Assembly (NCBI GenBank): GCA_011523825.1 | Contig: WTFX01000017.1 | Location: 62,001-126,000, forward strand | Direction of reading: 5' to 3' | Length of the DNA: 64,000 nt | DNA from: Microthrixaceae bacterium | Lineage (GTDB): Bacteria > Actinomycetota > Acidimicrobiia > Acidimicrobiales > Poriferisodalaceae | Part shown: positions 1 to 64,000 of the stretch, piece after piece | Layout of the letters: the number at the start of each line of letters is the position of its first letter | Position numbering within the stretch: position 1 is the first letter of the stretch | Made by a program: the position numbers and the translations under genes | Notes under the pieces: model-generated | Seen by the model: the letters and a program-made list of their open reading frames with translations, nothing else | The model's database searches: none | Told to the model about the DNA's origin: nothing

Positions 1-2163
1 GCTCTCCTGGAACTCCTGGCGGTCTTCCAACACGGCTTGCGGGTAGCCGTCCAGCACCTCGTCGATGGAGGCGCGGGCAGCCTCAGGGTCGTCGATGGCC
101 GACTGCACCATCACGACGTCGTCGAACGCACTCGTCGCCACTCGTGCGTGCAGCGCGCTGTCGATGAACCAATTGCTCCAGAACCCGCTGCCCTCGAAGA
201 TGGCGGCGACCGTGGTCGTGACGCGGTCTCCACTGACGAAGGTCAGATCGACCTGGTCACCGAGCCAGAGGCCGTCGTTCTCGGCGACGTCGGTGTGGAT
301 CATCAGTCCCGTCAGGGGATCGAAGCCGTCGAGGCTGCCCTCGGTCACGCCGACGTTGATCACCTCGTCGAGGTCTTCGATGCGCGCCGCCGTCAGGGTG
401 GTCTCGATCACGGTCGAAACCGGTGCCGCATCCGCTTCGATCTGGACGAGGTCAAAGTCGAATCCCACCGGGGTGCCGATGCCAGCAGCGCGGATGTCGG
501 AGCTGAGCGTTTTAGGCAATCCGGCCTGCGTGTCTGCCGTCACGATGAAGTCGGCGGTGAATGCGCTGGCCAAGCGCTCGCCGAAGGACACCTTGAGGGA
601 CTGGCCCACGATCGACACCATCGTGACCAGTGCCAAACCGATCGTGAGCGCAACCGCGGTGGCCGACGTGCGCCGCGGGTTGCGGGCAGCGTTGGCACGG
701 GCCAACCGGCCCGAGATCGGCATGATCCACACCAGCGGCCGCGCCAGCAGCGACACCACCGACCGGGCCACAAGCGGACTCAGCACCGACACCGCCACGA
801 ACGTGATCGCGGCACCGGCGCCGAGCGTCGTGAGCTGCGGTGTCGCACCGTCGAAGTCGAAGAACAGCCCCATGCCCGTCAGCACCAGACCGATCGCCAG
901 CAGCAGCCCGCCGCTTGCCAGCCGCTTCCAGCCGAGGCTGGCACGCTCGTCGCTGGTGGAGCCCTCCGCCAGTCCCGCCACCGGCGAGATGCGCGAAGCC
1001 TTGATCGCCGGCACCAGCGACGCCGCCACGGTGAAGCCGACACCCACCACGAGGGCCCACAGCACGGTGCGCAGCGTCAGCGGCAGCGCGCCTCCAGGCA
1101 GCGAAGCCCCCAGCGCGTTGAAGAGGCCCTTCAGCCCGAGCGCGCCCAGCATGCCCAGACCCAGTCCGGCCACCGAGGCGACGACGCCGATGATCGCCGA
1201 CTCGGTCAGCACCGACCTCCGCACCTGCTGGGGCGTGGCGCCGACAGCACGCAGCAGCGAAAGCTCTCGCACGCGCTGGCCCAGCACGATGTTGAACGTG
1301 TTGGAGATGATGAACATGCTCACGAACAGCACGATGAACGCGAACACCAGCAGGATCGTCTGGAACGGCCCGATGAACGTCTCGGTGGCGTCGCTGAACT
1401 CCTCGACGGAATCCTCCGCGGTGAGGACTTCGATGCCGTCGGGCAGCACGGCTTCGATGCGGCTGCGCACCTCGTCGATGTCCGCTCCCGCCTCAGCCCG
1501 GGCGTTGATCTGAGTGAACTCGCCGGGATAGCCCAGCACCTCTTGGGCGGTCGGGGTCTCGAACAGCGAGAAGATGGCGCCGATGCCGGCGTTCTCGGGG
1601 AAGCCGAACTGTGCCGTTCCCGTCAGGGTGAACTCACGCGGGCCGGTGGGCGTGACCACCTGGTAGGTGCCGCCGATCTCGAAGTCGTAGCTGTCGTCTC
1701 CGTAGGTGGTGACATCGATGGCGAACTCGTCGCCGCCGACCGGCCAGCGGCCGTCGATCAGGAAGAACTGCGACAGCGATTCGTCCTCAAGCCAGTTGCC
1801 ACCCGCCACCGGCGGCCCGAAGGTGGTGACGGCCTCACCGTTGCCGTCCACCGGGATCACGCCGTCCACGAACAGCCCGCCCTTGGCGATCGCCACGCCG
1901 TCGACCGCTGCGATGTCGTCTACGAGATCGGCGGGCACCGCGGGTGATACGGCGTCGGTGATGTCGCCGAATGAGAGCTCGCCCCGGATGGTGTAGTCGG
2001 TGCCGGTGTTGATGTCTTCGGCCAGCCGGTCGAAACCCGAGCGCAGCGAGTCGGCGGTGACGAAGGACGCCACCACGAAGGCCACGCCGATGACGATGGT
2101 GAGGGCCGTGAGCGCGAACCGGATCTTGTGGGCCAGCAGCGATTTGATGCCGAGTCGCAGCAT
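1..2163 (-). CDS. ABC transporter permease, FtsX/MacB type (3' end outside window)
   Basis: Membrane subunit of an ABC exporter of the MacB/LolCE class. These use ATP hydrolysis to move lipids, lipoproteins or drugs, or act mechanically across the envelope; the substrate cannot be told here. The frame is open for 721 codons from an ATG at 2163 to the window edge, so the C-terminus is missing. The N-terminus (MLRLGIKSLLAHKIRFALT) is the usual positively charged entry to TM1. A roughly 200-residue extracytoplasmic domain follows, then an FtsX-type block near residue 260 (FIVLFVSMFIISNTFNIVL, then GQRVRELSLLRAVGATPQQV), more membrane helices, and a second FtsX half beginning ARANAARNPRRTSATAVAL. 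It lies 16 nt behind the ATPase gene, so the two form an operon. Family assignment is firm; substrate is unknown. Confidence 0.93.
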   Translation of the reverse strand, partial: MLRLGIKSLLAHKIRFALTALTIVIGVAFVVASFVTADSLRSGFDRLAEDINTGTDYTIRGELSFGDITDAVSPAVPADLVDDIAAVDGVAIAKGGLFVDGVIPVDGNGEAVTTFGPPVAGGNWLEDESLSQFFLIDGRWPVGGDEFAIDVTTYGDDSYDFEIGGTYQVVTPTGPREFTLTGTAQFGFPENAGIGAIFSLFETPTAQEVLGYPGEFTQINARAEAGADIDEVRSRIEAVLPDGIEVLTAEDSVEEFSDATETFIGPFQTILLVFAFIVLFVSMFIISNTFNIVLGQRVRELSLLRAVGATPQQVRRSVLTESAIIGVVASVAGLGLGMLGALGLKGLFNALGASLPGGALPLTLRTVLWALVVGVGFTVAASLVPAIKASRISPVAGLAEGSTSDERASLGWKRLASGGLLLAIGLVLTGMGLFFDFDGATPQLTTLGAGAAITFVAVSVLSPLVARSVVSLLARPLVWIMPISGRLARANAARNPRRTSATAVALTIGLALVTMVSIVGQSLKVSFGERLASAFTADFIVTADTQAGLPKTLSSDIRAAGIGTPVGFDFDLVQIEADAAPVSTVIETTLTAARIEDLDEVINVGVTEGSLDGFDPLTGLMIHTDVAENDGLWLGDQVDLTFVSGDRVTTTVAAIFEGSGFWSNWFIDSALHARVATSAFDDVVMVQSAIDDPEAARASIDEVLDGYPQAVLEDRQEFQES

Positions 2164-2179
2164 GGGAGTCGGGTGCCGG

Positions 2180-2938
2180 CTAGGCGCCGAGTTGGTTCAT
2201 GTGTGCACGGATGCGCTCGGGCGTCGGGTCGTCGAGCTCGTCGACGATCTTGCCGTCGACCAGGAACACCACCCGGTCCGCGTACGACGCCGCCATCGCG
2301 TCGTGGGTCACCATCACGATGGTCTGGCCCATCTCGTCGGTGGCATTGCGCATGAAGCCCAAGATCTCGGCGCCGGTGTTGAGGTCGACGTTGCCGGTGG
2401 GCTCATCGGCGAAGATCACCTGCGGCTGGCCGGCCAGCGCCCGTGCCACCGCCACACGCTGCTGCTGCCCGCCCGACAGCTCGCTGGGCCGGTGCTTGAG
2501 GCGGTCGGCCAGACCGGTGGCCCCGATCACGTCGTCGATCCAGGCGGTGTCGCCCTTGCTGCCGGCGAGGTCCATCGGCAGCATGATGTTCTCGATGGCG
2601 GTCAGCGTCGGCACCAGGTTGAACGCCTGGAACACGAACCCCACGTTGTCGCGGCGCAGCAGCGTGAGGTCGCGTTCGGACAGCGTGGACAGGTCGGTCT
2701 CGCCGATGAGCACCTGCCCCTCGGTCACCCGGTCCAGTCCCGCCATGCAGTGCATGAGCGTGGACTTCCCCGAGCCGGACGGCCCCATGATGGCGGTGAA
2801 CTGGCCGCTGGCGAACGTCACGTCGATGGCATCGAGCGCCCGCACCGCGGTGTCGCCCGAGCCGTAGATCTTGGTTGCCGCAACGGCTTGAGCGGCTGCA
2901 TGCGTGGATGGAGCCGCGACGGTCGCTGAATCGGACAC
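2180..2938 (-). CDS. ABC transporter ATP-binding protein, MacB/LolD family
   Basis: Cytoplasmic ATPase that powers the FtsX-type permease encoded directly downstream. Visible motifs are Walker A (GPSGSGKST), a Q-loop in FVFQAFNLVP, the ABC signature LSGGQQQRVAVARAL, and Walker B VIFADEPTGNVD followed by the switch His in VTHD. This is the standard pattern of the three-component exporter ATPases. The frame is open upstream to 2983, but a GTG at 2936-2938 is preceded at good spacing by GGGAGG, so that start is preferred (about 252 residues, normal for the family). The C-terminus ends in a short tail after ADRVVFLVDGKIVDEL. Regulation is not visible. The role as partner of the permease rests on adjacency and family. 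Confidence 0.93.
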   Translation of the reverse strand: MSDSATVAAPSTHAAAQAVAATKIYGSGDTAVRALDAIDVTFASGQFTAIMGPSGSGKSTLMHCMAGLDRVTEGQVLIGETDLSTLSERDLTLLRRDNVGFVFQAFNLVPTLTAIENIMLPMDLAGSKGDTAWIDDVIGATGLADRLKHRPSELSGGQQQRVAVARALAGQPQVIFADEPTGNVDLNTGAEILGFMRNATDEMGQTIVMVTHDAMAASYADRVVFLVDGKIVDELDDPTPERIRAHMNQLGA

Positions 2939-3013
2939 AGAGCCTCCCTGAGGGGTTGCCAGCCAGCGCGCAACTCTACGCACGCCGGTCCCTCAACAAC
3001 GTTCAGGTTTTTC

Positions 3014-6000
3014 TCAGGTTCGCAGCGTGGGGCCTCGGTAGCCGGGGATGAAACCGTTCTCTATGAGCAGGTCGTGCATGGGGTGTTCGGCGGCGTCGGT
3101 ACTGTCGATGCGGCCCAGCTCCACCCGGGCCAAACGCCCGGCGGCGAGTCCGTCGCGCAGCGCATCGATCCAGCGCAGATCGGCTGCCGCTTGCTCGAAC
3201 GTGTGCAGGGTGCGCCCGCCGCGGTCCAGCATCACGAGCGGGACACCGTCGGCCAGCACCACATGGGCACCTGCACTGCGGCCGGGTCTGCCGTCGCTGG
3301 GCGGCCAGCCGAGTGCGGCGCCGTAGGGCTGGGCCGGGTCGGCCGCTCCCAAGAGCATCATGTCGCCGGAGCCCTCGCGGTGGTCTCGCAGGCGCTCCAC
3401 CGCCGCGGCCGTGGCGAACTGTGCCGCACCGAGGCCTTCCACGAAGTGGCCGCGCCGCACGCTGCCGCGCTCCTCGAGTGCGCGCAGGATGCCGTACGCC
3501 GCTGCGAAGCCCCCCGGGTGGCCCTCGCCCAGCACGCCCGGGCGGGTGACGATGCCATGACGCTCGAGCAGCGCCTGCGCAGCGCCGTGGGCACGCTCGG
3601 TGGGCGACGGTGCCGGCTCGCGCAGCAACGAGGTCAAGGACCACCGGCCCGCCGCACTCGGCGGCCCGCCCGTGCGCAGCCGGCCTGGACGTCGACGGGC
3701 TGGACCCGAGCGGGTGAGCACGCCCGAGCGGCCCCGGCGGGCGCCAGGGCGTCCTGAACCGGAGGTTCGGCGGGCCGCACTACGCGAACGCTGAGCACCG
3801 CGGCGCGGTCCCAGCGCTCGCAGCGGGGCCAACGTGTCATTCGTGACGAGTCCCGCCCACACCAAGTCCCACAATGCAGTCAGCACCCGCGCAGAGAACT
3901 CCGGACTCGACGCCGCCGACAGCGGTGCCGCCGCGTGAGCCTGCGAGTCCGGCCGATCCGAACCGCTGCCGTCGAACCGGCGAGTCTCGTCGCCACTATC
4001 GGCAGATGACTCAGCAGGCACAGCCTCTGCCCCTACGCCGGCCTCACGGCGGGTCGGGGCGGCGGCAGCCGCGGCGAGCAGGTCGGGCCAGAAGGCAGCG
4101 CCGTGCTCGCTGAGATGGGCGAGCACTGCCGCCGACACTGGGTCGTCGGGTACGTCATCCGGCGTCGGCGCCAGGGTGGCGACTTCGTCGCGCCAGTAGA
4201 GACGGATACGGCCGTCGTTCGGGCCGAGCGATCCCGCGCCGACCCACACCAGCTCGCCGCTGGCCAGCAATGCGTCCAGATCGGCGCCGCTGTAACGAGT
4301 GACGCGTGCGGGCAGCACATCGGTCTCCAGAATCGAAGCAGCCACGGGCGCGCCCGCAAGCTGGGTGATGGCGTCTGCCAGCGCTTCGGCACCGCGTCGC
4401 GGCCGGTCGATGCTGTGCCAGCGCGCCAGAAAGCGGGCGTACGCCTCGGGCGGCACCGGCTCCACCTCTTGGCGGAGCCGTGCCAAGGAACGACGCCGCA
4501 CGGTTCGCAGCACCGACGTGTCGCACCATTCGGTGCTCGTGCCATCAGGCCGGAATGCGCCCCGCGTCACCCGTTTGGCGGTCTCCAGCCGGTTCAGCGC
4601 CGCCGTGACGCGCACCACCGCAATGCCCAGCCGCTCGGCAACGGCGTCGGCCTCGAACGGCACATGAGTTGCCGCGAAGCGAGCCACCAGCTCGTCGAGC
4701 GGGTCGGTGCCCGGCGTCAGCATGTCGACAGTCAGCGCAGCGGGCAGGCCCACGGGCAATGCGCACCCCAGTGCGTCCCGATAGCGGGCGGCATCCTCCA
4801 CAGCCACATACCGGACTTCGCCCGCGATGCGGAGCTCGACGGCCCGGCGCTCGGCAAGCAAAGCGCCCAGCCAGCGCTCACCTGAAGCGGTTTCGGACTG
4901 GGGCGCGGCGGCCTCATCGTCATCGGCCGACCCGGGCGCATCGCCTTCCTGTGCCGACGGCGCCGTCCCACTCGGTTCGCAGCGGTACGACAGCTCCTCG
5001 GCGGTGAGGTCGCCGACTCGGGCCAGCACGTCGGCGAGCTCGTCGGCGCTGCGAGCCCGGCGCCCGTCGGCCAAGCGCTGCAACTCCAATTCGAGCTCTG
5101 CCAGAACCTCCGCGTCGAGCAGTTCCCGCAGCTCCTCGGCGCCGAGAAGATCGGCAAGCAGATCACGGTCGAGCGCCAGCGCGGCGGCCCGGCGCTCGGC
5201 CAGCGGCGCATCGCCGCCGTACATGAACACTGCGATCCAGTCGAACAGCAGGCTCTGCGCCATCGGCGAGGCACCGTCGGTGTCGACGGTGACCATGCGG
5301 ATCTTGCGGGACCTGATGTCGGTCAGCACCTCGGCCAGCGCCGGCACGTCGAACACCTCTTGCAGGCATTCCCGCGACGTCTCGAGCAGCATCGGGAAGC
5401 TCGGGTACTTGGCCGCAACCTCCAGCAGTCCCGCCGAGCGCTGGCGCTGCTGCCACAGCGGCACCCGCTCGCCCGGCCGGCGCCGCGGCAGCAGCAGCGC
5501 CCGGCCGGCGACCTCCCGGAAGCGGGACGCGAACAGGGCTGTCGAGGGCAGATGACCGACGATGGCCTCGCGCACCTCGTCAGGATCGAGCGCCAGGTCG
5601 GTCGCATCCAGCACGGGTGCGCCGCCTCCACCCGGCGAGTCCCATGCAGACCCGTTGCCAGTGGCGCCGTCATGGTCACCAGGCGGCCAGACATCGGGCA
5701 GCCGCAGCACGATGCCGTCGTCGCTCCACAGCAGCTCGACGCCCCCCATTCCGTCGCCGGCGGCGGATCCGTCGCCCGCACCCTGCTGGGCGAACTTGGC
5801 CTGCAGCGCAATGCCCCACGGCGCATGCACCCGAGCGCCGAACGGGGTGAGGATGCAGATGCGCCAGTCGCCGATCTCGTCGCGGAATCGTTCCACCACG
5901 ATCGTGCGGTCGTCGGGCAGCGCTCCGGTGGCGGCCCGCTGGGCGTCCAGGTAGCGCAGCACGTTGACCGCGGCCGGGCGGTCCAGGCAGTTCTCCCGCT

Positions 6001-8170
6001 GCAGCTGCTTAAGCAGCCGGGCAGTCGGCTGGGCGGCTTTGGACGCTCGACGCGGCGGCGCTGCCTCGCCGCCGTTCTCCGATGACGGCTCGATCGTCGC
6101 ATTTGCATCGCCGCGCCGAGCCGCGACCGCGGCGCGCTCCGCTTCGGCGTCGAGCTGCATCAGGTGGGATTCGAGATCTGCAGGCAGCTCGTCGCCGACC
6201 GTGCGGATGAACGCCCCCACGGCTCGGCCCAGCTCCAGCGGCCGGCCGGGCCCGTCGCCGTGCCAGAACGGCATCTTGCCCGGCTCGCCCGGCGCCGGCG
6301 TGACCACCACCCGGTCGAACGTGATCTCGGCAATGCGCCACGTCGACGCCCCCAGCAGGAACGTCTCGCCCACCCGGGCCTCGTACACCATCTCCTCGTC
6401 GAGCTCGCCCACACGCGATCCGTCGGTGGTGAACACGGCGTACAGGCCCCGGTCGGGAATGGTGCCGGCGTTGGTGACAGCCAGGCGGCCCGCCCCCTGG
6501 CGCGCCCGCAGCATGCCGGTGGTGCGATCCCACACGATGCGCGGTCGCAGCTCGCGGAACTCCTCGGACGGGTAGCGGCCCGCGAGCAGGTCGAGCACCG
6601 ACGAGAACACTTCCTCGCTGAGCTGCTCGTAGGGCGCAGCTCGCCGCACGACGCGCAGGATGTCGTCGACCGACCAGTCGTCGACCGCCACCATGGCCAC
6701 CACCTGCTGGGCGAGCACATCGAGCGGTTGGCGCGGGAAATGGATCGCCTCGATCTCTCCGGTGCCCATGCGCTGCGCCACCACCGCGGCCTCCACGAGG
6801 TCGCCGCGGTGGCGGGGGAAGATCTTGCCCACGCTCGGCTCGCCCACCTGATGCCCCGCCCGCCCGATGCGCTGCATGCCGGCCGCCACCGACGGCGGCG
6901 ATGCCACCTGAATCACCAGGTCGACCGCGCCCATGTCGATGCCCAGCTCAAGTGACGACGTCGCCACGATGGCGCGCACCCGGCCCGCCTTCAGGTCGTC
7001 CTCGATGGCCAGCCGCTGCTCACGGCTGAGCGAACCGTGGTGTGCCCGCACCAGCTCGGCGCCTTCGGGCGGCGAGGTGCCCTCAGCCTCAGCCGCTCGG
7101 TTGAGCCCCTCCAAGTGCAGCTCGTTCAGCCGGGTGGCCAGCCGCTCAGCCAAGCGGCGGGCATTGGTGAAGATGATGGTGGAGCGGTGCGCGTAGATCA
7201 GCGCCAGCAGCCGCGGATGAATCGCCGGCCAGATGCTGTTGGAGTGCGTCTCGGGAGCCGGAGTTGGGTCTGATGGCTCGGCCGCAGGCGGTGCAGGCGG
7301 CGGCGCGGCGAAGTCATCGTCATGATCGACGCGCACGGCGCGGTTCGGCACAGCCCCGGCACTGGCAGCCGCCAGGTCGCCCATGTCGGACACCCCGACG
7401 ATCACTTCCACGTCGAGCTGCTTGGTCATGCCCGCATCGGTGATCTCGACGTGCCGCGACGCCGGTGCGTCGGGATCGCTGCCGCCGAGGAAGCGGGCCA
7501 CCTCCGACAGCGGGCGCTGGGTCGCCGACAGCCCAATCCGCTGTGGCGCCTGGCCCGTCAGCTCGCACAGCCGCTCCAGCGACAGCGCCAGATGCGTGCC
7601 CCGCTTGGTGGCTGCCACCGAGTGGATCTCGTCGACGATCACCCACCGCACCCACCGCAGCGTTTCGCGCGCCTGCGACGTCAGCATGAGGTACAGCGAC
7701 TCGGGCGTGGTGATGGCGATGTCAGGCGGTCGGGTGACCAGCCGCCGCCGTTCAGCCGCGCTCGTATCCCCCGTGCGCACCCCCACCGTCGGCACATGCA
7801 CGTCGACGCCCAGCCGTTCCGCCGCGAGGCTGATACCAGCCAGCGGCGCCCGCAAATTCTTGTCGACGTCCACCGCCAGCGCCCGCAGCGGCGACAGGTA
7901 CAGCACCCGCGTGCGCTCTCCTCGAGCCGGCTCGGGCTCGCTCATCACCCGGTCGATGGCCCACAAGAACGCGGCAAGCGTCTTGCCCGACCCAGTAGGA
8001 GCAGCAATCAAGCAATGCCGCCCCGCCGAGATCGCCTCCCACCCAGAGACCTGGCACTCAGTAGGCGCCGCAAAAGTAGAAGCAAACCACTCAGCAGTAG
8101 GCGCGGTGAACGCCCCCAGCGCCGGGTGCATCCGACCCGCAATGTCGCCCTGAGAGGTAGAGCCAGCCAT
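3014..8170 (-). CDS. lhr: Lhr-type ATP-dependent DNA helicase
   Basis: Superfamily 2 DNA helicase of the Lhr family, a 3'-5' single-strand translocase linked to DNA repair. It starts at ATG 8168-8170. Walker A (APTGSGKT) is at residues 57-64, the DEIH box (VIVDEIHSV) near 180, and helicase-C motifs GIDMGAVDLVIQ and QRIGRAGH near 415-445. The C-terminal half carries the long Lhr-specific region after the core. At 1718 residues it is about 200 longer than typical actinobacterial Lhr proteins. The excess lies in low-complexity inserts: Pro/Ala-rich near 295, acidic near 1110, and Ala/Glu- then Arg-rich near 1400-1540. The Arg-rich part stays in frame, so I see no frameshift. It is flanked by the ABC exporter downstream and a large palindrome upstream. 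Confidence 0.95.
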   Translation of the reverse strand: MAGSTSQGDIAGRMHPALGAFTAPTAEWFASTFAAPTECQVSGWEAISAGRHCLIAAPTGSGKTLAAFLWAIDRVMSEPEPARGERTRVLYLSPLRALAVDVDKNLRAPLAGISLAAERLGVDVHVPTVGVRTGDTSAAERRRLVTRPPDIAITTPESLYLMLTSQARETLRWVRWVIVDEIHSVAATKRGTHLALSLERLCELTGQAPQRIGLSATQRPLSEVARFLGGSDPDAPASRHVEITDAGMTKQLDVEVIVGVSDMGDLAAASAGAVPNRAVRVDHDDDFAAPPPAPPAAEPSDPTPAPETHSNSIWPAIHPRLLALIYAHRSTIIFTNARRLAERLATRLNELHLEGLNRAAEAEGTSPPEGAELVRAHHGSLSREQRLAIEDDLKAGRVRAIVATSSLELGIDMGAVDLVIQVASPPSVAAGMQRIGRAGHQVGEPSVGKIFPRHRGDLVEAAVVAQRMGTGEIEAIHFPRQPLDVLAQQVVAMVAVDDWSVDDILRVVRRAAPYEQLSEEVFSSVLDLLAGRYPSEEFRELRPRIVWDRTTGMLRARQGAGRLAVTNAGTIPDRGLYAVFTTDGSRVGELDEEMVYEARVGETFLLGASTWRIAEITFDRVVVTPAPGEPGKMPFWHGDGPGRPLELGRAVGAFIRTVGDELPADLESHLMQLDAEAERAAVAARRGDANATIEPSSENGGEAAPPRRASKAAQPTARLLKQLQRENCLDRPAAVNVLRYLDAQRAATGALPDDRTIVVERFRDEIGDWRICILTPFGARVHAPWGIALQAKFAQQGAGDGSAAGDGMGGVELLWSDDGIVLRLPDVWPPGDHDGATGNGSAWDSPGGGGAPVLDATDLALDPDEVREAIVGHLPSTALFASRFREVAGRALLLPRRRPGERVPLWQQRQRSAGLLEVAAKYPSFPMLLETSRECLQEVFDVPALAEVLTDIRSRKIRMVTVDTDGASPMAQSLLFDWIAVFMYGGDAPLAERRAAALALDRDLLADLLGAEELRELLDAEVLAELELELQRLADGRRARSADELADVLARVGDLTAEELSYRCEPSGTAPSAQEGDAPGSADDDEAAAPQSETASGERWLGALLAERRAVELRIAGEVRYVAVEDAARYRDALGCALPVGLPAALTVDMLTPGTDPLDELVARFAATHVPFEADAVAERLGIAVVRVTAALNRLETAKRVTRGAFRPDGTSTEWCDTSVLRTVRRRSLARLRQEVEPVPPEAYARFLARWHSIDRPRRGAEALADAITQLAGAPVAASILETDVLPARVTRYSGADLDALLASGELVWVGAGSLGPNDGRIRLYWRDEVATLAPTPDDVPDDPVSAAVLAHLSEHGAAFWPDLLAAAAAAPTRREAGVGAEAVPAESSADSGDETRRFDGSGSDRPDSQAHAAAPLSAASSPEFSARVLTALWDLVWAGLVTNDTLAPLRALGPRRGAQRSRSAARRTSGSGRPGARRGRSGVLTRSGPARRRPGRLRTGGPPSAAGRWSLTSLLREPAPSPTERAHGAAQALLERHGIVTRPGVLGEGHPGGFAAAYGILRALEERGSVRRGHFVEGLGAAQFATAAAVERLRDHREGSGDMMLLGAADPAQPYGAALGWPPSDGRPGRSAGAHVVLADGVPLVMLDRGGRTLHTFEQAAADLRWIDALRDGLAAGRLARVELGRIDSTDAAEHPMHDLLIENGFIPGYRGPTLRT

Positions 8171-8218
8171 CCAAGGCCATTACTACAGCCCCGGTGTCAC
8201 ACCCACCGCACGGAAAGA

Positions 8219-8316
8219 CACAGATGCCACAGCTGCGGAGGCGGCAGAAGACTCTGCGACGTTGCGACCTGCCGGATCGCGGGAGCAGAGTCTTCTGCCG
8301 CCTCCGCAGCGGGCGC
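8219..8316. repeat. Palindromic repeat R1, copy 1 (26-bp perfect arms)
   Basis: The arms at 8232-8257 and 8285-8310 are perfect reverse complements over 26 bp (right arm ends TGCCGCCTCCGCAGC) around a 27-nt loop. A related element with the same flanks and loop ends lies at 27564-27734. It sits about 16 nt past the stop codon of the CDGSH gene and upstream of lhr, so as RNA it would be a very stable hairpin at the end of the hemE-to-CDGSH run. A terminator or mRNA-end stabilising role is inferred. No T-tract follows on either strand. Confidence 0.85.
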
Positions 8317-8332
8317 GCGAATAAGCGCGGCG

Positions 8333-8536
8333 CTAGCTAGGCGGGTTCAGCGTGCCGTCGAATCCCTGGTTATGACTGCCATCACACATCGGCTTGGTGT
8401 TCGACTCACCGCACCGGCACAGCGCGACAACCGCATCGCCGTCGGACAGCATGTTCCCTTCGTGATCCGATACCTGGCACGGACCGCGGACCAGCAGCGG
8501 TCCGTTGTCCAGCACTGTCACCGTGACGTCAGCCAT
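8333..8536 (-). CDS. CDGSH-type iron-sulfur protein (67 aa)
   Basis: Small CDGSH (mitoNEET-like) protein expected to hold a [2Fe-2S] cluster through three Cys and one His. The signature CRCGESNTKPMCDGSH is complete in the C-terminal part, matching C-x-C-x2-(S/T)-x3-P-x-C-D-G-(S/T)-H. The frame extends upstream, but the extension only overlaps helD, and the ATG at 8534-8536 gives a 67-residue protein of normal size. Its start overlaps the helD stop by 8 nt on the same strand, so translation is probably coupled. It is the last gene before palindrome R1. Bacterial members act in redox or iron handling, and the exact role is unknown. Being in one run with heme genes may hint at iron or heme homeostasis, which is inference. 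Confidence 0.9.
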   Translation of the reverse strand: MADVTVTVLDNGPLLVRGPCQVSDHEGNMLSDGDAVVALCRCGESNTKPMCDGSHNQGFDGTLNPPS

Positions 8537-10787
8537 GCGAATCTCCCGAGCTCGCCTCTGCCGCAGCGGCGTTTGCGGCAGTGCGGCCAGTGTTGCACGC
8601 CCCAGCGCCGCATGACGCAGCGGCCGAGCGGAGCGGCTCGGGCAGCGGCCGCGACGACACCACCGCAACGCGCTTGGTGGCGCGGGTCAGCGCCACGTAC
8701 AGCGCCCGCAGGCCCTGCGGCTCCTCGTCCACCATCGCAGCCGGTTCCACCACCACCACGCCGTCGGTTTCCAGCCCCTTGCACAGCCGCACCGGCGCCA
8801 GGGTCACATGCGGATGCAGCGCTCCGGTGGCGTTGCGGCTCGCCGCAGTGGCGCGGCCGAAGTCCACGCCGGCGGCGGCAAGCAGCTCGGCGATGTCGTC
8901 CATGTATTCGGCGGGCGACACCACCAGCATCGAGCCGCCGTCCAGCTCGGCTGCTTCCGAGACCACCGTGTCCAGCACCGCCTGCGCCACACCATTCGAT
9001 GCAGCGACGAAGCGGGGTGGCGAGCCGTCGATGCGCACCGCAGCGGGCGGTGCCAGGCCCGGCGCGGCCGCAGCGAGCACCTGGTTGGCCAGCTCGAGGC
9101 TGGGCTGGGGAATCCGGTAGCTCAGCGTGAGCTCGGACTGCCGCGGCACCACGGGCCCCGACGGCAGGTGAGCCAGGATTTCGTGCCAGCTCGACGGCGC
9201 ATGTGCAGAGGTGGCTTGGGCGATGTCGCCGACCAGCGTCATCGAGCCGTTGAGCGACCGTCGGGCGATCATGCGCAGCGCCATCGGCGGCTGGTCCTGG
9301 CATTCGTCCACGACGATGTGGCCGTAGGTGCGTATCTCGGTGTCGCTGCGGCGCTTGCGCGAGCGCGACCGTGGCCCCAGCACGGCGTAGGCCTCGTCGA
9401 GCATCGGCACGTCGGAGTCGCTCCACTCGTAGTCGGCCTCGCTGTCGCCACGGGCACGGTAGAGCTGCTCGGTCTCGGCATCGTCCAGCACCCCGCCGGC
9501 AGCCGAGCGCAGCAGCGCACGCGAGCCGTAGAGGTCGCGCAAGAGCTGTGCGGGGGTCAGCAGCGGCCACATGCGCTCGAACGCCTCCACCACATCGGGG
9601 TGGCGGGAGAAGCGTTCGCGCAGCTTGGACGGATCGGGGCGGCGGCGGTGCGAGGCCGACATGGCCGCATAGACCGCCTGCTCCACGTACGCCCGGCCCG
9701 CGCTGTGATGGCGGAAGCGGCGGCGAGCCTCGGCCACGATGGCCCGGGACGTCCCCGCGGCGAGCGTGACGTAGCCCAAGCCGAACTCGAGTCGCAGGTC
9801 GCTGCGCAGCGGGCGCTGCCGATCCCGCACGGCGTTGGACACCACCTGCGACATGCGGACATCGCCCTTGATGCGCGCCACGTCGGGTGTGTCGGCCAGG
9901 CGCACCCGCACCTCGGGGAAGATCTCGTTGAACAGGTCTGCCAGCACGAACAGGTGCACGCCCGCCTCGCCCAGGCTGGGCAGTACCCGCTCCACGTAGC
10001 GCAGGAATAGCCGGTTGGGGCCCACCACGAGCACGCCCTGCCCGGCCAGCGGGAACCGGTACGTGTACAGCAGGTACGCGGCGCGGTGCAGCGCCACGAT
10101 GGTCTTGCCGGTGCCGGGACCGCCTTGGCACACCAAGATGCCCTTGCGCGGGCTGCGGATGATCTCGTCCTGCTCCGCCTGGATCGTGGCCACCACCTGG
10201 CGCAGCTGACCGTCGCGGCGCTGCTCGAGCGCGGCGTACAGCGCCCCGTGGGCGTTCAACCGGGGGCCGTTGCCGCCGTTGGCGCTGGCGTCGAGGGCAT
10301 CGAGGTCGAAGATCTCGTCTTCGAGGTCGGCAAGGACGCGGCCGCGGCACACGAAGTGCCGCCGGCGCAGCAGTCCCAGCGGGTTGCCGCCGGTGGCACG
10401 GAAGAACGGCTCCGCGATCGGCGCTCGCCAGTCCACCACCACGGGCTCCTGCCGCTCATCCGCAACCGCAAGCCTGCCGATATAGAAGGTCTCGCTGGGA
10501 CCGGTGGCGTCGGGCGCCTGCGCATCGGCGCTCGTCTTGATGGGGCCCGTCGTCGATTCGCGGTCGATGCGGCCGAACACCAGCGACGACGAGCCGAGCT
10601 CGAGCTGGCTCAGCCGCCCCGCCACAGCATCTTCGATGACGTCGCGCTCGAAGCGAGCCTGTCGGGTGCCGCCTCGACCCACTTCGACCATGTCACGCAG
10701 CCGCGTCGCCCGCTGCCGGGAAGATTCCAGCAACGCGTACGCACGGTCGATATGAGCTTGTTCTGCCTGAATTTCCGGATGGCTCAC
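8529..10787 (-). CDS. helD: HelD/UvrD-like helicase, RNA polymerase-associated ATPase
   Basis: SF1 UvrD-like ATPase of the HelD group, which binds stalled RNA polymerase and removes it from DNA or RNA; some actinobacterial members give rifamycin tolerance. An N-terminal helical segment (HPEIQAEQAHIDRAYALLE) fits the coiled-coil arm that enters the secondary channel. Walker A is CQGGPGTGKTIVALH, Walker B is VVDECQDQ, and SF1 C-terminal motifs appear at VALTRATKRVAVV. The frame is open to a GTG at 10850. I prefer the GTG at 10785-10787 because homologues begin close to the SHPEIQ segment; this gives 752 residues. The start is 49 nt past the lnt stop, and the stop overlaps the CDGSH gene. Function is assigned by family only. 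Confidence 0.88.
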   Translation of the reverse strand: MSHPEIQAEQAHIDRAYALLESSRQRATRLRDMVEVGRGGTRQARFERDVIEDAVAGRLSQLELGSSSLVFGRIDRESTTGPIKTSADAQAPDATGPSETFYIGRLAVADERQEPVVVDWRAPIAEPFFRATGGNPLGLLRRRHFVCRGRVLADLEDEIFDLDALDASANGGNGPRLNAHGALYAALEQRRDGQLRQVVATIQAEQDEIIRSPRKGILVCQGGPGTGKTIVALHRAAYLLYTYRFPLAGQGVLVVGPNRLFLRYVERVLPSLGEAGVHLFVLADLFNEIFPEVRVRLADTPDVARIKGDVRMSQVVSNAVRDRQRPLRSDLRLEFGLGYVTLAAGTSRAIVAEARRRFRHHSAGRAYVEQAVYAAMSASHRRRPDPSKLRERFSRHPDVVEAFERMWPLLTPAQLLRDLYGSRALLRSAAGGVLDDAETEQLYRARGDSEADYEWSDSDVPMLDEAYAVLGPRSRSRKRRSDTEIRTYGHIVVDECQDQPPMALRMIARRSLNGSMTLVGDIAQATSAHAPSSWHEILAHLPSGPVVPRQSELTLSYRIPQPSLELANQVLAAAAPGLAPPAAVRIDGSPPRFVAASNGVAQAVLDTVVSEAAELDGGSMLVVSPAEYMDDIAELLAAAGVDFGRATAASRNATGALHPHVTLAPVRLCKGLETDGVVVVEPAAMVDEEPQGLRALYVALTRATKRVAVVSSRPLPEPLRSAAASCGAGACNTGRTAANAAAAEASSGDSHG

Positions 10788-10836
10788 GCTGGGCTCGTCA
10801 CCGCTTTTGAGGCTGATCAAGGCTACTGGCCGCTCG

Positions 10837-12318
10837 TCACCGGGCCGCACGGTTTCTGCGATTGCGGACAGGCGAAACGCACCAGGCGATCACCACAGCG
10901 GCGAACAGGGCAAGGGGCCACGAACCCAGCACCAGCGCCGGGGTGTCGCCTGAGCGAAGCTCGACCTCGCCGGCCAGCACGATGGGCTCGCGCAGCTCGC
11001 TGCGGTGCGTGACGTCGCCGTCGGGCGACACGATGGCGCTGTAGCCGGTGGTGGACGCCTGCAGCACCCAGCGTCCGGTTTCGACCGCCCGCAGCCGGGC
11101 GCTGGCGAGCGACTGGGAGGGCACCATCGAGGTGCTGTACGACGAGGCCAGCGTGGGGTTCGCAACGATGCGGCCCCCGGCCCGGACCCCGTGGCGCACG
11201 AGGTCGCTGAAGTACACCTCGTAGGAGGTGACGACGGCGATGTCGCCCAGCGCACTCGACAACAGGCCAGGGCCCTCGCCGGCGATGGCCTCGCGCGAGA
11301 TCAGCGACAGGTCGGCGAACGGTTCCACCACACTGCGCAGCGGCACGTATTCGCCGAAGGGCACGAGGTGGGCCTTGTCGTAGCGATCTGCCAAGCCCGT
11401 GGCGGGGTCGATGGCGACCGTGGCGTTGCGGAATCGCTCGGCGTCGACAGCGCGCTCGTAGAAGTTGGCGATCAGGACCGTCTCGCGCCATTCGGCCAGC
11501 GCCTCCAGCTCAGCGAGGTTGCCGGAGGCCTCCAGCGGGCCGTCGCTCGATGTGCTGCTCTCGCTCCACACCATGAGATCAGCGCTGCCGGGCCAGGCGT
11601 TGGTGATGTCGAGGTGCCGCAGCCGCACGCTGCGCTGGGGTGTGTCGACGTGAGTGCCGAGTTCGCCGCCGGCCTGCACCACGGCCGCCGTGACGGTGGC
11701 GTCCACCGTGGTGGCAGGCCACGCCAGCGCCGCGATGGGCGCGGCGATGGCCACCAACGCCGGCCAGGAGACCGCGCACCATTCGCGTGCGCAGAGCCGC
11801 TCGACGATGACGGCGCCGACGCCGACGAGCGCGACCACCCCCAGCGGGCCTGCAAGCACCGCGGCGCCCAGCCACGGCCCGCTGACCTGGCCCAGCGCCA
11901 GGTTCGACATCGGCACGCCGCCGAAGGGCACCTGCCAGCGCACCGCCTCGCCCAGAACCAGCGCGGCGGGCACGCCCAGGGCACGCCACCGGCCGCCGGC
12001 GGGAACCAGCGACAGCGGCAGTGCCATGATCAGCGTCTCGACCGGCACTGCCGCAATCCATCCCGGCACGGTCAGCTCGGTCATCCAGAACAGCCCCAGC
12101 AGGTAGGCGCCCAGCCAGAACGCCCCGGCCGCCTCGAGACGGTCGCGCCAGCGCTCGGCGCCGCGGTTGCAGAAGCGCAGCCACAGGCCGATGCCGGCGG
12201 GGCCGAGCGGCCACAGCCCCCACGGCGGCAGCGACAGCATGGTGAGCGCGCCCAAGGCAAGCGCGAGGCCGTCGCGCAGCAGCCGGTGACTCCGGGAGCG
12301 GCTCACAGCCTGGTTCAC
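10837..12318 (-). CDS. lnt: Apolipoprotein N-acyltransferase homologue with Ser at the Cys position
   Basis: Lnt-family protein: an N-terminal bundle of membrane helices (LALGALTMLSLPPWGLWPLG and onward) followed by an extracytoplasmic nitrilase-like domain. Lnt transfers an acyl chain to the N-terminal Cys of lipoproteins. Of the triad, the Glu (MVWSESST) and Lys (DKAHLVPFGEYVP) are present, but the nucleophile position, usually ICYE, reads VTSYEVYF, so the Cys is Ser. The second Glu of that motif is kept. The start GTG at 12316-12318 overlaps the hemG stop as GTGA, giving 493 residues, normal for Lnt; a longer upstream frame is antisense-like and rejected. It may be active with Ser, have another activity, or be inactive. 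Family is firm; activity is uncertain. Confidence 0.85.
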   Translation of the reverse strand: MNQAVSRSRSHRLLRDGLALALGALTMLSLPPWGLWPLGPAGIGLWLRFCNRGAERWRDRLEAAGAFWLGAYLLGLFWMTELTVPGWIAAVPVETLIMALPLSLVPAGGRWRALGVPAALVLGEAVRWQVPFGGVPMSNLALGQVSGPWLGAAVLAGPLGVVALVGVGAVIVERLCAREWCAVSWPALVAIAAPIAALAWPATTVDATVTAAVVQAGGELGTHVDTPQRSVRLRHLDITNAWPGSADLMVWSESSTSSDGPLEASGNLAELEALAEWRETVLIANFYERAVDAERFRNATVAIDPATGLADRYDKAHLVPFGEYVPLRSVVEPFADLSLISREAIAGEGPGLLSSALGDIAVVTSYEVYFSDLVRHGVRAGGRIVANPTLASSYSTSMVPSQSLASARLRAVETGRWVLQASTTGYSAIVSPDGDVTHRSELREPIVLAGEVELRSGDTPALVLGSWPLALFAAVVIAWCVSPVRNRRNRAAR

Positions 12319-13901
12319 AACCCTGCGGAGGCTCGCTGAGTGCCCAGATAGTCGATGACGGCGGCAGCCGCCTCGTTGCCCTGCCGGATGCATGCCGGGA
12401 TGCCGAGGCCCCGGTACGCGGCACCGGTCACGAACACGCCGGGCATCTCGCGAGCCAACGTCTCGGAGATCCGGTCGACGAGCTGGCCATGACCGGGCCG
12501 GTATTGCGGCAGCGACTGCGGCCAGCGCGAGACTCGCCACTCGGTGATGGCGCCGGGATCGCTCAGGCCCTGCAGTCGCGGCAGGCTCGACAGTTCTGCG
12601 AGCACGGTGTCACGCAGCTCGGCGTCGTCGAGGCGTGTGTGACGGTCGTCGTCGTCACGCCCGACCGAGATACGCAGAATGACGTTGGGGGTGCCTTCGC
12701 TGCCGTCGCCGCCGGGGCCGGCGGCGTCTCGGGTGTCACTGCCCGCGGACGCTGCCCAGTTGGGCCACTTCGCCGACCCGTAGCTGCAGGCCGTTGTCAG
12801 CCAGCCAGAGCTCCGGGTGACCAGGAAGCCCGCCTCATGCGGTGTTTCGATGGCGTCGGCACGCACGCCGAGCGTCAGCACGGCGACCGATGCATAGTCG
12901 ATCAGCCCGAGCACAGCGGCGGCCTCGGGCGCTGCAGGCAGCATCTGTGCCGCTGCATGGGCGGGCGCAGCGACGATGACGGCGTCCGCGTCGAGCACCT
13001 CGGACCCGGTATGCACAGCGAATCGCGTGCCGGGACGCCGGATTGCCTCCACCGGGGCGCCCAGCCGCAAGATGCATCCATCCAGCCGCTCAGTCAGCGC
13101 TTGGACAAGCCGTCCCATCCCAATGTCGAAGCTGCCGAAGATCGGTGCGGGAGCGCCTGCGGCGGGGACAGGTTGCATCCGGCGCAGGCCCCGCATGAGC
13201 GAGCGGCTGTTCTCGAGCGCCTGGCCCAGGATCGGTGCCGATGTCGCGGCGTCCAGACGATCGATGTCACCCGCGCTGATGCTGCCGAGCAGCGGGTCGA
13301 CCACCTGCGACGCCACCGCGGTTCCGAGCCGGGCGCGCACCATGTCGCCCACGCTGGGGGCGCTGGGCAGGACGCGCACGGTGCCCTCCGCGCCCTCGGT
13401 CAGCGTGTCGATCCCCTCAGGGCCTCTCCGGCTTGCTGTGAAGCGGCGCAAGCGGCGCTGTGTGAACCGGCGCGGCAGGAGACAGTCGGCTGCGGCGCGC
13501 AGCTTTCCCACCGGATCGAGCAGCGGCGAACGGACCAGCGGCCCGAGGCGCGTGGGCACCCCGCCGATCAAGCCATCGGGCAGGGGTGTGAGCTGCGGGC
13601 CGTGCTTGCCGGGATGTGCCACCGAGGCACCACCGACCGCCGGCGAGATGCGCTCGGCGGAGATCCCCAGCTCCTCGCACAGCTCGGTTGCCCACGGCAC
13701 CCGCAGCAGGAACGCATCGGCGCCCTCGTCCACGAGACGCCCTTCGAACGGCGTCGAGAGGATCTTGCCGCCCAGGCGCTCAGCGCTGTCAATCAGCACC
13801 ACCGTGGGCACCTGAGTCCCGTCAGCGGGATGCAGCAGGCGGTATGCGGCAGTCAGCCCGCTGATGCCGCCGCCGACCACCACGACCCGCTGCGTTGTCA
13901 T
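12315..13901 (-). CDS. hemG: Coproporphyrinogen/protoporphyrinogen oxidase, HemY/CgoX type
   Basis: FAD-dependent oxidase of heme synthesis. Because this organism also has HemQ (27744-28442), it most likely oxidises coproporphyrinogen III to coproporphyrin III in the coproporphyrin-dependent route. The N-terminus has the dinucleotide-binding motif VVVVGGGISGLTAAYRLL, followed by SAERLGGKILSTPFEGRLVDEGADAFL, typical of the HemY family. The C-terminus has GVFVTGAAYRGLGIPACIRQG, the second FAD contact region. The ATG at 13899-13901 is chosen; a GTG 9 nt upstream is possible. It lies 9 nt after hemE and overlaps lnt by 4 nt, so it is in one operon. Length is slightly above the usual 450-480 residues. 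Confidence 0.92.
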   Translation of the reverse strand: MTTQRVVVVGGGISGLTAAYRLLHPADGTQVPTVVLIDSAERLGGKILSTPFEGRLVDEGADAFLLRVPWATELCEELGISAERISPAVGGASVAHPGKHGPQLTPLPDGLIGGVPTRLGPLVRSPLLDPVGKLRAAADCLLPRRFTQRRLRRFTASRRGPEGIDTLTEGAEGTVRVLPSAPSVGDMVRARLGTAVASQVVDPLLGSISAGDIDRLDAATSAPILGQALENSRSLMRGLRRMQPVPAAGAPAPIFGSFDIGMGRLVQALTERLDGCILRLGAPVEAIRRPGTRFAVHTGSEVLDADAVIVAAPAHAAAQMLPAAPEAAAVLGLIDYASVAVLTLGVRADAIETPHEAGFLVTRSSGWLTTACSYGSAKWPNWAASAGSDTRDAAGPGGDGSEGTPNVILRISVGRDDDDRHTRLDDAELRDTVLAELSSLPRLQGLSDPGAITEWRVSRWPQSLPQYRPGHGQLVDRISETLAREMPGVFVTGAAYRGLGIPACIRQGNEAAAAVIDYLGTQRASAGL

Positions 13902-13910
13902 CGGCCCCAC

Positions 13911-15023
13911 TCAGTCGGGCTGTTTGGGCAGCGGCCGCCGGTATGCGTGCACGTAGTCAGTCAACCGTTCAAGCACCGTGGGGTCGGTCTCGGGCAGCAC
14001 GCCGTGGCCCAGGTTGAAGATGTAGCCGCTCTCCTGCGTGCCTGCGGCCAGGATGCGGCCGGCGGCGGGGCGCACGGCATCCCATCCCGCCACGCACAGG
14101 GCTGGGTCGAGGTTGCCCTGCAGCGCGACGCCGGGCCCGACCCGCTCGCGAGCCACCTCGAGCGGCACCCGCCAGTCCACGCCCACGACGTCGGCGCCCA
14201 CCCCGGCCATCTGGTCGAGCAGCTCCCCGGTGCCGACGCCGAAGTGCGCCCGGGGCACGCCGAGGTCGGCCAACTCGTCGAAGACCCGCTTGCTGTGAGG
14301 CGCCACGAACGCGGCGTAGTCGGCGGGAGACAGGGTTCCGGCCCACGAGTCGAACAACTGCACGGCGCTGGCGCCGGCCAGCACCTGCGATCGCATCGAG
14401 GCCACGGCAATGGACGCCAGCCGTTCCATGAGGTCGTGCCACAGCGCCGTGTCGGCGTACATGAGCGACTTGGTCCGCAGGTGCTGGCGGGAAGGTGCGC
14501 CTTCGACCAGGTAGCTCGCCACCGTGAACGGCGCACCGGCGAACCCGACGAGCGGCACATCGAGCTCGGCCGCCAGCAGCCGCACGGTGTCGAGCACGTA
14601 CGGTGTGTGCGCCTCGGCGTCTAGGGGCGGCAGCCGATCCAGGTCGGCGCGGCTGCGCAGCGGCTGGCCGGCCACCGGCCCCACGCCGGGCACCACGTCG
14701 ATCCCGAAGCCGACCGCAGCAGCCGGCACCACGATGTCGGAGAACAGCACGGCCGCATCGACGCCGTAGCGGCGCACCGGCTGCAGGGTGATCTCGGCCG
14801 CAGTGGCTGGATCGGCGATGGCGTCGAGAATGCTGCCCTGCCCTCGCAGCGCCCGGTACTCCGGCAGCGAGCGCCCGGCCTGTCGCTGGAACCACACCGG
14901 CACCTGCTCGGTACGCCGGCATCGGGCCGCCCGCAGGTACAGGCTGTCTTCCAAGCGGTGGATCGGATGATCCGCCGGCAGCGCTGCGCCCGGCGCAGCG
15001 GCAACCCCAGGAGTGTCAGACAT
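13911..15023 (-). CDS. hemE: Uroporphyrinogen decarboxylase
   Basis: Cytoplasmic enzyme that removes four carboxyl groups from uroporphyrinogen III to give coproporphyrinogen III. The signature VPVWFQRQAGRSLPEYR carries the Arg residues that bind substrate carboxylates. The segment AAVLFSDIVVPAAAVGFGID matches the second UroD signature, and YIFNLGHGVLPETDP is the conserved C-terminal motif. The ATG at 15021-15023 gives 370 residues, near the normal 350. The longer frame reaching 15269 overlaps the divergent GT4 gene and is not used. It is first in the hemE-hemG-lnt-helD-CDGSH run. A 172-nt gap to the divergent glycosyltransferase should hold both promoters; I saw no clear operator there. Confidence 0.95.
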   Translation of the reverse strand: MSDTPGVAAAPGAALPADHPIHRLEDSLYLRAARCRRTEQVPVWFQRQAGRSLPEYRALRGQGSILDAIADPATAAEITLQPVRRYGVDAAVLFSDIVVPAAAVGFGIDVVPGVGPVAGQPLRSRADLDRLPPLDAEAHTPYVLDTVRLLAAELDVPLVGFAGAPFTVASYLVEGAPSRQHLRTKSLMYADTALWHDLMERLASIAVASMRSQVLAGASAVQLFDSWAGTLSPADYAAFVAPHSKRVFDELADLGVPRAHFGVGTGELLDQMAGVGADVVGVDWRVPLEVARERVGPGVALQGNLDPALCVAGWDAVRPAAGRILAAGTQESGYIFNLGHGVLPETDPTVLERLTDYVHAYRRPLPKQPD

Positions 15024-15195
15024 GCGCTGCGAACGGTACCGGCGCCGGATCGGGATGCTCCGTTCCCGAGCGGGTGTCCGGGTCGGCGTCGGCAGGCTGG
15101 CAAGTAGCCTCACGCGACCTTGACGAGCTCGCCTGCTCGATCCGGCTCTGCCGGGCCGGCGCCTGCGGAGTTCTCGCTTTCCGACGGAGGCTGCG

Positions 15196-16545
15196 ATGGG
15201 TCCCGACACCGGGTCGGCAGACATGCAGTCCGGCGACGAGCCGGCTGACAGCGGGCCGCCGTTGCGCATCGCGCTGCTGACCTATCGCGGCCATCCGTGG
15301 GTCGGCGGCCAGGGCATCTATGTGCGCCACCTGGCACGTGAGCTGTCGGCGCTCGGCAACAGCGTCGAGGTGTTCAGCGGCCCGCCGTACCCGCACCTCG
15401 ACCCCGGCATCAAGTTGACCGAGCTGCCCAGCCTCGACCTGTACCGCATGCCCGACCCGTTCCGGGTGCCCAAGCTGGCCGAGTTCCGCTCGCCGATCGA
15501 CGTGCTGGAGTGGCTCATCACCTGCACGGCCTCGTTCGCCGAGCCGCTGACGTTCAGCCTGCGGGCGTACCGGGCGCTGCGCACCCGGCTCGACGACTTC
15601 GATCTGGTGCACGACAACCAGTGCCTCGGCTACGGCATCGACTGGCTGCGGCGAGCCAGCATGCCCACGCTCGGCACCATCCATCACCCGATCACGGTGG
15701 ATCGGCGGCTCGAGATCGCCCACGCGCCGACCCGCGGCAAGCGGCTCGCCATGCGGCGCTTCTATGCCTTCACCCGCATGCAGAACCGGGTGGCGCGGCG
15801 CCTCGACCGGATCGTGACCGTGTCCACCAACAGCTTCGACGACATCGTGACCGACCTCGGCGTGGATCCCGCCCGCCTGAACATCGTGACGGTCGGCGTC
15901 GATCCGGCCCAGTTCCGGCCCCTGTCGCACGTGACGCCGGTGCCGGGCCGGCTCATGACCACCGCCAGTGCCGACGTGGCCATGAAGGGCCTCGCCTACC
16001 TGCTCGAAGCGCTGGCGAAGCTGCGCACCGAGGACCCCTCGCTGCACCTCGTGGTGATCGGGCGGCCCAAGGATGACTCGGCAGCGAGCCGGCTCATCGA
16101 TCAGCTCGACCTGGCCGGCAGCGTCGAGTTCGTGAGCGGCGTGCCCGACGAGCGCATCGTGGAGCTCTACAACGAGGCGCAGCTGGCCGTGGTGCCGTCG
16201 CTGTATGAGGGCTTCTCGCTGCCTGCGGTCGAAGCGATGTCGTGCGGGGTGCCGCTGGTGGCGACCACCGGGGGCGCGCTGCCCGAGGTCACCGGCGCCG
16301 ATGGCGAGACCTGCCTGCAGGTGCCGCCCGGCGACTCGGAGGCGCTGGCGGCGCGCATCGGGTGGGCGCTGGCCCAGCCCGATCTGCGCGCCACTGTGGG
16401 AGCGGCTGGACGGGCGCGGGTGAAGGCGAACTATTCGTGGGCTGCCACGGCTCGCAAGACCGTCGAGCAGTACCGGGCGCTGCTGGCAGACACCCCAGCG
16501 GCGCCGCCGCGCAGGCGCGACTTCCGGGTGAGTGCCACGCGCTGA
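15196..16545 (+). CDS. Glycosyltransferase family 4
   Basis: GT-B fold retaining glycosyltransferase that moves a sugar from a nucleotide donor to an unknown acceptor. The N-terminal half shows RIALLTYRGHPWVGGQGIYVRHLARELSALG, the glycine loop and acceptor side of GT4 enzymes. The C-terminal half has the donor site with VVPSLYEGFSLPAVEAMSCGVPLVATTGGALPEV, including the E-x7-E motif. The start is well supported by GGAGG at 15186-15190. The stop overlaps the next methyltransferase start by one base (TGATG), so the two are translationally coupled. With the barrel protein that follows it forms a three-gene unit. Family is clear; no membrane segment is seen, so it is probably cytoplasmic, facing a lipid-linked or small-molecule acceptor. 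Confidence 0.93.
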   Translation: MGPDTGSADMQSGDEPADSGPPLRIALLTYRGHPWVGGQGIYVRHLARELSALGNSVEVFSGPPYPHLDPGIKLTELPSLDLYRMPDPFRVPKLAEFRSPIDVLEWLITCTASFAEPLTFSLRAYRALRTRLDDFDLVHDNQCLGYGIDWLRRASMPTLGTIHHPITVDRRLEIAHAPTRGKRLAMRRFYAFTRMQNRVARRLDRIVTVSTNSFDDIVTDLGVDPARLNIVTVGVDPAQFRPLSHVTPVPGRLMTTASADVAMKGLAYLLEALAKLRTEDPSLHLVVIGRPKDDSAASRLIDQLDLAGSVEFVSGVPDERIVELYNEAQLAVVPSLYEGFSLPAVEAMSCGVPLVATTGGALPEVTGADGETCLQVPPGDSEALAARIGWALAQPDLRATVGAAGRARVKANYSWAATARKTVEQYRALLADTPAAPPRRRDFRVSATR

Positions 16546-17327
16546 TGCTCACTGTCGACTACGAGCGTCTCGGCGCCGTTCGCGGCGACCGGGTGCTGGA
16601 CCTGGGCTGCGGCGCGGGCCGTCACGCCTTCGAGAGCGCCCGGCGCGGCTGCGTCACCGTGGCGTCGGATCGTGATCCCGGCGAACTGCGCGCCGTCACC
16701 GACATGTTCGCGGCCATGGATGACGCGGGCGAGATCGACGCGCCGGCCGGTCAGCAGCTCGGTCATGCAGTCGTGGCCGATGCCACCGCGTTGCCCTACC
16801 CCGACGCCAGCTTCGACCGGATCATCGCTGCGGAAGTGCTCGAGCACATCGACGATGACGAGCAGGCCATCGCCGAACTGGCACGGGTGCTGCGGCCTGG
16901 CGGCACGATCGCAGTGACGGTTCCGGCGCGAGCCGCCGAACGGGTCTGCTGGGCACTGTCGGCCGACTACCACGCACCCGCGGTGCCTGACGGCCACGTG
17001 CGCATCTACAGCGCCGGAGAACTGCGGGCGAAGCTGGCAGCAGCGGGTCTGTACGTCTCCGACAGTCACGGCGCGCACGGCCTGCACACGCCGTACTGGT
17101 GGCTGCGCTGCCTGGTCGGGCCGCGCAACGACCAGCACCCGCTGGTGCGGGCCTACCACCGGCTGCTGGTGTGGGACATGACCGAGGCGCCGCCGCTGAC
17201 ACGCACGCTCGACCGCCTGCTCAATGTGGTGCTGCCCAAGTCGATGGTGCTGTACGCCTACAAAGCCCGGGCGCACGAGGCGGCCGAGCAGGTCGCCGAA
17301 CCGGTGAGAGCCGCACATGCAGCCTGA
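16545..17327 (+). CDS. Class I SAM-dependent methyltransferase
   Basis: Rossmann-fold methyltransferase. Motif I is RVLDLGCGAGRHAFE and binds S-adenosylmethionine; acidic loop 2 is VASDRDPGEL; the motif near VVADATALPYPDASFDRIIAAEVLEHIDDDEQ is typical of the UbiE/Methyltransf_11 group, followed by ARVLRPGGTIAVTVPA. The ATG at 16545-16547 shares its A with the stop of the glycosyltransferase and gives 260 residues. The 3' end overlaps the next gene by 11 nt. Tight packing implies it methylates the product, or acceptor, of the GT4 enzyme; this is inference. The substrate cannot be read from sequence. Confidence 0.93.
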   Translation: MLTVDYERLGAVRGDRVLDLGCGAGRHAFESARRGCVTVASDRDPGELRAVTDMFAAMDDAGEIDAPAGQQLGHAVVADATALPYPDASFDRIIAAEVLEHIDDDEQAIAELARVLRPGGTIAVTVPARAAERVCWALSADYHAPAVPDGHVRIYSAGELRAKLAAAGLYVSDSHGAHGLHTPYWWLRCLVGPRNDQHPLVRAYHRLLVWDMTEAPPLTRTLDRLLNVVLPKSMVLYAYKARAHEAAEQVAEPVRAAHAA

Positions 17328-18342
17328 AGTGACCGTTGTCACGGCGCCGCTGCTGACGAGCGCTGAGGTCGCTGCCACGGCCGACGCCATCGAGGCGTGC
17401 CAGCAGCCCGATGGTCTCATCCTGTGGTTCGACGGGGGCCACGCCGACCCCTGGAATCACGTTGAAGCCGCCATGGCGCTCGCGTCGGCAGGCCGGCGCC
17501 TCGCCGCCGAGGCCGCCTACGACTGGCTCACGGCCAACCAGCAACCAGCGGGAAGCTGGCACAACTACTACATCGCCGACGGCATCAAGGATCCGAAGGT
17601 CGACACGAACTGCTGCGCCTACGTGGCGGTCGGCGTGTGGCATCACTGGGAAGCCACTGGCGACCGGGGCCTCGTCGAGTCGATGTGGCCGACGGTCGAG
17701 CGGGCGCTCGACTTCGTGGTCGGCCTGCGCAAGTCCAGCGGCCACATCCCGTGGGCGGTGCACGCCAACGGCACGCCGTGGCCGTATGCCCTGCTCACCG
17801 GATCGTCGTCGATCGCGCACTCGCTGCGCTGCGGCGTCGCCCTGGCACGCCTGTTGGGGCGCGAGCGGCCGGGCTGGAAGCGGGCCGCAGCCGAGATCGA
17901 GCGATTGATCCGTCACCGGCCGGACTCGTTCGAGCCCAAGGACCGCTGGGCGATGGACTGGTACTACCCGGTGCTGTGCGGCGCGCTCGAAGGCGCTCAG
18001 GCTCGCGCTCATCTCGCGGCGGGTGCTCCCAAGTTCCTGTTGCCTCAGGGCGTGCGCTGCGTGGCCGACCAGGCCTGGGTGACCGCGGCAGAGACCTGCG
18101 AGTGCGCGCTCGCCTACCTCCGCACCGGCGACATCGTGACTGCTCGCCGGCTCTTCGAGGCCACGTCTGCGATGCGAAACGCCGACGGCAGCTACTACAC
18201 CGGCTGGGTCGTGCCGCAGAGCAAGACCTTTCCGGATGCCGAGCGCACCAGCTACACCGCCGCGGCGGTGCTGCTCGCCACCGACGCGCTCGACCGGCGC
18301 AGCGGGGCAGCAGATGCGCTCATCACCAAGCCGGGCGGCTGA
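17317..18342 (+). CDS. Prenyltransferase/squalene cyclase-like alpha-barrel protein
   Basis: Soluble helical protein of 341 residues with repeated helix-turn segments and aromatic-rich turns such as NQQPAGSWHNYYIADG, DTNCCAYVAVGVWHHWEATGD and NADGSYYTGW. This resembles the alpha/alpha-barrel fold of prenyltransferases, terpene cyclases and some glycosidases, and databases often label such proteins prenyltransferase. I do not see the DxDD or QW motifs of a true squalene-hopene cyclase, so catalysis as a cyclase is unsupported. It overlaps the methyltransferase by 11 nt and ends 10 nt before a convergent methyltransferase. A glycan or lipid substrate is suggested by context only. Fold class is moderately sure; function is unknown. 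Confidence 0.75.
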   Translation: MQPEVTVVTAPLLTSAEVAATADAIEACQQPDGLILWFDGGHADPWNHVEAAMALASAGRRLAAEAAYDWLTANQQPAGSWHNYYIADGIKDPKVDTNCCAYVAVGVWHHWEATGDRGLVESMWPTVERALDFVVGLRKSSGHIPWAVHANGTPWPYALLTGSSSIAHSLRCGVALARLLGRERPGWKRAAAEIERLIRHRPDSFEPKDRWAMDWYYPVLCGALEGAQARAHLAAGAPKFLLPQGVRCVADQAWVTAAETCECALAYLRTGDIVTARRLFEATSAMRNADGSYYTGWVVPQSKTFPDAERTSYTAAAVLLATDALDRRSGAADALITKPGG

Positions 18343-18352
18343 CCGGGCAGGT

Positions 18353-18973
18353 TCACCCGTCGATGGATCTGCGCAGGACGCGCAGGCTGCCGACGGCCGA
18401 GTGTTCGGCGAAGCCGTCGTCGAGGGCTCGCAGCCAGATCTCGTAGGGGGGCCGTCCGCCGTCTGCAGGATCCGGGAACACGTCGTGGATGGCCAGCAGG
18501 CCGCCCGGCATCACCTTCGGCGACCAGGCCTCGTAGTCGGCGTGGGCTGGCACAGGCCCATGGCCGCCGTCGATGAACACCAACGCCGCACTCGACCAAT
18601 GCGCCGCGACCGTGACCGAGTCGCCGACGATGGCCACGACGGTGTCTTCGAGGCTGGCGTCGATGAGCGTCTGGCGCAGGACTGGCAGCGAATCCATACG
18701 ACCGGTTCGGGCGTCAACCAGCCCGGGGTCGTGATGCTCCCAGCCCGCCTGCATTTCCTCTGAGCCGCGGTGATGATCGATGGTGAACAGCACCCCACGG
18801 GCGGTTGCAGCAGCAGCACCCAGGTACACCGCCGATTTGCCGCAATACGAGCCGATCTCCACCAACGGTCCCAGCGAGGCCACCTCGGCCGCGGCCCGGT
18901 ACAGCGCCAAGCCCTCGACGTGAGGCATGAAGCCCTTCACCTGCTGGGCCAGCTCCGCCAACTCGGGGTTCAT
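18353..18973 (-). CDS. Class I SAM-dependent methyltransferase (Methyltransf_24-like)
   Basis: Predicted methyltransferase of 206 residues. SAM motif I is LVEIGSYCGKSAVYLG; an acidic site follows at VLFTIDHHRGSEEMQ; ALVFIDGGHGPVPAHADYEAW and PGGLLAIHDVFPDP match the metal-binding O-methyltransferase-like group (CmcI/Methyltransf_24). The ATG at 18971-18973 shares a base with the GtrA stop (TGATG), so translation is coupled to GtrA. The frame continues upstream to 19423, but that part lies over gtrA in another frame and is not used. It faces the GT4-methyltransferase-barrel unit with a 10-nt gap, forming one compact cluster of five genes. The substrate is unknown. Confidence 0.88.
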   Translation of the reverse strand: MNPELAELAQQVKGFMPHVEGLALYRAAAEVASLGPLVEIGSYCGKSAVYLGAAAATARGVLFTIDHHRGSEEMQAGWEHHDPGLVDARTGRMDSLPVLRQTLIDASLEDTVVAIVGDSVTVAAHWSSAALVFIDGGHGPVPAHADYEAWSPKVMPGGLLAIHDVFPDPADGGRPPYEIWLRALDDGFAEHSAVGSLRVLRRSIDG

Positions 18974-19428
18974 CACGCCTCCGGGCTTCCCGCTGCGCGA
19001 TGGGCATCCGGACGGCTGCTGGCGGGGGCCTCGGGCCGGGCGAACAGCACCCGATCCAGCAGGATGAACTTGCCCGCCCACAGGACTCCGAAACCGATGA
19101 GGTTCGCCGCCGATACGGCCACGGTCGACTGCCACCACATGTCTGCGAGCCCAACCAGCCCAGTGGAGATGCCGAGCCCGGCGAGGCTGTAGGACCAGAA
19201 CGGCAGGATCTCGCCGGTGAGCGAGTGGCGGTCGGTGCGAGACCACACCCAGCGCCGGTTGGCGTAGTAGGCGGGCCCTGCGGCGACGCACACCGCGACC
19301 ACGTTGGCCACGACCGCGGGCCAGTCCAGCACCGCATAGGCCACCACGAGCACCGACTGGGTCACCACCACCGTGCCCGCCGACACGGTGCTGTAGCCGA
19401 CCAGCCGCCCGAAGAGCCCCCACCTCAT
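18973..19428 (-). CDS. GtrA family membrane protein
   Basis: Small polytopic membrane protein of the GtrA family (151 residues, four predicted helices around residues 8-30, 35-55, 75-95 and 105-125). GtrA proteins are thought to flip polyprenyl-phosphate sugars or assist glycan export. The family pattern shows in the first helix (GYSTVSAGTVVVTQS), in YYANRRWVWS, the conserved YxxNRxWVF-like loop, and in GKFILLDRVLFA near the C-terminus. Its stop overlaps the start of the methyltransferase. The neighbouring GT4 gene supports a role in moving or modifying a lipid-linked sugar, though a dedicated polyprenyl-phosphate glycosyltransferase is not seen here. Confidence 0.9.
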   Translation of the reverse strand: MRWGLFGRLVGYSTVSAGTVVVTQSVLVVAYAVLDWPAVVANVVAVCVAAGPAYYANRRWVWSRTDRHSLTGEILPFWSYSLAGLGISTGLVGLADMWWQSTVAVSAANLIGFGVLWAGKFILLDRVLFARPEAPASSRPDAHRAAGSPEA

Positions 19429-19500
19429 CGCTGGTGCCTCACTGCGGGAATCTCAGGGCGCGGAGCGCTGTGCGAGGGGATTGCAGGCGAAGCGCAGAGG

Positions 19501-20004
19501 TCACTGCTCCGCCGGCGCGTTCGGCCGGTAGCACGCGGCCAGCAGCAACAGCGTCGAGACCAGCCCGCCGGCGATGGCGACCACGAACCAGACCGGACCG
19601 CTCCAGTCGAGACCCAGCGCGTTGTCGACCGACCAGTCGCCGGGACCGGTCGCTGCCACGGCCGCCGCCGCCACGGCCAGCACGAACACGTACTCCCAGC
19701 CCTCACGGATGATGAAGAAGCCGTTCTTGCGGTGGCCGACCCACCCTGCGGTGGTCATCACGCCGATGAACGCCATCGCGCTCAGCGGCGTCAGCAGCCC
19801 GAGCGCCAGGCCGATGCCAGCGCCGATCTCAGTGAGGGCGGCGAGGTAGGCGTGCAGCAGTCCCGGCCGCAGACCTTCGGCGGCGAACCAGTTGCCGACG
19901 CCACGGATGCCGCCGCGGAACTTGGCGATGCCATGCAGCGCCAGGGTGACGCCCACGATCACCCGCAGGACGAACAGGCCCAAGTTGATGCTGTCTGGAT
20001 CCAT
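19501..20004 (-). CDS. DoxX family membrane protein
   Basis: Four-helix membrane protein of the DoxX/SURF4-like family, 167 residues. The N-terminus LGLFVLRVIVGVTLALHGIAKFRGG carries the typical R-x9-HG-x-xK pattern, followed by LTEIGAGIGLALGLLTPL and two further helices to the C-terminus. Members are linked to redox or sulfur chemistry in some bacteria, but most, including this one, have no proven task. It starts at ATG 20002-20004 and appears to be transcribed alone: 72 nt separate its stop from gtrA and 64 nt its start from the GNAT gene. Family assignment is good; function is unknown. Confidence 0.87.
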   Translation of the reverse strand: MDPDSINLGLFVLRVIVGVTLALHGIAKFRGGIRGVGNWFAAEGLRPGLLHAYLAALTEIGAGIGLALGLLTPLSAMAFIGVMTTAGWVGHRKNGFFIIREGWEYVFVLAVAAAAVAATGPGDWSVDNALGLDWSGPVWFVVAIAGGLVSTLLLLAACYRPNAPAEQ

Positions 20005-20068
20005 GGTTCTGGGGTCTCCTCAAGATGGTGCGGCCGCGTGCGGCGAGACGCTCGCGCCCAAACCGTAG

Positions 20069-20533
20069 TTACAGGTCGAGCCGGTAGACGTTGGTGCTCC
20101 GCTGGTTGAAGCCGAGCCGGGCGTACAGGCGGTTGGCGGCCTCGCGGTCGGGTCGGGAGGTCAGGTCGACCGTGCGGGCGCCCGCCTGCTCGGCGATCTC
20201 GATGGCACGCCGGTTGAGCGCGGCGCCGATGCCGCGCCCCCGGGCCGCCTCGTCCACCACCACGTCCTCGATCCAGGCCCGCAGGCCGCTGGCCAGCGGG
20301 AAGAGCACCAGGATCATGGCGCCCACGATGACCTCGGCGCTGTCGCGGGCGATCAGCACCGTGTTGGCAGGGTGGCCGACGATGCGCTCCAGCGCCGCGG
20401 CATCAGGCGGCGGCGAACTCGACAGCTGCGGGTGCAATCGCGCGAACGCGTCGACCAGCTCATCGCCGACCCGCTCGCACGCCTCGATCCGCACCTCAGG
20501 GTTTCGGGCGCCGGCTTCAGCCACGATGCGCAT
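20069..20533 (-). CDS. GNAT family N-acetyltransferase
   Basis: Acyl-CoA-dependent acetyltransferase of the GNAT fold, 154 residues from the ATG at 20531-20533. The acetyl-CoA binding region is IEDVVVDEAARGRGIGAALNRRAIEIA, with the R-G-x-G-I-G motif A, and the C-terminal strand is AANRLYARLGFNQRSTNVYRL. Another ATG 24 nt upstream would add eight residues. The frame runs much further upstream but only as a shadow of the divergent PAC2 gene. It shares a 66-nt divergent region with PAC2. The substrate (small molecule or protein amine) cannot be told. Confidence 0.9.
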   Translation of the reverse strand: MRIVAEAGARNPEVRIEACERVGDELVDAFARLHPQLSSSPPPDAAALERIVGHPANTVLIARDSAEVIVGAMILVLFPLASGLRAWIEDVVVDEAARGRGIGAALNRRAIEIAEQAGARTVDLTSRPDREAANRLYARLGFNQRSTNVYRLDL

Positions 20534-20599
20534 CGTACGACTGCGGGCGCGCCTCATTGCAGGGCCAGGCCGCAACAGGCTGCCGCTAGCCTCGCCGAC

Positions 20600-21463
20600 G
20601 TGGGCCATCTTGAGTGGTTGGAGCGACCCGAACCCGGCAAGGACACCATCCTCATTGCAGCGTTCTCGGGCTGGAACGACGCCGGCGATGCGGCCACCGA
20701 GTCCGCCAAGTACCTGCGCCGGCGCTTCCGCTGCCACCCGGTGGCCCAGATCGACCCCGAGTACTTCTACGACTTCGCCTCGGTGCGGCCCAGCGTGCAG
20801 GTCACAGACGGCGAGCGGAAGATCGACTGGCCGACGCCCGACGTGCGAATCGGCGAGGTCGACGACGGCCGGCCCGTGGTGACCGTGCTCGGCGTGGAGC
20901 CCCGGCTGCGCTGGCGCACCTTCTGCGACGTCATCATCGAGATGGCCAATTCGCTGGGCGTGTCCACCGTGGTGACGCTGGGCGCGCTGCTCACCGACAC
21001 CCACCACAACGCGCCGGTCAACGTGGTGGGCGCATCCAACAACGCTGCCCTCAACCTGAACATGGGGCTGCGCCAGTCGACCTACGAGGGCCCCACCGGG
21101 ATCATCGGCGTGCTGAACGACGCCTGCCACCGGGCGGGATTCGACAGCGTGTCGTTCTGGGCCACCGTGCCCACCTACGTGCACAACTACCCCTCGCCGA
21201 AGGCCGCCCTGGCGCTCGCCGAGCGGGTGGGGCAGTTCCTGGGCGTCTCGCTCGGCGAATCCGAGCTGCACAGCGCCGCGGCCAACTACGGCCGCCAGAT
21301 CGACGAGCTGGTCGCCGGCGACGACACCCTGGCCCAGTACGCGCAACAGATCCTCGAGGAATCGGCCGCCGAAGCCGTGGAGGACTTCAGCGAGATGGTC
21401 GAGAACCCCGACGGCCTCATCGACGAGTTGGAGCAGTTCTTGCGCCAGCAAGAACCAGATTGA
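20600..21463 (+). CDS. PAC2 family protein (ATP-grasp/proteasome chaperone-like fold)
   Basis: Cytoplasmic protein of the PAC2 family, common in actinobacteria and archaea and related to proteasome assembly chaperones, but of unproven function in bacteria. Diagnostic parts are ILIAAFSGWNDAGDAATESAKYL at the N-terminus, then IDPEYFYDFASVRPSVQ, VVTLGALLTDTHHNAPVNVVGAS and SFWATVPTYVHNYPSPKAALAL. The GTG at 20600-20602 (VGHLEWLERP) is the most plausible start, giving 287 residues; the upstream extension runs over the divergent acetyltransferase. The C-terminal ten residues (EQFLRQQEPD) and the stop codon fall inside the first unit of a tandem repeat. Proteasome genes are not in the window. Confidence 0.9.
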   Translation: MGHLEWLERPEPGKDTILIAAFSGWNDAGDAATESAKYLRRRFRCHPVAQIDPEYFYDFASVRPSVQVTDGERKIDWPTPDVRIGEVDDGRPVVTVLGVEPRLRWRTFCDVIIEMANSLGVSTVVTLGALLTDTHHNAPVNVVGASNNAALNLNMGLRQSTYEGPTGIIGVLNDACHRAGFDSVSFWATVPTYVHNYPSPKAALALAERVGQFLGVSLGESELHSAAANYGRQIDELVAGDDTLAQYAQQILEESAAEAVEDFSEMVENPDGLIDELEQFLRQQEPD

Positions 21464-21532
21464 TCAGCTGCGCCAGCAAGAACCAGATTGATCAGTTTGC
21501 GTCAGCAGGAACCAGACTGATCAGCTGCGTCG
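21441..21532. repeat. 28-bp tandem repeat spanning the PAC2 stop codon
   Basis: Three near-identical units occur at 21441-21468, 21469-21496 and 21498-21525, with a partial fourth to 21532. Each reads TGCGCCAGCAAGAACC then AGATTGATCAGC with few changes. Unit 1 encodes the last residues LRQQEPD and the TGA stop, and each later unit repeats the same potential stop. Units 1 and 2 differ by one base; unit 3 has four substitutions and is preceded by one extra T. The array has no spacers and so is not CRISPR. Origin by local duplication of the gene end is the simplest reading. Confidence 0.9.
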
Positions 21533-21579
21533 AAATTCACGAGAGTTACTGAGAAGCAGCGGGCTAGCGTCTCACGCGG

Positions 21580-21627
21580 CGCAGCGCCCCTGCGAACCAG
21601 AAATGCCAACTGAGCCGGGGGCGCTGC
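21580..21627. terminator. Inverted repeat between convergent PAC2 and glnD
   Basis: CGCAGCGCCCC at 21580-21590 is the reverse complement of GGGGCGCTGCG at 21617-21627, with a 26-nt loop. It lies in the 214-nt convergent gap and is well placed to end transcription from both sides. No T-run is present, so a factor-independent terminator is only a possibility. The remainder of the gap shows no gene. Confidence 0.5.
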
Positions 21628-21677
21628 GTCACTTCGGACTGTAACCGGGCACCGCGGCAACCGGCAAGAGAATTGCG

Positions 21678-24023
21678 CTAGGCGAGGGCGTGGCGCAGGG
21701 CCAGCTCCACCTCTCGCTGGTGTGCCTCGTCGATGACCGGCCCGTCGGGACCCACCACGTAGAACGAGTCGACCACCTCGTTCGCGAGCGTCTGGATCTT
21801 GGCCGATCGGATGTCGAGCCCCATCTCGGCCAGCACCCGGGTCACCTTGTACAGCACGCCGATGTGGTCTTCGGTGCGCACCTCCACGATCGTCGCCCCG
21901 GTTGCCGACTCGGCGTCGAACGTGACGCTGGTGGCGGCACGCGTGGCCGACAGCGCCCGCCGCCGTCGGTACACCCGCGCACGCTCGGCGATGCGTGCCT
22001 CCAGCGCCAGGTGGCCTCGCAGCGACCGGCGCACGTCGAAGGTGACCCGGTCCCAGTCCACCGGCGCGTCGGGCGGCACGATCCGGAATGACGACACCGC
22101 CATACCCGCAGGGCTCGAGTAGGCGTCGGCCTGCAGCACGTCGAGCCCTCGCAGGGCCAGCACGCCGGCTGCCCGGCTGAACAGGCCCCGCTCGTCGGGA
22201 GCCACCACGGTCAGCACGTCGTCTTCGGCCCGCAGCGCCACCTCGCCCGCCGCCATCAGCTCCACCACCTCTTCGGTGAGCAGGCGGCGGTGGCCCGGCG
22301 TCGCCTGATCGGCGCCGCTCATGTGCTCGGTGGTCATCTCGACCAGGGCGGTCACCAGGTTCGACGTCCACTCCCCCCAGGCCATAGGTCCGGTGGCCAG
22401 GCAGTCGGCCTCGGTCATCACGGCCAGCAGTTCCAGGAACTCGGGCGTGCGGGTGGCACGGGCGACCGTGGCGACGGTCAGCGGGTCGTCGAGGTCGCGG
22501 CGAGTGGCGACATCGGTCAGCAGCAGGTGGTGCTGCACCAGGCGCACCAAGGTGTCGGCGTCGTCGGCGCTCCAGCCGCAGCGCCGGGCGATGGGGCCCG
22601 CCAGCCGCATGCCGGCCTGCGTGTGGTCGCCGGGGTAGCCCTTGCCGATGTCGTGCAGCAGCGCTCCCATGACCAGCAGATCGGGGCGAGCCACCCGGTG
22701 CGTGAAGCGGGCTGCGGTGGCGACGGCTTCGAGCAGGTGACGGTCCACCGTGAACCGGTGGTAGCGAGAGCGCTGGGGGCGATTGCGGTTGGGCGCCCAC
22801 TCGGGCAGCACCCGCGTCCACACGTCGAAATAGTCGAGCGTCTCGATGACGTCGATGGCCTTGTGCCCGCAGCTCAGCAGCTCCACGAACAGCGCTCGGG
22901 CGCCGTGAGGCCACGGGTCCGGGAAGGGCGCTTGGCGATCGGCCAGCTTGTCGAGGCTGGCTCGGCTGATCGGGATGCCGGCCAGAGCCGACTGCACTGC
23001 CGCGTGCAGTACCAGCACCACGTCGGTTGCGGGGTCGCCGTCGATCACCAGCTCGCCGTCGCGCACCGACAGCCCGGCGATGTCGATGTCGAACCCAGCA
23101 GGCTCGGCGTGCTGGCGGGCGACGCTGGACCACAGCTGGTCCGACAGGAAAGCGACGATGCGCCCGGCCTGTGCGATCTCGGCCATGAACGCGTCGGCAT
23201 CGATGGCGCCTGATCGCTCGGCCACGGCATCCTGATCGTCAGCCGACAGCACGTCGCTGCGCAGGCCGGTGGTGCGGTGCAGCTCCACCCGCGCCCGTAG
23301 CAGCGTCTGGTAGGCCTCGGCGAGACGTTCGGTGTCTGCAGCGGGAAGCTGCGCCCCTGCCAGCCGCGCCCAGCGGATCGCATGCGCGTCACGCAGCCCG
23401 CCACGGCCGGTCTTCAGATCGGGTTCCAGCAGGAATGCCACCTCGCCGCTCTGGCTGTGCCGGCGGCTCACGGTGCGCTGCAGCTCGTCGAGCCGCTGTG
23501 ACGCGTGGTCGCGCCAGTCGGCCTGCACGCCCTCGATCAGCCGTGCGGTCAAGGAGTTGTCGCCGGCGAGGTGGCGGGCATCCACGAGTGCCGTCGCTGT
23601 GTCGATGTCCGAGGCGGCGAGTTCCAGCGTCTCCGGCAGCGACCGCACGGCGTGGCCCAGCTTCAGCTTCTCGTCCCAGATCGGGTACCACAGGCGGTCG
23701 GCCAGGTTGCCGCCTTGCGAGCTGTCCCCAAGTGCGCGGCTGTGGGTCAGCAGCGAGTCACGGCCGTCGTGCAGGAGCAGCAGGTCGATGTCGCTGCCGG
23801 GGCACAGCTCGCCGCGGCCGTAGCCGCCGACGGCCACGAGCGCCACGCCGGTGCCAGCCCCATTCGCGCTGTCCTCGGGCGCACTGGTCAACCCGCACTC
23901 GGCAGCTTCAGTCTCGAAACGCTCGGCCAGCCACGAGTCGGTCAGCGCGGACAGTGCCGTCGGCAGTTCGGATGCGTCGGCAGCCTGGACCAGCGCCGCT
24001 CGCCGCTCGCCGAACGACGTCAT
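21678..24023 (-). CDS. glnD: [Protein-PII] uridylyltransferase/uridylyl-removing enzyme
   Basis: Bifunctional nitrogen sensor that modifies PII protein in response to glutamine. Domains in order: nucleotidyltransferase with GGYGRGELCPGSDIDLLLLHD near residues 65-90 (G-Y-G-R-G and D-x-D), the GlnE/GlnD linker, an HD phosphohydrolase domain with LLVMGALLHDIGKGYPGDHT near 430, and two C-terminal ACT domains around 605-680 and 700-775 (the second contains IVEVRTEDHIGVLYKVTRVL). At 781 residues it is of normal size. The start ATG overlaps the stop of the upstream gene by 4 nt, making it the last of three coupled genes with larE. The PII and amt pair is not adjacent; amt is at 60247-61620. Confidence 0.95.
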   Translation of the reverse strand: MTSFGERRAALVQAADASELPTALSALTDSWLAERFETEAAECGLTSAPEDSANGAGTGVALVAVGGYGRGELCPGSDIDLLLLHDGRDSLLTHSRALGDSSQGGNLADRLWYPIWDEKLKLGHAVRSLPETLELAASDIDTATALVDARHLAGDNSLTARLIEGVQADWRDHASQRLDELQRTVSRRHSQSGEVAFLLEPDLKTGRGGLRDAHAIRWARLAGAQLPAADTERLAEAYQTLLRARVELHRTTGLRSDVLSADDQDAVAERSGAIDADAFMAEIAQAGRIVAFLSDQLWSSVARQHAEPAGFDIDIAGLSVRDGELVIDGDPATDVVLVLHAAVQSALAGIPISRASLDKLADRQAPFPDPWPHGARALFVELLSCGHKAIDVIETLDYFDVWTRVLPEWAPNRNRPQRSRYHRFTVDRHLLEAVATAARFTHRVARPDLLVMGALLHDIGKGYPGDHTQAGMRLAGPIARRCGWSADDADTLVRLVQHHLLLTDVATRRDLDDPLTVATVARATRTPEFLELLAVMTEADCLATGPMAWGEWTSNLVTALVEMTTEHMSGADQATPGHRRLLTEEVVELMAAGEVALRAEDDVLTVVAPDERGLFSRAAGVLALRGLDVLQADAYSSPAGMAVSSFRIVPPDAPVDWDRVTFDVRRSLRGHLALEARIAERARVYRRRRALSATRAATSVTFDAESATGATIVEVRTEDHIGVLYKVTRVLAEMGLDIRSAKIQTLANEVVDSFYVVGPDGPVIDEAHQREVELALRHALA

Positions 24024-24724
24024 CGCTGCCCCCCTGCCGGATCCATGCGCCTCGCAGGCTCGGCCGTGTCACCGCGCCTCGCAGGCTCGGCCGAATCGCC
24101 GCGCCTCGCAGGCTCGGCCGAATCGCCGCGCCGGCGCTGCAGCACCTCGAATGCCTTCGCTGCGCCCCAGGTGATGCTGATCGGGCCGAGGTCGGGGTCA
24201 ATGTCGGCGAACGAAGCCGGGGTCAGTCCGTAGGGATCGTCGGGGAAGCGGGAGGCATCGAAGTCATCGCGGGCGGGTGCCGGCACGCCGCCGTCCGCCA
24301 GCACCTGGGTCGGGAACCGCACGGCGCTGCGCAGCACGCTGAGGGGGGTGGTCTGCTGCTCGTCGACATCGGTCGCGAGCAGCTCTCGCAGCGGCGGGCC
24401 GGTCTCGGCGACGCATTGAAGCCCGGCAGCATGCGCTGCGGCGCTGAGATCCGCAGCAGCTACGCCAGCCCGCTCGCAGGCCTCTTCAACACAACGCTCG
24501 ACCCAGCCGGGCAACGCAGCGACGGCCCCATCGGCCAGCAGCTCCGCGGCTTCCTCCACTGTGTCGATGCGCCTCGCAGGCTCGGCCGTGACAACGCGCC
24601 TCGCAGGCTCGGCCGTGTCGATGCGCCCCGCAGGCTCGGCCGTGCCAACGCGCCTCGCAGGTTCGGCCGAAGAGGGCACCGCCGAGGTGACAGGCGGCGG
24701 CGTGCCGGTGCCGGTTGCGCTCAT
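24020..24724 (-). CDS. Conserved actinobacterial protein with terminal 9-residue repeats, function unknown
   Basis: A 234-residue protein I do not recognise functionally. The central part (about residues 55-205) looks like a conserved domain: LPGWVERCVEEACERAG, SAVRFPTQVLADGGVPAP, FPDDPYGLTPASFADIDPDLGPISITWGAAKAFEVL. I recall similar proteins with this Pro-Asp-D-x-Y-x-L-T-P-A-x-F-x-D pattern in actinobacteria, without a known role. Both ends carry repeats of a nine-residue unit AEPARR(V/I/G)DT: four at the N-terminus and three at the C-terminus. The gene overlaps larE upstream and glnD downstream by 4 nt each, which supports it being real and co-translated. No signal peptide or membrane segment is seen. 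Confidence 0.82.
   Translation of the reverse strand: MSATGTGTPPPVTSAVPSSAEPARRVGTAEPAGRIDTAEPARRVVTAEPARRIDTVEEAAELLADGAVAALPGWVERCVEEACERAGVAAADLSAAAHAAGLQCVAETGPPLRELLATDVDEQQTTPLSVLRSAVRFPTQVLADGGVPAPARDDFDASRFPDDPYGLTPASFADIDPDLGPISITWGAAKAFEVLQRRRGDSAEPARRGDSAEPARRGDTAEPARRMDPAGGQR
24047..24127 (-). repeat. 27-bp coding repeats, three units (C-terminal array)
   Basis: Units begin at 24047, 24074 and 24101 on the plus strand with GCGCCTCGCAGGCTCGGCCG and a variable 7-nt end. On the minus strand they encode AEPARR plus three residues. They match the N-terminal array at 24569-24676 of the same gene, which places the core domain between two arrays. Confidence 0.9.
24569..24676 (-). repeat. 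27-bp coding repeats, four units (N-terminal array)
   Basis: Units begin at 24569, 24596, 24623 and 24650, exactly 27 nt apart, with the same 20-nt core as the C-terminal array. The third unit has one change (GCGCCCCGCAGG) giving AEPAGR. All units remain in frame, so the repeats add or remove nine residues at a time. Confidence 0.9.
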
Positions 24725-25575
24725 CGCTCTGCTTCTTGGGCGGAGACGGGCGCCACGCAGTTGCCGTCCCCGAGTGCGCCGTTGAGATTGCCCGAGCGGA
24801 AGCCTTCCAGGTCGAGCGTGACGTAGCGGTAGCCGACACCGCTGATCGCCTCCACGACGGCTTCGCGCCGTCGGATCGCTTCGGCCAGGTCGTCAAGCGG
24901 CAGCTCGATGCGCGCCGTGTCGCCGTAGTCACGCACCCGCAGCTGGCCGAAGCCCAGCCGGCGCAGTGCAGCCTCGGCCCGATCCAGCCGCGCCAGCAAG
25001 GGCACGGTCACCTGCGTGCCATAGGGCACCCGCGAGGCCAGGCACGCAGCCGCCGGCTTGTCCCATGTGCGCAGGCCCAGTTCGGCGCTGACTGCGCGGA
25101 CGTCGGCCTTGGTGAAGCCCGCCTCCACCAGGGGGAAGCGGGCGCCCCGGGCGCGTGCGGCGTGCTGGCCCGGCCGGTGATCACCGAGGTCGTCGAGGTT
25201 CACGCCGAGCACCACCGTCGCGTCGCGCGCTGCCGCCAAGGGCTCGAGTTGGTCCATGAGCGCCGACTTGCAGTGGAAGCAACGATCTGCGTCGTTGACG
25301 CGGTACGCGGCGCGCGTCATCTCGTCGGTTTCGACGGTCTGCCACGCGAGTCCCCACTCGGCCGCCAGGGCCGCACAGTCGGCTGCCTCATCGGTTGCGA
25401 GGCTGGGCGAGACGGCCGTCACGCAGAGCGCATCGTTGCCGAGCACGTCGCTGGCTGCCCAGGCCACCAGCGACGAATCGACACCGCCGCTGAATGCCAC
25501 CACCACCGCTCCCGACTGGGAGAAGAAGCCGCGCAGCCGCTCGATCGAGCCGTTGGCGGGCTCAGCGCCGGTCAT
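24721..25575 (-). CDS. larE: LarE-type ATP-dependent sulfur transferase
   Basis: PP-loop enzyme of the LarE family, which donates sulfur while making the nickel-pincer cofactor of lactate racemase. The PP-loop AFSGGVDSSLVAWAA activates the substrate with ATP; DRCFHCKSAL and DKPAAACLASRVPYGTQVT are family hallmarks, the latter containing the Cys that serves as sacrificial sulfur donor in Lactobacillus LarE. The 284 residues match the family. LarA, LarB and LarC are not in the window, so the product may serve another nickel-pincer enzyme or a different thiolation. It is the first gene of a three-gene overlapping unit with an unknown gene and glnD. Confidence 0.92.
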   Translation of the reverse strand: MTGAEPANGSIERLRGFFSQSGAVVVAFSGGVDSSLVAWAASDVLGNDALCVTAVSPSLATDEAADCAALAAEWGLAWQTVETDEMTRAAYRVNDADRCFHCKSALMDQLEPLAAARDATVVLGVNLDDLGDHRPGQHAARARGARFPLVEAGFTKADVRAVSAELGLRTWDKPAAACLASRVPYGTQVTVPLLARLDRAEAALRRLGFGQLRVRDYGDTARIELPLDDLAEAIRRREAVVEAISGVGYRYVTLDLEGFRSGNLNGALGDGNCVAPVSAQEAER

Positions 25576-25623
25576 GTGGTCGCTGCCTCCCTCGCCCAGG
25601 TCACCGATGGCAGATCTGCACCC

Positions 25624-27468
25624 TCAGAGCCGGTCGGCCGGGATGGCATAGAACTGGTCAGCGCCACCGGTGACGGCGGGAACCAGTCCGGCTGCGCCCG
25701 ACAGGATCTGGGTGGCATAGAAGTGCGCCGTGGCGATCTTGTCGGCCAGGAACTGCGGACCTGACGGTCCGCTGCCGCCGGCCTGACGGGCGTCGGCAAC
25801 GCTGAGACCCTGCGCGGCCAGCAAGCTCGCGGCCGCCTGAGCGCTGCGAGCCAGCAGCCAGCCGCCCACCACCACGCCGGCCAGTCGCATGAAGGGCGTG
25901 GAGCCTGCAGCCACGTCATTCGGCGCGGACGCCAGCTGGGTGCCGAGCCACATCGCCGCATTGCCGAAGGCCTCCGCCCCCGCGCTCAACGCGGCGGCAA
26001 TCGCCTTGAGGTCTGCGTCGTCGCTGGCCGCCAGCTCCGCGGCGGTCTCGCCGATCTGGCCGATGAGCCGCGCCATGGCCTTGCCGCCGTCCAGCGGCAG
26101 CTTGCGGAACGCCAGGTCGGCGGCCTGGATGCCGTTGGTGCCCTCGTAGATGGGCGCTATGCGACTGTCGCGCCAGTGCTGGGCAGCACCGGTCTCCTCG
26201 ACGTAGCCCATGCCGCCGTGCACCTGCACGCCGAGCGAGGTCATCTCGACGCCCAGATCGGTGCCCCAGCCCTTGCTGATCGGCGTCAGGATGGCCACCA
26301 GCTCGTCAGCCTGCGCGCGCTCATCGGGATCGGCTGCCGACAGCGTCTGGTCGATGGCAGCGGCGTTCAGGTACATGACGCAGCGCATCGCCTCGGCGTT
26401 GGCCCGCATGGTCATCAGCATTCGGCGCACGTCGGCATGGTCGACGATGGGTGAGGACTGCCCGGGCGGCAGCTCGGAGCCGATCGCCCGACCCTGCTTG
26501 CGCTCGACGGCGTAGTCGCGTGCCTGCTGGTAGGCCCGCTCGGTGAGCGACAGGCCCTGCAGGCCCACCGACAGGCGTGCATTGTTCATCATCGTGAACA
26601 TGGCTCGCATGCCGCCGTGCTCGGGACCGACCATGTAGCCCACGGCGCCGCCGTTGTCGCCATAGGACATGACGCAGGTGGGGCTGGCGTGAATGCCGAT
26701 CTTGTGCTCGGTGGACACCGCTCGCAGGTCGTTGCGCTCACCCAGCGACCCGTCGGGGTTGACGAGGAACTTCGGCACCAGGAACAGGCTGATGCCGCGG
26801 GTGCCCGGTGGGCTGTCGGGCGTGCGTGCGAGCACGAGGTGGATGATGTTGTCCGCCAGCTCGTGCTCGCCGTAGGTGATGAAGATCTTGGTGCCCGTGA
26901 TGAGGTACGAGCCGTCGGGCCGGGGCTCGGCGCGGCTCGTCAGGGCACCCACGTCGGAGCCCGCGTGGGGCTCGGTGAGGTTCATGGTGCCCGACCACTC
27001 GCCGCTGATCATCTTGGGCAGGTAGGTCTGCTGCAGGGTCTCATCGGCGTGATGCAGCAGCGCATCGATTGCGCCCTGGGTCAGCAGCGGGCACAGGCTG
27101 AACGCCATGCTGGCCGAGGTCAGCATCTCCTGGACCGCCAGGCCCACGCACCACGGCATGCCGCCGCCGCCGAAATCGGGGTCGAAGGCCATGCCGTTCC
27201 AGCCGGCGCCCACGAACTTCTGGTACGCCTCGCCGAAGCCGTCGGGGTGGGTGATGACGCCCTCATCGAAGCCCAGCCCCTGCTGGTCGCCGGGCACGTT
27301 CAGCGGCGCCACCTCGGAGGACATGAAGCGGCCCGCCTCATCCAGCAATGCCCCCGCAGTCTCCAGATCGGCGTGCGCGAACTGATCGTGAGCGGCCAAG
27401 CCGTCGAGATCGGCGATGTGCTCAAGCACGAACAGCATGTCGTCAACAGGAGCCGAGTACTCAGACAT
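25624..27468 (-). CDS. Acyl-CoA dehydrogenase, large FadE5-like type
   Basis: Flavoprotein that puts an alpha-beta double bond into acyl-CoA in fatty acid oxidation. It has about 614 residues, the long form with an extra C-terminal domain, like mycobacterial FadE5. Visible parts are the N-terminal helical domain, MNLTEPHAGSDVGALTSRAEP (FAD/substrate motif), and HWRDSRIAPIYEGTNGIQAADL, which includes the catalytic Glu in YEGT. The ATG at 27466-27468 (MSEYSAPVDD) is preferred. The frame is open to 27633 through repeat R1, but that extension is rich in Cys/Arg and is not protein-like. It appears to be transcribed alone, with R1 about 95 nt upstream of its start. Confidence 0.93.
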   Translation of the reverse strand: MSEYSAPVDDMLFVLEHIADLDGLAAHDQFAHADLETAGALLDEAGRFMSSEVAPLNVPGDQQGLGFDEGVITHPDGFGEAYQKFVGAGWNGMAFDPDFGGGGMPWCVGLAVQEMLTSASMAFSLCPLLTQGAIDALLHHADETLQQTYLPKMISGEWSGTMNLTEPHAGSDVGALTSRAEPRPDGSYLITGTKIFITYGEHELADNIIHLVLARTPDSPPGTRGISLFLVPKFLVNPDGSLGERNDLRAVSTEHKIGIHASPTCVMSYGDNGGAVGYMVGPEHGGMRAMFTMMNNARLSVGLQGLSLTERAYQQARDYAVERKQGRAIGSELPPGQSSPIVDHADVRRMLMTMRANAEAMRCVMYLNAAAIDQTLSAADPDERAQADELVAILTPISKGWGTDLGVEMTSLGVQVHGGMGYVEETGAAQHWRDSRIAPIYEGTNGIQAADLAFRKLPLDGGKAMARLIGQIGETAAELAASDDADLKAIAAALSAGAEAFGNAAMWLGTQLASAPNDVAAGSTPFMRLAGVVVGGWLLARSAQAAASLLAAQGLSVADARQAGGSGPSGPQFLADKIATAHFYATQILSGAAGLVPAVTGGADQFYAIPADRL

Positions 27469-27563
27469 CACAACCTCGCCTAACGCCTTCGCCTGTGGAG
27501 TATCGCCAGCACATCGAGGCAACGAACCGGCCTCCGAACAGACTATGGACTTGCGCCAGCAGG

Positions 27564-27734
27564 CACAGATGCCACAGCTGCGGAGGCGGCAGGAGACTCT
27601 GCGACGTTGCGACCGGTTCCCGATTGGATGCACGGTGAAGCGTTGACGAGGTCGGCAAGAAGTGCGGTGAGGTGCGCATCTCTCGCCTGCCGGATCGCGG
27701 GAGCAGAGGGTCCTGCCGCCCCCGCAGCGGGCGC
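27564..27734. repeat. Palindromic repeat R1, copy 2, with a 73-nt insert in the loop
   Basis: The arms at 27577-27602 and 27703-27728 match with three mismatches over 26 bp. The flanks (CACAGATGCCACAG and GCGGGCGC) and loop ends (GACGTTGCGAC and CTGCCGGATCGCGGGA) are identical to copy 1 at 8219-8316. The loop is 100 nt rather than 27 because 73 nt (27614-27686) sit between the two conserved loop halves. As with copy 1, it follows a minus-strand gene end closely (hemQ stop at 27744) and has the same orientation. Confidence 0.85.
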
Positions 27735-27743
27735 AACCACTGT

Positions 27744-28442
27744 CTAGAGCCCGATGCGATCGAGAACCGTGGCGGTATCGGCCAGCAAACCGGTGTAGAA
27801 GGTGCCGAATTCGCCATAAATGGCACTGGCCTCATCGAACCGCATCGTGTATACGACATCCTTGAGGTCGTCGAGATGCTCGCCGAACAGCGTCACGCCC
27901 CACTCGAAGTCGTCCACGCCGGTGGACCCGGTCACCACCTGCAGTATCCGGCCACGAAACTTGCGGCCCGACGTGCCGTGCTCGTACATCAGCTCACGCC
28001 GCTCGTCGTACGGCAGCGTGAACCAGTTGCCGCTGCCTTCGGCTACCGCACCACGGCGCTTGGACATCGGATAGAAGCAGAATGCCCGCTTGCCCTCGGG
28101 CGGCAGCTGCGGGTAGAGCCGCGGCGTCTTCATCTCGGGCGGCAGATCGGGTGCGTACTCGCTCACCTCGGTCATCGAGACATAGCTGTCGGCAACCTCG
28201 AGGCCTGCCTGCTGCACCAGCGTCTGCAGGTTGCGCAGCCGCCACAGGTCGGGCCCCAACGCCATGAAGCCGACATCGGCCTTGTGTCCCAGCACGGCCA
28301 CGCTCAGCACCTGGTGGTCATCGTCGACCGTGGCTTCCACGGCGGCGAGCAGGCCCGAGCGGTCGGCAGCAGGAGTCAGCTTGCAGAACAGGTGCAGCAC
28401 GCCCCACCCGACCGACGTCGTCACCTCCGGTTGCTGCGACAC
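27744..28442 (-). CDS. hemQ: Coproheme decarboxylase (chlorite dismutase-like)
   Basis: Final enzyme of the coproporphyrin-dependent heme route: it decarboxylates coproheme to heme b using hydrogen peroxide. The catalytic Tyr lies in FYPMSKRR (Tyr124 here), and the heme-ligand His is in MYEHGTSGRKFRG (His155), followed by QVVTGSTGVDDFEWGVTLF, the family signature. The length of 232 residues fits actinobacterial HemQ. It lies 9 nt after fdhD, and R1 copy 2 begins 10 nt past the stop. It confirms that the HemY-type oxidase at 12315-13901 is probably a coproporphyrinogen oxidase; hemH/cpfC is not in the window. Confidence 0.95.
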   Translation of the reverse strand: MSQQPEVTTSVGWGVLHLFCKLTPAADRSGLLAAVEATVDDDHQVLSVAVLGHKADVGFMALGPDLWRLRNLQTLVQQAGLEVADSYVSMTEVSEYAPDLPPEMKTPRLYPQLPPEGKRAFCFYPMSKRRGAVAEGSGNWFTLPYDERRELMYEHGTSGRKFRGRILQVVTGSTGVDDFEWGVTLFGEHLDDLKDVVYTMRFDEASAIYGEFGTFYTGLLADTATVLDRIGL

Positions 28443-28451
28443 GCCGGCAGC

Positions 28452-29279
28452 CTATGAACGAACGGCGCTTGCGGCGGTCTCGCCGAGACGCTCGGGAACT
28501 CCCGCCAGGCTGCCGCTGTACACGTTCAGCTCGTCGCCACGCGCGAAGCCTGCGAGCGTGATGGCCGCAGCCCGCGCCGATTCAATAGCCAGCGAGCTGG
28601 GGGCGCTGACGGCGACAAGGGTGCCGATCCCCGCCGCCCAGGCCTTCTGCACCATCTCGAAACTGGCCCGACCGCTCACGAACAGGGCCATCGCGCCGGC
28701 ATCGTCACGCCCGTCCAGGAGCCGCCTCCCGATCACCTTGTCGACGGCGTTGTGCCGCCCGATGTCCTCGCGCACCACGTCGATTCGACCCTCGATGTCG
28801 AAGGTGGCGGCGGCATGCAGCCCGCCGGTGCGGCCGAACATCTCCTGTGCATTGGGCACGGCAGCCAAGGCCGTGTGCACCGCATCGACGCTGAATTGGC
28901 GGGTGCCCACCAGCGGCCCCAAGCGGGCAGCCATGTCGGTGATCGTCGTGCTGCCGCAGATCCCGCAGGCGGCACTGACGTTGCCGAGACGGGGCGTGGG
29001 CACGGGTGCCCTGTCGCCGGTCTCCACGGTGACGACGTTGTATTCGAATTCGGCCGCAGGGCCCTCGCCGCAGTAGCGCACGCCGGTCACCTCGGCGCCG
29101 CCGAGCAGCCCGTCGCCCGCGCAGAATCCTGCCGCCAGCTCGTAGTCGTGGCCGGGCGTGCGCATGGTGGTGGCCACCATGTGCCCGTCGAGCCGGATCT
29201 CGAGCGGCTCCTCCACCACGACCTCATCGGGCGACCGTCGCCAGGTGCCCTGCCGCAGCCGGTCGACCAGCACCCGCAT
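28452..29279 (-). CDS. fdhD: FdhD sulfurtransferase for formate dehydrogenase maturation
   Basis: FdhD moves sulfur from a cysteine desulfurase to the molybdenum cofactor so that formate dehydrogenase becomes active. The conserved CxxC is present in VSAACGICGSTT; other family parts are EEPLEIRLDG, TPGHDYELAAGFC, VREDIGRHNAVDKVIG and LFVSGRASFEMVQKA. The ATG at 29277-29279 is used; an ATG six codons upstream is also possible. It is in one unit with hemQ. No formate dehydrogenase structural gene is in view, so the target lies elsewhere. Both products act on metal cofactors, but a functional tie is only suggested by adjacency. Confidence 0.94.
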   Translation of the reverse strand: MRVLVDRLRQGTWRRSPDEVVVEEPLEIRLDGHMVATTMRTPGHDYELAAGFCAGDGLLGGAEVTGVRYCGEGPAAEFEYNVVTVETGDRAPVPTPRLGNVSAACGICGSTTITDMAARLGPLVGTRQFSVDAVHTALAAVPNAQEMFGRTGGLHAAATFDIEGRIDVVREDIGRHNAVDKVIGRRLLDGRDDAGAMALFVSGRASFEMVQKAWAAGIGTLVAVSAPSSLAIESARAAAITLAGFARGDELNVYSGSLAGVPERLGETAASAVRS

Positions 29280-29347
29280 CGTGCGCCCCCGCCGCATCCG
29301 GTCAGGGTACCGGCACCCCCCGACCCGCTCAGCCAGACCTCGGGCCC

Positions 29348-29381
29348 GGGCCCGAGCGGCCCGCGAGCCAGAGCGGACAGC
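29348..29381 (+). repeat. Repeat R2, copy C (diverged, opposite orientation)
   Basis: GGGCCCGAGCGGCCCGCGAG followed by CCAGAGCGGACAGC matches the reverse complement of the R2 elements at 33638-33694 and 52324-52366, with a shorter middle. It overlaps an 18-bp GC palindrome at 29339-29356. The match is weaker than between copies A and B and may be partly chance in GC-rich DNA. Confidence 0.5.
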
Positions 29382-29392
29382 ACAGCGCGCAG

Positions 29393-29418
29393 CGGCCCGG
29401 GTGGGAGGACCCGGGCCG
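29393..29418 (-). terminator. Hairpin downstream of groEL
   Basis: CGGCCCGGGT (29393-29402) pairs perfectly with ACCCGGGCCG (29409-29418) around a six-base loop. It starts 44 nt past the groEL stop on the groEL strand. It is a strong stem but lacks a T-tract, as is common for actinobacterial terminators. Confidence 0.65.
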
Positions 29419-29461
29419 TTGCGTTGGGTTGGGCTGTTCTTGGAAGTTTGGGGGGCGCCTG

Positions 29462-31090
<1,629 letters not shown>

Positions 31091-31133
31091 CTATCTCGGA
31101 TGACTCTCGGGAGGGGTGACTGGGCGTCACCAT

Positions 31134-31153
31134 GCTGCTGCGTTCGCAGCAGC
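31134..31153. other. 9-bp palindrome in the groEL leader
   Basis: GCTGCTGCG and CGCAGCAGC are perfect arms separated by TT, located between the CIRCE operator and the groEL start. It could be a leader hairpin or a second operator; there is no further support. Confidence 0.4.
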
Positions 31154-31155
31154 CG

Positions 31156-31182
31156 TTAGCACTCTAGAGATGAGAGTGCTAA
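31156..31182 (-). promoter_or_regulatory. CIRCE operator (HrcA binding site)
   Basis: TTAGCACTC (31156-31164), nine bases, GAGTGCTAA (31174-31182): an exact match to the CIRCE consensus. It is 74-78 nt upstream of groEL and 12 nt downstream of the glycerate kinase stop, so it can only serve groEL. HrcA is known to bind this element and repress chaperonin genes. Confidence 0.97.
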
Positions 31183-31193
31183 CCGCCAACCTG

Positions 31194-32228
31194 TCAGAGG
31201 AGACTCGCGGCGGCCTCCGCGGCGGCATCGCGGATTGCTGGCAGCGTGTCGCCCATCGACCGCTCGGCCCCGTAGCGCTCGGACAGCACCACCAGGCTCG
31301 TGGCCGGGACGCCGCCGGCCGGCGGGCGCCAGTCGGCAAGACCGGCATCGAGGTCGCGCGCGCCCACCACGACACCTACGGGCACACCGGATTCGGCGGC
31401 GATCTCCAGCACACCGCCCACGACCTTCCCGTCAAACGAGCTCGCATCGAGCCGTCCCTCGCCGGTGATGACCAGATCGGCGCCGTCGATCGCTTCGGGC
31501 AGGCCGATCTCGGTCGCGACGACGTCGAATCCGGGTGCCAGCTCGGCTCGGAGACCGGCTGCGAGCCCGCCCGCCAAGCCGCCCGCGGCACCTGCGCCCC
31601 GCATCTCGCTGACGTCCACGCCGTAGCGCTCGCTGTACAGGTCCACGAGCCGCTCGAGACGACGGGTGAGCAGCTCGATCTGCGGCGGCGACGCCCCCTT
31701 CTGCGGGCCGAAGATGCGCGCGGCGTCGCAGAAGCGAGTACGGACATCGCAGGCCACCACCACCGAGACGCCGGCAAGGCGAGCCAGCGGCGACATCGCG
31801 TCGAGCGCGCCGAGCCCGCCGTCGGTGGTCGCCGATCCGCCCACGCCCACGATGACCCGCCGTGCGCCGCTCGCGACCGCTTCGGCAATCAGCTCGCCAG
31901 TGCCAGCGGTGGTCGCGGCAAGCGGGTCGTTGCCCTCGGCGCCGCCTGCCAGCAGCAGGCCGCTCGCTCTGGCCATCTCCACGATCGCAACGTCGCCATC
32001 GAGCCGCCACCCCGCTTCGGTCCGGTCCCGCAGCGGCCCGATCACCAGGGAGGTGCGATTCGGGCCGCCCAGCGCTTCGAGGGTGCCCTCGCCGCCATCC
32101 GCCACAGGCAGGCAGACAATCTCGGCGTGTGCGCCGAGGTGCCGGCGCACGCCGTCCGCGATCGCTGCCGCCGCCTCCGCAGCGGACGCAGTGCCACGGA
32201 ACTTGTCCGGGCACGCGACGACCCGCAT
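31194..32228 (-). CDS. glxK: Glycerate kinase, GlxK/GarK family
   Basis: Type I glycerate kinase that phosphorylates D-glycerate, feeding glyoxylate or serine breakdown into glycolysis. The N-terminus MRVVACPDKFRGTASAAEAAAAI and the segment PVADGGEGTLEAL are diagnostic, as are VGVGGSATTDGGLGAL and DLVITGEGRLDASSFDGKVVGGV. At 344 residues it is slightly short of the usual 380. It lies 12 nt after the LytR_C gene and immediately before the CIRCE element of groEL. No other glycerate pathway gene is close. Confidence 0.94.
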   Translation of the reverse strand: MRVVACPDKFRGTASAAEAAAAIADGVRRHLGAHAEIVCLPVADGGEGTLEALGGPNRTSLVIGPLRDRTEAGWRLDGDVAIVEMARASGLLLAGGAEGNDPLAATTAGTGELIAEAVASGARRVIVGVGGSATTDGGLGALDAMSPLARLAGVSVVVACDVRTRFCDAARIFGPQKGASPPQIELLTRRLERLVDLYSERYGVDVSEMRGAGAAGGLAGGLAAGLRAELAPGFDVVATEIGLPEAIDGADLVITGEGRLDASSFDGKVVGGVLEIAAESGVPVGVVVGARDLDAGLADWRPPAGGVPATSLVVLSERYGAERSMGDTLPAIRDAAAEAAASLL

Positions 32229-32240
32229 GATGACGGCCCG

Positions 32241-32864
32241 CTACTCGGCCAGATCGGTCCCCAGCGCCACCAGCACGTCGGGCGTCTCGAAGCCTTGAAC
32301 GGCTGATGTGTCTGCCAGCATCGGGAACACGTCGTTGTCGGCGTCGAGCTCCAGCACCCCCGCGATCGCCCGTGCTTCGAGCAGCGAGCCTGGCTGGTAG
32401 TAGATGCGCGTCCGGTCGATCGGCGTCCCCACGTAGTTGGTCGGCGTCTTGGTGATGTAGCTCAGCGTCTTGAACCGGTCGGTGAGCCGCCCCGCGGCGC
32501 CTCGGACAGTCGTGGAGTTGGCGACCTGCACCGAGACTTCGGCAGCTGGTCTCGGCTGGAACGGCTCGGCGCCCGCCGAGGTGGTGTCGGTGGCGGGTGC
32601 GGCCGTGACCGTGGTGGCCACGGTGGCCACCGTGCCCGAGCCGGCGTCGCCGGCATCGGCGGCGGCGCTCGTGGGCGTGGGCGCCTCTGTGGCAGTCGGG
32701 AGCGTGTCGCCGGGTGCGGCAGGCGGGGCTGTGTCGGTGACGGTGGTGTCTTCTGGATCGTCGACCGAGCGGAGCAGCAGCACGCCCACGACGACGGCAA
32801 CCAGCACCAGCAGCAACCCGCGCACTGCGGCGCCGCTGTTGGATTCGCCAGCTTGGCTGTTCAT
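32241..32864 (-). CDS. LytR C-terminal domain (LytR_C) membrane-anchored protein
   Basis: Cell-envelope protein of 207 residues. A short cytoplasmic head is followed by one membrane helix (GLLLVLVAVVVGVLLL, residues 16-31), a Thr/Ala/Pro-rich linker to about residue 105, and a C-terminal LytR_C domain starting EVSVQVANSTTVRGAAGRLTDRF with YITKTPTNY and TRIYYQPGSLLEARAIAGVL. Proteins with this domain but without the LCP catalytic domain are common in actinobacteria, and the domain is thought to bind envelope polymer. The ATG at 32862-32864 is chosen; the longer frame overlaps the divergent upp leader. It heads a two-gene unit with glycerate kinase. Confidence 0.88.
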   Translation of the reverse strand: MNSQAGESNSGAAVRGLLLVLVAVVVGVLLLRSVDDPEDTTVTDTAPPAAPGDTLPTATEAPTPTSAAADAGDAGSGTVATVATTVTAAPATDTTSAGAEPFQPRPAAEVSVQVANSTTVRGAAGRLTDRFKTLSYITKTPTNYVGTPIDRTRIYYQPGSLLEARAIAGVLELDADNDVFPMLADTSAVQGFETPDVLVALGTDLAE

Positions 32865-32971
32865 CGCTGTGAGCGTAGAACCAAAGATGCGCTGCCGGGT
32901 GTACCCCTCAGCACCTAGTTTGCGGACGGACCCCAACTGTTCGATCGAGCACCGACCGTGAGAGCCAGCCC

Positions 32972-33631
32972 ATGAGTGCCAGCCCAACGAACGTCAGCCC
33001 AATGAACGTCAGCATCGTCGACCACCCGGTAGCCGCAGCTTTGCTGACCCGGCTGCGCGACAAGGACACCGCCGTCGAGGAGTTCCGCCAGCGGCTCGAC
33101 GCGCTGACGTTCCTGCTGGTGTCAGAAGCGCTCACCGATGCGGCATCGGTGAGCGAGCCGGTGGAGACGCCGCTCGGACCCGCTGAAGGATCGCGCCTCG
33201 AGCCGATGCCGGCGATCGTGCCCGTGCTGCGCGCCGGGCTGGGAATGCTCGACGCGGCGCTGCGGCTGCTGCCTGCTGCGCCGGTGGGCTTTGTGGGGAT
33301 GCGCAGGATCGAGACCTCCGGCGGTGTCGGCCACGAGTGCTACCTCGAGTCACTGCCGGGCGTGCTGGAGGACCGCCCGGTGCTGGTGCTCGACCCGATG
33401 CTGGCGACGGGCGGCTCGGCAGCCGCGGTGATCCGGGTGCTCGCGGAGTCGGGTGTCGGCCCGGTGACGATGGTGTGCACGCTCGCTGCACCCGAAGGGA
33501 TCGCTGCGCTGCAGCGCAGCGCCGCCGATGTCCGGATCGTGACCGCCGCCGTCGACAGCCACCTCGACGAACGGGCCTTCATCGTTCCCGGCCTGGGCGA
33601 TGCCGGCGATCGCCTCTACGGGTTGACATGA
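32972..33631 (+). CDS. upp: Uracil phosphoribosyltransferase
   Basis: Salvage enzyme joining uracil and PRPP to UMP. The PRPP-binding loop VLVLDPMLATGGSAAAVI is exact for the family. Upstream are IVPVLRAGLGMLDAALRLLPAAPVGFVGMRR and the C-terminal uracil-binding segment DERAFIVPGLGDAGDRLYG. At 219 residues it is normal. The ATG at 32972 is used; an ATG 30 nt inside (MNVSIVDHP) gives the core start seen in many homologues. The leader has short repeats of CCAGCCCA and GTCAGCCCA. It is divergent from the LytR_C gene and convergent with ribokinase. Confidence 0.95.
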   Translation: MSASPTNVSPMNVSIVDHPVAAALLTRLRDKDTAVEEFRQRLDALTFLLVSEALTDAASVSEPVETPLGPAEGSRLEPMPAIVPVLRAGLGMLDAALRLLPAAPVGFVGMRRIETSGGVGHECYLESLPGVLEDRPVLVLDPMLATGGSAAAVIRVLAESGVGPVTMVCTLAAPEGIAALQRSAADVRIVTAAVDSHLDERAFIVPGLGDAGDRLYGLT

Positions 33632-33637
33632 CCGGTT

Positions 33638-33694
33638 GCTTCCCGCTCTTGTTCCCCGCCTCGATCAGAAACGGGCTCACGGGCCGCTCGGGCC
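33638..33694 (-). repeat. Repeat R2, copy A
   Basis: On the plus strand it begins GCTTCCCGCTCTTGTTC and ends GCTCACGGGCCGCTCGGGCC. Both ends recur in copy B at 52324-52366 with only one or two changes, while the middle is 14 nt longer here. It occupies most of the convergent upp/ribokinase gap, starting 19 nt past the ribokinase stop. A transcription-ending role is possible. Confidence 0.75.
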
Positions 33695-33712
33695 ACGGCT
33701 TCGCCTGCCGGC

Positions 33713-34657
33713 TCAGCCTCTGAGCTGCGCCATCGTCGGCAGGCTCGGCTGGGCGCCAGCGACCGTCACGGCCCAGGCTCCGGCTTGCACGGCCAGCCGC
33801 GCTGCCTCGGCGACTGTCGCGCCCGATGCCATGCCGACCGCGAACGCCCCGGCAAACGCGTCTCCGGCACCGGTGGCGTCCGCCACGGCGACCTGCGGCG
33901 CACCCACGGTGATCTCCCCGCCGGCATCGGCCGCCGCATCGGCCGTGCGCGGCGGGCGAACGACACAGCCCGCCGCGCCCCGCGTCTCCACGAGCACCGC
34001 TTCGGGACGCAGCTCGGGAACAGCGCCGGCGGCGTCAGGGTGACGCAACTGTCCGGCTTCGGCGCGATTCACGATGACAATGTCGGCCAGCGGCAGCACT
34101 GCGGGGGCGACGTCGTTGTAGGGAGCGGGATTCAGCACCACGAGCGTGCCGCCCGAGCGGGCGATCTCGGCGGCGGTCCGGGCGGCCTGAGCGCTCACCT
34201 CGCCCTGCAGCAGCAGCGCATCGGCCGCAGCGATCTCAGCGGCGGCTGCCTGCACGCCTCCCGCATCCAGCGATGCGTTGGCGCCTGCCGCCACCATGAT
34301 CGACACGTCATCGGGATCGACGGTGATCACGGCCAAGCCGGTCGGAACATCGACGCTGGCCACATGCCGGCAGTCGATCCCCTCCGCCTCGAGACCCGAG
34401 CGCAGCCAGCGGCCCTGCTCGTCGTCGCCGACCCGGCCCACCATCACCACGTGCGCGCCCAGCCGGGCCGCAACTACTGCCTGGTTGGCGCCCTTGCCGC
34501 CACGGAACCATGCAATGCGATCGGCGTGCATCGTCTCGTCGGGCGACGGGCGCCTCGGCACCCACAGCGTCACGTCAGCGTTCAGGCTCCCGACTACGAC
34601 GATCCGCGGCCCCCGAGGCCCCCCGGCGCCCTCGGTTCTCGACGGGCTATTGCTCAT
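33713..34657 (-). CDS. rbsK: Ribokinase-like sugar kinase
   Basis: PfkB-family kinase that most likely converts ribose to ribose 5-phosphate. VVGSLNADVTLWVPRRPSPDETMHA and FRGGKGANQAVVAARLGA form the first PfkB signature (GGKGAN), and VAVADATGAGDAFAGAFAVGMASG the second, with the catalytic Asp in GAGD. The ATG at 34655-34657 gives 314 residues, standard for RbsK. It overlaps the Rieske oxygenase by 11 nt, so both are co-transcribed, an odd partner with no obvious pathway link. No ribose transporter is seen nearby; related sugar or nucleoside kinases cannot be fully excluded. Confidence 0.88.
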   Translation of the reverse strand: MSNSPSRTEGAGGPRGPRIVVVGSLNADVTLWVPRRPSPDETMHADRIAWFRGGKGANQAVVAARLGAHVVMVGRVGDDEQGRWLRSGLEAEGIDCRHVASVDVPTGLAVITVDPDDVSIMVAAGANASLDAGGVQAAAAEIAAADALLLQGEVSAQAARTAAEIARSGGTLVVLNPAPYNDVAPAVLPLADIVIVNRAEAGQLRHPDAAGAVPELRPEAVLVETRGAAGCVVRPPRTADAAADAGGEITVGAPQVAVADATGAGDAFAGAFAVGMASGATVAEAARLAVQAGAWAVTVAGAQPSLPTMAQLRG

Positions 34658-35765
34658 CGCCGAGTGCTGAACGGACCAGGGCTCCGAGATGGGCCACCGC
34701 ATCCTCGCTGTGAACCGATGCCGTGCCCGACGGGTCGCAGACGAGTGGCCCCGGCCGGTAGCCGCGGCTGCGAACACCGCGCTGGGTCGACTCGACGAGC
34801 CCCAGGTCCTCGGTCACCGTGGTGTTCCAGTCCAGGTCGATGATGCCCTGCTGTACTTCGGTCGGCTCGGGGCTGTCGAACCACCATTCCCGGATGAGCA
34901 GCGTTCGATCGGGACCGAGGGGCACCCAGCGATAGGTATTGAGTGCTTGGCCCGGGTAGCACTGGAACGACGAGGCCGGCCAGATGTAGAAGGCGGCGTA
35001 GTCGTCGCTGTCGATCGGCCGGGTGTAACGGGAACGCTCGTCAGGGACACCCCGCGCGGTGTGACGGATCACCCTGCCGTCGGGGCGCACCCGGTAGCTG
35101 GCTGGGTCGACGACACCCGACGTGAACGATCGATGCACGTTGGGGCAGTGGTAGCACTCGTTGTAGTTCTCGACCGCAATCTTCCAGTTGGCCTCGATGA
35201 CCTGCGTCCGGCGCCACGTCAGCACCCGGGTCTCGGCCTGCGGGGCGAGCCCCAGGAGCTCGTCTTCCACACCGGGAGCGTGATGGGCCAGCGGTGGCGC
35301 ATCGGGATCCACGTTGACGAACAGGAACCCGGCGAGGCGGTCCACCTGCACAGGCGGGATGCACAGTTCGCCTACCTCGCGGCTGCGGCCGCTTGCCAGC
35401 CTGCCGTCCAGCTCGTACACCCAGGCGTGGTACGGGCACGTGATGAGACCCGGGGTGTCTGTCACATCGCCTCCAGCTCGCTGTGGCGGGAACAGCTCAT
35501 GGCCGCGGTGCTGGCAGACGTTGAAGAAGCCGCGGATCTGGCCGCCGTCATTGACCACGAAGATCGGCTCATCGCCGACGGTTGCCGTGAGCACCCGGCC
35601 GGGCCCGCCCACCTGGGACTGGTGACCGACGAGGTGCCAGGAGCGCGCGAAGACCTCCGACAGCTCAGCGGCGTGTATCTCGGGATCGATGTAGTAGCGA
35701 GCTGCCAGCGCACTGCGCGCCGCGGCATCGGACTCACTTGGCACCAGTGTCTGGTGGGCTGCCAC
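34647..35765 (-). CDS. Rieske non-heme iron oxygenase, alpha subunit
   Basis: Ring-hydroxylating-type oxygenase of 372 residues. The Rieske [2Fe-2S] site is complete: CQHRGHEL (C-x-H) and CPYHAW (C-x2-H). The catalytic domain begins IEANWKIAVENYNECYHCPNVH, giving the His pair of the mononuclear iron site. The NYNECYHC arrangement and overall length resemble choline/carnitine-type monooxygenases more than aromatic dioxygenases, but the substrate is not proven. The start is GTG at 35763-35765. No beta subunit, ferredoxin or reductase is next to it. A choline link would fit the choline-sulfatase at 61815-63323, far away; this is only a suggestion. Confidence 0.88.
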   Translation of the reverse strand: MAAHQTLVPSESDAAARSALAARYYIDPEIHAAELSEVFARSWHLVGHQSQVGGPGRVLTATVGDEPIFVVNDGGQIRGFFNVCQHRGHELFPPQRAGGDVTDTPGLITCPYHAWVYELDGRLASGRSREVGELCIPPVQVDRLAGFLFVNVDPDAPPLAHHAPGVEDELLGLAPQAETRVLTWRRTQVIEANWKIAVENYNECYHCPNVHRSFTSGVVDPASYRVRPDGRVIRHTARGVPDERSRYTRPIDSDDYAAFYIWPASSFQCYPGQALNTYRWVPLGPDRTLLIREWWFDSPEPTEVQQGIIDLDWNTTVTEDLGLVESTQRGVRSRGYRPGPLVCDPSGTASVHSEDAVAHLGALVRSALGDEQ

Positions 35766-35818
35766 TGGACGGTATTGTGCCGCGTCCCGATGACCTGCTG
35801 TGACCGCCGAATGTGCGC

Positions 35819-36916
35819 ATGAACCTGCCCAGCACCATGCGTGCAGCGCTGCTGGTTGGCCACGGCGGCCCCGAGATGATCGAGGTGCGCGACGACGTGC
35901 CGGTGCCGGTGCCCGGCCCCGACGAGGTGCTCATCAAGGTGGCGGCGTGCGGCATCAACAACACCGACATCAACACGCGTGTGGCCTGGTACAGCAAATC
36001 GGTGACGGAGGCGACGTCGGGCGAGGGATACGCGGACGCCGATGCGGCTGATTCCACCTGGGGCGGCCGGGGCGTGGAGTTCCCACGCATCCAGGGCGCC
36101 GATGTGGTGGGAGCGGTGGTGGCCGCCGGGGAACGCGCCGATGCGGGCCTGGTGGGATGCCGGGTCATGGTGGAGCCATGGCTGAAGGACCCCGCCGACC
36201 CGGCTGACCGGAGCAAGGCGCGCTATCTCGGCAGCGAGGCGGACGGCGGCTTCGCAGAGTTCGCCGCGGTGCCCGCGGTGAACGTGTACCCGGTCGAGAG
36301 TGATCTTTCTGATGCCGAGCTGGCGACCTTCGCCTGCGCCTCCTCGACGGCAGAGCACATGCTCCAGCGCATCGGGCTTGCCGGCGGCGAGAGCATTGCC
36401 GTCCCCGGTGCGAGCGGCGGCGTGGGCTCGGCACTGGTGCAGCTCGCGAAGCGGCGCGGTGCACAGGTGGTGGCCGTCGCCGGCGCCTCCAAGGCGGCGC
36501 AGGTGCTCGAGCTCGGGGCCGACGTGGTGGTGCCGCGGCAGGGCCCCGAGCACGATGTCGCCGCGGCGGTCGAGGCCAACGGCGGGCCGTTCGACGCCGT
36601 CGCTGACGTGGTCGGCGGTGATGCTGTCGCCCGGTGGCTCGGCGCACTGGCAGGACGCGGGCGATACGTCACCTCGGGAGCCATTGCCGGTCCGATGGTG
36701 GAGCTGGATCTGCGCACGGTGTACCTCAACGACCTGGAGCTGTACGGCGCCACGATCTACGGGCCGGGACTGTTCGCCGATCTGGTCGGCTATATCGAGC
36801 GCGGCGAGATCCGCCCGGTGCTCGGCGGCACGTTCCCCCTCGAGCGCATCCGCGAGGCGCAGGAGGCCTTTGTGCGCAAGGAGCACTTCGGCAACCTGGT
36901 GATGACGCTCTCCTGA
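35819..36916 (+). CDS. Zinc-type/quinone oxidoreductase-like alcohol dehydrogenase (MDR family)
   Basis: NAD(P)-dependent medium-chain dehydrogenase/reductase of 365 residues. The N-terminal GroES-like domain shows VPVPVPGPDEVLIKVAACGINNTDIN; the Rossmann motif is IAVPGASGGVGSALVQLAKRRGAQVV. Canonical zinc ligands (C-G-x-C-H) are replaced by ACGINNTD, so it is closer to the quinone oxidoreductase or zinc-free branch. The C-terminus LGGTFPLERIREAQEAFVRKEHFGNLVM is typical. The ATG at 35819 is used; it is divergent from the Rieske gene with only 53 nt between starts, so the two promoters must overlap. The substrate is unknown. Confidence 0.88.
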   Translation: MNLPSTMRAALLVGHGGPEMIEVRDDVPVPVPGPDEVLIKVAACGINNTDINTRVAWYSKSVTEATSGEGYADADAADSTWGGRGVEFPRIQGADVVGAVVAAGERADAGLVGCRVMVEPWLKDPADPADRSKARYLGSEADGGFAEFAAVPAVNVYPVESDLSDAELATFACASSTAEHMLQRIGLAGGESIAVPGASGGVGSALVQLAKRRGAQVVAVAGASKAAQVLELGADVVVPRQGPEHDVAAAVEANGGPFDAVADVVGGDAVARWLGALAGRGRYVTSGAIAGPMVELDLRTVYLNDLELYGATIYGPGLFADLVGYIERGEIRPVLGGTFPLERIREAQEAFVRKEHFGNLVMTLS

Positions 36917-36938
36917 GCCGTCCCCCTGTCCCAAGTGA

Positions 36939-37010
36939 GCCCGAGGTGGGAATCGAACCCACAACCCCCGCTTTACAAGAGCGGTGCTCTGGCCGTTGAG
37001 CTACTCGGGC
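36939..37010 (-). tRNA. tRNA-Thr(UGU)
   Basis: The 72-nt cloverleaf on the minus strand has acceptor stem GCCCGAG/CTCGGGC, D-arm GCTC-GAGC, anticodon stem CCGCT/AGCGG with loop CTTGTAA (anticodon TGT), and T-arm GTGGG-TTCGATT-CCCAC. No CCA is encoded. The anticodon reads ACA and related Thr codons. It lies between the MDR dehydrogenase and rlmB. Confidence 0.97.
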
Positions 37011-37043
37011 GCTCACTCCAGCGTAAGGCTGGGGACGGCTGAA

Positions 37044-38000
37044 TCAGGCAGGATTGCCGGCTCGAGCACGAGCGATGTCGAATAGGGCAACGGCTGCGGC
37101 CGCTGCGACGTTGAGCGATTCGATGCGCCCGAGCACCGGGATGGACACCACCTGGTCGCATCGGCGCTCGACCAGCGCTGACAATCCCCGGCCTTCGGCG
37201 CCCAGCACCAGCACCAGCGGTTCGTCGCCGACCCGCAGCGACTCGAGCCCGTCTGGTGCGTCGCCGTCGAGGCCGATGGCCCACAGGCCGGCATCGCGGA
37301 GCTTTGCGAGCGCAGCGGGCAGGCCGCCGACCAGGGCGATCGGCAGGTACTCGATGGCGCCTGCGGCGGCCTTCACCGCGGCTGGCGTGAGGTTCGCCGA
37401 GCGGTGGCTGGTGAGCACAACGCCGGTGGCGCCGGCAACTTCGGCCGTGCGCAGGATGGCGCCGAGGTTGCCCGGGTCGGTAACGCCGTCGGTCGCCACG
37501 ACGAGCGGCGGCGTGTTCCCCGCAGGTCTCGCCAGCTCCTCCAGCGGCACGGGCTGAACTGCAGCGGCCTTGGCGATCACGCCCTGCGGTGCGGCGGTGA
37601 GCGCCGACTCGTCCAGCTTGCGGCGGGTGATCTCGCGCACGGGAACTCGCCGGTCGCCGGCCAGGTCGACGATCTCGGCCAGCGTGGCAGCCGAGTGGGC
37701 ATCCTCGGAGATCAGCACCTCGTGCACTTTGCGCTTGCCGGCCCGCAACAGCTCGCGCACGGCCTGCCGGCCTTCGACGTGGTCGCCGCCCAGACCTCGC
37801 GGCCGCGATTGCTGCCGCTCAGACTGCGATTGGTTCGCGGAACCCCGCCCGACGCCAGGACGGCTGCCAGAGCCGGTTCGCCGCTGCTGTCCCTCACCCC
37901 CGCGACCTGAGGCCCGGTTGCTTCGCTGGCGGCGCGGTGGCGCAGCACCCCGCCCGCTGCGAGGAGGGGGGCTCCGGCGCCTGCCTCGTTCCGCGCTCAT
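37044..38000 (-). CDS. rlmB: 23S rRNA 2'-O-methyltransferase RlmB (TrmH/SpoU family)
   Basis: SpoU-family enzyme that methylates a guanosine ribose (G2251) in 23S rRNA. After a disordered Arg/Gly/Ser-rich head of about 70 residues comes GDHVEGRQAVRELLRAGKRKVHEVLI (RlmB N-domain), then the knotted SAM site with VTDPGNLGAILRTAEVAGATGVVL, LGAEGRGLSALVERRCDQVVSIPVLGRIESLNVAAAAAVALFDI (motifs 2 and 3). The length of 318 is normal once the head is counted. It overlaps ispF by 4 nt; the order ispD-ispF-rlmB is common in actinobacteria, where cysS often sits between. cysS is absent here. Confidence 0.94.
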   Translation of the reverse strand: MSAERGRRRSPPPRSGRGAAPPRRQRSNRASGRGGEGQQRRTGSGSRPGVGRGSANQSQSERQQSRPRGLGGDHVEGRQAVRELLRAGKRKVHEVLISEDAHSAATLAEIVDLAGDRRVPVREITRRKLDESALTAAPQGVIAKAAAVQPVPLEELARPAGNTPPLVVATDGVTDPGNLGAILRTAEVAGATGVVLTSHRSANLTPAAVKAAAGAIEYLPIALVGGLPAALAKLRDAGLWAIGLDGDAPDGLESLRVGDEPLVLVLGAEGRGLSALVERRCDQVVSIPVLGRIESLNVAAAAAVALFDIARARAGNPA

Positions 38001-38506
38001 TGCCTGCGTCCGGCGAGCCGTGCTGATCGCTGCTCGCCCGCGGCGAGCAGGAGGGCCACGGCATGGGCCACGATGCCGTCGCTGCCGCCGAGCCCCTCGG
38101 TGCGCTTGCCGCAGACCGTGACCGGCCCACCGGCTGCGCTGCTGAGCCGCTCCTGCATGTCATCGCGGTGCGGGCCGATCATCGGCCGGTCGCAGATCAC
38201 CGTGCAATCGGCGTTCGCCAACTGCCAGCCGGCGTCGGCGAGATGGGCGGCAACCAGTCTCAGCATCTCGATGCTGTCAGCACCACGCCAACGCTCATCG
38301 CTGTCGGGAAAGTGCGTGCCGATGTCGCCAAGACCAGCAGCGCTCAACATCGCATCGATCACCGCATGCGCAACGACATCAGCATCGCTGTGCCCTGCCA
38401 ACGGCCGCTCTCCAGGAAACCGGACCCCGCCCAGCACCAGCGTCCGCCCCCCGGCATCGGCACCATCGGTGAACGGATGCGCGTCGTAGCCGTGCCCCAC
38501 CCGCAT
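37997..38506 (-). CDS. ispF: 2-C-methyl-D-erythritol 2,4-cyclodiphosphate synthase
   Basis: Fifth step of the MEP isoprenoid pathway, releasing CMP to form the cyclic diphosphate. The metal-binding GYDAH motif is at the N-terminus (MRVGHGYDAHPF), followed by LAGHSDADVVAHAVIDAMLSAAGLGDIGTHFPDSD and CDRPMIGPHRDDMQERL. The C-terminal motif is KRTEGLGGSDGIVAHAVALL (usually K-T-x-E-x-L-G). The ATG at 38504-38506 matches the usual start of the family; a GTG at 38542 would add 12 residues. The zinc His and Asp are present. It lies between ispD and rlmB, all on one transcript. Confidence 0.95.
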   Translation of the reverse strand: MRVGHGYDAHPFTDGADAGGRTLVLGGVRFPGERPLAGHSDADVVAHAVIDAMLSAAGLGDIGTHFPDSDERWRGADSIEMLRLVAAHLADAGWQLANADCTVICDRPMIGPHRDDMQERLSSAAGGPVTVCGKRTEGLGGSDGIVAHAVALLLAAGEQRSARLAGRRQ

Positions 38507-38553
38507 CGCCGGACCGCGCTCGCCCCCGTCAGCCCTCGTCACACCGCTTGACG

Positions 38554-39249
38554 CTAGAGCCCGCCGCCCGCAGCGCGGCCGCCCAGCAAGGCCTCCACGA
38601 TCACCAAGTCGTCGGCGGTAGTGACCTTGTGTGCCGCAGCCTCACCCGGCACTGCCATCACGGTGCCACCCGCAGCCTCCACCAGCGCAGCATCGTCGGT
38701 GGCCTCCGGCTCGCCGGCATGCGCCGCCACCAGCACCTCCCGCCGAAATGCCTGCGGGGTCTGGATGGCAAAGAGTCCCGAACGATCCACCGTCCCCGCA
38801 ACCACTCCCCCCGAGTCGCCCCATTCCGGCACTCGCTTCAGCGTGTCGCTCACCGCAAGTGCCGGCACCGCTGCATCCGCCCCACCCCGAACAACAGCAA
38901 TCACGCTCTCGAACAGCCCGGCAGAAGCCCCCGGCCGAGCAGCGTCATGACACACCACCACATCCACATCGTCGGGAACCGTCGCCAACCCAGCCCGGAC
39001 CGACCCCGATCGGGTCGCCCCCCCAGCTACAACCACGTCGACCCCGTGAGCGCCGTCCGCCAGCTCGTCCACCGTGTGCATCGGAACCACCAACGTGACC
39101 CCATCGCAAGCTGCCCGAGCCGCCTCGACGCTCCAATCAACTATCGAGCGCCCCGCAACGGCAGCCATCACCTTCGAAGCCCCACCGGCAACTGCCCCAA
39201 ACCGAGTCCCCGCCCCAGCAGCCAGCACCAGAGCCCACGAGCGTCCCAC
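38554..39249 (-). CDS. ispD: 2-C-methyl-D-erythritol 4-phosphate cytidylyltransferase
   Basis: Third step of the MEP pathway, transferring CMP from CTP. The N-terminal nucleotide loop LVLAAGAGTRFGAVAGGASKVMAAVAGRSIVDWSVEA has the G-x-G-x-R and Lys that bind CTP. CHDAARPGASAGLFESVI and FAIQTPQAFRREVL are other family motifs, and TDDAALVEAAGG leads to VPGEAAAHKVTTADDLVIVEALL. The start is GTG at 39247-39249; 231 residues is normal. It heads the isoprenoid unit, upstream of ispF by 11-48 nt depending on its start. CarD, often upstream in actinobacteria, is absent. Confidence 0.95.
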   Translation of the reverse strand: MGRSWALVLAAGAGTRFGAVAGGASKVMAAVAGRSIVDWSVEAARAACDGVTLVVPMHTVDELADGAHGVDVVVAGGATRSGSVRAGLATVPDDVDVVVCHDAARPGASAGLFESVIAVVRGGADAAVPALAVSDTLKRVPEWGDSGGVVAGTVDRSGLFAIQTPQAFRREVLVAAHAGEPEATDDAALVEAAGGTVMAVPGEAAAHKVTTADDLVIVEALLGGRAAGGGL

Positions 39250-39300
39250 GGACTCAGTCTGCCGCTCGATGACCGAGCGAGACGAGGGCTTCGGAATCAG

Positions 39301-40113
39301 CTACCGAAACGTCAGCCCGCGCCGACGCCGCCGACCACGAAGCGCAACAACGGTCACAACCAAAAAGATGAAGCCAAGAACAACCCACCAGATCACCGCG
39401 ATCCGAATCCCCCGCGAAGCACGTTCAGCCAACCGCTCAGCCTCCGCCTCAGCCGCAGCAAGCTCGGCATCCAGCAGCTCACCCGAAACACGCAGCTCCC
39501 GAACTCCCCCCTCGTTCAGCGTCATCACGCCCTCGGCAGGCAAGCTCCCAGCCCCTTGAGGCACGGTCGCCCGCACCACCAGCGTCACCAGCTCGTCGAG
39601 CGGCGCGCCCGCCCGCGCCTCGATCTCGGGAATCGGCAACCCGAACAGCTCGCCTTCCAAGGCGTCAGCGGTGGCCGGATTCACCAGCCCGGCTGCCGGA
39701 CGGTCGAGGCCGACGGTCACCGTCAGGTCGTAGATCACCAGTGCCCCGTCACGCGAACCCACGAACGTCGCTGATCGGAACAAGCCCGCTGAGCCGTCCG
39801 CCGGCCGGTCGATCTCGGCGAGCACCGCCGCCAGCTCGGCGGGCGACGAGAAGCGCTTGGATGCCACCACCCGGAGGCGCTCGCCCGCGGGCGTCTGCTC
39901 GCCGAACTGCCGGACGTCCCAGCCGACTAGGTCGTCGGTCACGATGATCTCGCCCAGGTCGGGCACCCATCGCATTACCGCTTCGTCGAACGTGACCTCG
40001 ACGGTGACCTTGCCGGCGCCGTCATGCGCGATGTCGATGTCGACGACGATGTCAGCGCGGCAGCCTGCCGCCAGCACCAGTACGCCGAGCAGCACGAGCG
40101 CAGCGCCAAGCAT
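39301..40113 (-). CDS. LppM-like lipoprotein with C-terminal membrane helix
   Basis: Predicted lipoprotein of 270 residues. The signal peptide MLGAALVLLGVLVLAAGC ends in a lipobox (LAAGC), so Cys18 should be lipidated. A beta-rich exported domain follows (DIVVDIDIAHDGAGKVTVEVTFDEAVMRW to about residue 210), then a helical Ala/Glu stretch, one membrane helix (IAVIWWVVLGFIFLVVTVVAL, about 240-260) and a basic tail. This order resembles mycobacterial LppM, an envelope and phagosome-related lipoprotein. The assignment is from architecture, not close identity. The ATG at 40111-40113 is chosen because it gives the clean signal peptide. Confidence 0.75.
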   Translation of the reverse strand: MLGAALVLLGVLVLAAGCRADIVVDIDIAHDGAGKVTVEVTFDEAVMRWVPDLGEIIVTDDLVGWDVRQFGEQTPAGERLRVVASKRFSSPAELAAVLAEIDRPADGSAGLFRSATFVGSRDGALVIYDLTVTVGLDRPAAGLVNPATADALEGELFGLPIPEIEARAGAPLDELVTLVVRATVPQGAGSLPAEGVMTLNEGGVRELRVSGELLDAELAAAEAEAERLAERASRGIRIAVIWWVVLGFIFLVVTVVALRGRRRRRGLTFR

Positions 40114-40181
40114 GCGGCGACGCGGGTTCTGGCAAGCCTCTGGCCCCGGCGAACCGCACGCAGGTATTCGCCGGAACACGC

Positions 40182-42683
<2,502 letters not shown>

Positions 42684-42860
42684 TGGGCCTCCTGGTCTGA
42701 GCCTTGCACCCCGTCCTGCACAGAGCGCCGAAGGTCTCCTGAGCGCAGTGTAACGATGCCCTGCCGCATCGCTCCCTCATGATTCTGGGGCTCCTCGCGC
42801 CCGCCGACGGCCGCGCGCCACGAGTGCGGCAACAGCGCCGCTGTCGTTTACGGTTGCGCC

Positions 42861-43892
42861 GTGGCGCCCCTTTCCCCGTTGCAGGCCCGGCCCGATGCCG
42901 AGGCTGACCTGGCCCGTGTGGAGGCCGCCTTGCGCGCTGCGGCGGTCACCGGCGACGAGTTCCTCACCGAGGTGACCTCGCACCTGATCCCTGCGGGCGG
43001 CAAGCGGCTGAGGCCCGCATTCGTCATTGCGTCGGCGCTCGCGCTCGATCACGACGGCGCTGCGGCCGATGCGGTCACCGACGAGATGGTGTGCGGCGGC
43101 GTTGCGGTGGAGCTGGTGCACCTGGGCTCGCTGTACCACGACGACGTCATGGACGACGCAGAGACCCGCCGCGGCATCGAGGCGGTGAATCACCGCTGGG
43201 GCAACCTGAAGGCGATCCTGGCCGGCGACTTCCTGCTGGCCAAGGCGTCGGAGCTGGCGGCGTCGCTGGGCACCGAGGTGGCCGCGCTGCTGGCCGCCAC
43301 GATCGGCCGGCTGTGCGAGGGTCAGGTGCGCGAGCTGCAGCTGATCTATGACCGGAGCCGCACTGAGGACCAGTACTTCCTGGCCATCCAGGGAAAGACC
43401 GCAGAACTGTACGCAACGTCGTGCCGCATCGGCGGGCTGGTGGCCGGCGTCGACGGTCAGACCCTGGACCGCCTCACCAGCTTCGGGCTCGCCTATGGCA
43501 TGGCATTCCAGATCGTCGATGACGTGCTCGACCTGGTTGCCTCCGACGAGGAGCTCGGCAAGCCCTCGGGCAACGACTTGCGTGAGGGCGTGTACACGCT
43601 GCCGGTGATCCGGATGCTGGCGGACGGGTACGCAGACGGTGAGCGCCTGAGCGAGCTGCTCGGCGAGCCGCTCGACGACGACCGGCGGGATCGGGCCCGG
43701 GCGATCGTGGTGGACGGCCCCGAGATCGCCAGCTCGGTGCAGACCGCGCAGCGCTACGTGACTGCGGCCCTCGATGCGCTGACGCCGCTGCAGGCCACAC
43801 CGGGGGTGGTCGGGCTCCGTGCCGCAGCGTCGAACCTGCTCAGCACGCTGCCCTTGTCCGCTGGGGCTGGCGCAGCCGCGGGCGCCGATTGA
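42861..43892 (+). CDS. Polyprenyl diphosphate synthase (trans, medium/long chain)
   Basis: Trans-isoprenyl diphosphate synthase that chains IPP units to make a quinone side chain or similar. The first Asp-rich motif is YHDDVMDDAETRRG (DDxxD) and the second is FQIVDDVLDLVASDEELGKPSGNDLREG. The FQIVDD form and the small residues before motif 1 (HLGSLYHDD) fit hexa- to octaprenyl synthases such as GrcC/HepT, giving menaquinone chains. The GTG at 42861 is the start; the length of 343 is normal. It ends overlapping or abutting folP. Chain length cannot be read exactly. Confidence 0.92.
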   Translation: MAPLSPLQARPDAEADLARVEAALRAAAVTGDEFLTEVTSHLIPAGGKRLRPAFVIASALALDHDGAAADAVTDEMVCGGVAVELVHLGSLYHDDVMDDAETRRGIEAVNHRWGNLKAILAGDFLLAKASELAASLGTEVAALLAATIGRLCEGQVRELQLIYDRSRTEDQYFLAIQGKTAELYATSCRIGGLVAGVDGQTLDRLTSFGLAYGMAFQIVDDVLDLVASDEELGKPSGNDLREGVYTLPVIRMLADGYADGERLSELLGEPLDDDRRDRARAIVVDGPEIASSVQTAQRYVTAALDALTPLQATPGVVGLRAAASNLLSTLPLSAGAGAAAGAD

Positions 43893-43894
43893 GC

Positions 43895-44785
43895 GTGGCC
43901 GGGCCGCAGATGCCGCCGGGCTGGCCGATCCGGCGCCGCTACCGGCATGGCTGGTGGGATCCCGGTCGTGGACCGTGCTGGCAATGGGGATCCCGCACGT
44001 TCGTGATGGGCATCATCAACGCCACCGACGACTCGTTCTCCGGCGACGGCGTGGCCGATCGGCTCGACGAAGCGCTGGCGCTGACACACGAACTCGTCGA
44101 TGGCGCCGTCGACATCATCGACATCGGCGGCGCATCCAGTCGACCCGGTGCCGAGCCCACGCCCATCGATGTGGAACGCAAGCGCGTGGTCCGGGTGATC
44201 GAGGCCGTGCGGGCAGAACTGGACCGCATCGGAGCCGATCTGCCGATCTCGGTGGACACGACGTGGGCCGAGGTGGCCGAACCCGCCTTCGATGCCGGCG
44301 CGTCAGTCGTGAACGACATCACCGGTTTTCGCCTCGATCCCGATCTCGCGCCGCTGGTGGCCGAACGCGGCGCCGCCGCCGTGCTCATGCACAACCAGCG
44401 AGGCCGACCGCACACCGACCTGATCGCCGATGTGACGGCCGGGCTCACAGCCAGCCTCCGGATCTGCGCCGAGGCCGGCGTGAACACCGACCGCGTTGTG
44501 GTCGATCCCGGGTTCGGCTTCGGCTTCGGCGTGGCGCAGAACCTGGAGATGATGCGCCGGCTGCCCGAGCTCTGGGCGCTCGAGCTGCCCCTGCTCATCG
44601 GCACCTCGCGCAAGTCCACCATCGGTGCGGTCACCAACGCCGAGATCGACGATCGCCTGTTCGGCACCGCCGCCACCATCACGGCCGCCATCTACGCGGG
44701 CATCGACATTGTGCGGGTTCACGACGCCGCCGAGATGGCTCAGGCCATCCAGATGACCGACGCCATCGTCCGCCCCACTGGCTAG
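43895..44785 (+). CDS. folP: Dihydropteroate synthase (FolP family)
   Basis: TIM-barrel enzyme joining p-aminobenzoate to the pterin diphosphate in folate synthesis. The motifs are present but diverged: MGIINATDDSFSGDG (usual NVTPDSFSDGG), DIGGASSRPGAEPTP (usual GGESTRPGA), DPGFGFGFG (a Phe where GFGK is common), TSRKSTIG and VRVHDA. The Asn, Asp, SRKS Lys and RVHD residues expected for catalysis are kept. It is separate from folB/folK (48007-48872) by about 3 kb. A GTG at 43895 or an in-frame TTG at 43889 may be the start. Being a FolP2-like non-canonical paralogue remains possible. Confidence 0.87.
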   Translation: MAGPQMPPGWPIRRRYRHGWWDPGRGPCWQWGSRTFVMGIINATDDSFSGDGVADRLDEALALTHELVDGAVDIIDIGGASSRPGAEPTPIDVERKRVVRVIEAVRAELDRIGADLPISVDTTWAEVAEPAFDAGASVVNDITGFRLDPDLAPLVAERGAAAVLMHNQRGRPHTDLIADVTAGLTASLRICAEAGVNTDRVVVDPGFGFGFGVAQNLEMMRRLPELWALELPLLIGTSRKSTIGAVTNAEIDDRLFGTAATITAAIYAGIDIVRVHDAAEMAQAIQMTDAIVRPTG

Positions 44786-44796
44786 GCCCTGACGGC

Positions 44797-46089
44797 TCAG
44801 CTCTCGACTGGCGCCACCGTGCCGTCGGGCATGAGCTGGGTGCGGGTGCCGTCGGCGGCTTCGCCGTAGAACGTCGACTGGCCCGACGCCTCGAGCGTGG
44901 CCAGCATGGCCGGCAGCGGCTCATCGACGCTGCGCAGGAACTCGATCACCAGATCGGGGCCGAGATGGTCGAACATCTCGAAGGGGCCGTGCACCCAGTT
45001 GAAGCCCCAGCGGATGGCGTTGTCGACATTGGCGATGTCGTCGGCGATCTCGGGCACCAGATCGGCCGCATAGGTCAGCGTGCCGCCGAAGGCGTGGCGG
45101 GCGAGCTCGCCCTGGACCGAGTCGGCAAACAGCACCTCGCCGAGGCCAGCGGGCACGCCGTCGAGATCGGGTGCGACGGCGTCGCGCCATTCGCCGGTGA
45201 CGAGATCGAAGGTCTCGGCCTTGCGCGATCCGTCGTCCAGCTTCAGTCGCCGGCTGAATCCGCCGCCGGTCTTTCGCCCGAGCTGGCCCCGGTCGGCCAT
45301 CGCTTGTTCCGCCTCAGGGAAAGCAGTGAAGTCGAGCCCGCGGTCGCCGGGCGGCAGGTTCTCTGCCAGGTTGGCGCCCACCAGCTCCATCACGTCGAGG
45401 CCGATGAGGTCGATGAGCCCGTACAAGCCCGTCGGCGGCAGCCCGATGGGCGCGCCCAGCACAGCGTCGATGGTCTCCTGGGTCATGCCGTCGGCCAGGA
45501 ACGGCTTCGCCACGTGCAGGCCCCTCAGCATGAAGAAACAGCCGATGCGGTTGCCGATGAAGTTGACCGTGTCCTTGGCGTGGACAACGCCTTTGCCGAG
45601 CCGTTCGGCCCCGAAGCGTGCGAACGCGTCGATCACCTCGGGGTCAGTGTCCTCTCCGGGCACCAGCTCGAACAGCTTCATCACCCGCACGGGGTTGAAG
45701 AAGTGGGTGATCGCCACGTCCCGCCGGAACCGCTCGCTCATGCCCTCGGAGATCTGGCGCAAGGGGATGCCCGAGGTGTTGGACGAGATGACTGAGCCGT
45801 CGCTGCGCGCGGCTTCGAGACGCTCGAACAGCTCGCGCTTGGTGGCCAGATCCTCGATGACCGCCTCGCACACCCAGTCGTAGCCGGCGATGTCGTCGAG
45901 ACGGTCGTCGACCGTGCCAATGTCGACGAGCCCTTGAAAGTCAGCGTCGACGCCATCCAGCGCTCGCTGTGCCGCCTCGGGGTCAGCGTCGAGCACGAGC
46001 ACCCGGCACCCCGCAGCTGCGGATGCCGCGGCGATGCCGGCACCCATCGTGCCCGCGCCGATGATTGCTACTGAGTTGATAGTCCGCAT
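44797..46089 (-). CDS. 3-hydroxyacyl-CoA dehydrogenase
   Basis: NAD-dependent oxidation of 3-hydroxyacyl-CoA, the third step of beta-oxidation. The Rossmann motif SVAIIGAGTMGAGIAAASAAAGCRVLVLDAD is at the N-terminus, the catalytic His region is VAITHFFNPVRVMKLFELVPG, and a second helical domain contains DTVNFIGNRIGCFFM and GLYGLIDLIGLDV. It has 430 residues, longer than the 280-residue single enzyme, because of a repeated C-terminal domain (DNAIRWGFNWVHGPFEMFDHLG), as in the dehydrogenase part of FadB/FadJ. No enoyl-CoA hydratase domain is present. It lies 9 nt behind the acyl-CoA dehydrogenase gene, so they share a transcript. Confidence 0.94.
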   Translation of the reverse strand: MRTINSVAIIGAGTMGAGIAAASAAAGCRVLVLDADPEAAQRALDGVDADFQGLVDIGTVDDRLDDIAGYDWVCEAVIEDLATKRELFERLEAARSDGSVISSNTSGIPLRQISEGMSERFRRDVAITHFFNPVRVMKLFELVPGEDTDPEVIDAFARFGAERLGKGVVHAKDTVNFIGNRIGCFFMLRGLHVAKPFLADGMTQETIDAVLGAPIGLPPTGLYGLIDLIGLDVMELVGANLAENLPPGDRGLDFTAFPEAEQAMADRGQLGRKTGGGFSRRLKLDDGSRKAETFDLVTGEWRDAVAPDLDGVPAGLGEVLFADSVQGELARHAFGGTLTYAADLVPEIADDIANVDNAIRWGFNWVHGPFEMFDHLGPDLVIEFLRSVDEPLPAMLATLEASGQSTFYGEAADGTRTQLMPDGTVAPVES

Positions 46090-46098
46090 CGCCCCTGC

Positions 46099-47253
46099 CT
46101 ACCGGGTGCCGGAGACTTCGCGGCCGATGATCTCCTTCATGATCTCGGTGGTGCCGCCGTAGATCGTCTGGATCCGGGCGTCCGCGTACGCCTTGGAGAT
46201 CGGAAACTCGCTCATGTAGCCGTAGCCGCCGAACAGCTGCAGGCAGCGGGTGATCAGCCGCAGCTGCATCTCGGTCACCCACCACTTGGCCTCGGCGGCA
46301 TCGGTGGCGGTCAGCTCGCCGGCATTGAGCGCCTCGATCTGCCGGTCCACGAACACCCAGGCGATGTCGAGCTCGGTCTTCATCTCGGCCAGCTCGAAGC
46401 GGGTGTTCTGGAACGAGGCGATGGTCTGCCCGAAGGCCGTGCGCTCGCCGACGTAGTCGACAGTCCAATCGAACGCTGCCTGGGCGTGCGCCACGCCGCC
46501 CACGGCGATCGACAGGCGTTCCTGGGGCAGGTTCCGCACGAGGTGCAGGAACCCGTTGCCCTCGCCGCCGAGCAGGTTCTCCTCGGGCACGAACACGTCG
46601 TCGAAGAACAGTTCCGCCGTGTCCTGCGACTTCAAGCCCAGCTTGTCGAGATTGCGTCCCCGCTCGAAGCCCTCCATGCCCTCCTCGAGCACGATCAGCG
46701 ACATGCCCCGGTGCTTCTCGGTCGGGTCGGTCTTGGCCGCCACGATCACCAGGTCGGAGTTGATGCCGTTGGTGATGAACGTCTTGGCGCCGTTCACCAC
46801 GTAGCCGTCGCCCGAGCGCACCGCCGTGGTGGTGATGGACGCCAGATCGGAGCCGGTGGCCGGCTCGGTCATGGCGATGGCGCTCATCAGCTCGCCGCTG
46901 GCGAGGCCCGGCATCCAGCGCTCGGCCTGCTCGTCGGTGCAGAGGTTGATGAAGTACGGCAGGCAGATGTCGTTGTGCAGCGTCATGCACTGCCCCGAGC
47001 TGGCTGCGCCCGACGCGTGGACTTCCTCGTTGAGGATGGCGTTGTAGCGAAAGTCGGCAACCCCGCCGCCGCCATATCGCTCGTCGACGGCCGTCGCCAG
47101 CAAGCCCACGTCTCCCGCCTTGCGGAACATGGCCTTGTCGATCTTGCCGTCGGCTTCCCACTTCTCGTGGTTGGGGACGATCTCACGCTCCACGAACGCC
47201 TGGGCCGTTTCGCGGAACATCTCGTGCTCTTCGTCAAAGATGGTGCGCCGCAT
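46099..47253 (-). CDS. Acyl-CoA dehydrogenase, LCAD-like
   Basis: FAD enzyme for the first step of beta-oxidation, 384 residues. The FAD/substrate motif is AIAMTEPATGSDLASITTTAVRSGDGYVVNGAKTFITNG; ERTAFGQTIASFQNTRFELAEMKTELD and LQLFGGYGYMSEFPISKAYADARIQTIYGGTTEIMKEIIGRE follow. In the last motif Gly stands where short/medium-chain enzymes have the catalytic Glu (IYEGT); long-chain and isovaleryl types share the IYGGT form and carry the base elsewhere. It starts at ATG 47251-47253, forms a unit with the 3-hydroxyacyl-CoA dehydrogenase, and is divergent from a thioesterase with 40 nt between. Confidence 0.95.
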   Translation of the reverse strand: MRRTIFDEEHEMFRETAQAFVEREIVPNHEKWEADGKIDKAMFRKAGDVGLLATAVDERYGGGGVADFRYNAILNEEVHASGAASSGQCMTLHNDICLPYFINLCTDEQAERWMPGLASGELMSAIAMTEPATGSDLASITTTAVRSGDGYVVNGAKTFITNGINSDLVIVAAKTDPTEKHRGMSLIVLEEGMEGFERGRNLDKLGLKSQDTAELFFDDVFVPEENLLGGEGNGFLHLVRNLPQERLSIAVGGVAHAQAAFDWTVDYVGERTAFGQTIASFQNTRFELAEMKTELDIAWVFVDRQIEALNAGELTATDAAEAKWWVTEMQLRLITRCLQLFGGYGYMSEFPISKAYADARIQTIYGGTTEIMKEIIGREVSGTR

Positions 47254-47293
47254 AAGGCGAGCGTATGCGGCTTCGCAGCTAGCGTCACGGGCC

Positions 47294-48010
47294 GTGACTC
47301 AGCAGGACTCGCCGAGCCAACCCGGCAGCCCAGCCGGCATCAACCCGGTCGGGCCCGGCCACGACTGGAGTGCGGTCGAGCGGGCGGCTGCTGCGATGCG
47401 CCGGCTGAACCAGGCGCTGGCCAACCGGCGGGTCGACGACGAGGTACTCGACGAGATCACGGCCACGGTCGAGGCCACCGCGGCGCGCCTAGAGCAGGGC
47501 ACGCTGCGAGTGAAGCTCGACGACATGCTCTCGCGGCCCTACCTCCGCGAGATCTACGAGGGGCAGTACTTCCCGCTGCCGCTCGAGCCCGGCGACGAGA
47601 TCGAGTTCGATCCCTTCTCGATCGGAGGCGGCACGCTGCATCCGGCATCCGTCGACGTCAAGTACTTCAAGGAGTCCGACGATGCGGTCACCGGCGAGGC
47701 CGTGGTGGACGCCATGTTTGCCGGGCCGCCCGAGCGCACGCACGGTGGTGTGGTGGCGCTCATCATCGATGAGCTGATGGGCGCGCTGAACCGCATGCGG
47801 GGCCGGCAGGCCTATACCGGCCGGCTGACCGTCCACTACCGCGCCGCGACACCGATCGGCGAGCCGCTGCGGCTGCGAGCGTGGGTCGAATCCACATCGG
47901 GCCGCAAGATCGTCCAGCACGCCGAGGTGCACGGCCCCGAGGGGCTCTGTGTGAACGCCGAGGGGCTGTTCATCCTGCGGGCGGACGCGCCGCCGATCCC
48001 CGAGGCCTAG
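47294..48010 (+). CDS. Hotdog-fold thioesterase (PaaI/4HBT type)
   Basis: Predicted acyl-CoA thioesterase of about 238 residues. The C-terminal hotdog domain has FAGPPERTHGGVVALIIDELMGALN, with the conserved H-G-G-x3-x-x-x-D/E pattern of PaaI-type enzymes, followed by AYTGRLTVHYRAATPIGEPLRLRAWVESTSGRKI. The N-terminal 90 residues are helical and not recognised. The start GTG at 47294-47296 is preferred; the frame continues to 47120 but overlaps the divergent dehydrogenase. It ends in TAG, whose last two bases overlap the folK stop on the other strand. Proximity to beta-oxidation genes suggests a fatty acyl-CoA substrate. Confidence 0.88.
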   Translation: MTQQDSPSQPGSPAGINPVGPGHDWSAVERAAAAMRRLNQALANRRVDDEVLDEITATVEATAARLEQGTLRVKLDDMLSRPYLREIYEGQYFPLPLEPGDEIEFDPFSIGGGTLHPASVDVKYFKESDDAVTGEAVVDAMFAGPPERTHGGVVALIIDELMGALNRMRGRQAYTGRLTVHYRAATPIGEPLRLRAWVESTSGRKIVQHAEVHGPEGLCVNAEGLFILRADAPPIPEA

Positions 48011-48507
48011 AGGTCGCGCAGCAGCTCGACGCTCCCGATGCGCTCGCAGTCCTGATCGGCGACCGCTGCCAGCTCGCCGAGCGTGACCAGATCGGGCGAC
48101 AGCTCTGCCAGCGGGTCGAGCACGAACCGGCGCTCGCGCAGGCGGGGGTGCGGGATCACAAGTTCCGGATCACGCAGCTCCGTGTCGCCGAAGAGCAGCA
48201 CGTCCACATCCAGCGTGCGGGGCCCCCAGCGTTCACGGCGCACCCGCTGCGCCGCGGCTTCGAGTGCCTGGCAGCGGGCCAGCAACTCGTACGGACCCTC
48301 GGGCACCGACAGTTCGGCCACGAGGTTCAGGAACTCCGGCTGCTCGGGGCCGATCGGCGCGCTGCGGTACACGCCCGAGACTGCCACCAGCACGTCGGCG
48401 GCATCCAGCGAGTCGAGCGCGCCGGCCAGCTGTGCCGCGGGATTGCCGATGTTCGCGCCCAGTCCCACGAACGCCCGTGTGCGTGACGATGCGCCGATTG
48501 GGCTCAC
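48007..48507 (-). CDS. folK: 2-amino-4-hydroxy-6-hydroxymethyldihydropteridine diphosphokinase
   Basis: HPPK activates the pterin for condensation by FolP, using ATP. Motifs: FVGLGANIGNPAAQLAGALDSL at the N-terminus, GVYRSAPIGPEQPEFLNLVAEL, and RWGPRTLDVDVLLFGDTELRDPELVIPHPRLRERRFVLDPLAEL with the D-x-D metal pair and the HPR signature. The GTG at 48505-48507 overlaps the folB stop (GTGA) and gives 166 residues, normal. It is the last gene of the run metalloprotease-tilS-hpt-phosphatase-like-folB-folK and overlaps the convergent thioesterase stop by 4 nt. Confidence 0.95.
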   Translation of the reverse strand: MSPIGASSRTRAFVGLGANIGNPAAQLAGALDSLDAADVLVAVSGVYRSAPIGPEQPEFLNLVAELSVPEGPYELLARCQALEAAAQRVRRERWGPRTLDVDVLLFGDTELRDPELVIPHPRLRERRFVLDPLAELSPDLVTLGELAAVADQDCERIGSVELLRDL

Positions 48508-48872
48508 ACCGGGCTGCGAGTGATGCGCACGCCGCTGGTGCCGAGGTCGGCCGCAACGGGCGGGCGGAGCTTGGTGACAGCGACCGTGGCGGCGGTCACG
48601 GCGTCGATGCCGCACAGCTCGGTGGCGATCAGCTCGGCCAACCGTTCGAGCAGCTGCGGCTGCGCGTCGTTGCAGAGCGCCACGATGCGGTCGCACACCG
48701 CTCCGTAGTCGACAGTGCGGCTCAAGTCGTCGGTGGCCCCCGCCTGGCTCAGGTCGGCGTAGAGATCGACGTCGATGCTGAGCGGCTGCGGCGCGGTGCG
48801 CTCATGCGCCAGCGCCCCGATCACGCACGTCACCCGCAAATCGCGCAGCTCAATGCGGTCGGGCGCTGTCAT
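48504..48872 (-). CDS. folB: Dihydroneopterin aldolase
   Basis: FolB splits dihydroneopterin to give the 6-hydroxymethyl pterin used by FolK. The small octamer-forming fold is seen in DRIELRDLRVTCVIGALAHERTAPQPLSIDVDLYADLSQAGATDDLSRTVDYGAVCDRI, where the substrate Tyr/Glu and the VDY motif stand out, followed by QLLERLAELIATELC. At 122 residues it is normal. It overlaps folK by 4 nt and follows the phosphatase-like gene by 8 nt. The position in a fol block beside hpt and tilS resembles the mycobacterial arrangement. Confidence 0.95.
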   Translation of the reverse strand: MTAPDRIELRDLRVTCVIGALAHERTAPQPLSIDVDLYADLSQAGATDDLSRTVDYGAVCDRIVALCNDAQPQLLERLAELIATELCGIDAVTAATVAVTKLRPPVAADLGTSGVRITRSPV

Positions 48873-48880
48873 AGCGGGGC

Positions 48881-49399
48881 TCAGCTCGTGATGCCGTGGC
48901 CGGGGAGGATGCTCAGCGCCACATCGACCACACGCCGCCCCTCAGGGCCGACTCGCTGACCGAAGATCCGCTCGGTGATGGCCGTGGCCTGAGGACCGGT
49001 GGGCACCTTGCCCGACAGCAGCAGGTACGACGCCACGAACCCGCACACGTCCTCGCCGACGCGCTCCTTGTGCAGGATGACGCGTTTGCGCTCGCCGGCC
49101 AGCCGCTCCAGGTCGTCATGGACCGACTGCAGGTACTCGCCCAGGTCGTCGAAGGCGGGCCACGGCCGGTGCAGGTAGGGCATGTCCAGCTCGTCGTAGT
49201 TGTGCAGGTTGTGGGGCGCCGAGATCAGCGACACGACGATGTCGAACTCGTGACGCCGCAGCCAGATGATCTCCTCCTGACGGCGGACGCGCCGGTGGCT
49301 CGCGCCGTAGCCGCCAGGACGCTCGCACACCGCCAGGCGGTCGGCGACGACCCAGTTGAAGTTGCGGGGCTGAATGCCCTCCGCCCACTTCCCTCTCAT
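48881..49399 (-). CDS. Dual-specificity phosphatase-like protein lacking the catalytic Cys-x5-Arg
   Basis: A 172-residue protein with a pattern that looks like a small dual-specificity phosphatase: FDIVVSLISAPHNLHNYDELDMPYLHRPWPAFDD then the place of the P-loop, RVILHKERVGEDVCGFVASYLLLSGKVP. A working enzyme has HCx5R(S/T) here; this one has His followed by Lys and no Arg at the end of the loop, so it should not dephosphorylate by the usual mechanism. The N-terminus WAEGIQPRNFNWVVADRLAVCERPGGYGASHRRVRRQEEI looks conserved and strongly basic. It lies between hpt (108 nt) and folB (8 nt). A binding or regulatory role is possible; function is unknown. Confidence 0.65.
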   Translation of the reverse strand: MRGKWAEGIQPRNFNWVVADRLAVCERPGGYGASHRRVRRQEEIIWLRRHEFDIVVSLISAPHNLHNYDELDMPYLHRPWPAFDDLGEYLQSVHDDLERLAGERKRVILHKERVGEDVCGFVASYLLLSGKVPTGPQATAITERIFGQRVGPEGRRVVDVALSILPGHGITS

Positions 49400-49507
49400 T
49401 GCTCGCCGTCCCTCGAAGCGTCACTCACGCTCGCCATGCCTCAGTGCGCGTCTGCCGCCGAATGTACCGGTGCCGATCCGGCGGTGCACGGCGCTGTCGG
49501 GCAAGCG

Positions 49508-50122
49508 CTAGCTGCCGTCGCCAGCCGAGGAGTCGTACGCACGAATCTCCGCCAGATTGCGATATTTCTGCGCCAGGTCGAGCCCGTAGCCGATCACCCA
49601 GACGGGCGGCAAGCGGAATCCGATGTAGTCGACGAGGCCGTTCAGGCTGCCGTTGTGCTCGCGGGTCAGCAGCGAGCACACCGCCAGGCTGGCAGGGCCG
49701 CGGGCCAGCAGGCTGCGACGCAGGTACGACAGCGTGAGACCGCTCTCGACGATGTCCTCCACCAGGATTACGTCACGCCCTGCGATGTCGATGTCGAGAT
49801 CCTTGAGAATGCGCACGACGCCGCTGGAGCGGGTGCTGCTCCCGTACGACGACACAGCCATGAAGTCCATCTCGACCGGCAAGTCGATCGCGCGGCTGAG
49901 ATCGGAGGCGAACATCACCGCCCCCTTGAGCACCGCCACCAGCAGCGGCTCGCGGCCTGCGTAGTCGGCGGTGATCTGCGCGCCCAGCTCGGCGACTCGC
50001 TCGGCGATCTCGGGGCCCGAGACGAGGACATCGCCGACGTTGGGATCGCTGGCCAGCATCGAGTCGAGGTCGCTGGGCGATTCCTCCGAAGCCGAAGCGC
50101 CTGACGCCGATACCCCTGCCAC
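49508..50122 (-). CDS. hpt: Hypoxanthine phosphoribosyltransferase
   Basis: Purine salvage enzyme making IMP or GMP from hypoxanthine or guanine and PRPP. The PRPP loop VILVEDIVESGLTLSYLRRSLLARGP is typical (VEDIxxSGxTL), EPLLVAVLKGAVMFASDLSRAI is the N-terminal nucleotide site, and DFMAVSSYGSSTRSSGVVRILKDLD is the flexible loop. The C-terminus YGLDLAQKYRNLAEIRAY is the conserved end. The start is GTG at 50120-50122, with about 25 extra N-terminal residues compared with short homologues. It follows tilS by 53 nt, as in mycobacteria and many firmicutes; ftsH, often next, is not here. Confidence 0.95.
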   Translation of the reverse strand: MAGVSASGASASEESPSDLDSMLASDPNVGDVLVSGPEIAERVAELGAQITADYAGREPLLVAVLKGAVMFASDLSRAIDLPVEMDFMAVSSYGSSTRSSGVVRILKDLDIDIAGRDVILVEDIVESGLTLSYLRRSLLARGPASLAVCSLLTREHNGSLNGLVDYIGFRLPPVWVIGYGLDLAQKYRNLAEIRAYDSSAGDGS

Positions 50123-50175
50123 GTGCGCCGAACCTAGCGGTTATGCGTTTCCCATGGCGGAAGACTCGCTCGACG

Positions 50176-51105
50176 TCATTGCTCGAGTTGCAGCCGGTCA
50201 GCCGAGCGGCTGACACGCCGGCCGCCGCCGATCTCGGTGGCGCGGCGGCTGTGCCTGGCCACCTCGAGCACACGCTCGACCGCGCCGGCGTCGGGCGGAT
50301 GATCGGTGCGCAGCCATGCCCGGATGGCTCGCCGAGCCAGAGCCACCGGCGCATTCCGCAGCTCGGACGCACTGGTGGGATCGATGTCGGCTGCGAGCGC
50401 GTCGAGCAGGTCGGCATCGGCAGCCGCCAGCCCGGATCCACGGGCCAGCAGCGGCACCACGTCGCGCCCGGCGATGTCGCAGAGCAGCGGGATCACCTCG
50501 TGACGGACACGGCTGCGCCAGAAGCGAGGGTCGGCGTTGGACGGATCACGGACCGGCTCGTAGCCGACCAGCTCGCAGACCCGCTCGGTCTCGCTGCGCC
50601 GCAGCCCCAGCAGCGGCCGCCGGTCGGCTCTCATGGCCGCGAGCGCGTCAAGCGCGCCGCCGCGCAGCAGCTGCAGCAGCACTGTCTCTGCCTGATCGTC
50701 GGCGGTATGGCCGAGCAGTGCGTCGGGACCGAGCGCGGCGTGGCGGGCCTCCCGAGCCCGCGCCTGCAGGTTCGCCCCCGGCTCGACGTCCACGTGCGCC
50801 ATGCTGAACCCCGCCCCGAGCCGGTCGCACAGCGCCTCGACACGCGCCGCTTCTGCCGGTCCGGCGTCCCGCAGCCCGTGATCGACATGGACGGCGGTGA
50901 CGCTGCTGCCGCTGTGCTCGGCAAACCGGCATGCGAGCACCAGCAGCGCAGCCGAATCGGCACCGCCCGACACTGCGCACACCAGTACGGGGCTAGTGAC
51001 GTCGGCGAACGTGCACCGGTCCACCAGGCAGTCGAGTTCGTCTGAGCCCGGTGATGCATCGCCCGCAGCACTGGACGGCGCGGCAGGGGCGCCGGCAGCC
51101 GTCAC
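50176..51105 (-). CDS. tilS: tRNA(Ile)-lysidine synthetase
   Basis: Modifies the wobble cytidine of tRNA-Ile(CAU) to lysidine so that it reads AUA; essential in most bacteria. The PP-loop is VLVCAVSGGADSAALLVLACRFAE; AVHVDHGLRDAGPAEAARVEALCDRLG and LGHTADDQAETVLLQLLRGG are diagnostic of the family. SELVGYEPVRDPSN-type sequence precedes RSRVRHEVIPLL. The GTG at 51103-51105 (VTAAGAPAAP) is a plausible start, 28 nt after the metalloprotease stop, giving 309 residues; the frame runs further upstream over the metalloprotease. The C-terminal domain is short, as in other actinobacteria. Confidence 0.93.
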   Translation of the reverse strand: MTAAGAPAAPSSAAGDASPGSDELDCLVDRCTFADVTSPVLVCAVSGGADSAALLVLACRFAEHSGSSVTAVHVDHGLRDAGPAEAARVEALCDRLGAGFSMAHVDVEPGANLQARAREARHAALGPDALLGHTADDQAETVLLQLLRGGALDALAAMRADRRPLLGLRRSETERVCELVGYEPVRDPSNADPRFWRSRVRHEVIPLLCDIAGRDVVPLLARGSGLAAADADLLDALAADIDPTSASELRNAPVALARRAIRAWLRTDHPPDAGAVERVLEVARHSRRATEIGGGRRVSRSADRLQLEQ

Positions 51106-51133
51106 CCGCTGCGAGCGAGGTCCGGCGGCTCGA

Positions 51134-52276
51134 TCAGGCCGCGGGGACACGCTCCAGCCAGGCTTGAGGGTTGCGGATCTCCGCCATGGACGGCAGGTGC
51201 TCGACGCGTTCCCAGATCCTGTCGACTGCACGGGGGCCGCGCTCGGCCTCGATCTGGGCAATGAAGTCTTCACCGGCTTGGTACTGCGCCAGCTTGGCCT
51301 CGATGCCGAGCAGGCGCTGGATCAACCGGGCCATGCCGCGCACATTGCGGCGCCGATGGTGCATCACCACGGCAAACCGGTCGGCATCGGGAATGTGCCC
51401 GCGGGCGGCCCGCGCCATCGTGACATCGCCGTGCCCTTCCACCAGGCTCATCATGCCGCCCACCTGGGCGATCAGATCGCGCTGGTGGTCGGTGGCGAAC
51501 ACTGCGGCGAGCCCCCCTTCGCCCAGCAGGTCTTGGCCGTCCTGACCTGAGTGGTTGCGGCGCAGGGCCATCAGGCTGCGAAGGCCCTCGCGCATGCGCT
51601 CGGGATCGGGCTGGGCCTCGTCGACCAATCCGTTCACCAGCTGCAGGAAGTGCGGCCGCAGCCACGGCACGCCGGTGAACTGCGAGCGGTGCGTCAGCTC
51701 GTGGAGCGCCAGCCACAGGCGGAATTGGGCCGGCACGAATGCGTAGCGCTTCTCGGTGACCAGGATGTTCGGGCCGACGAAGTAGACGGTGTCTCCTGCC
51801 GTACCCGCTGGGGCGGCGCCCGAGCCGTGTGGGCCGCCGGTTGTTGCAGCGTCGTCGTCTGAGGCCCAGAGCAGGTCGTACTGGCCGAGCACCCTGCGTG
51901 CCATCCAGCCCAGCACCGAGCCCAGCTCGGCCGCGCCCAGTGTGCGCGTCACTCGCGCAGACGTCGCCGACCCAGCTTCGGCGGTGCCGTCGGCACCGTC
52001 GGGCGCGCCCAGCAGCGGCTGCAGCAGGCGCCGGAACGCTGCGATGTTGGCGTCGATCCAGCCCGTCCGGTCGATGACCTCTGCGTGCGCCTCGCCGGGC
52101 GTCTCCAGCCCGGTCTCGATGGCCACCAGCTCGGCCGCAACCGGCACGAATCGGGCGAAGTCCTGCCGCAGCGGTTCAGCGAGATAGGACTCGTACAGCG
52201 GCTCGGTGCCTGCGACGCGCACCGCGATGCGGCGCGCCAGATCCCAGTCGACGTGCTCGTCGGCGGGGTCGCTCAT
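51134..52276 (-). CDS. Zinc-dependent metalloprotease, DUF2342/F420-associated family
   Basis: Predicted zinc metallopeptidase of the actinobacterial DUF2342 family, often labelled coenzyme F420 biosynthesis-associated. The zinc motif HExxH is at LWLALHELTHRSQFTGVPWLRPHF, and ARRVLGQYDLLW, VYFVGPNILVTEKRYAFVPAQFRLW and MMSLVEGHGDVTMARAARGHIPDA follow the family well. The ATG at 52274-52276 (MSDPADEHVDWDLARRIAVRVAG) is chosen; the longer frame to 52351 runs into repeat R2. Order metalloprotease-tilS-hpt is the known actinobacterial arrangement, as in mycobacteria. Its physiological substrate is not known. Confidence 0.9.
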   Translation of the reverse strand: MSDPADEHVDWDLARRIAVRVAGTEPLYESYLAEPLRQDFARFVPVAAELVAIETGLETPGEAHAEVIDRTGWIDANIAAFRRLLQPLLGAPDGADGTAEAGSATSARVTRTLGAAELGSVLGWMARRVLGQYDLLWASDDDAATTGGPHGSGAAPAGTAGDTVYFVGPNILVTEKRYAFVPAQFRLWLALHELTHRSQFTGVPWLRPHFLQLVNGLVDEAQPDPERMREGLRSLMALRRNHSGQDGQDLLGEGGLAAVFATDHQRDLIAQVGGMMSLVEGHGDVTMARAARGHIPDADRFAVVMHHRRRNVRGMARLIQRLLGIEAKLAQYQAGEDFIAQIEAERGPRAVDRIWERVEHLPSMAEIRNPQAWLERVPAA

Positions 52277-52323
52277 CTTGGAGCTTGCGCTGAGTGGAGC
52301 ATCGTCCCGCTGCGTCACCTTCT

Positions 52324-52366
52324 GCTTTCCGCTCTTGTTCGCTCCGCTCACGGGCCGCTCGGGCCC
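52324..52366 (-). repeat. Repeat R2, copy B
   Basis: The plus strand begins GCTTTCCGCTCTTGTTCG and ends GCTCACGGGCCGCTCGGGCC, the same ends as copy A at 33638-33694 but 14 nt shorter in the middle. On the minus strand it begins 5 nt past the stop of the 44-residue gene and ends about 48 nt before the metalloprotease start. Confidence 0.75.
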
Positions 52367-52371
52367 AGGGC

Positions 52372-52506
52372 TCAGCGCTTGGGATACCGCGGCGCAACCA
52401 CCTTCTGCACGTAGCCCGCGACCAGCTTGGCGACGGTCGCCACCGTCACCACGGTGAGCGGGACCGCCAACCAGTAGTGCCAGACCTGCGCGCCAAGGAG
52501 CTCCAT
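52372..52506 (-). CDS. Small single-pass membrane protein (44 aa)
   Basis: A 44-residue open frame from ATG 52504-52506 to TGA 52372-52374. It reads MELLGAQVWHYWLAVPLTVV, one hydrophobic helix about residues 12-32, and a basic C-terminus ending VAPRYPKR. Base use at codon third positions is G/C-rich like its neighbours (for example CTC, GCG, GTC), which supports coding. It is upstream of the metalloprotease on the same strand. I do not recognise it; similar tiny membrane proteins next to the DUF2342 gene may exist in other actinobacteria. No Shine-Dalgarno sequence is obvious. It could be a short regulatory or membrane-scaffold protein. Confidence 0.65.
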   Translation of the reverse strand: MELLGAQVWHYWLAVPLTVVTVATVAKLVAGYVQKVVAPRYPKR

Positions 52507-52599
52507 GGCGCAGATATTAGTGGTCGACTGCTCCAGAACCCCGTCGGCAGGCCCCTCTCATGGGATACAGCCTGCCGCTGCTACCGTGAGCCGCCCGTT

Positions 52600-52670
52600 G
52601 CCCGAGTAGCTCAGTGGCAGAGCGGCTCTCTCGTAAAGAGCAGGTCGTGGGTTCAATCCCCACCTCGGGC
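52600..52670 (+). tRNA. tRNA-Thr(CGU)
   Basis: The 71-nt cloverleaf has acceptor stem GCCCGAG/CTCGGGC, anticodon stem GCTCT/AGAGC with loop CTCGTAA (anticodon CGT), and T-arm GTGGG-TTCAATC-CCCAC. No CCA is encoded. It reads ACG. It sits alone between divergently placed genes; a small hairpin CACCGG-CGCC-CCGGTG directly follows at 52672-52687 and may be its terminator. The acceptor stem is the same as in tRNA-Thr(UGU) at 36939-37010. Confidence 0.97.
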
Positions 52671-52704
52671 TCACCGGCGCCCCGGTGGCCTCAGGGGCAG
52701 CGCG

Positions 52705-53988
52705 CTACGGGCCCGAGTGGCCGAGGCGGATGAACAGGCAGCTCAGGGCCAGACGCTGGTTGGCATTGAAGCGCAACGCCTCAGCAGCGTCGCCGATGGC
52801 ATCGAGCTGTCCTGCGGCTGCGGCTGCGTGCAGCACGCCGTTGCCGGACTCTTCACGGATCTGCGATGCCAGCACTGCCAAGCCCATGGTGATCTCGTCG
52901 GTGCGCACCCGGCGCAGCTCCCGGCGGTGGCGCTCGTCGAGCGAGCTGCGGCCCACATTCGTCCCGTACAGCTCGGCCTGCTCGTCGGCTGCTGCCCGCT
53001 CAGACTCGTGACGGGCTTCGAGCGGTGCTGCTGCCTGCTCGGCCGCATCCAGCGCTGCATCCACTGCTGCCATCGCCGCGGAAGCCGTGCCGTCCAGGGA
53101 ACCCCGCAGGCCTCGCCACGTCTCGATGCGCACGGCAGCGTCGTCGTCGGAAGCGAGCAGGCGAGCACGGTCGATCGAGCCGCCGGCCGCAGCTGCAGCG
53201 AAGCTGGCACGGCCGTGCTCGATGCCTTCGGCGACCAGCAGCGCCTGCAGGTCTGCGTCGCCCAGCGCCTCGAAGTCGACGCGTGCACAGCGAGATGCGA
53301 GTGTCTCCATCGACCGGTTGACTTCCTCCGCGAGCAGCACGAAGACCGACGACGGCGGCGGTTCCTCGACGGACTTGAGCAGGATCGGTGCGCTCAGCGC
53401 GGCACGGTCGACGTCGCAGAGCACGATGACCTTCTGCTGCCCGGCAACCGGCGCAGCCGCGGCGGCGCGCACTGCTTCGCGGGCCTGCTCAGCCGTCATG
53501 GCCGCACCGACGCGGTCGAAGACCAGCAGATCGGGGTGCTGCTCGGCGAGTGCGAGGCGGCGTTCGCGCTCGGGAGTCGGGCTGCGCGCCGCCAGTAGCT
53601 CGCCGGCGAACCGGCACGCTGCACCGCGCAGGCCGGCACCTGCGGGGCCCACGAACAGGTAGGCCGGCAGCGGCGACGCGAGCGCAGCCTGCAGGCGGTC
53701 GACGGCTGCCGCCTGGCCGACGATGCCGTCCAGCAGGTTGCCGACCGGCGGCTCGTCGTCCGGCGTTGCCGCGGGCGGTGGAGGCGCGGGCGACGCCGTA
53801 GCGGGCACGGGTGCACCGGCCGCAGCCGGCACGGGCACAGGCGGCTCTTTCGGCCGCTCAGACTGCGACTCGGAGGGTGGTTCAGGCACAGGCGGCTGTG
53901 GCGGCGTGTCGCCGAGGTCGAACAACGAGAGTTCTGCCTGCTCGGCGCTGCCGTCGCTGTCGCTGCCGTCGCCAGACGTGGTGGCCAT
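52705..53988 (-). CDS. holB: DNA polymerase III subunit delta'
   Basis: Clamp-loader subunit delta'. The AAA-like core runs from about residue 85 (NLLDGIVGQAAAVDRLQAALASPLPAYLFVGPAGAG) through AGQQKVIVLCDVDRAALSAPILLKSVEEPPPSSVFVLLAEEVNRSMETLASRCARVDFEAL, with the usual SRC motif. Walker A is degenerate (GPAGAGLRG lacks the Lys), as is normal for delta', which does not hydrolyse ATP. The first 80 residues are a Pro/Ala/Glu-rich disordered extension unlike most homologues. At 427 residues it is longer than typical because of it. The start is 9 nt after tmk, so they share a transcript; its stop faces the tRNA. Confidence 0.93.
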   Translation of the reverse strand: MATTSGDGSDSDGSAEQAELSLFDLGDTPPQPPVPEPPSESQSERPKEPPVPVPAAAGAPVPATASPAPPPPAATPDDEPPVGNLLDGIVGQAAAVDRLQAALASPLPAYLFVGPAGAGLRGAACRFAGELLAARSPTPERERRLALAEQHPDLLVFDRVGAAMTAEQAREAVRAAAAAPVAGQQKVIVLCDVDRAALSAPILLKSVEEPPPSSVFVLLAEEVNRSMETLASRCARVDFEALGDADLQALLVAEGIEHGRASFAAAAAGGSIDRARLLASDDDAAVRIETWRGLRGSLDGTASAAMAAVDAALDAAEQAAAPLEARHESERAAADEQAELYGTNVGRSSLDERHRRELRRVRTDEITMGLAVLASQIREESGNGVLHAAAAAGQLDAIGDAAEALRFNANQRLALSCLFIRLGHSGP

Positions 53989-53997
53989 GGCGGCGGC

Positions 53998-54756
53998 CTA
54001 GTCCGCCATTGCGGGATGGGTTGACACGGCCTCGATGACGCGTGCCGCCACCTCATCGATGCTGCCGGTGGCGTCCACGAGCACCCAGCGGTCGGGTTCG
54101 GCGCTGCACAGCTCGCGATAGCTGCGCCACACGCGCAGCGCGAACTCCAATTCCTCGCCCTCAAGCCGATCCGGACCCCCATCGGGACGCTGATCACTGG
54201 GCTCTTCCTCAGAATGATCGGCGCTCTGTTCGGCTTCCGGCGCAGTTTCCAGCAGCGACATCTGCTCGCCGCCGACCCGATCCAGCCGGTGCACACGGCG
54301 GTCCGAGTCTGCGAGCGGCACATCGAGCAGCACGACCACGTCGGGCAGGATCACGTCTGGCAGGTCGCCGGAGGCGCCAGCGGGCCTGCGGCAGGCGTAG
54401 TCGATCAATGCCCGCAGCTCGTCCAGCGGCAGTCCCCGCCCGTATCCCTGGTAGGCCAGCGTGGAGCCGTAGGAGCGGTCGGTGACCACGTCACGGCCGG
54501 TCTCCAGCGCAGGCGCCACGACCGTCGCTATGTGCTGCGCCCGGTCGGCGCAGAACAGCAGCGCCTCGGTGCGAGCCGAGGGTGCTTCGCTGGGCTCGGC
54601 GTGCAGCAGCACCTCCCGCAGCGCCTCGCCGAGCGGCGTCCCGCCGGGCTCGCGGGTGAGGACGGCATCGAGGTGCGACGCCAGCATCTCGGCCTGGGTG
54701 GACTTGCCGCTGCCGTCGAAGCCCTCCAGGGCGATGTAGCGGCCGCGGGCGGTCAT
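53998..54756 (-). CDS. tmk: Thymidylate kinase
   Basis: Makes dTDP from dTMP for DNA synthesis. The P-loop GFDGSGKST is at residues 12-20, TREPGGTPLGEALREVLL contains the TMP-binding signature, and VVTDRSYGSTLAYQGYGRGL is the DRS motif region. The LID section (DSDRRVHRLDRVGGEQM) is followed by an acidic insert of about 30 residues (EAEQSADHSEEEPSDQ) not usual in the family, and the C-terminus is normal. At 252 residues it is longer than the usual 210. It overlaps the MFS gene by 4 nt upstream and precedes holB. Confidence 0.94.
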   Translation of the reverse strand: MTARGRYIALEGFDGSGKSTQAEMLASHLDAVLTREPGGTPLGEALREVLLHAEPSEAPSARTEALLFCADRAQHIATVVAPALETGRDVVTDRSYGSTLAYQGYGRGLPLDELRALIDYACRRPAGASGDLPDVILPDVVVLLDVPLADSDRRVHRLDRVGGEQMSLLETAPEAEQSADHSEEEPSDQRPDGGPDRLEGEELEFALRVWRSYRELCSAEPDRWVLVDATGSIDEVAARVIEAVSTHPAMAD

Positions 54757-56303
54757 GACGAGCCCTCAGCGGCTCCCGCCGAGCGTGGCGCGCGACGCCC
54801 CACGCCCCGCCGGCTGCGCAGCGACAGGCCGGCCAGCGCACCAGCCAGCAGCATCAGCAGCGCGCCCAGCCACAGCGCCCCGCGAACCCCGGGCAGCGCC
54901 AATGCCCAATCGCCGATCCTGATCTCGTTGTCGAACGCGACGTCGAACAGCCAGTTGAAGCCGTCGGAAAGGAACCCGCCCATCGCCATGCCGACGAGCA
55001 CGAAGAACCTCACGAGGGTGAACATTGCGGCGAATATCCGCCCGCGCAGCACTTCTTCCACGTTCTCGTGCAGCAGCGTCACCCCGTTGACATAGACCGA
55101 ACCGGCGGCCACTCCGAGGACCAACACGGCTGCGTACGCCACGAGCGAGATCGAGACCGTCGCGGCAAGTCCCAACGCTCCGCCAGCGAGGAACAAGGAC
55201 GTCACGAACTGTCGTGTCCGACCGAGCGGTTCATGGCCCGTGCGCTCGCGCCGCCGGCTGGAGACGCTCTGGAGGAGCGTGACAAGACTCACGCCCACCC
55301 CTGCACCGACACCCATGACCACGAGAATCGTGCTGTGACCGGCGCTTCCCGCGCCGAGTATCTCGTCGTTGAAGACCACGCTGAGCGGGATCAGCATTCC
55401 GCCAGCGATCATGCCGGTGCTCAATCCAACCAGTACCGCCCTCACCTGCGGGCTCAGGAAGATGAAGTCCCAGCCCTCACGCAGATCGCGAAAGCCCTGG
55501 CGCCAGTCGATGCGGCGACCGGTGTCACGCTTGCGGTGCGCAGCGGTGATGTGCGGTGCCAGGGGCAGCGTGGCGATCAGCAGTGCCGCCACCAAGAACG
55601 TCGCGGAGTCGACGACGAGGGCCATCTCCACTTGCCCGATGTCGGTCCAGCCGAACGCCGCGCCGAGCTTGGCCATGCCGGCGAACGCCAGCCCGCCGAC
55701 GAAGAAGGTCCCGTACGCGGCGACCATGCCGAGCGAGTTGGCCGCCGTCAGGTGCCGTTCAGGCACGATGTTGGGGACGATGGCCTCTTTGGCCGGGCTC
55801 CACAGCGAAGTCGCCAGCTCCAGCACCAGCGATGCCAGCACCAGCATCCACACCCGATCAATGAATGGGATGGTCAGCAACACGCTGGCCCGCACGATGT
55901 CGCAGATCACCAGGAGGCGCTTGCGGTTGAAGCGGTCGACGATGATGCCGCCCGCAGATGCGAGGAAGAATCCCGGCAGGATCCGCGCCGTGATCACGAG
56001 CGTGATGGCTCCGCCTGGCTGATCGCCGCCGACGCGATTCGCGACCACGAGTATCGCCAGCAGACCGATCCAGTCGCCGAACGAGCTCACCACCTGCGCG
56101 ATCCACAGGCGCAGGAACCCTGGCGATGCGAACAGCCCCGGTTCCGGCGGCTCGACCCCAGGCGGGGGCGGTGTCGGTTGCGGCCGTCGGGTCGGCGCAG
56201 CAAGAGATCCCGGCCGCTGTGGCCCCTCAGTGACGTCGCCGTCAGAGTCGGCGTCGTGCGCGTCCGAGTCGCCGGACGACTGCGTCGAACGATCCGAACC
56301 CAT
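54753..56303 (-). CDS. Major facilitator superfamily transporter
   Basis: Integral membrane secondary transporter, 516 residues from ATG 56301-56303. After a hydrophilic head of about 65 residues (acidic Ser/Asp then Pro-rich) come some 10-12 helices. Features include FLRLWIAQVVSSFGDWIGLLAILVV, GIIVDRFNRKRLLVICDIVRA (the MFS motif A, G-x3-D-R-x-x-R-(K/R)) and a central basic loop around DTGRRIDWRQGFRDLREGWDFI. It looks like the MFS_3/enterobactin-exporter-like group, so efflux is likely; the substrate is unknown. A longer frame from 56498 runs over topA and is rejected. The gene overlaps tmk by 4 nt, and topA ends 34 nt upstream of its start. Confidence 0.9.
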   Translation of the reverse strand: MGSDRSTQSSGDSDAHDADSDGDVTEGPQRPGSLAAPTRRPQPTPPPPGVEPPEPGLFASPGFLRLWIAQVVSSFGDWIGLLAILVVANRVGGDQPGGAITLVITARILPGFFLASAGGIIVDRFNRKRLLVICDIVRASVLLTIPFIDRVWMLVLASLVLELATSLWSPAKEAIVPNIVPERHLTAANSLGMVAAYGTFFVGGLAFAGMAKLGAAFGWTDIGQVEMALVVDSATFLVAALLIATLPLAPHITAAHRKRDTGRRIDWRQGFRDLREGWDFIFLSPQVRAVLVGLSTGMIAGGMLIPLSVVFNDEILGAGSAGHSTILVVMGVGAGVGVSLVTLLQSVSSRRRERTGHEPLGRTRQFVTSLFLAGGALGLAATVSISLVAYAAVLVLGVAAGSVYVNGVTLLHENVEEVLRGRIFAAMFTLVRFFVLVGMAMGGFLSDGFNWLFDVAFDNEIRIGDWALALPGVRGALWLGALLMLLAGALAGLSLRSRRGVGRRAPRSAGAAEGSS

Positions 56304-56337
56304 GGCACTCAGCAGGCTAGAAGCCGGGCGCTCCCTG

Positions 56338-59139
56338 CTATCCCGGTTGCTTGCGGGCGGGTGATTTCTTCGCCGCCCGCTTGCGCGCAGGAGCCTTCTT
56401 GGCGGCACCCTTGCGCGCTCCTGCCTTCTTCTTGGCCGGCTTCTTCTTGGCGGGCTGCTTGCGCCGTGCCGCACGTTTCTTGGCGGGGCCCTTTGCACGT
56501 CGCATCGCCAGCAGCTCGGCTGCTCGCTCGACCGTCAGCGTCTCGGCATCGTCGCCCTGGCGCAGCGACGCGTTGTACTCGCCGTCGGTCACGTACGGTC
56601 CGAAGCGGCCGTCCTTCAGCACCATCGGCTTGCCGCTGTCGGGATCCTGGCCGATCTCGCGGCCCGCATTTGCTGCCTGCTGGCCCCGGCGGCGGCGAGG
56701 CTGAGCGAGCAGCGCCAACGCCTCGTCCAGCGTGAGCGTGAAGAGCTGCTCCTCCGAGTCGAGGCTGCGATTCTCTGCCTTCCCATCGCCCACGGGCGCC
56801 TTGGTGAGATAGGGGCCGAAGCGGCCGTTCTGCACCGTGATCTCGGCACCGTCCGCCGGATCGACGCCGACGGTGCGCGGCAGCGTCAGCAGCTGCAGCG
56901 CGTCTTCCAGCGTCACGGTCTCGGGCGTCTGACCGGACAGGAGCGAGGCGGTGCGGGGCCGGTCGTCGATCTCGTCGGGCCGTCCCACCGACACGTACGG
57001 CCCGAATCGCCCGGGCCGCACGATGATGTCGAGGCCGCTGGCCGGGTCGGTGCCCAGCACCCGTTCGGTGGGTGCAGCGAGCAGCTCGAGTGCGCGTTCG
57101 ATGGTGAGCTCGTCGGGCGCGAGGTCGTCGGGCAGCGGCCGGGTGGCGTCGCCGCGCCGCAGGTACGGCCCGAAGCGCCCTACCCGCGCCATCACTGCCT
57201 CGCCGTCGGCATCGGTGCCGATGGGGATGCTGTTGATCTCGGCCGGGTCGATGTCTGCCAGCCGGTCGTCGGAGACGAGGTAGCGCAGGCCGCCGGCCGC
57301 TTCGGGCGTGGCGGCGCCCTCATCGCCGAAGTAGAACGCCGTCAGCCACGGCTGGGCGTCGCGCTCGCCACTCGCGATCTCGTCGAGGTCCTCCTCCATG
57401 CGGGCGGTGAGCGCGTAGTCGACCAGGTGATCGAAGTGCCGCTCCATCAGTCCCACGGTGGCGAACGCGGTGAACGCCGGCACCAGCGACGAGCCCTTCT
57501 TCCACACGTACCCGCGCGCCTGGATGGTCTCGATGATGCTGGCGTAGGTGCTGGGCCGGCCGACGCCCATCTCCTCGAGGCGCCGCACCAGTGACGCTTC
57601 GGTGAACCGGGCGGGCGGGCTCGTGCTGTGCTCGGCCGGTTCCAGCGACAGTGCGGTAGCTGCATCGCCCGCGTCCAGGTCGGGCAGGATGCGCTCTGGC
57701 TCCTCGTCGGCACCGGCCGGCGGCGGTGCGTAGACGAGCCGGAATCCGGGGCTGCGCACCACGGTGCCGGCGGCGGACAGCTCCACATCGTGGCGGCCGG
57801 GCGCCTGCGAGCCCTGCGACAGCGGCGGCGGCAGGTCGCAGGCGGCCGTGCCGGCCAGCCGGATCGTGACCGTCTCGCCGGTTGCATCGATCATCTGGCT
57901 GGCCACGGTGCGCTGCCACACGAGGTCGTACAGGCGGGCAGCGTCGCCGCCGAGATCGGTGACGCTGCCCGGCGCAGGCCAGCTCTCGCCGGCCGGGCGG
58001 ATCGCCTCGTGCGCCTCTTGGGCATTCTTGACCTTGCGGGTGTAGATGCGGGGCTCCGGCGGCAGGTTGTCCTGCCCGTAGCGGCCAGCGACGATCCGGC
58101 GAGCCGCGCCGAGCGCCTGACCTGACAGCGTGGTGCTGTCGGTGCGCATGTAGGTGATGCGGCCGTTCTCGTACAGCCGCTGGGCGGCGGCCATCGTGCG
58201 CGAGGCGGAGAAGCCCAGCCGGGCACCGGCCGCCTGCTGCAGCGTCGAGGTGATGAACGGCGCCGGCGGGCGGCGACGGTAGGGCTTGGATTCGCGCGAG
58301 GTCACGGCGAACTGCGCGCCGGCCAAGGCATCGGCGAGCGACGCCGCAGCGCCAGCGTCGAGAACGGAAACTGCGTCCGCTCGCAGCGCGCCCTGCTGAT
58401 CGAAGTCGCGACCGGTGGCGATGCGGCGCTGGTTCAACGACACCAGTGATGCGTCGAACTGCTCGCCGGCGGGTTGGCCCGACGCCGCGCCGGCTGCTGC
58501 ACGGGGCTGGGCTTCGAGCGTGGCGGTGATGCTCCAGTACTCGGCGGCGCGGAAGGCCATCCGCTCCCGCTCGCGCTCGACGATCAACCGGTTGGCCACG
58601 CTCTGGACCCGCCCCGCAGAGAGCCGGGGCGCGACCTTGCGCCACAGCACTGGCGAGACCTCATAGCCGTAGAGCCGGTCGAAGATGCGCCGTGCCTCCT
58701 GTGCGTCCACCAGCCGTCGGTCGAGGTCGCGGGGGTTGTCGATGGCATCGCGGATCGCCGCGGCGGTGATCTCGTGGAAGACCATGCGGCGCACCGGTAT
58801 CTGCGGGTTCAGCACCTCGAGCAGGTGCCAGGCGATGGCTTCGCCCTCGCGGTCCTCATCTGTCGCGAGGTAGAGCTGGTCGGCACTGCGCAGCAGCGAT
58901 TTCAGGTGCCGCACCTGGTCGCGGGCCGTCACCACGTAGAGCGGCTTGAAGCCGTCGTCGGGATTCACGCCCAGCGTGGCCCACGACTCCGACTTGTAGG
59001 CGGCGGGCACCTCTGAGGCATTGCGCGGCAGGTCGCGAATGTGGCCCACGGACGACTCCACTACGTACTCGTCGCCCAGCAGGCGCGAGATCGTGCGCGC
59101 CTTCGCGGGCGACTCGACGATGACGAGAGAAGTGGTCAT
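56338..59139 (-). CDS. topA: DNA topoisomerase I
   Basis: Type IA topoisomerase that relaxes negative supercoils. TOPRIM begins MTTSLVIVESPAKARTISRLLG, with the acidic DEDREGEAIAWHLLEVL site; the catalytic Tyr is in GRITYMRTDSTTLSGQALGAARR. The C-terminal half repeats the topo_C motif (for example GRFGPYVSVG, GRFGPYLTKA, GRFGPYVTDG), and the last 60 residues are a Lys/Ala/Arg tail starting AKGPAKKRAARRKQPAKKK, replacing zinc fingers as in other actinobacteria. The ATG at 59137-59139 gives 933 residues; the frame to 59220 is rejected. It heads the unit topA-MFS-tmk-holB. Confidence 0.97.
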   Translation of the reverse strand: MTTSLVIVESPAKARTISRLLGDEYVVESSVGHIRDLPRNASEVPAAYKSESWATLGVNPDDGFKPLYVVTARDQVRHLKSLLRSADQLYLATDEDREGEAIAWHLLEVLNPQIPVRRMVFHEITAAAIRDAIDNPRDLDRRLVDAQEARRIFDRLYGYEVSPVLWRKVAPRLSAGRVQSVANRLIVERERERMAFRAAEYWSITATLEAQPRAAAGAASGQPAGEQFDASLVSLNQRRIATGRDFDQQGALRADAVSVLDAGAAASLADALAGAQFAVTSRESKPYRRRPPAPFITSTLQQAAGARLGFSASRTMAAAQRLYENGRITYMRTDSTTLSGQALGAARRIVAGRYGQDNLPPEPRIYTRKVKNAQEAHEAIRPAGESWPAPGSVTDLGGDAARLYDLVWQRTVASQMIDATGETVTIRLAGTAACDLPPPLSQGSQAPGRHDVELSAAGTVVRSPGFRLVYAPPPAGADEEPERILPDLDAGDAATALSLEPAEHSTSPPARFTEASLVRRLEEMGVGRPSTYASIIETIQARGYVWKKGSSLVPAFTAFATVGLMERHFDHLVDYALTARMEEDLDEIASGERDAQPWLTAFYFGDEGAATPEAAGGLRYLVSDDRLADIDPAEINSIPIGTDADGEAVMARVGRFGPYLRRGDATRPLPDDLAPDELTIERALELLAAPTERVLGTDPASGLDIIVRPGRFGPYVSVGRPDEIDDRPRTASLLSGQTPETVTLEDALQLLTLPRTVGVDPADGAEITVQNGRFGPYLTKAPVGDGKAENRSLDSEEQLFTLTLDEALALLAQPRRRRGQQAANAGREIGQDPDSGKPMVLKDGRFGPYVTDGEYNASLRQGDDAETLTVERAAELLAMRRAKGPAKKRAARRKQPAKKKPAKKKAGARKGAAKKAPARKRAAKKSPARKQPG

Positions 59140-59249
59140 GGGGATCCGGGGTGAGCAGCGCCCGCTCAGCGACGCTGATCGGCACAGCGCCGGCGCGGAC
59201 AGCGCCGGACGGTAGCGCAACTGTCTCAGTTAACAGCAGCAGAGCCCGG

Positions 59250-60146
59250 TTACGAGGATGCCTGCCGGCCGCCCAGGCGATGCAATCCGACCGCAACCGC
59301 GGCCGCAACAGCAGCAGCCACGACCGCCACCGCCAAGTCGGAGGCAGGCGGAGCGCCCAGCGCGGCGTTCCCGAAGCCGCCCGAGTCAACATCGCCGACC
59401 GGCCAGGGCCACAGCACCCTCAGCGATCCCGCCATCAACCCCATCAACACCGCAATCACGGCATCTCTCCACCGCTCCAGCAGTCGCTGCAGCAGCCGCG
59501 AGAACAGCCCGAGACCCAGCACTGCGCCCAACCCGAACAGCACCACCGTGCCCACATCACGGTCCGACACCGCCTCGGTGATCGGGTCATACAGCCCCAG
59601 CAGCAGCAGCACGAACGCCCCGGAGATGCCCGGCAGGATCATGGCGCAGATCGCCAGCGCCCCCGCGCCGATGATCACCACAGCGGCCGGATCGCCAACG
59701 CTGCCAGCACGCACCCCCAGCAGCACAAACACCGCCACCGCCACCACCACAGCTATCGCCACGAGCCCGCCCCGCCACCGGCTCACCTCCCGCCGGGTGG
59801 TCACCACCGTCATGGCGACAAGGCCGAAGAACGCAGCCGACAGGCCCACCGGCTGCTCGTCGATCAACCACCGCACCACCTCGACAAGCCCCACAATGGC
59901 AATGCCGATTCCGGCGACCAGTGCGACAAGAAACCCCCACTCGGCACGCAGCGCCATCGCAAACGCGCTGCGCAGCCGGCCGCGCAGCACCGCAGCGGCA
60001 GCAGCGCTCAGGTGAGCGATCTGCCCCACCAGCCGGTCATAGATCCCCAGCAGCAGCGCCACTGTGCCGCCCGACACGCCCGGCACAACATCCGCAGCCC
60101 CCATAGCCAGCCCCCGCCCCACATTCGCGAGCACCCGCCGAAGCAT
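59250..60146 (-). CDS. DUF368 membrane protein, polyprenyl-phosphate transporter family
   Basis: Polytopic membrane protein of about 298 residues. The N-terminus RGLAMGAADVVPGVSGGTVALLLGIYDRLVGQI is the DUF368 signature, repeated in the second half as AICAMILPGISGAFVLLLLGLYDPITEAV, showing the internal duplication of this family. DUF368 proteins (PopT in some bacteria) were recently linked to recycling undecaprenyl phosphate across the membrane. The ATG at 60144-60146 is chosen; the frame upstream to 60227 crosses a hairpin. It seems to be transcribed alone, with amt upstream and topA downstream. It fits the isoprenoid genes elsewhere in the window. Confidence 0.88.
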   Translation of the reverse strand: MLRRVLANVGRGLAMGAADVVPGVSGGTVALLLGIYDRLVGQIAHLSAAAAAVLRGRLRSAFAMALRAEWGFLVALVAGIGIAIVGLVEVVRWLIDEQPVGLSAAFFGLVAMTVVTTRREVSRWRGGLVAIAVVVAVAVFVLLGVRAGSVGDPAAVVIIGAGALAICAMILPGISGAFVLLLLGLYDPITEAVSDRDVGTVVLFGLGAVLGLGLFSRLLQRLLERWRDAVIAVLMGLMAGSLRVLWPWPVGDVDSGGFGNAALGAPPASDLAVAVVAAAVAAAVAVGLHRLGGRQASS

Positions 60147-60168
60147 CGAACCGAACCTAGACGCGGAG

Positions 60169-60194
60169 AGTCCCCGGGTCGCAACCCGGGGACT
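60169..60194 (-). terminator. Hairpin downstream of amt
   Basis: AGTCCCCGGGT and ACCCGGGGACT are perfect 11-bp arms with a CGCA loop, lying 53 nt past the amt stop and 23 nt upstream of the DUF368 start. The stem is strong; no T-tract follows. It may end amt transcription. Confidence 0.6.
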
Positions 60195-60246
60195 TCCGCT
60201 GACAGCAGAGATGGTGCCGCTGGGCAACTCAGCCCATGGCCGAGTG

Positions 60247-61620
60247 TCAGCCGCTCGAAACCACGTCGTCCAGCGCCATGCCTGGGCCCCCGTGTTCGGA
60301 AACGTCGAGGCCCACCATTTCCTCCTCCGCCGACACTCGCAGCCCGATGGTGGCCTTCAGCACCCCGAACAGGATCACCGAGGTCACGATGACCCACACG
60401 GCCACGATCACCACCATCAGGAACTGCACGATCAACTGCTCGATGCCGCCGCCGTAGAACAGGCCGGCGTTCTCGCGGCCCAGGAACGCATCGTCATAAC
60501 GGGCGAACAGGCCGATGGCGAGCGTGCCCCACATGCCGGCCGCGCCGTGGACGGCGAAGGCGCCGACCGGGTCGTCGATCTTCAGCTTGCGGTCCACGAA
60601 CCCGACGACAACCACCACGATGAGCCCGGCAATGAAGCCGGTGATGATGGCTCCCCAGGGCGTCATGGTGCCGCAGCCGGCGGTGATGCCGACCAAACCT
60701 GCCAGCGCGCCGTTGCCTGCCATCGGCACGTCGGGCCGGCCGGTGCGCAGCCAGTTCAGCGCCGTTGCGCCGATCGTGCCGGCGCATGCGGCCAGCACCG
60801 TGTTCAGCGCCACGAACATCACGAACTCGTCGGCTGCGAGCTCCGAGCCGGGGTTGAAGCCGAACCAGCCGAACCACAGGATGAACACGCCCAGGATGGC
60901 GAGCGTCACGTTGTGGCCCGGGATGTTGCGTGAGGTGCCGTCGGCTGCGTACTTGCCGATGCGAGGCCCGAGCATCCAGGCGCCGACGAGGGCGATCCAG
61001 CCGCCGACGCTGTGGACGATGGTGGAGCCAGCGAAGTCGCTGTAGACGGCGTCGCCGATCGAGATGTTGGCGATGAGGCCGCCGCCCCAGGTCCAGTGGA
61101 CCACGATCGGGTAGATGATCGCCGTGGTGACGAGGCTGAAGATCAGGTAGGTGCTGAACTTGGTGCGCTCCGCCATGGCGCCCGAGGCGATGGTGACCGC
61201 CGTGGCGGCGAACACGGCCTGGAAGAAGAAGTCGGTGGAACCCGACAGGCCCTCGGAGATGTCGAAGAGGTCGACGCCCGACAGTGCGAACGAGCCCCAG
61301 CCGAACGCGCTGTTGCCGTCGCCTCCGTATGCCAGCCCGTAACCCACCAGAAAGAACGCCAGGATGCCGATCGATGCGTCGGCGAGGTTCTTGGCCATGA
61401 TGTTGGCCACGTTCTTCGAGCGCGTCAGGCCCGACTCGAGCATGGCGAAGCCGGCCTGCATCAAGAACACCAGCACGCCGGCGATGAACACCCACAGGTT
61501 GTCCATCACGGCCTGCACCATCTCGGCGGACAGCGAATCGTCCTGCGCGCCGGCCGGTCCGGCGAACAGGAACAGGCCGCCGAGGGCGCCCGCGACGATG
61601 ACGAACAGCTTGCGTTTCAT
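60247..61620 (-). CDS. amt: Ammonium transporter
   Basis: Membrane channel that brings in ammonium, 457 residues from ATG 61618-61620, with AGGAG just upstream. A signal-like first helix (KRKLFVIVAGALGGLFLFAGPAGA) precedes the canonical Amt helices: VFLMQAGFAMLESGLTRSKN, TAVTIASGAMAERTKF, WTWGGGLI, DFAGSTIVHSVGGWIALVGAWMLGPR and GAFAVHGAAGMWGTLAIGLF, which contain the twin His of the pore (HSVGG and HGAAG). The frame upstream to 61698 is rejected. No glnK follows, contrary to many bacteria. Three GlnR-like half-sites lie about 120 nt upstream, so nitrogen-dependent control is plausible. Confidence 0.96.
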   Translation of the reverse strand: MKRKLFVIVAGALGGLFLFAGPAGAQDDSLSAEMVQAVMDNLWVFIAGVLVFLMQAGFAMLESGLTRSKNVANIMAKNLADASIGILAFFLVGYGLAYGGDGNSAFGWGSFALSGVDLFDISEGLSGSTDFFFQAVFAATAVTIASGAMAERTKFSTYLIFSLVTTAIIYPIVVHWTWGGGLIANISIGDAVYSDFAGSTIVHSVGGWIALVGAWMLGPRIGKYAADGTSRNIPGHNVTLAILGVFILWFGWFGFNPGSELAADEFVMFVALNTVLAACAGTIGATALNWLRTGRPDVPMAGNGALAGLVGITAGCGTMTPWGAIITGFIAGLIVVVVVGFVDRKLKIDDPVGAFAVHGAAGMWGTLAIGLFARYDDAFLGRENAGLFYGGGIEQLIVQFLMVVIVAVWVIVTSVILFGVLKATIGLRVSAEEEMVGLDVSEHGGPGMALDDVVSSG

Positions 61621-61737
61621 GGCCAATCTCCTAGGACTCGGCTTCCGATGTTTCGCTGATGTGGGGAACCTAGAAACGGCGTGTTGCGCGGGAGTCACCC
61701 CGACATGACCGCTCGATGCACAGCGCGGGTCGGGGCT

Positions 61738-61764
61738 GTTGCCGAGATGTTTCGGCCGGGTTTC
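61738..61764 (-). promoter_or_regulatory. Putative GlnR-type nitrogen-control site upstream of amt
   Basis: On the minus strand three half-sites occur, GAAAC, GAAAC and GCAAC, each separated by exactly six bases (plus strand GTTTC 61760-61764, GTTTC 61749-61753, GTTGC 61738-61742). This matches the 11-nt periodicity of actinobacterial GlnR sites (GnnAC half-sites with six-base spacers). It is 118 nt upstream of the amt start. Whether this organism has GlnR is not shown by the window. Confidence 0.5.
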
Positions 61765-61814
61765 CTGCTCTAGTTCGGGCCGCGCGGGCCCGGGCGAGCC
61801 GGGACGCTTGCGCC

Positions 61815-63323
61815 TCAGTTGGTGGGGTAGCGGAGCTTGGGGCCCGCTTCGGCCCAGTCCATGTGGTCGCGGATGTACTCGTTGGACGGGTCCCGGGGCG
61901 GCAGGTAGTCCCAGCCCTCCGCAGCGGCGGCGTGGACCACCCGTCGTGCTCGCTGGGAGGCCACCACCTGCTCGCGTATCGCGGCGGAGTCCCAGCGCTG
62001 GGAGACCTCAGCGGCGAAGGAAGCCGACAGTTCCGCCAGCTCGGGCGACCCCGCCAGGTTCCGGTGCTCGGCCGGGTCGGCCGAGATGTCATAGAGCTGC
62101 GGCGGGTCGGTGTCGCAGTGGATGTACTTGTAGCGGCCGCGACGGATCATGAACATCGGATGCGAGGTCAGCTCGCCCATGTACTCGCCGATGGTCTCGT
62201 CGACCGGATCGTCGCCCCCGGTGGCAGCCGGCCACAGGCTGCGGCCGTCGAGCGGTGCGCCCGTCTCGACAGCCGGACCGCCGGCCTTGTCCGTGAACGC
62301 AATGTCCATCAGCGTGGGCGCCAGATCCAGCAGGGAGCACACGTTGGGCACCGTGCCCTGGGCGATGTCGGGCCCGGCCATCACCAGCGGGACGCGGGCC
62401 GAGCGCTCGAAGAACGACATCTTGAACCAGGCACCCCGGTCGCCCAGCATGTCGCCGTGGTCGCTGGTGGCGATCACCACCGTGTCATCGGCATGTCCGG
62501 TCTCGTCCAGAGCGCCCAGCAGCTCGCCGAGCCACCAGTCGAAATAGCTGGTGTTGGCGTAGTAGGCGTGGCGGGCGTTCCGGCACTGTTCGGGGGTCCA
62601 GCCCACGGTGTCGGCCTCGATGCCGGCCCGGATGCGCACGGTGTGCGGATCGAGCTCGGCAGGCGCCGGGCCCGGCAGGTCGATCTGGTCGTGGTCGTAG
62701 AGGTTCCACCACTCGGGCCGTGCCACATAGGGGTCGTGGGGGTGGATGAACGCCACTGCCAGGAAGAACGGCCGGTCGTCGGGCTCGCGGGCCAGGTCGT
62801 ACACGCACCGGCGGGCAGCGAACCCGACCTCGTCGTCGTAGTCGATCTGGTAGGTGGCGAGTGCCTGGCCGGCCCCGGAGAGGCTGTCCATGTTGTGGTA
62901 CCACTTGTCGATCCGCTCGCCGGCGGCATCCCAGTCGGGCGTCCAGGCGAAGTTGGCCGGGTAGATGTCGGTGGTGAGGCGTCGGCTGAAACCGTGCAGC
63001 TGGTCGGGTCCGACGAAGTGCATCTTGCCCGCGAGCACAGTCCGGTAGCCCGCCAGATTCAGCCAGTGCGCCATGGTGGGCGCCGCGGCGCTCCACTCTG
63101 CCGCGTTGTCCCAGGCGCCGATCCGCGACGCCGCTCGACCGGTCATCATCGAGTGGCGCGACGGCGCGCACAGCGGCGACGGGCAGTAAGCCGCATCGAA
63201 CCGGACGCCCCGCTCAGCGAGCGAATCCAGCGACGGCGTCCGGACCAGCGGGTGGCCGTAGGCGCCGGTGAAATGCGGCGCAAGCTGGTCCGCCATCACC
63301 AGCACGATGTTGGGCGCCGTCAT
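61815..63323 (-). CDS. betC: Choline-sulfatase
   Basis: Sulfatase that frees choline from choline-O-sulfate. The formylglycine-forming motif is SPLCAPSRHSMMTGRAASR (C-x-P-x-R), and the N-terminus NIVLVMADQLAPHFTGAYGHP supplies metal ligands. TSDHGDMLGDRGAWFKMSFFERSARVPLVMAGP is the second metal region. The C-terminal segment WDYLPPRDPSNEYIRDHMDWAEA is the specific tail of choline sulfatases, separating them from aryl-sulfatases. The ATG at 63321-63323 gives 502 residues. The enzyme is likely cytoplasmic (no signal peptide) and uses sulfatase-maturing enzyme from elsewhere. It is divergent from a betaine-type binding protein. Confidence 0.92.
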   Translation of the reverse strand: MTAPNIVLVMADQLAPHFTGAYGHPLVRTPSLDSLAERGVRFDAAYCPSPLCAPSRHSMMTGRAASRIGAWDNAAEWSAAAPTMAHWLNLAGYRTVLAGKMHFVGPDQLHGFSRRLTTDIYPANFAWTPDWDAAGERIDKWYHNMDSLSGAGQALATYQIDYDDEVGFAARRCVYDLAREPDDRPFFLAVAFIHPHDPYVARPEWWNLYDHDQIDLPGPAPAELDPHTVRIRAGIEADTVGWTPEQCRNARHAYYANTSYFDWWLGELLGALDETGHADDTVVIATSDHGDMLGDRGAWFKMSFFERSARVPLVMAGPDIAQGTVPNVCSLLDLAPTLMDIAFTDKAGGPAVETGAPLDGRSLWPAATGGDDPVDETIGEYMGELTSHPMFMIRRGRYKYIHCDTDPPQLYDISADPAEHRNLAGSPELAELSASFAAEVSQRWDSAAIREQVVASQRARRVVHAAAAEGWDYLPPRDPSNEYIRDHMDWAEAGPKLRYPTN

Positions 63324-63400
63324 CAATCGCACAGTACGCCTGCTGGCCTCTAACGCGCGCCAGTGCGCGGTATCGGGGTATCGCGGGCGTGCTATGGTTT

Positions 63401-63428
63401 CCAAAACCGTCTAAATGGCCTGTTTTGG
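63401..63428. promoter_or_regulatory. Inverted repeat in the betC/binding-protein divergent region
   Basis: CCAAAAC (63401-63407) and GTTTTGG (63422-63428) are perfect 7-bp arms with a 14-nt spacer, in an AT-richer patch of the 131-nt divergent gap. This is about 27 nt upstream of the binding protein start. A regulator such as a BetI- or TetR-type protein may bind here; this is inference. Confidence 0.45.
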
Positions 63429-63454
63429 CGGGGGACACAAACCGGGGGGTGCCC

Positions 63455-64000
63455 ATGTCCGAAGAATGCAAGTCCGGCGAGCGAGCTCGCCGACACCCAA
63501 GGCTGAGCAGACCGAAGCTGCTCCTAGCGATCGTGGCAGTGCTCGGCCTGTTCGCCGCTGCCTGCACCGGCGGCGACGACGGCGACGACGGCGGCCTCGG
63601 GTCGCAGACCACGATCACGCTGGCAGCCAACCCGTGGAACGGCTCAGCCCTGAACGTGGCAGTCGCTGCGCAGCTGCTCGAGAGCGAGCTCGGCTACGAC
63701 GTCGAGATCGTGGACATCGATGAGAACGCCCAGTGGGCGGCCATCAACACGGGCGAGATCAGTGCGTCGCTCGAGGTGTGGCCGTCGGGTCACGCGCAGA
63801 ACGTGATCGACTTCATCGACAACGCCGACGCCAACGTCGACAACGCCGGCCTGCTCGGACCGGTCGGCAAGATCGGCTGGTTCACGCCGACGTACATGAT
63901 CGAGCGTCATCCGGAGCTGGCCACATGGGAGGGCTTCGCCGATCCGGCGCTGGCCGGCCTGTACGCCACGGCCGAGACCGGCGACCTGGGGCAGTTCCTG
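63455..64000 (+). CDS. Glycine betaine/choline-type ABC substrate-binding lipoprotein (3' end outside window)
   Basis: Binding protein for an osmoprotectant ABC importer, at least 182 residues visible. After a basic N-terminus the signal segment LLLAIVAVLGLFAAACTGG ends in a lipobox with Cys37. A Gly/Asp-rich linker follows, then the OpuAC domain: TITLAANPWNGSALNVAVAAQLLESELGYDVEIVDIDENAQWAAINTGEISASLEVWPSGH, typical for ligands with quaternary amines. The ATG at 63455-63457 is chosen, with GGGGGG just upstream. Divergence from betC suggests uptake of choline, its sulfate ester or betaine. The permease and ATPase should be beyond the right edge. Confidence 0.88.
   Translation, partial: MSEECKSGERARRHPRLSRPKLLLAIVAVLGLFAAACTGGDDGDDGGLGSQTTITLAANPWNGSALNVAVAAQLLESELGYDVEIVDIDENAQWAAINTGEISASLEVWPSGHAQNVIDFIDNADANVDNAGLLGPVGKIGWFTPTYMIERHPELATWEGFADPALAGLYATAETGDLGQFL

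Follow-up and report, generated by a model that had tools for sequence, protein, structure and literature searches.

The gene named X here, at positions 48881 to 49399 of the window (the whole 64,000-nucleotide stretch of DNA that was analysed), raises the question of what a protein with the look of a dual-specificity phosphatase (DSP) does when its P-loop carries neither the catalytic Cys nor the catalytic Arg and its gene lies among folate and purine genes. A first-pass annotation had located it 8 nt before folB and after hpt, and this location is confirmed by the open reading frames and the Pfam matches. The features concerned are the following.

43889..44785, plus strand: folP, apart from X and on the opposite strand here (Pfam Pterin_bind, E 7.5e-66)
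48007..48486, minus strand: folK (HPPK), start codon not fixed (Pfam HPPK, E 8.8e-36)
48504..48872, minus strand: folB, 8 nt downstream of X (Pfam FolB, E 6.4e-30)
48881..49399, minus strand: X, a predicted DSP-fold pseudophosphatase of 172 amino acids (ORF, AlphaFold2 model with a DSP fold, profile match to a solved DSP)
49040..49072, minus strand: altered P-loop of X, residues 110-120, HKERVGEDVCG (sequence)
49262..49324, minus strand: conserved basic loop of X, residues 26-46, ERPGGYGASHRRVRRQEEIIW in the window (conservation counts)
49358..49399, minus strand: N-terminal segment of X, MRGKWAEGIQPRNF (seven positions invariant in 52 rows)
49508..50122, minus strand: hpt, upstream of X (Pfam Pribosyltran, E 4.4e-22)
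50176..51273, minus strand: tilS, start codon not fixed (Pfam ATP_bind_3, PP-loop family, E 2.3e-34)

The ORF of X starts with ATG and is separated from that of hpt by 108 nt. The name tilS was assigned in the window from position and family.

Fold and family assignment

The AlphaFold2 model of X (mean pLDDT 89.4, pTM 0.85) was placed among the DSPs using Foldseek and VIA-align. The best solved match is DUSP23 (2img), with a Foldseek E value of 7.5e-8 and an alignment of 145 residues at Z 17.9 and rmsd 2.1. A PTP/DSP fold is confidently predicted from this model, in keeping with the resemblance to DSPs proposed earlier; an unrelated fold, which would have spoken against that proposal, was not what the prediction gave. 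X alone matches no Pfam or NCBIfam family at E values up to 10, and no family of either collection covers its relatives. A 52-row profile of X reached the solved DSP 25xa with an E value of 1.7e-7. A second, broader profile, built from 11 members of which five lie outside the class (Acidimicrobiia), reached 25xa (E 3.4e-11) and VHR (E 8.4e-4). Among individual members, weak matches were found to the Pfam families Tc-R-P (8 of 52, best E 0.0011), DSPc (7 of 52, best E 0.038) and PAS_3 (12 of 52, best E 0.0098), and in the wider set to Tc-R-P (5 of 11, best E 0.00024) and PTP-SAK (1 of 11, E 0.026). An interpretation of X as a PAS domain was discarded, as the fold search list gives it no support.

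The altered P-loop

The P-loop of X in the window reads VILHKERVGEDVCGF, where HKERVGED replaces HCx5R; in a gapless alignment to DSPs the canonical Cys position is occupied by K111 and the Arg position by D117. X was collected from 215 sources, which are 216 loci plus the window minus L206, which does not include X, and L207, a 100-base piece. These sources yielded 172 distinct sequences, of which 167 belong to the class and 5 do not, in a sample that is weighted to Acidimicrobiales and whose rows are not independent. The Cys and Arg of HCx5R are found together in none of the 172. Cys111 is present in seven, two of them in the class; in most of the others the residue at 111 is Arg, Gly, Lys, His or Ala. 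Arg117 is present in 101 sequences; Asp at this position is restricted to the window's genus, as is the combination of Lys111 and Asp117 (10 rows). The absence of both catalytic residues, as first described, is therefore correct for the window, and that of the Cys extends to nearly the whole family, but the loss of the Arg is a local event. The P-loop Gly114 is found in none of the sequences and Ser/Thr118 in three.

The family has instead an acidic P-loop signature, Hx[DE]x3[DE], in which His110 is conserved in 171 sequences, an acidic residue (D/E) at 112 in 170 and at 116 in 167, the last two jointly in 165. The triplet His-Lys-Glu, proposed as possibly conserved, is thus kept only as the His and an acidic third residue, and the Lys is not kept. 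Position 84, a candidate for the DSP general acid, is Asp in 101 sequences and Glu in 19. The 32 genomes with X outside the class include no intact HCx5R; the Cys is present in 23 of them, and in every one of these Trp occupies the Arg position. The first-pass annotation had considered that relatives with an intact HCx5R would reveal a recent decay, and there are none among the 172 sequences or these 32 genomes.

Two further possibilities were considered and rejected. No Cys column that could hold a displaced nucleophile reaches 60% of the 172 sequences; the best one, C25, is Cys in 79 of 83 Acidimicrobiales sequences but in 99 of 172 in the wider set. An exchange of the Arg between positions 111 and 117 as compensation was examined on a FastTree tree made from an alignment without the P-loop columns. 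At least 13 changes of Arg117 are seen on this tree and the two positions are never both Arg (0 of 172), but only three independent pairs were available and the result was not significant (median p 0.5).

The window's own genome also includes a 277-amino-acid stop-free frame with an intact HCGAGMART (contig C27, about 29480-29580, locus L253). It scores under the Pfam DSPc cut-off and, judging from this motif, is likely an active DSP-like phosphatase.

The basic loop and the ends of the protein

A strongly conserved part of X is found toward the N-terminus, in a loop with the family signature ERPGGxGxxHRxxRR that is about 6 residues longer than its counterpart in 25xa. R36 and R40 are present in all 172 sequences, R39 and E43 in 171, and H35 and R27 in 164; E26, R27, H35, R36, R39 and R40 are all present in 158. 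Outside this signature W16 and W46 are also invariant, and Y68 is present in 171 sequences. The loop appears not to be rigidly fixed, because in family f97 position 27 is Cys and position 35 is Pro, Ala or Ser. At the very start of the protein K4, W5, A6, G8, I9, P11 and R12 are invariant in 52 rows; the first ten residues have low model confidence (block mean pLDDT 58), and several other families of the class lack the first residues. The description of the N-terminal part as basic and conserved is supported.

The median pI of X over the aligned part is 7.2. Lys/Arg/Ala-rich C-terminal tails were observed in the X proteins of L153 and L186, both of family f34 (269-293 amino acids), and in the homologue of L070, where the tail has 119 amino acids. 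As Lys/Arg-rich C-terminal extensions occur in only these three of the loci examined, nucleic-acid-binding tails were rejected as a family trait. The L070 protein, a 289-amino-acid relative, was also considered as a fusion of X and FolB and rejected, its tail being Lys/Ala/Pro-rich and not FolB. In 31 of the 215 sources X lies inside a long stop-free frame and starts at residue 100 or later. A FolP-X fusion was discarded, with no FolP profile match in any of these 31 frames, and in the examples inspected the upstream part is an out-of-frame reading.

Distribution and selection

X was found in 58 of 61 genomes near that of the window and, with one match per genome, in 87 of the 90 class genomes sampled (completeness at least 90%); genomes of about 1 Mb (family f97) retain it as well. 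In a sample of the phylum 42 of 396 genomes match X, five of them outside the class and all five from one family; in the class to which these five belong, 32 of 199 genomes, from two families, have a match. A scan for related loci kept 80 of 466, and those examined are from Acidimicrobiia, with the exception of a few that are possibly mislabelled.

Using ten sequences 90-98% identical to that of the window, a median dN/dS of 0.106 was obtained for X (45 pairs, range 0.017-0.283); hpt, with 10 sequences, has a similar value of 0.093, and folB (0.282) and folK (0.167), each with 9 sequences, have higher ones. X evolves under purifying selection. It is a conserved single-copy protein whose motif has been lost across the family and not the product of a recent decay.

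Gene setting

The usual gene order, with variants, is tilS hpt (ftsH) folE folP X folB folK panC panD nadB (155 loci). Among 138 distinct loci with room upstream, in which nine families were sought, the first one found before X is folP in 89, hpt in 31, tilS in 16, folE in one and none in one. The idea that X is always between hpt and folB applies to only a part of the class: hpt-X-folB is one local form of a setting in which X is more often located between folP and folB or folK. The broader claim of a conserved folate-related block is supported, as long-term conservation in such a cluster is evident. Downstream, folB or folK is found within 3 kb of X in 102 of the 126 loci that have 3 kb on that side, and 63 of the 82 genomes with both X and FolB carry the two on one contig, no more than 2.5 kb apart (Pfam coordinates, counted by eye); in the remaining genomes FolB is elsewhere or on another contig. 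These two figures are safer than the folB adjacency of 41 of 126 given by our own profiles, which was rejected as too low after Pfam had found folB genes of f97 that the profiles missed.

The setting varies in several ways. In family f7 X follows tilS and no folate gene is present there, and in f100 and related families (L188, L163, L164) an extra 1.5 kb or so was observed between X and folB or folK. A second or third HPPK match was observed in nine genomes (G104, G116, G360, G387, G396, G480, G482, G498 and G506); in all of these but G498, HPPK is directly after X and FolB is elsewhere. In several of the nine a weaker-scoring HPPK is found with FolE and FolB elsewhere while the better-scoring one adjoins X, and the extra copy looks like part of a second folE-folK-folB block, perhaps acquired. 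Outside the class X is located by a 4HBT thioesterase gene and a GH5-like gene, or else close to MurT and a diacylglycerol-kinase-like gene; the neighbours scanned there include no folate genes.

Relationship to folate synthesis

FolE was identified in 80, FolB in 84 and FolK in 85 of the 90 class genomes. X is present in all ten genomes without FolE, in five of six without FolB and in four of five without FolK. Genomes G128, G182 and G204 keep X in the absence of FolE, FolE2, FolB and FolK; each still matches the broad pterin-binding family, and some of the matching frames, of about 1300 amino acids, may be methionine synthase. Conversely, FolE, FolB and FolK are all present and X absent in G139 and G502, and in G463 FolE is present but FolB, FolK and X are all absent. 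Individual mismatches of this kind could be due to genes missing from draft assemblies. In G139, a complete genome from the same order on a single contig of 2158157 bases, the genes for FolE, FolB and FolK are adjacent to each other. Four f7 genomes (G042, G150, G172 and G310) were also observed to have FolB and FolK and no FolE, FolE2 being present only in G042.

Because X and FolE, FolB or FolK occur separately, the folate pathway does not require X, nor is X confined to it. If X were a FolQ-like protein it would be present with and only with the pterin branch, from which G128, G182, G204, G139 and G502 depart; clustering with folE, folB or folK, also expected of such a protein, is observed in the form of FolB near X in 63 of 82 genomes.

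Possible roles of X

On balance, X is probably a bacterial housekeeping pseudophosphatase whose remodelled pocket binds an anionic ligand or a partner. The old catalytic pocket would have been rebuilt as a putative binding site. A basic insert (HRxxRR) is present in the loop that precedes the first helix, and the P-loop has changed from a phosphate-gripping one (HCxxGxxR[ST]) to an acidic one (Hx[DE]x3[DE]). The same loop touches the ligand in PTEN-like DSPs, and by analogy we infer that the basic loop of X sits at the pocket. X could then hold an anionic metabolite, a nucleic acid or a partner protein and leave it uncleaved, regulating some core process or serving it as an adaptor, with the folate cluster being its usual genomic home and not its sole purpose. 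The invariant residues in the basic loop and the retention of acidic residues at 112 and 116 are in favour of this proposal, as are the predicted fold, the absence of an intact HCx5R, the low dN/dS, the presence of X in nearly all class genomes, the lack of a well-conserved Cys column and the independence from folate synthesis. Counting against it, the basic loop varies in family f97, an acidic P-loop would weaken the binding of anions there, and the Arg117 retained in 101 sequences would also suit a phosphate site that has been kept. Conservation in a metabolic cluster would equally suit an enzyme.

Possible, although somewhat unlikely, is that X is a purely structural or interaction module, its pocket shut by salt bridges that link the acidic P-loop to the basic loop, with no small ligand bound and with TilS, Hpt, FtsH or another partner docked on its surface. 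In favour of this are the conservation of both loops, the presence of tilS, hpt, folP or folE as the first of the nine sought families upstream in 137 of 138 loci, and the persistence of tilS beside X in genomes that have lost the folate genes there. This closeness is nevertheless weak evidence, since tilS-hpt-ftsH is a common gene order in bacteria.

It is distinctly unlikely that X is a Cys-independent enzyme, such as the missing hydrolase of dihydroneopterin triphosphate or monophosphate between FolE and FolB, with the near-invariant H110, D/E112 and D/E116 acting, perhaps through a metal, and the basic loop gripping the phosphates. The most common setting, folE-folP-X-folB/folK, is what such an enzyme would have, and the dihydroneopterin triphosphate pyrophosphatase gene has been reported to be missing in most genomes (PMC1971073). 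Opposed to this are the three genomes that keep X without FolE, FolE2, FolB and FolK, and the two that have FolE, FolB and FolK without X. The neighbours of X outside the class, which are a thioesterase gene or the MurT and diacylglycerol-kinase-like genes and no folate genes among those scanned, may also speak against it. A related proposal, a phosphohydrolase with a His/acid and possibly metal site on the DSP fold, whose nucleotide or pterin phosphate substrate is produced in cells that synthesise folate but matters beyond folate, is improbable; if true it would represent new chemistry on this fold and might close a gap that has long stood in the folate pathway of these bacteria.

That X is an active phosphatase, with a misread P-loop or a nucleophile on another Cys, is very improbable: Arg117 is kept in many sequences and Cys111 occurs in a few of them and in 23 of the 32 genomes outside the class, but the two residues are never together, the out-of-class Cys is accompanied by Trp at the Arg position, Gly114 is absent, Ser/Thr118 is rare, and no Cys column is widely kept. 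A decaying gene of no current use, to which the lost catalytic residues, including the Arg that has gone as well in the window's genus, might point, is hardly credible in view of the low dN/dS and the retention of X in 87 of 90 genomes and in those of about 1 Mb.

Comparison with known systems

A search for papers on this family, including on dual specificity phosphatases of Acidimicrobiia, found none, in a literature that it covers thinly for subscription journals. X shares its whole fold with DUSP23/VHZ, Tk-PTP and other small DSPs (2img, 4erc, 5z5a, and 25xa by sequence). 25xa has HCRAGYGRTG, whereas X has no Cys, no P-loop Gly and no Ser/Thr after the Arg, and differs further in the acidic P-loop and the extra residues of the basic loop. 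To Tc-R-P and PTP-SAK, which are DSP-PTPase domains, X is linked by weak profile scores only (14.8 for one member, against a curated cut-off of 27 bits), and no toxin context is found in the window. FolQ, the Nudix dihydroneopterin triphosphate pyrophosphatase, resembles X in being encoded in a folate cluster where removal of phosphate is needed; its fold is unrelated, and X, in contrast, persists without the pathway and can be absent with it.

A further parallel is with the STYX-type pseudophosphatases of eukaryotes, which like X have kept a DSP fold without the catalytic Cys (PMC10211241, PMC2175518). STYX (2r0b) aligns with the X model over 144 residues at Z 13.9, rmsd 2.8 and 10% identity, a structural match only. 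According to a review, some proteins of this type are one residue away from active enzymes, whereas X differs at several P-loop positions and has an added basic insert; it is also bacterial, has a single domain and is encoded in a metabolic cluster. Pseudophosphatases such as STYX being already known, X can be considered a bacterial variant with a clear new signature. The pseudophosphatases described in the literature met here are eukaryotic, and X is bacterial and nearly universal in its class. Given this near-universality, its retention in genomes of about 1 Mb and its signature, the role of X should be discoverable. The combination of a home in the folate cluster with independence from folate synthesis is a warning against assigning function by association, and X offers a defined target for learning how a dead phosphatase fold serves core metabolism.
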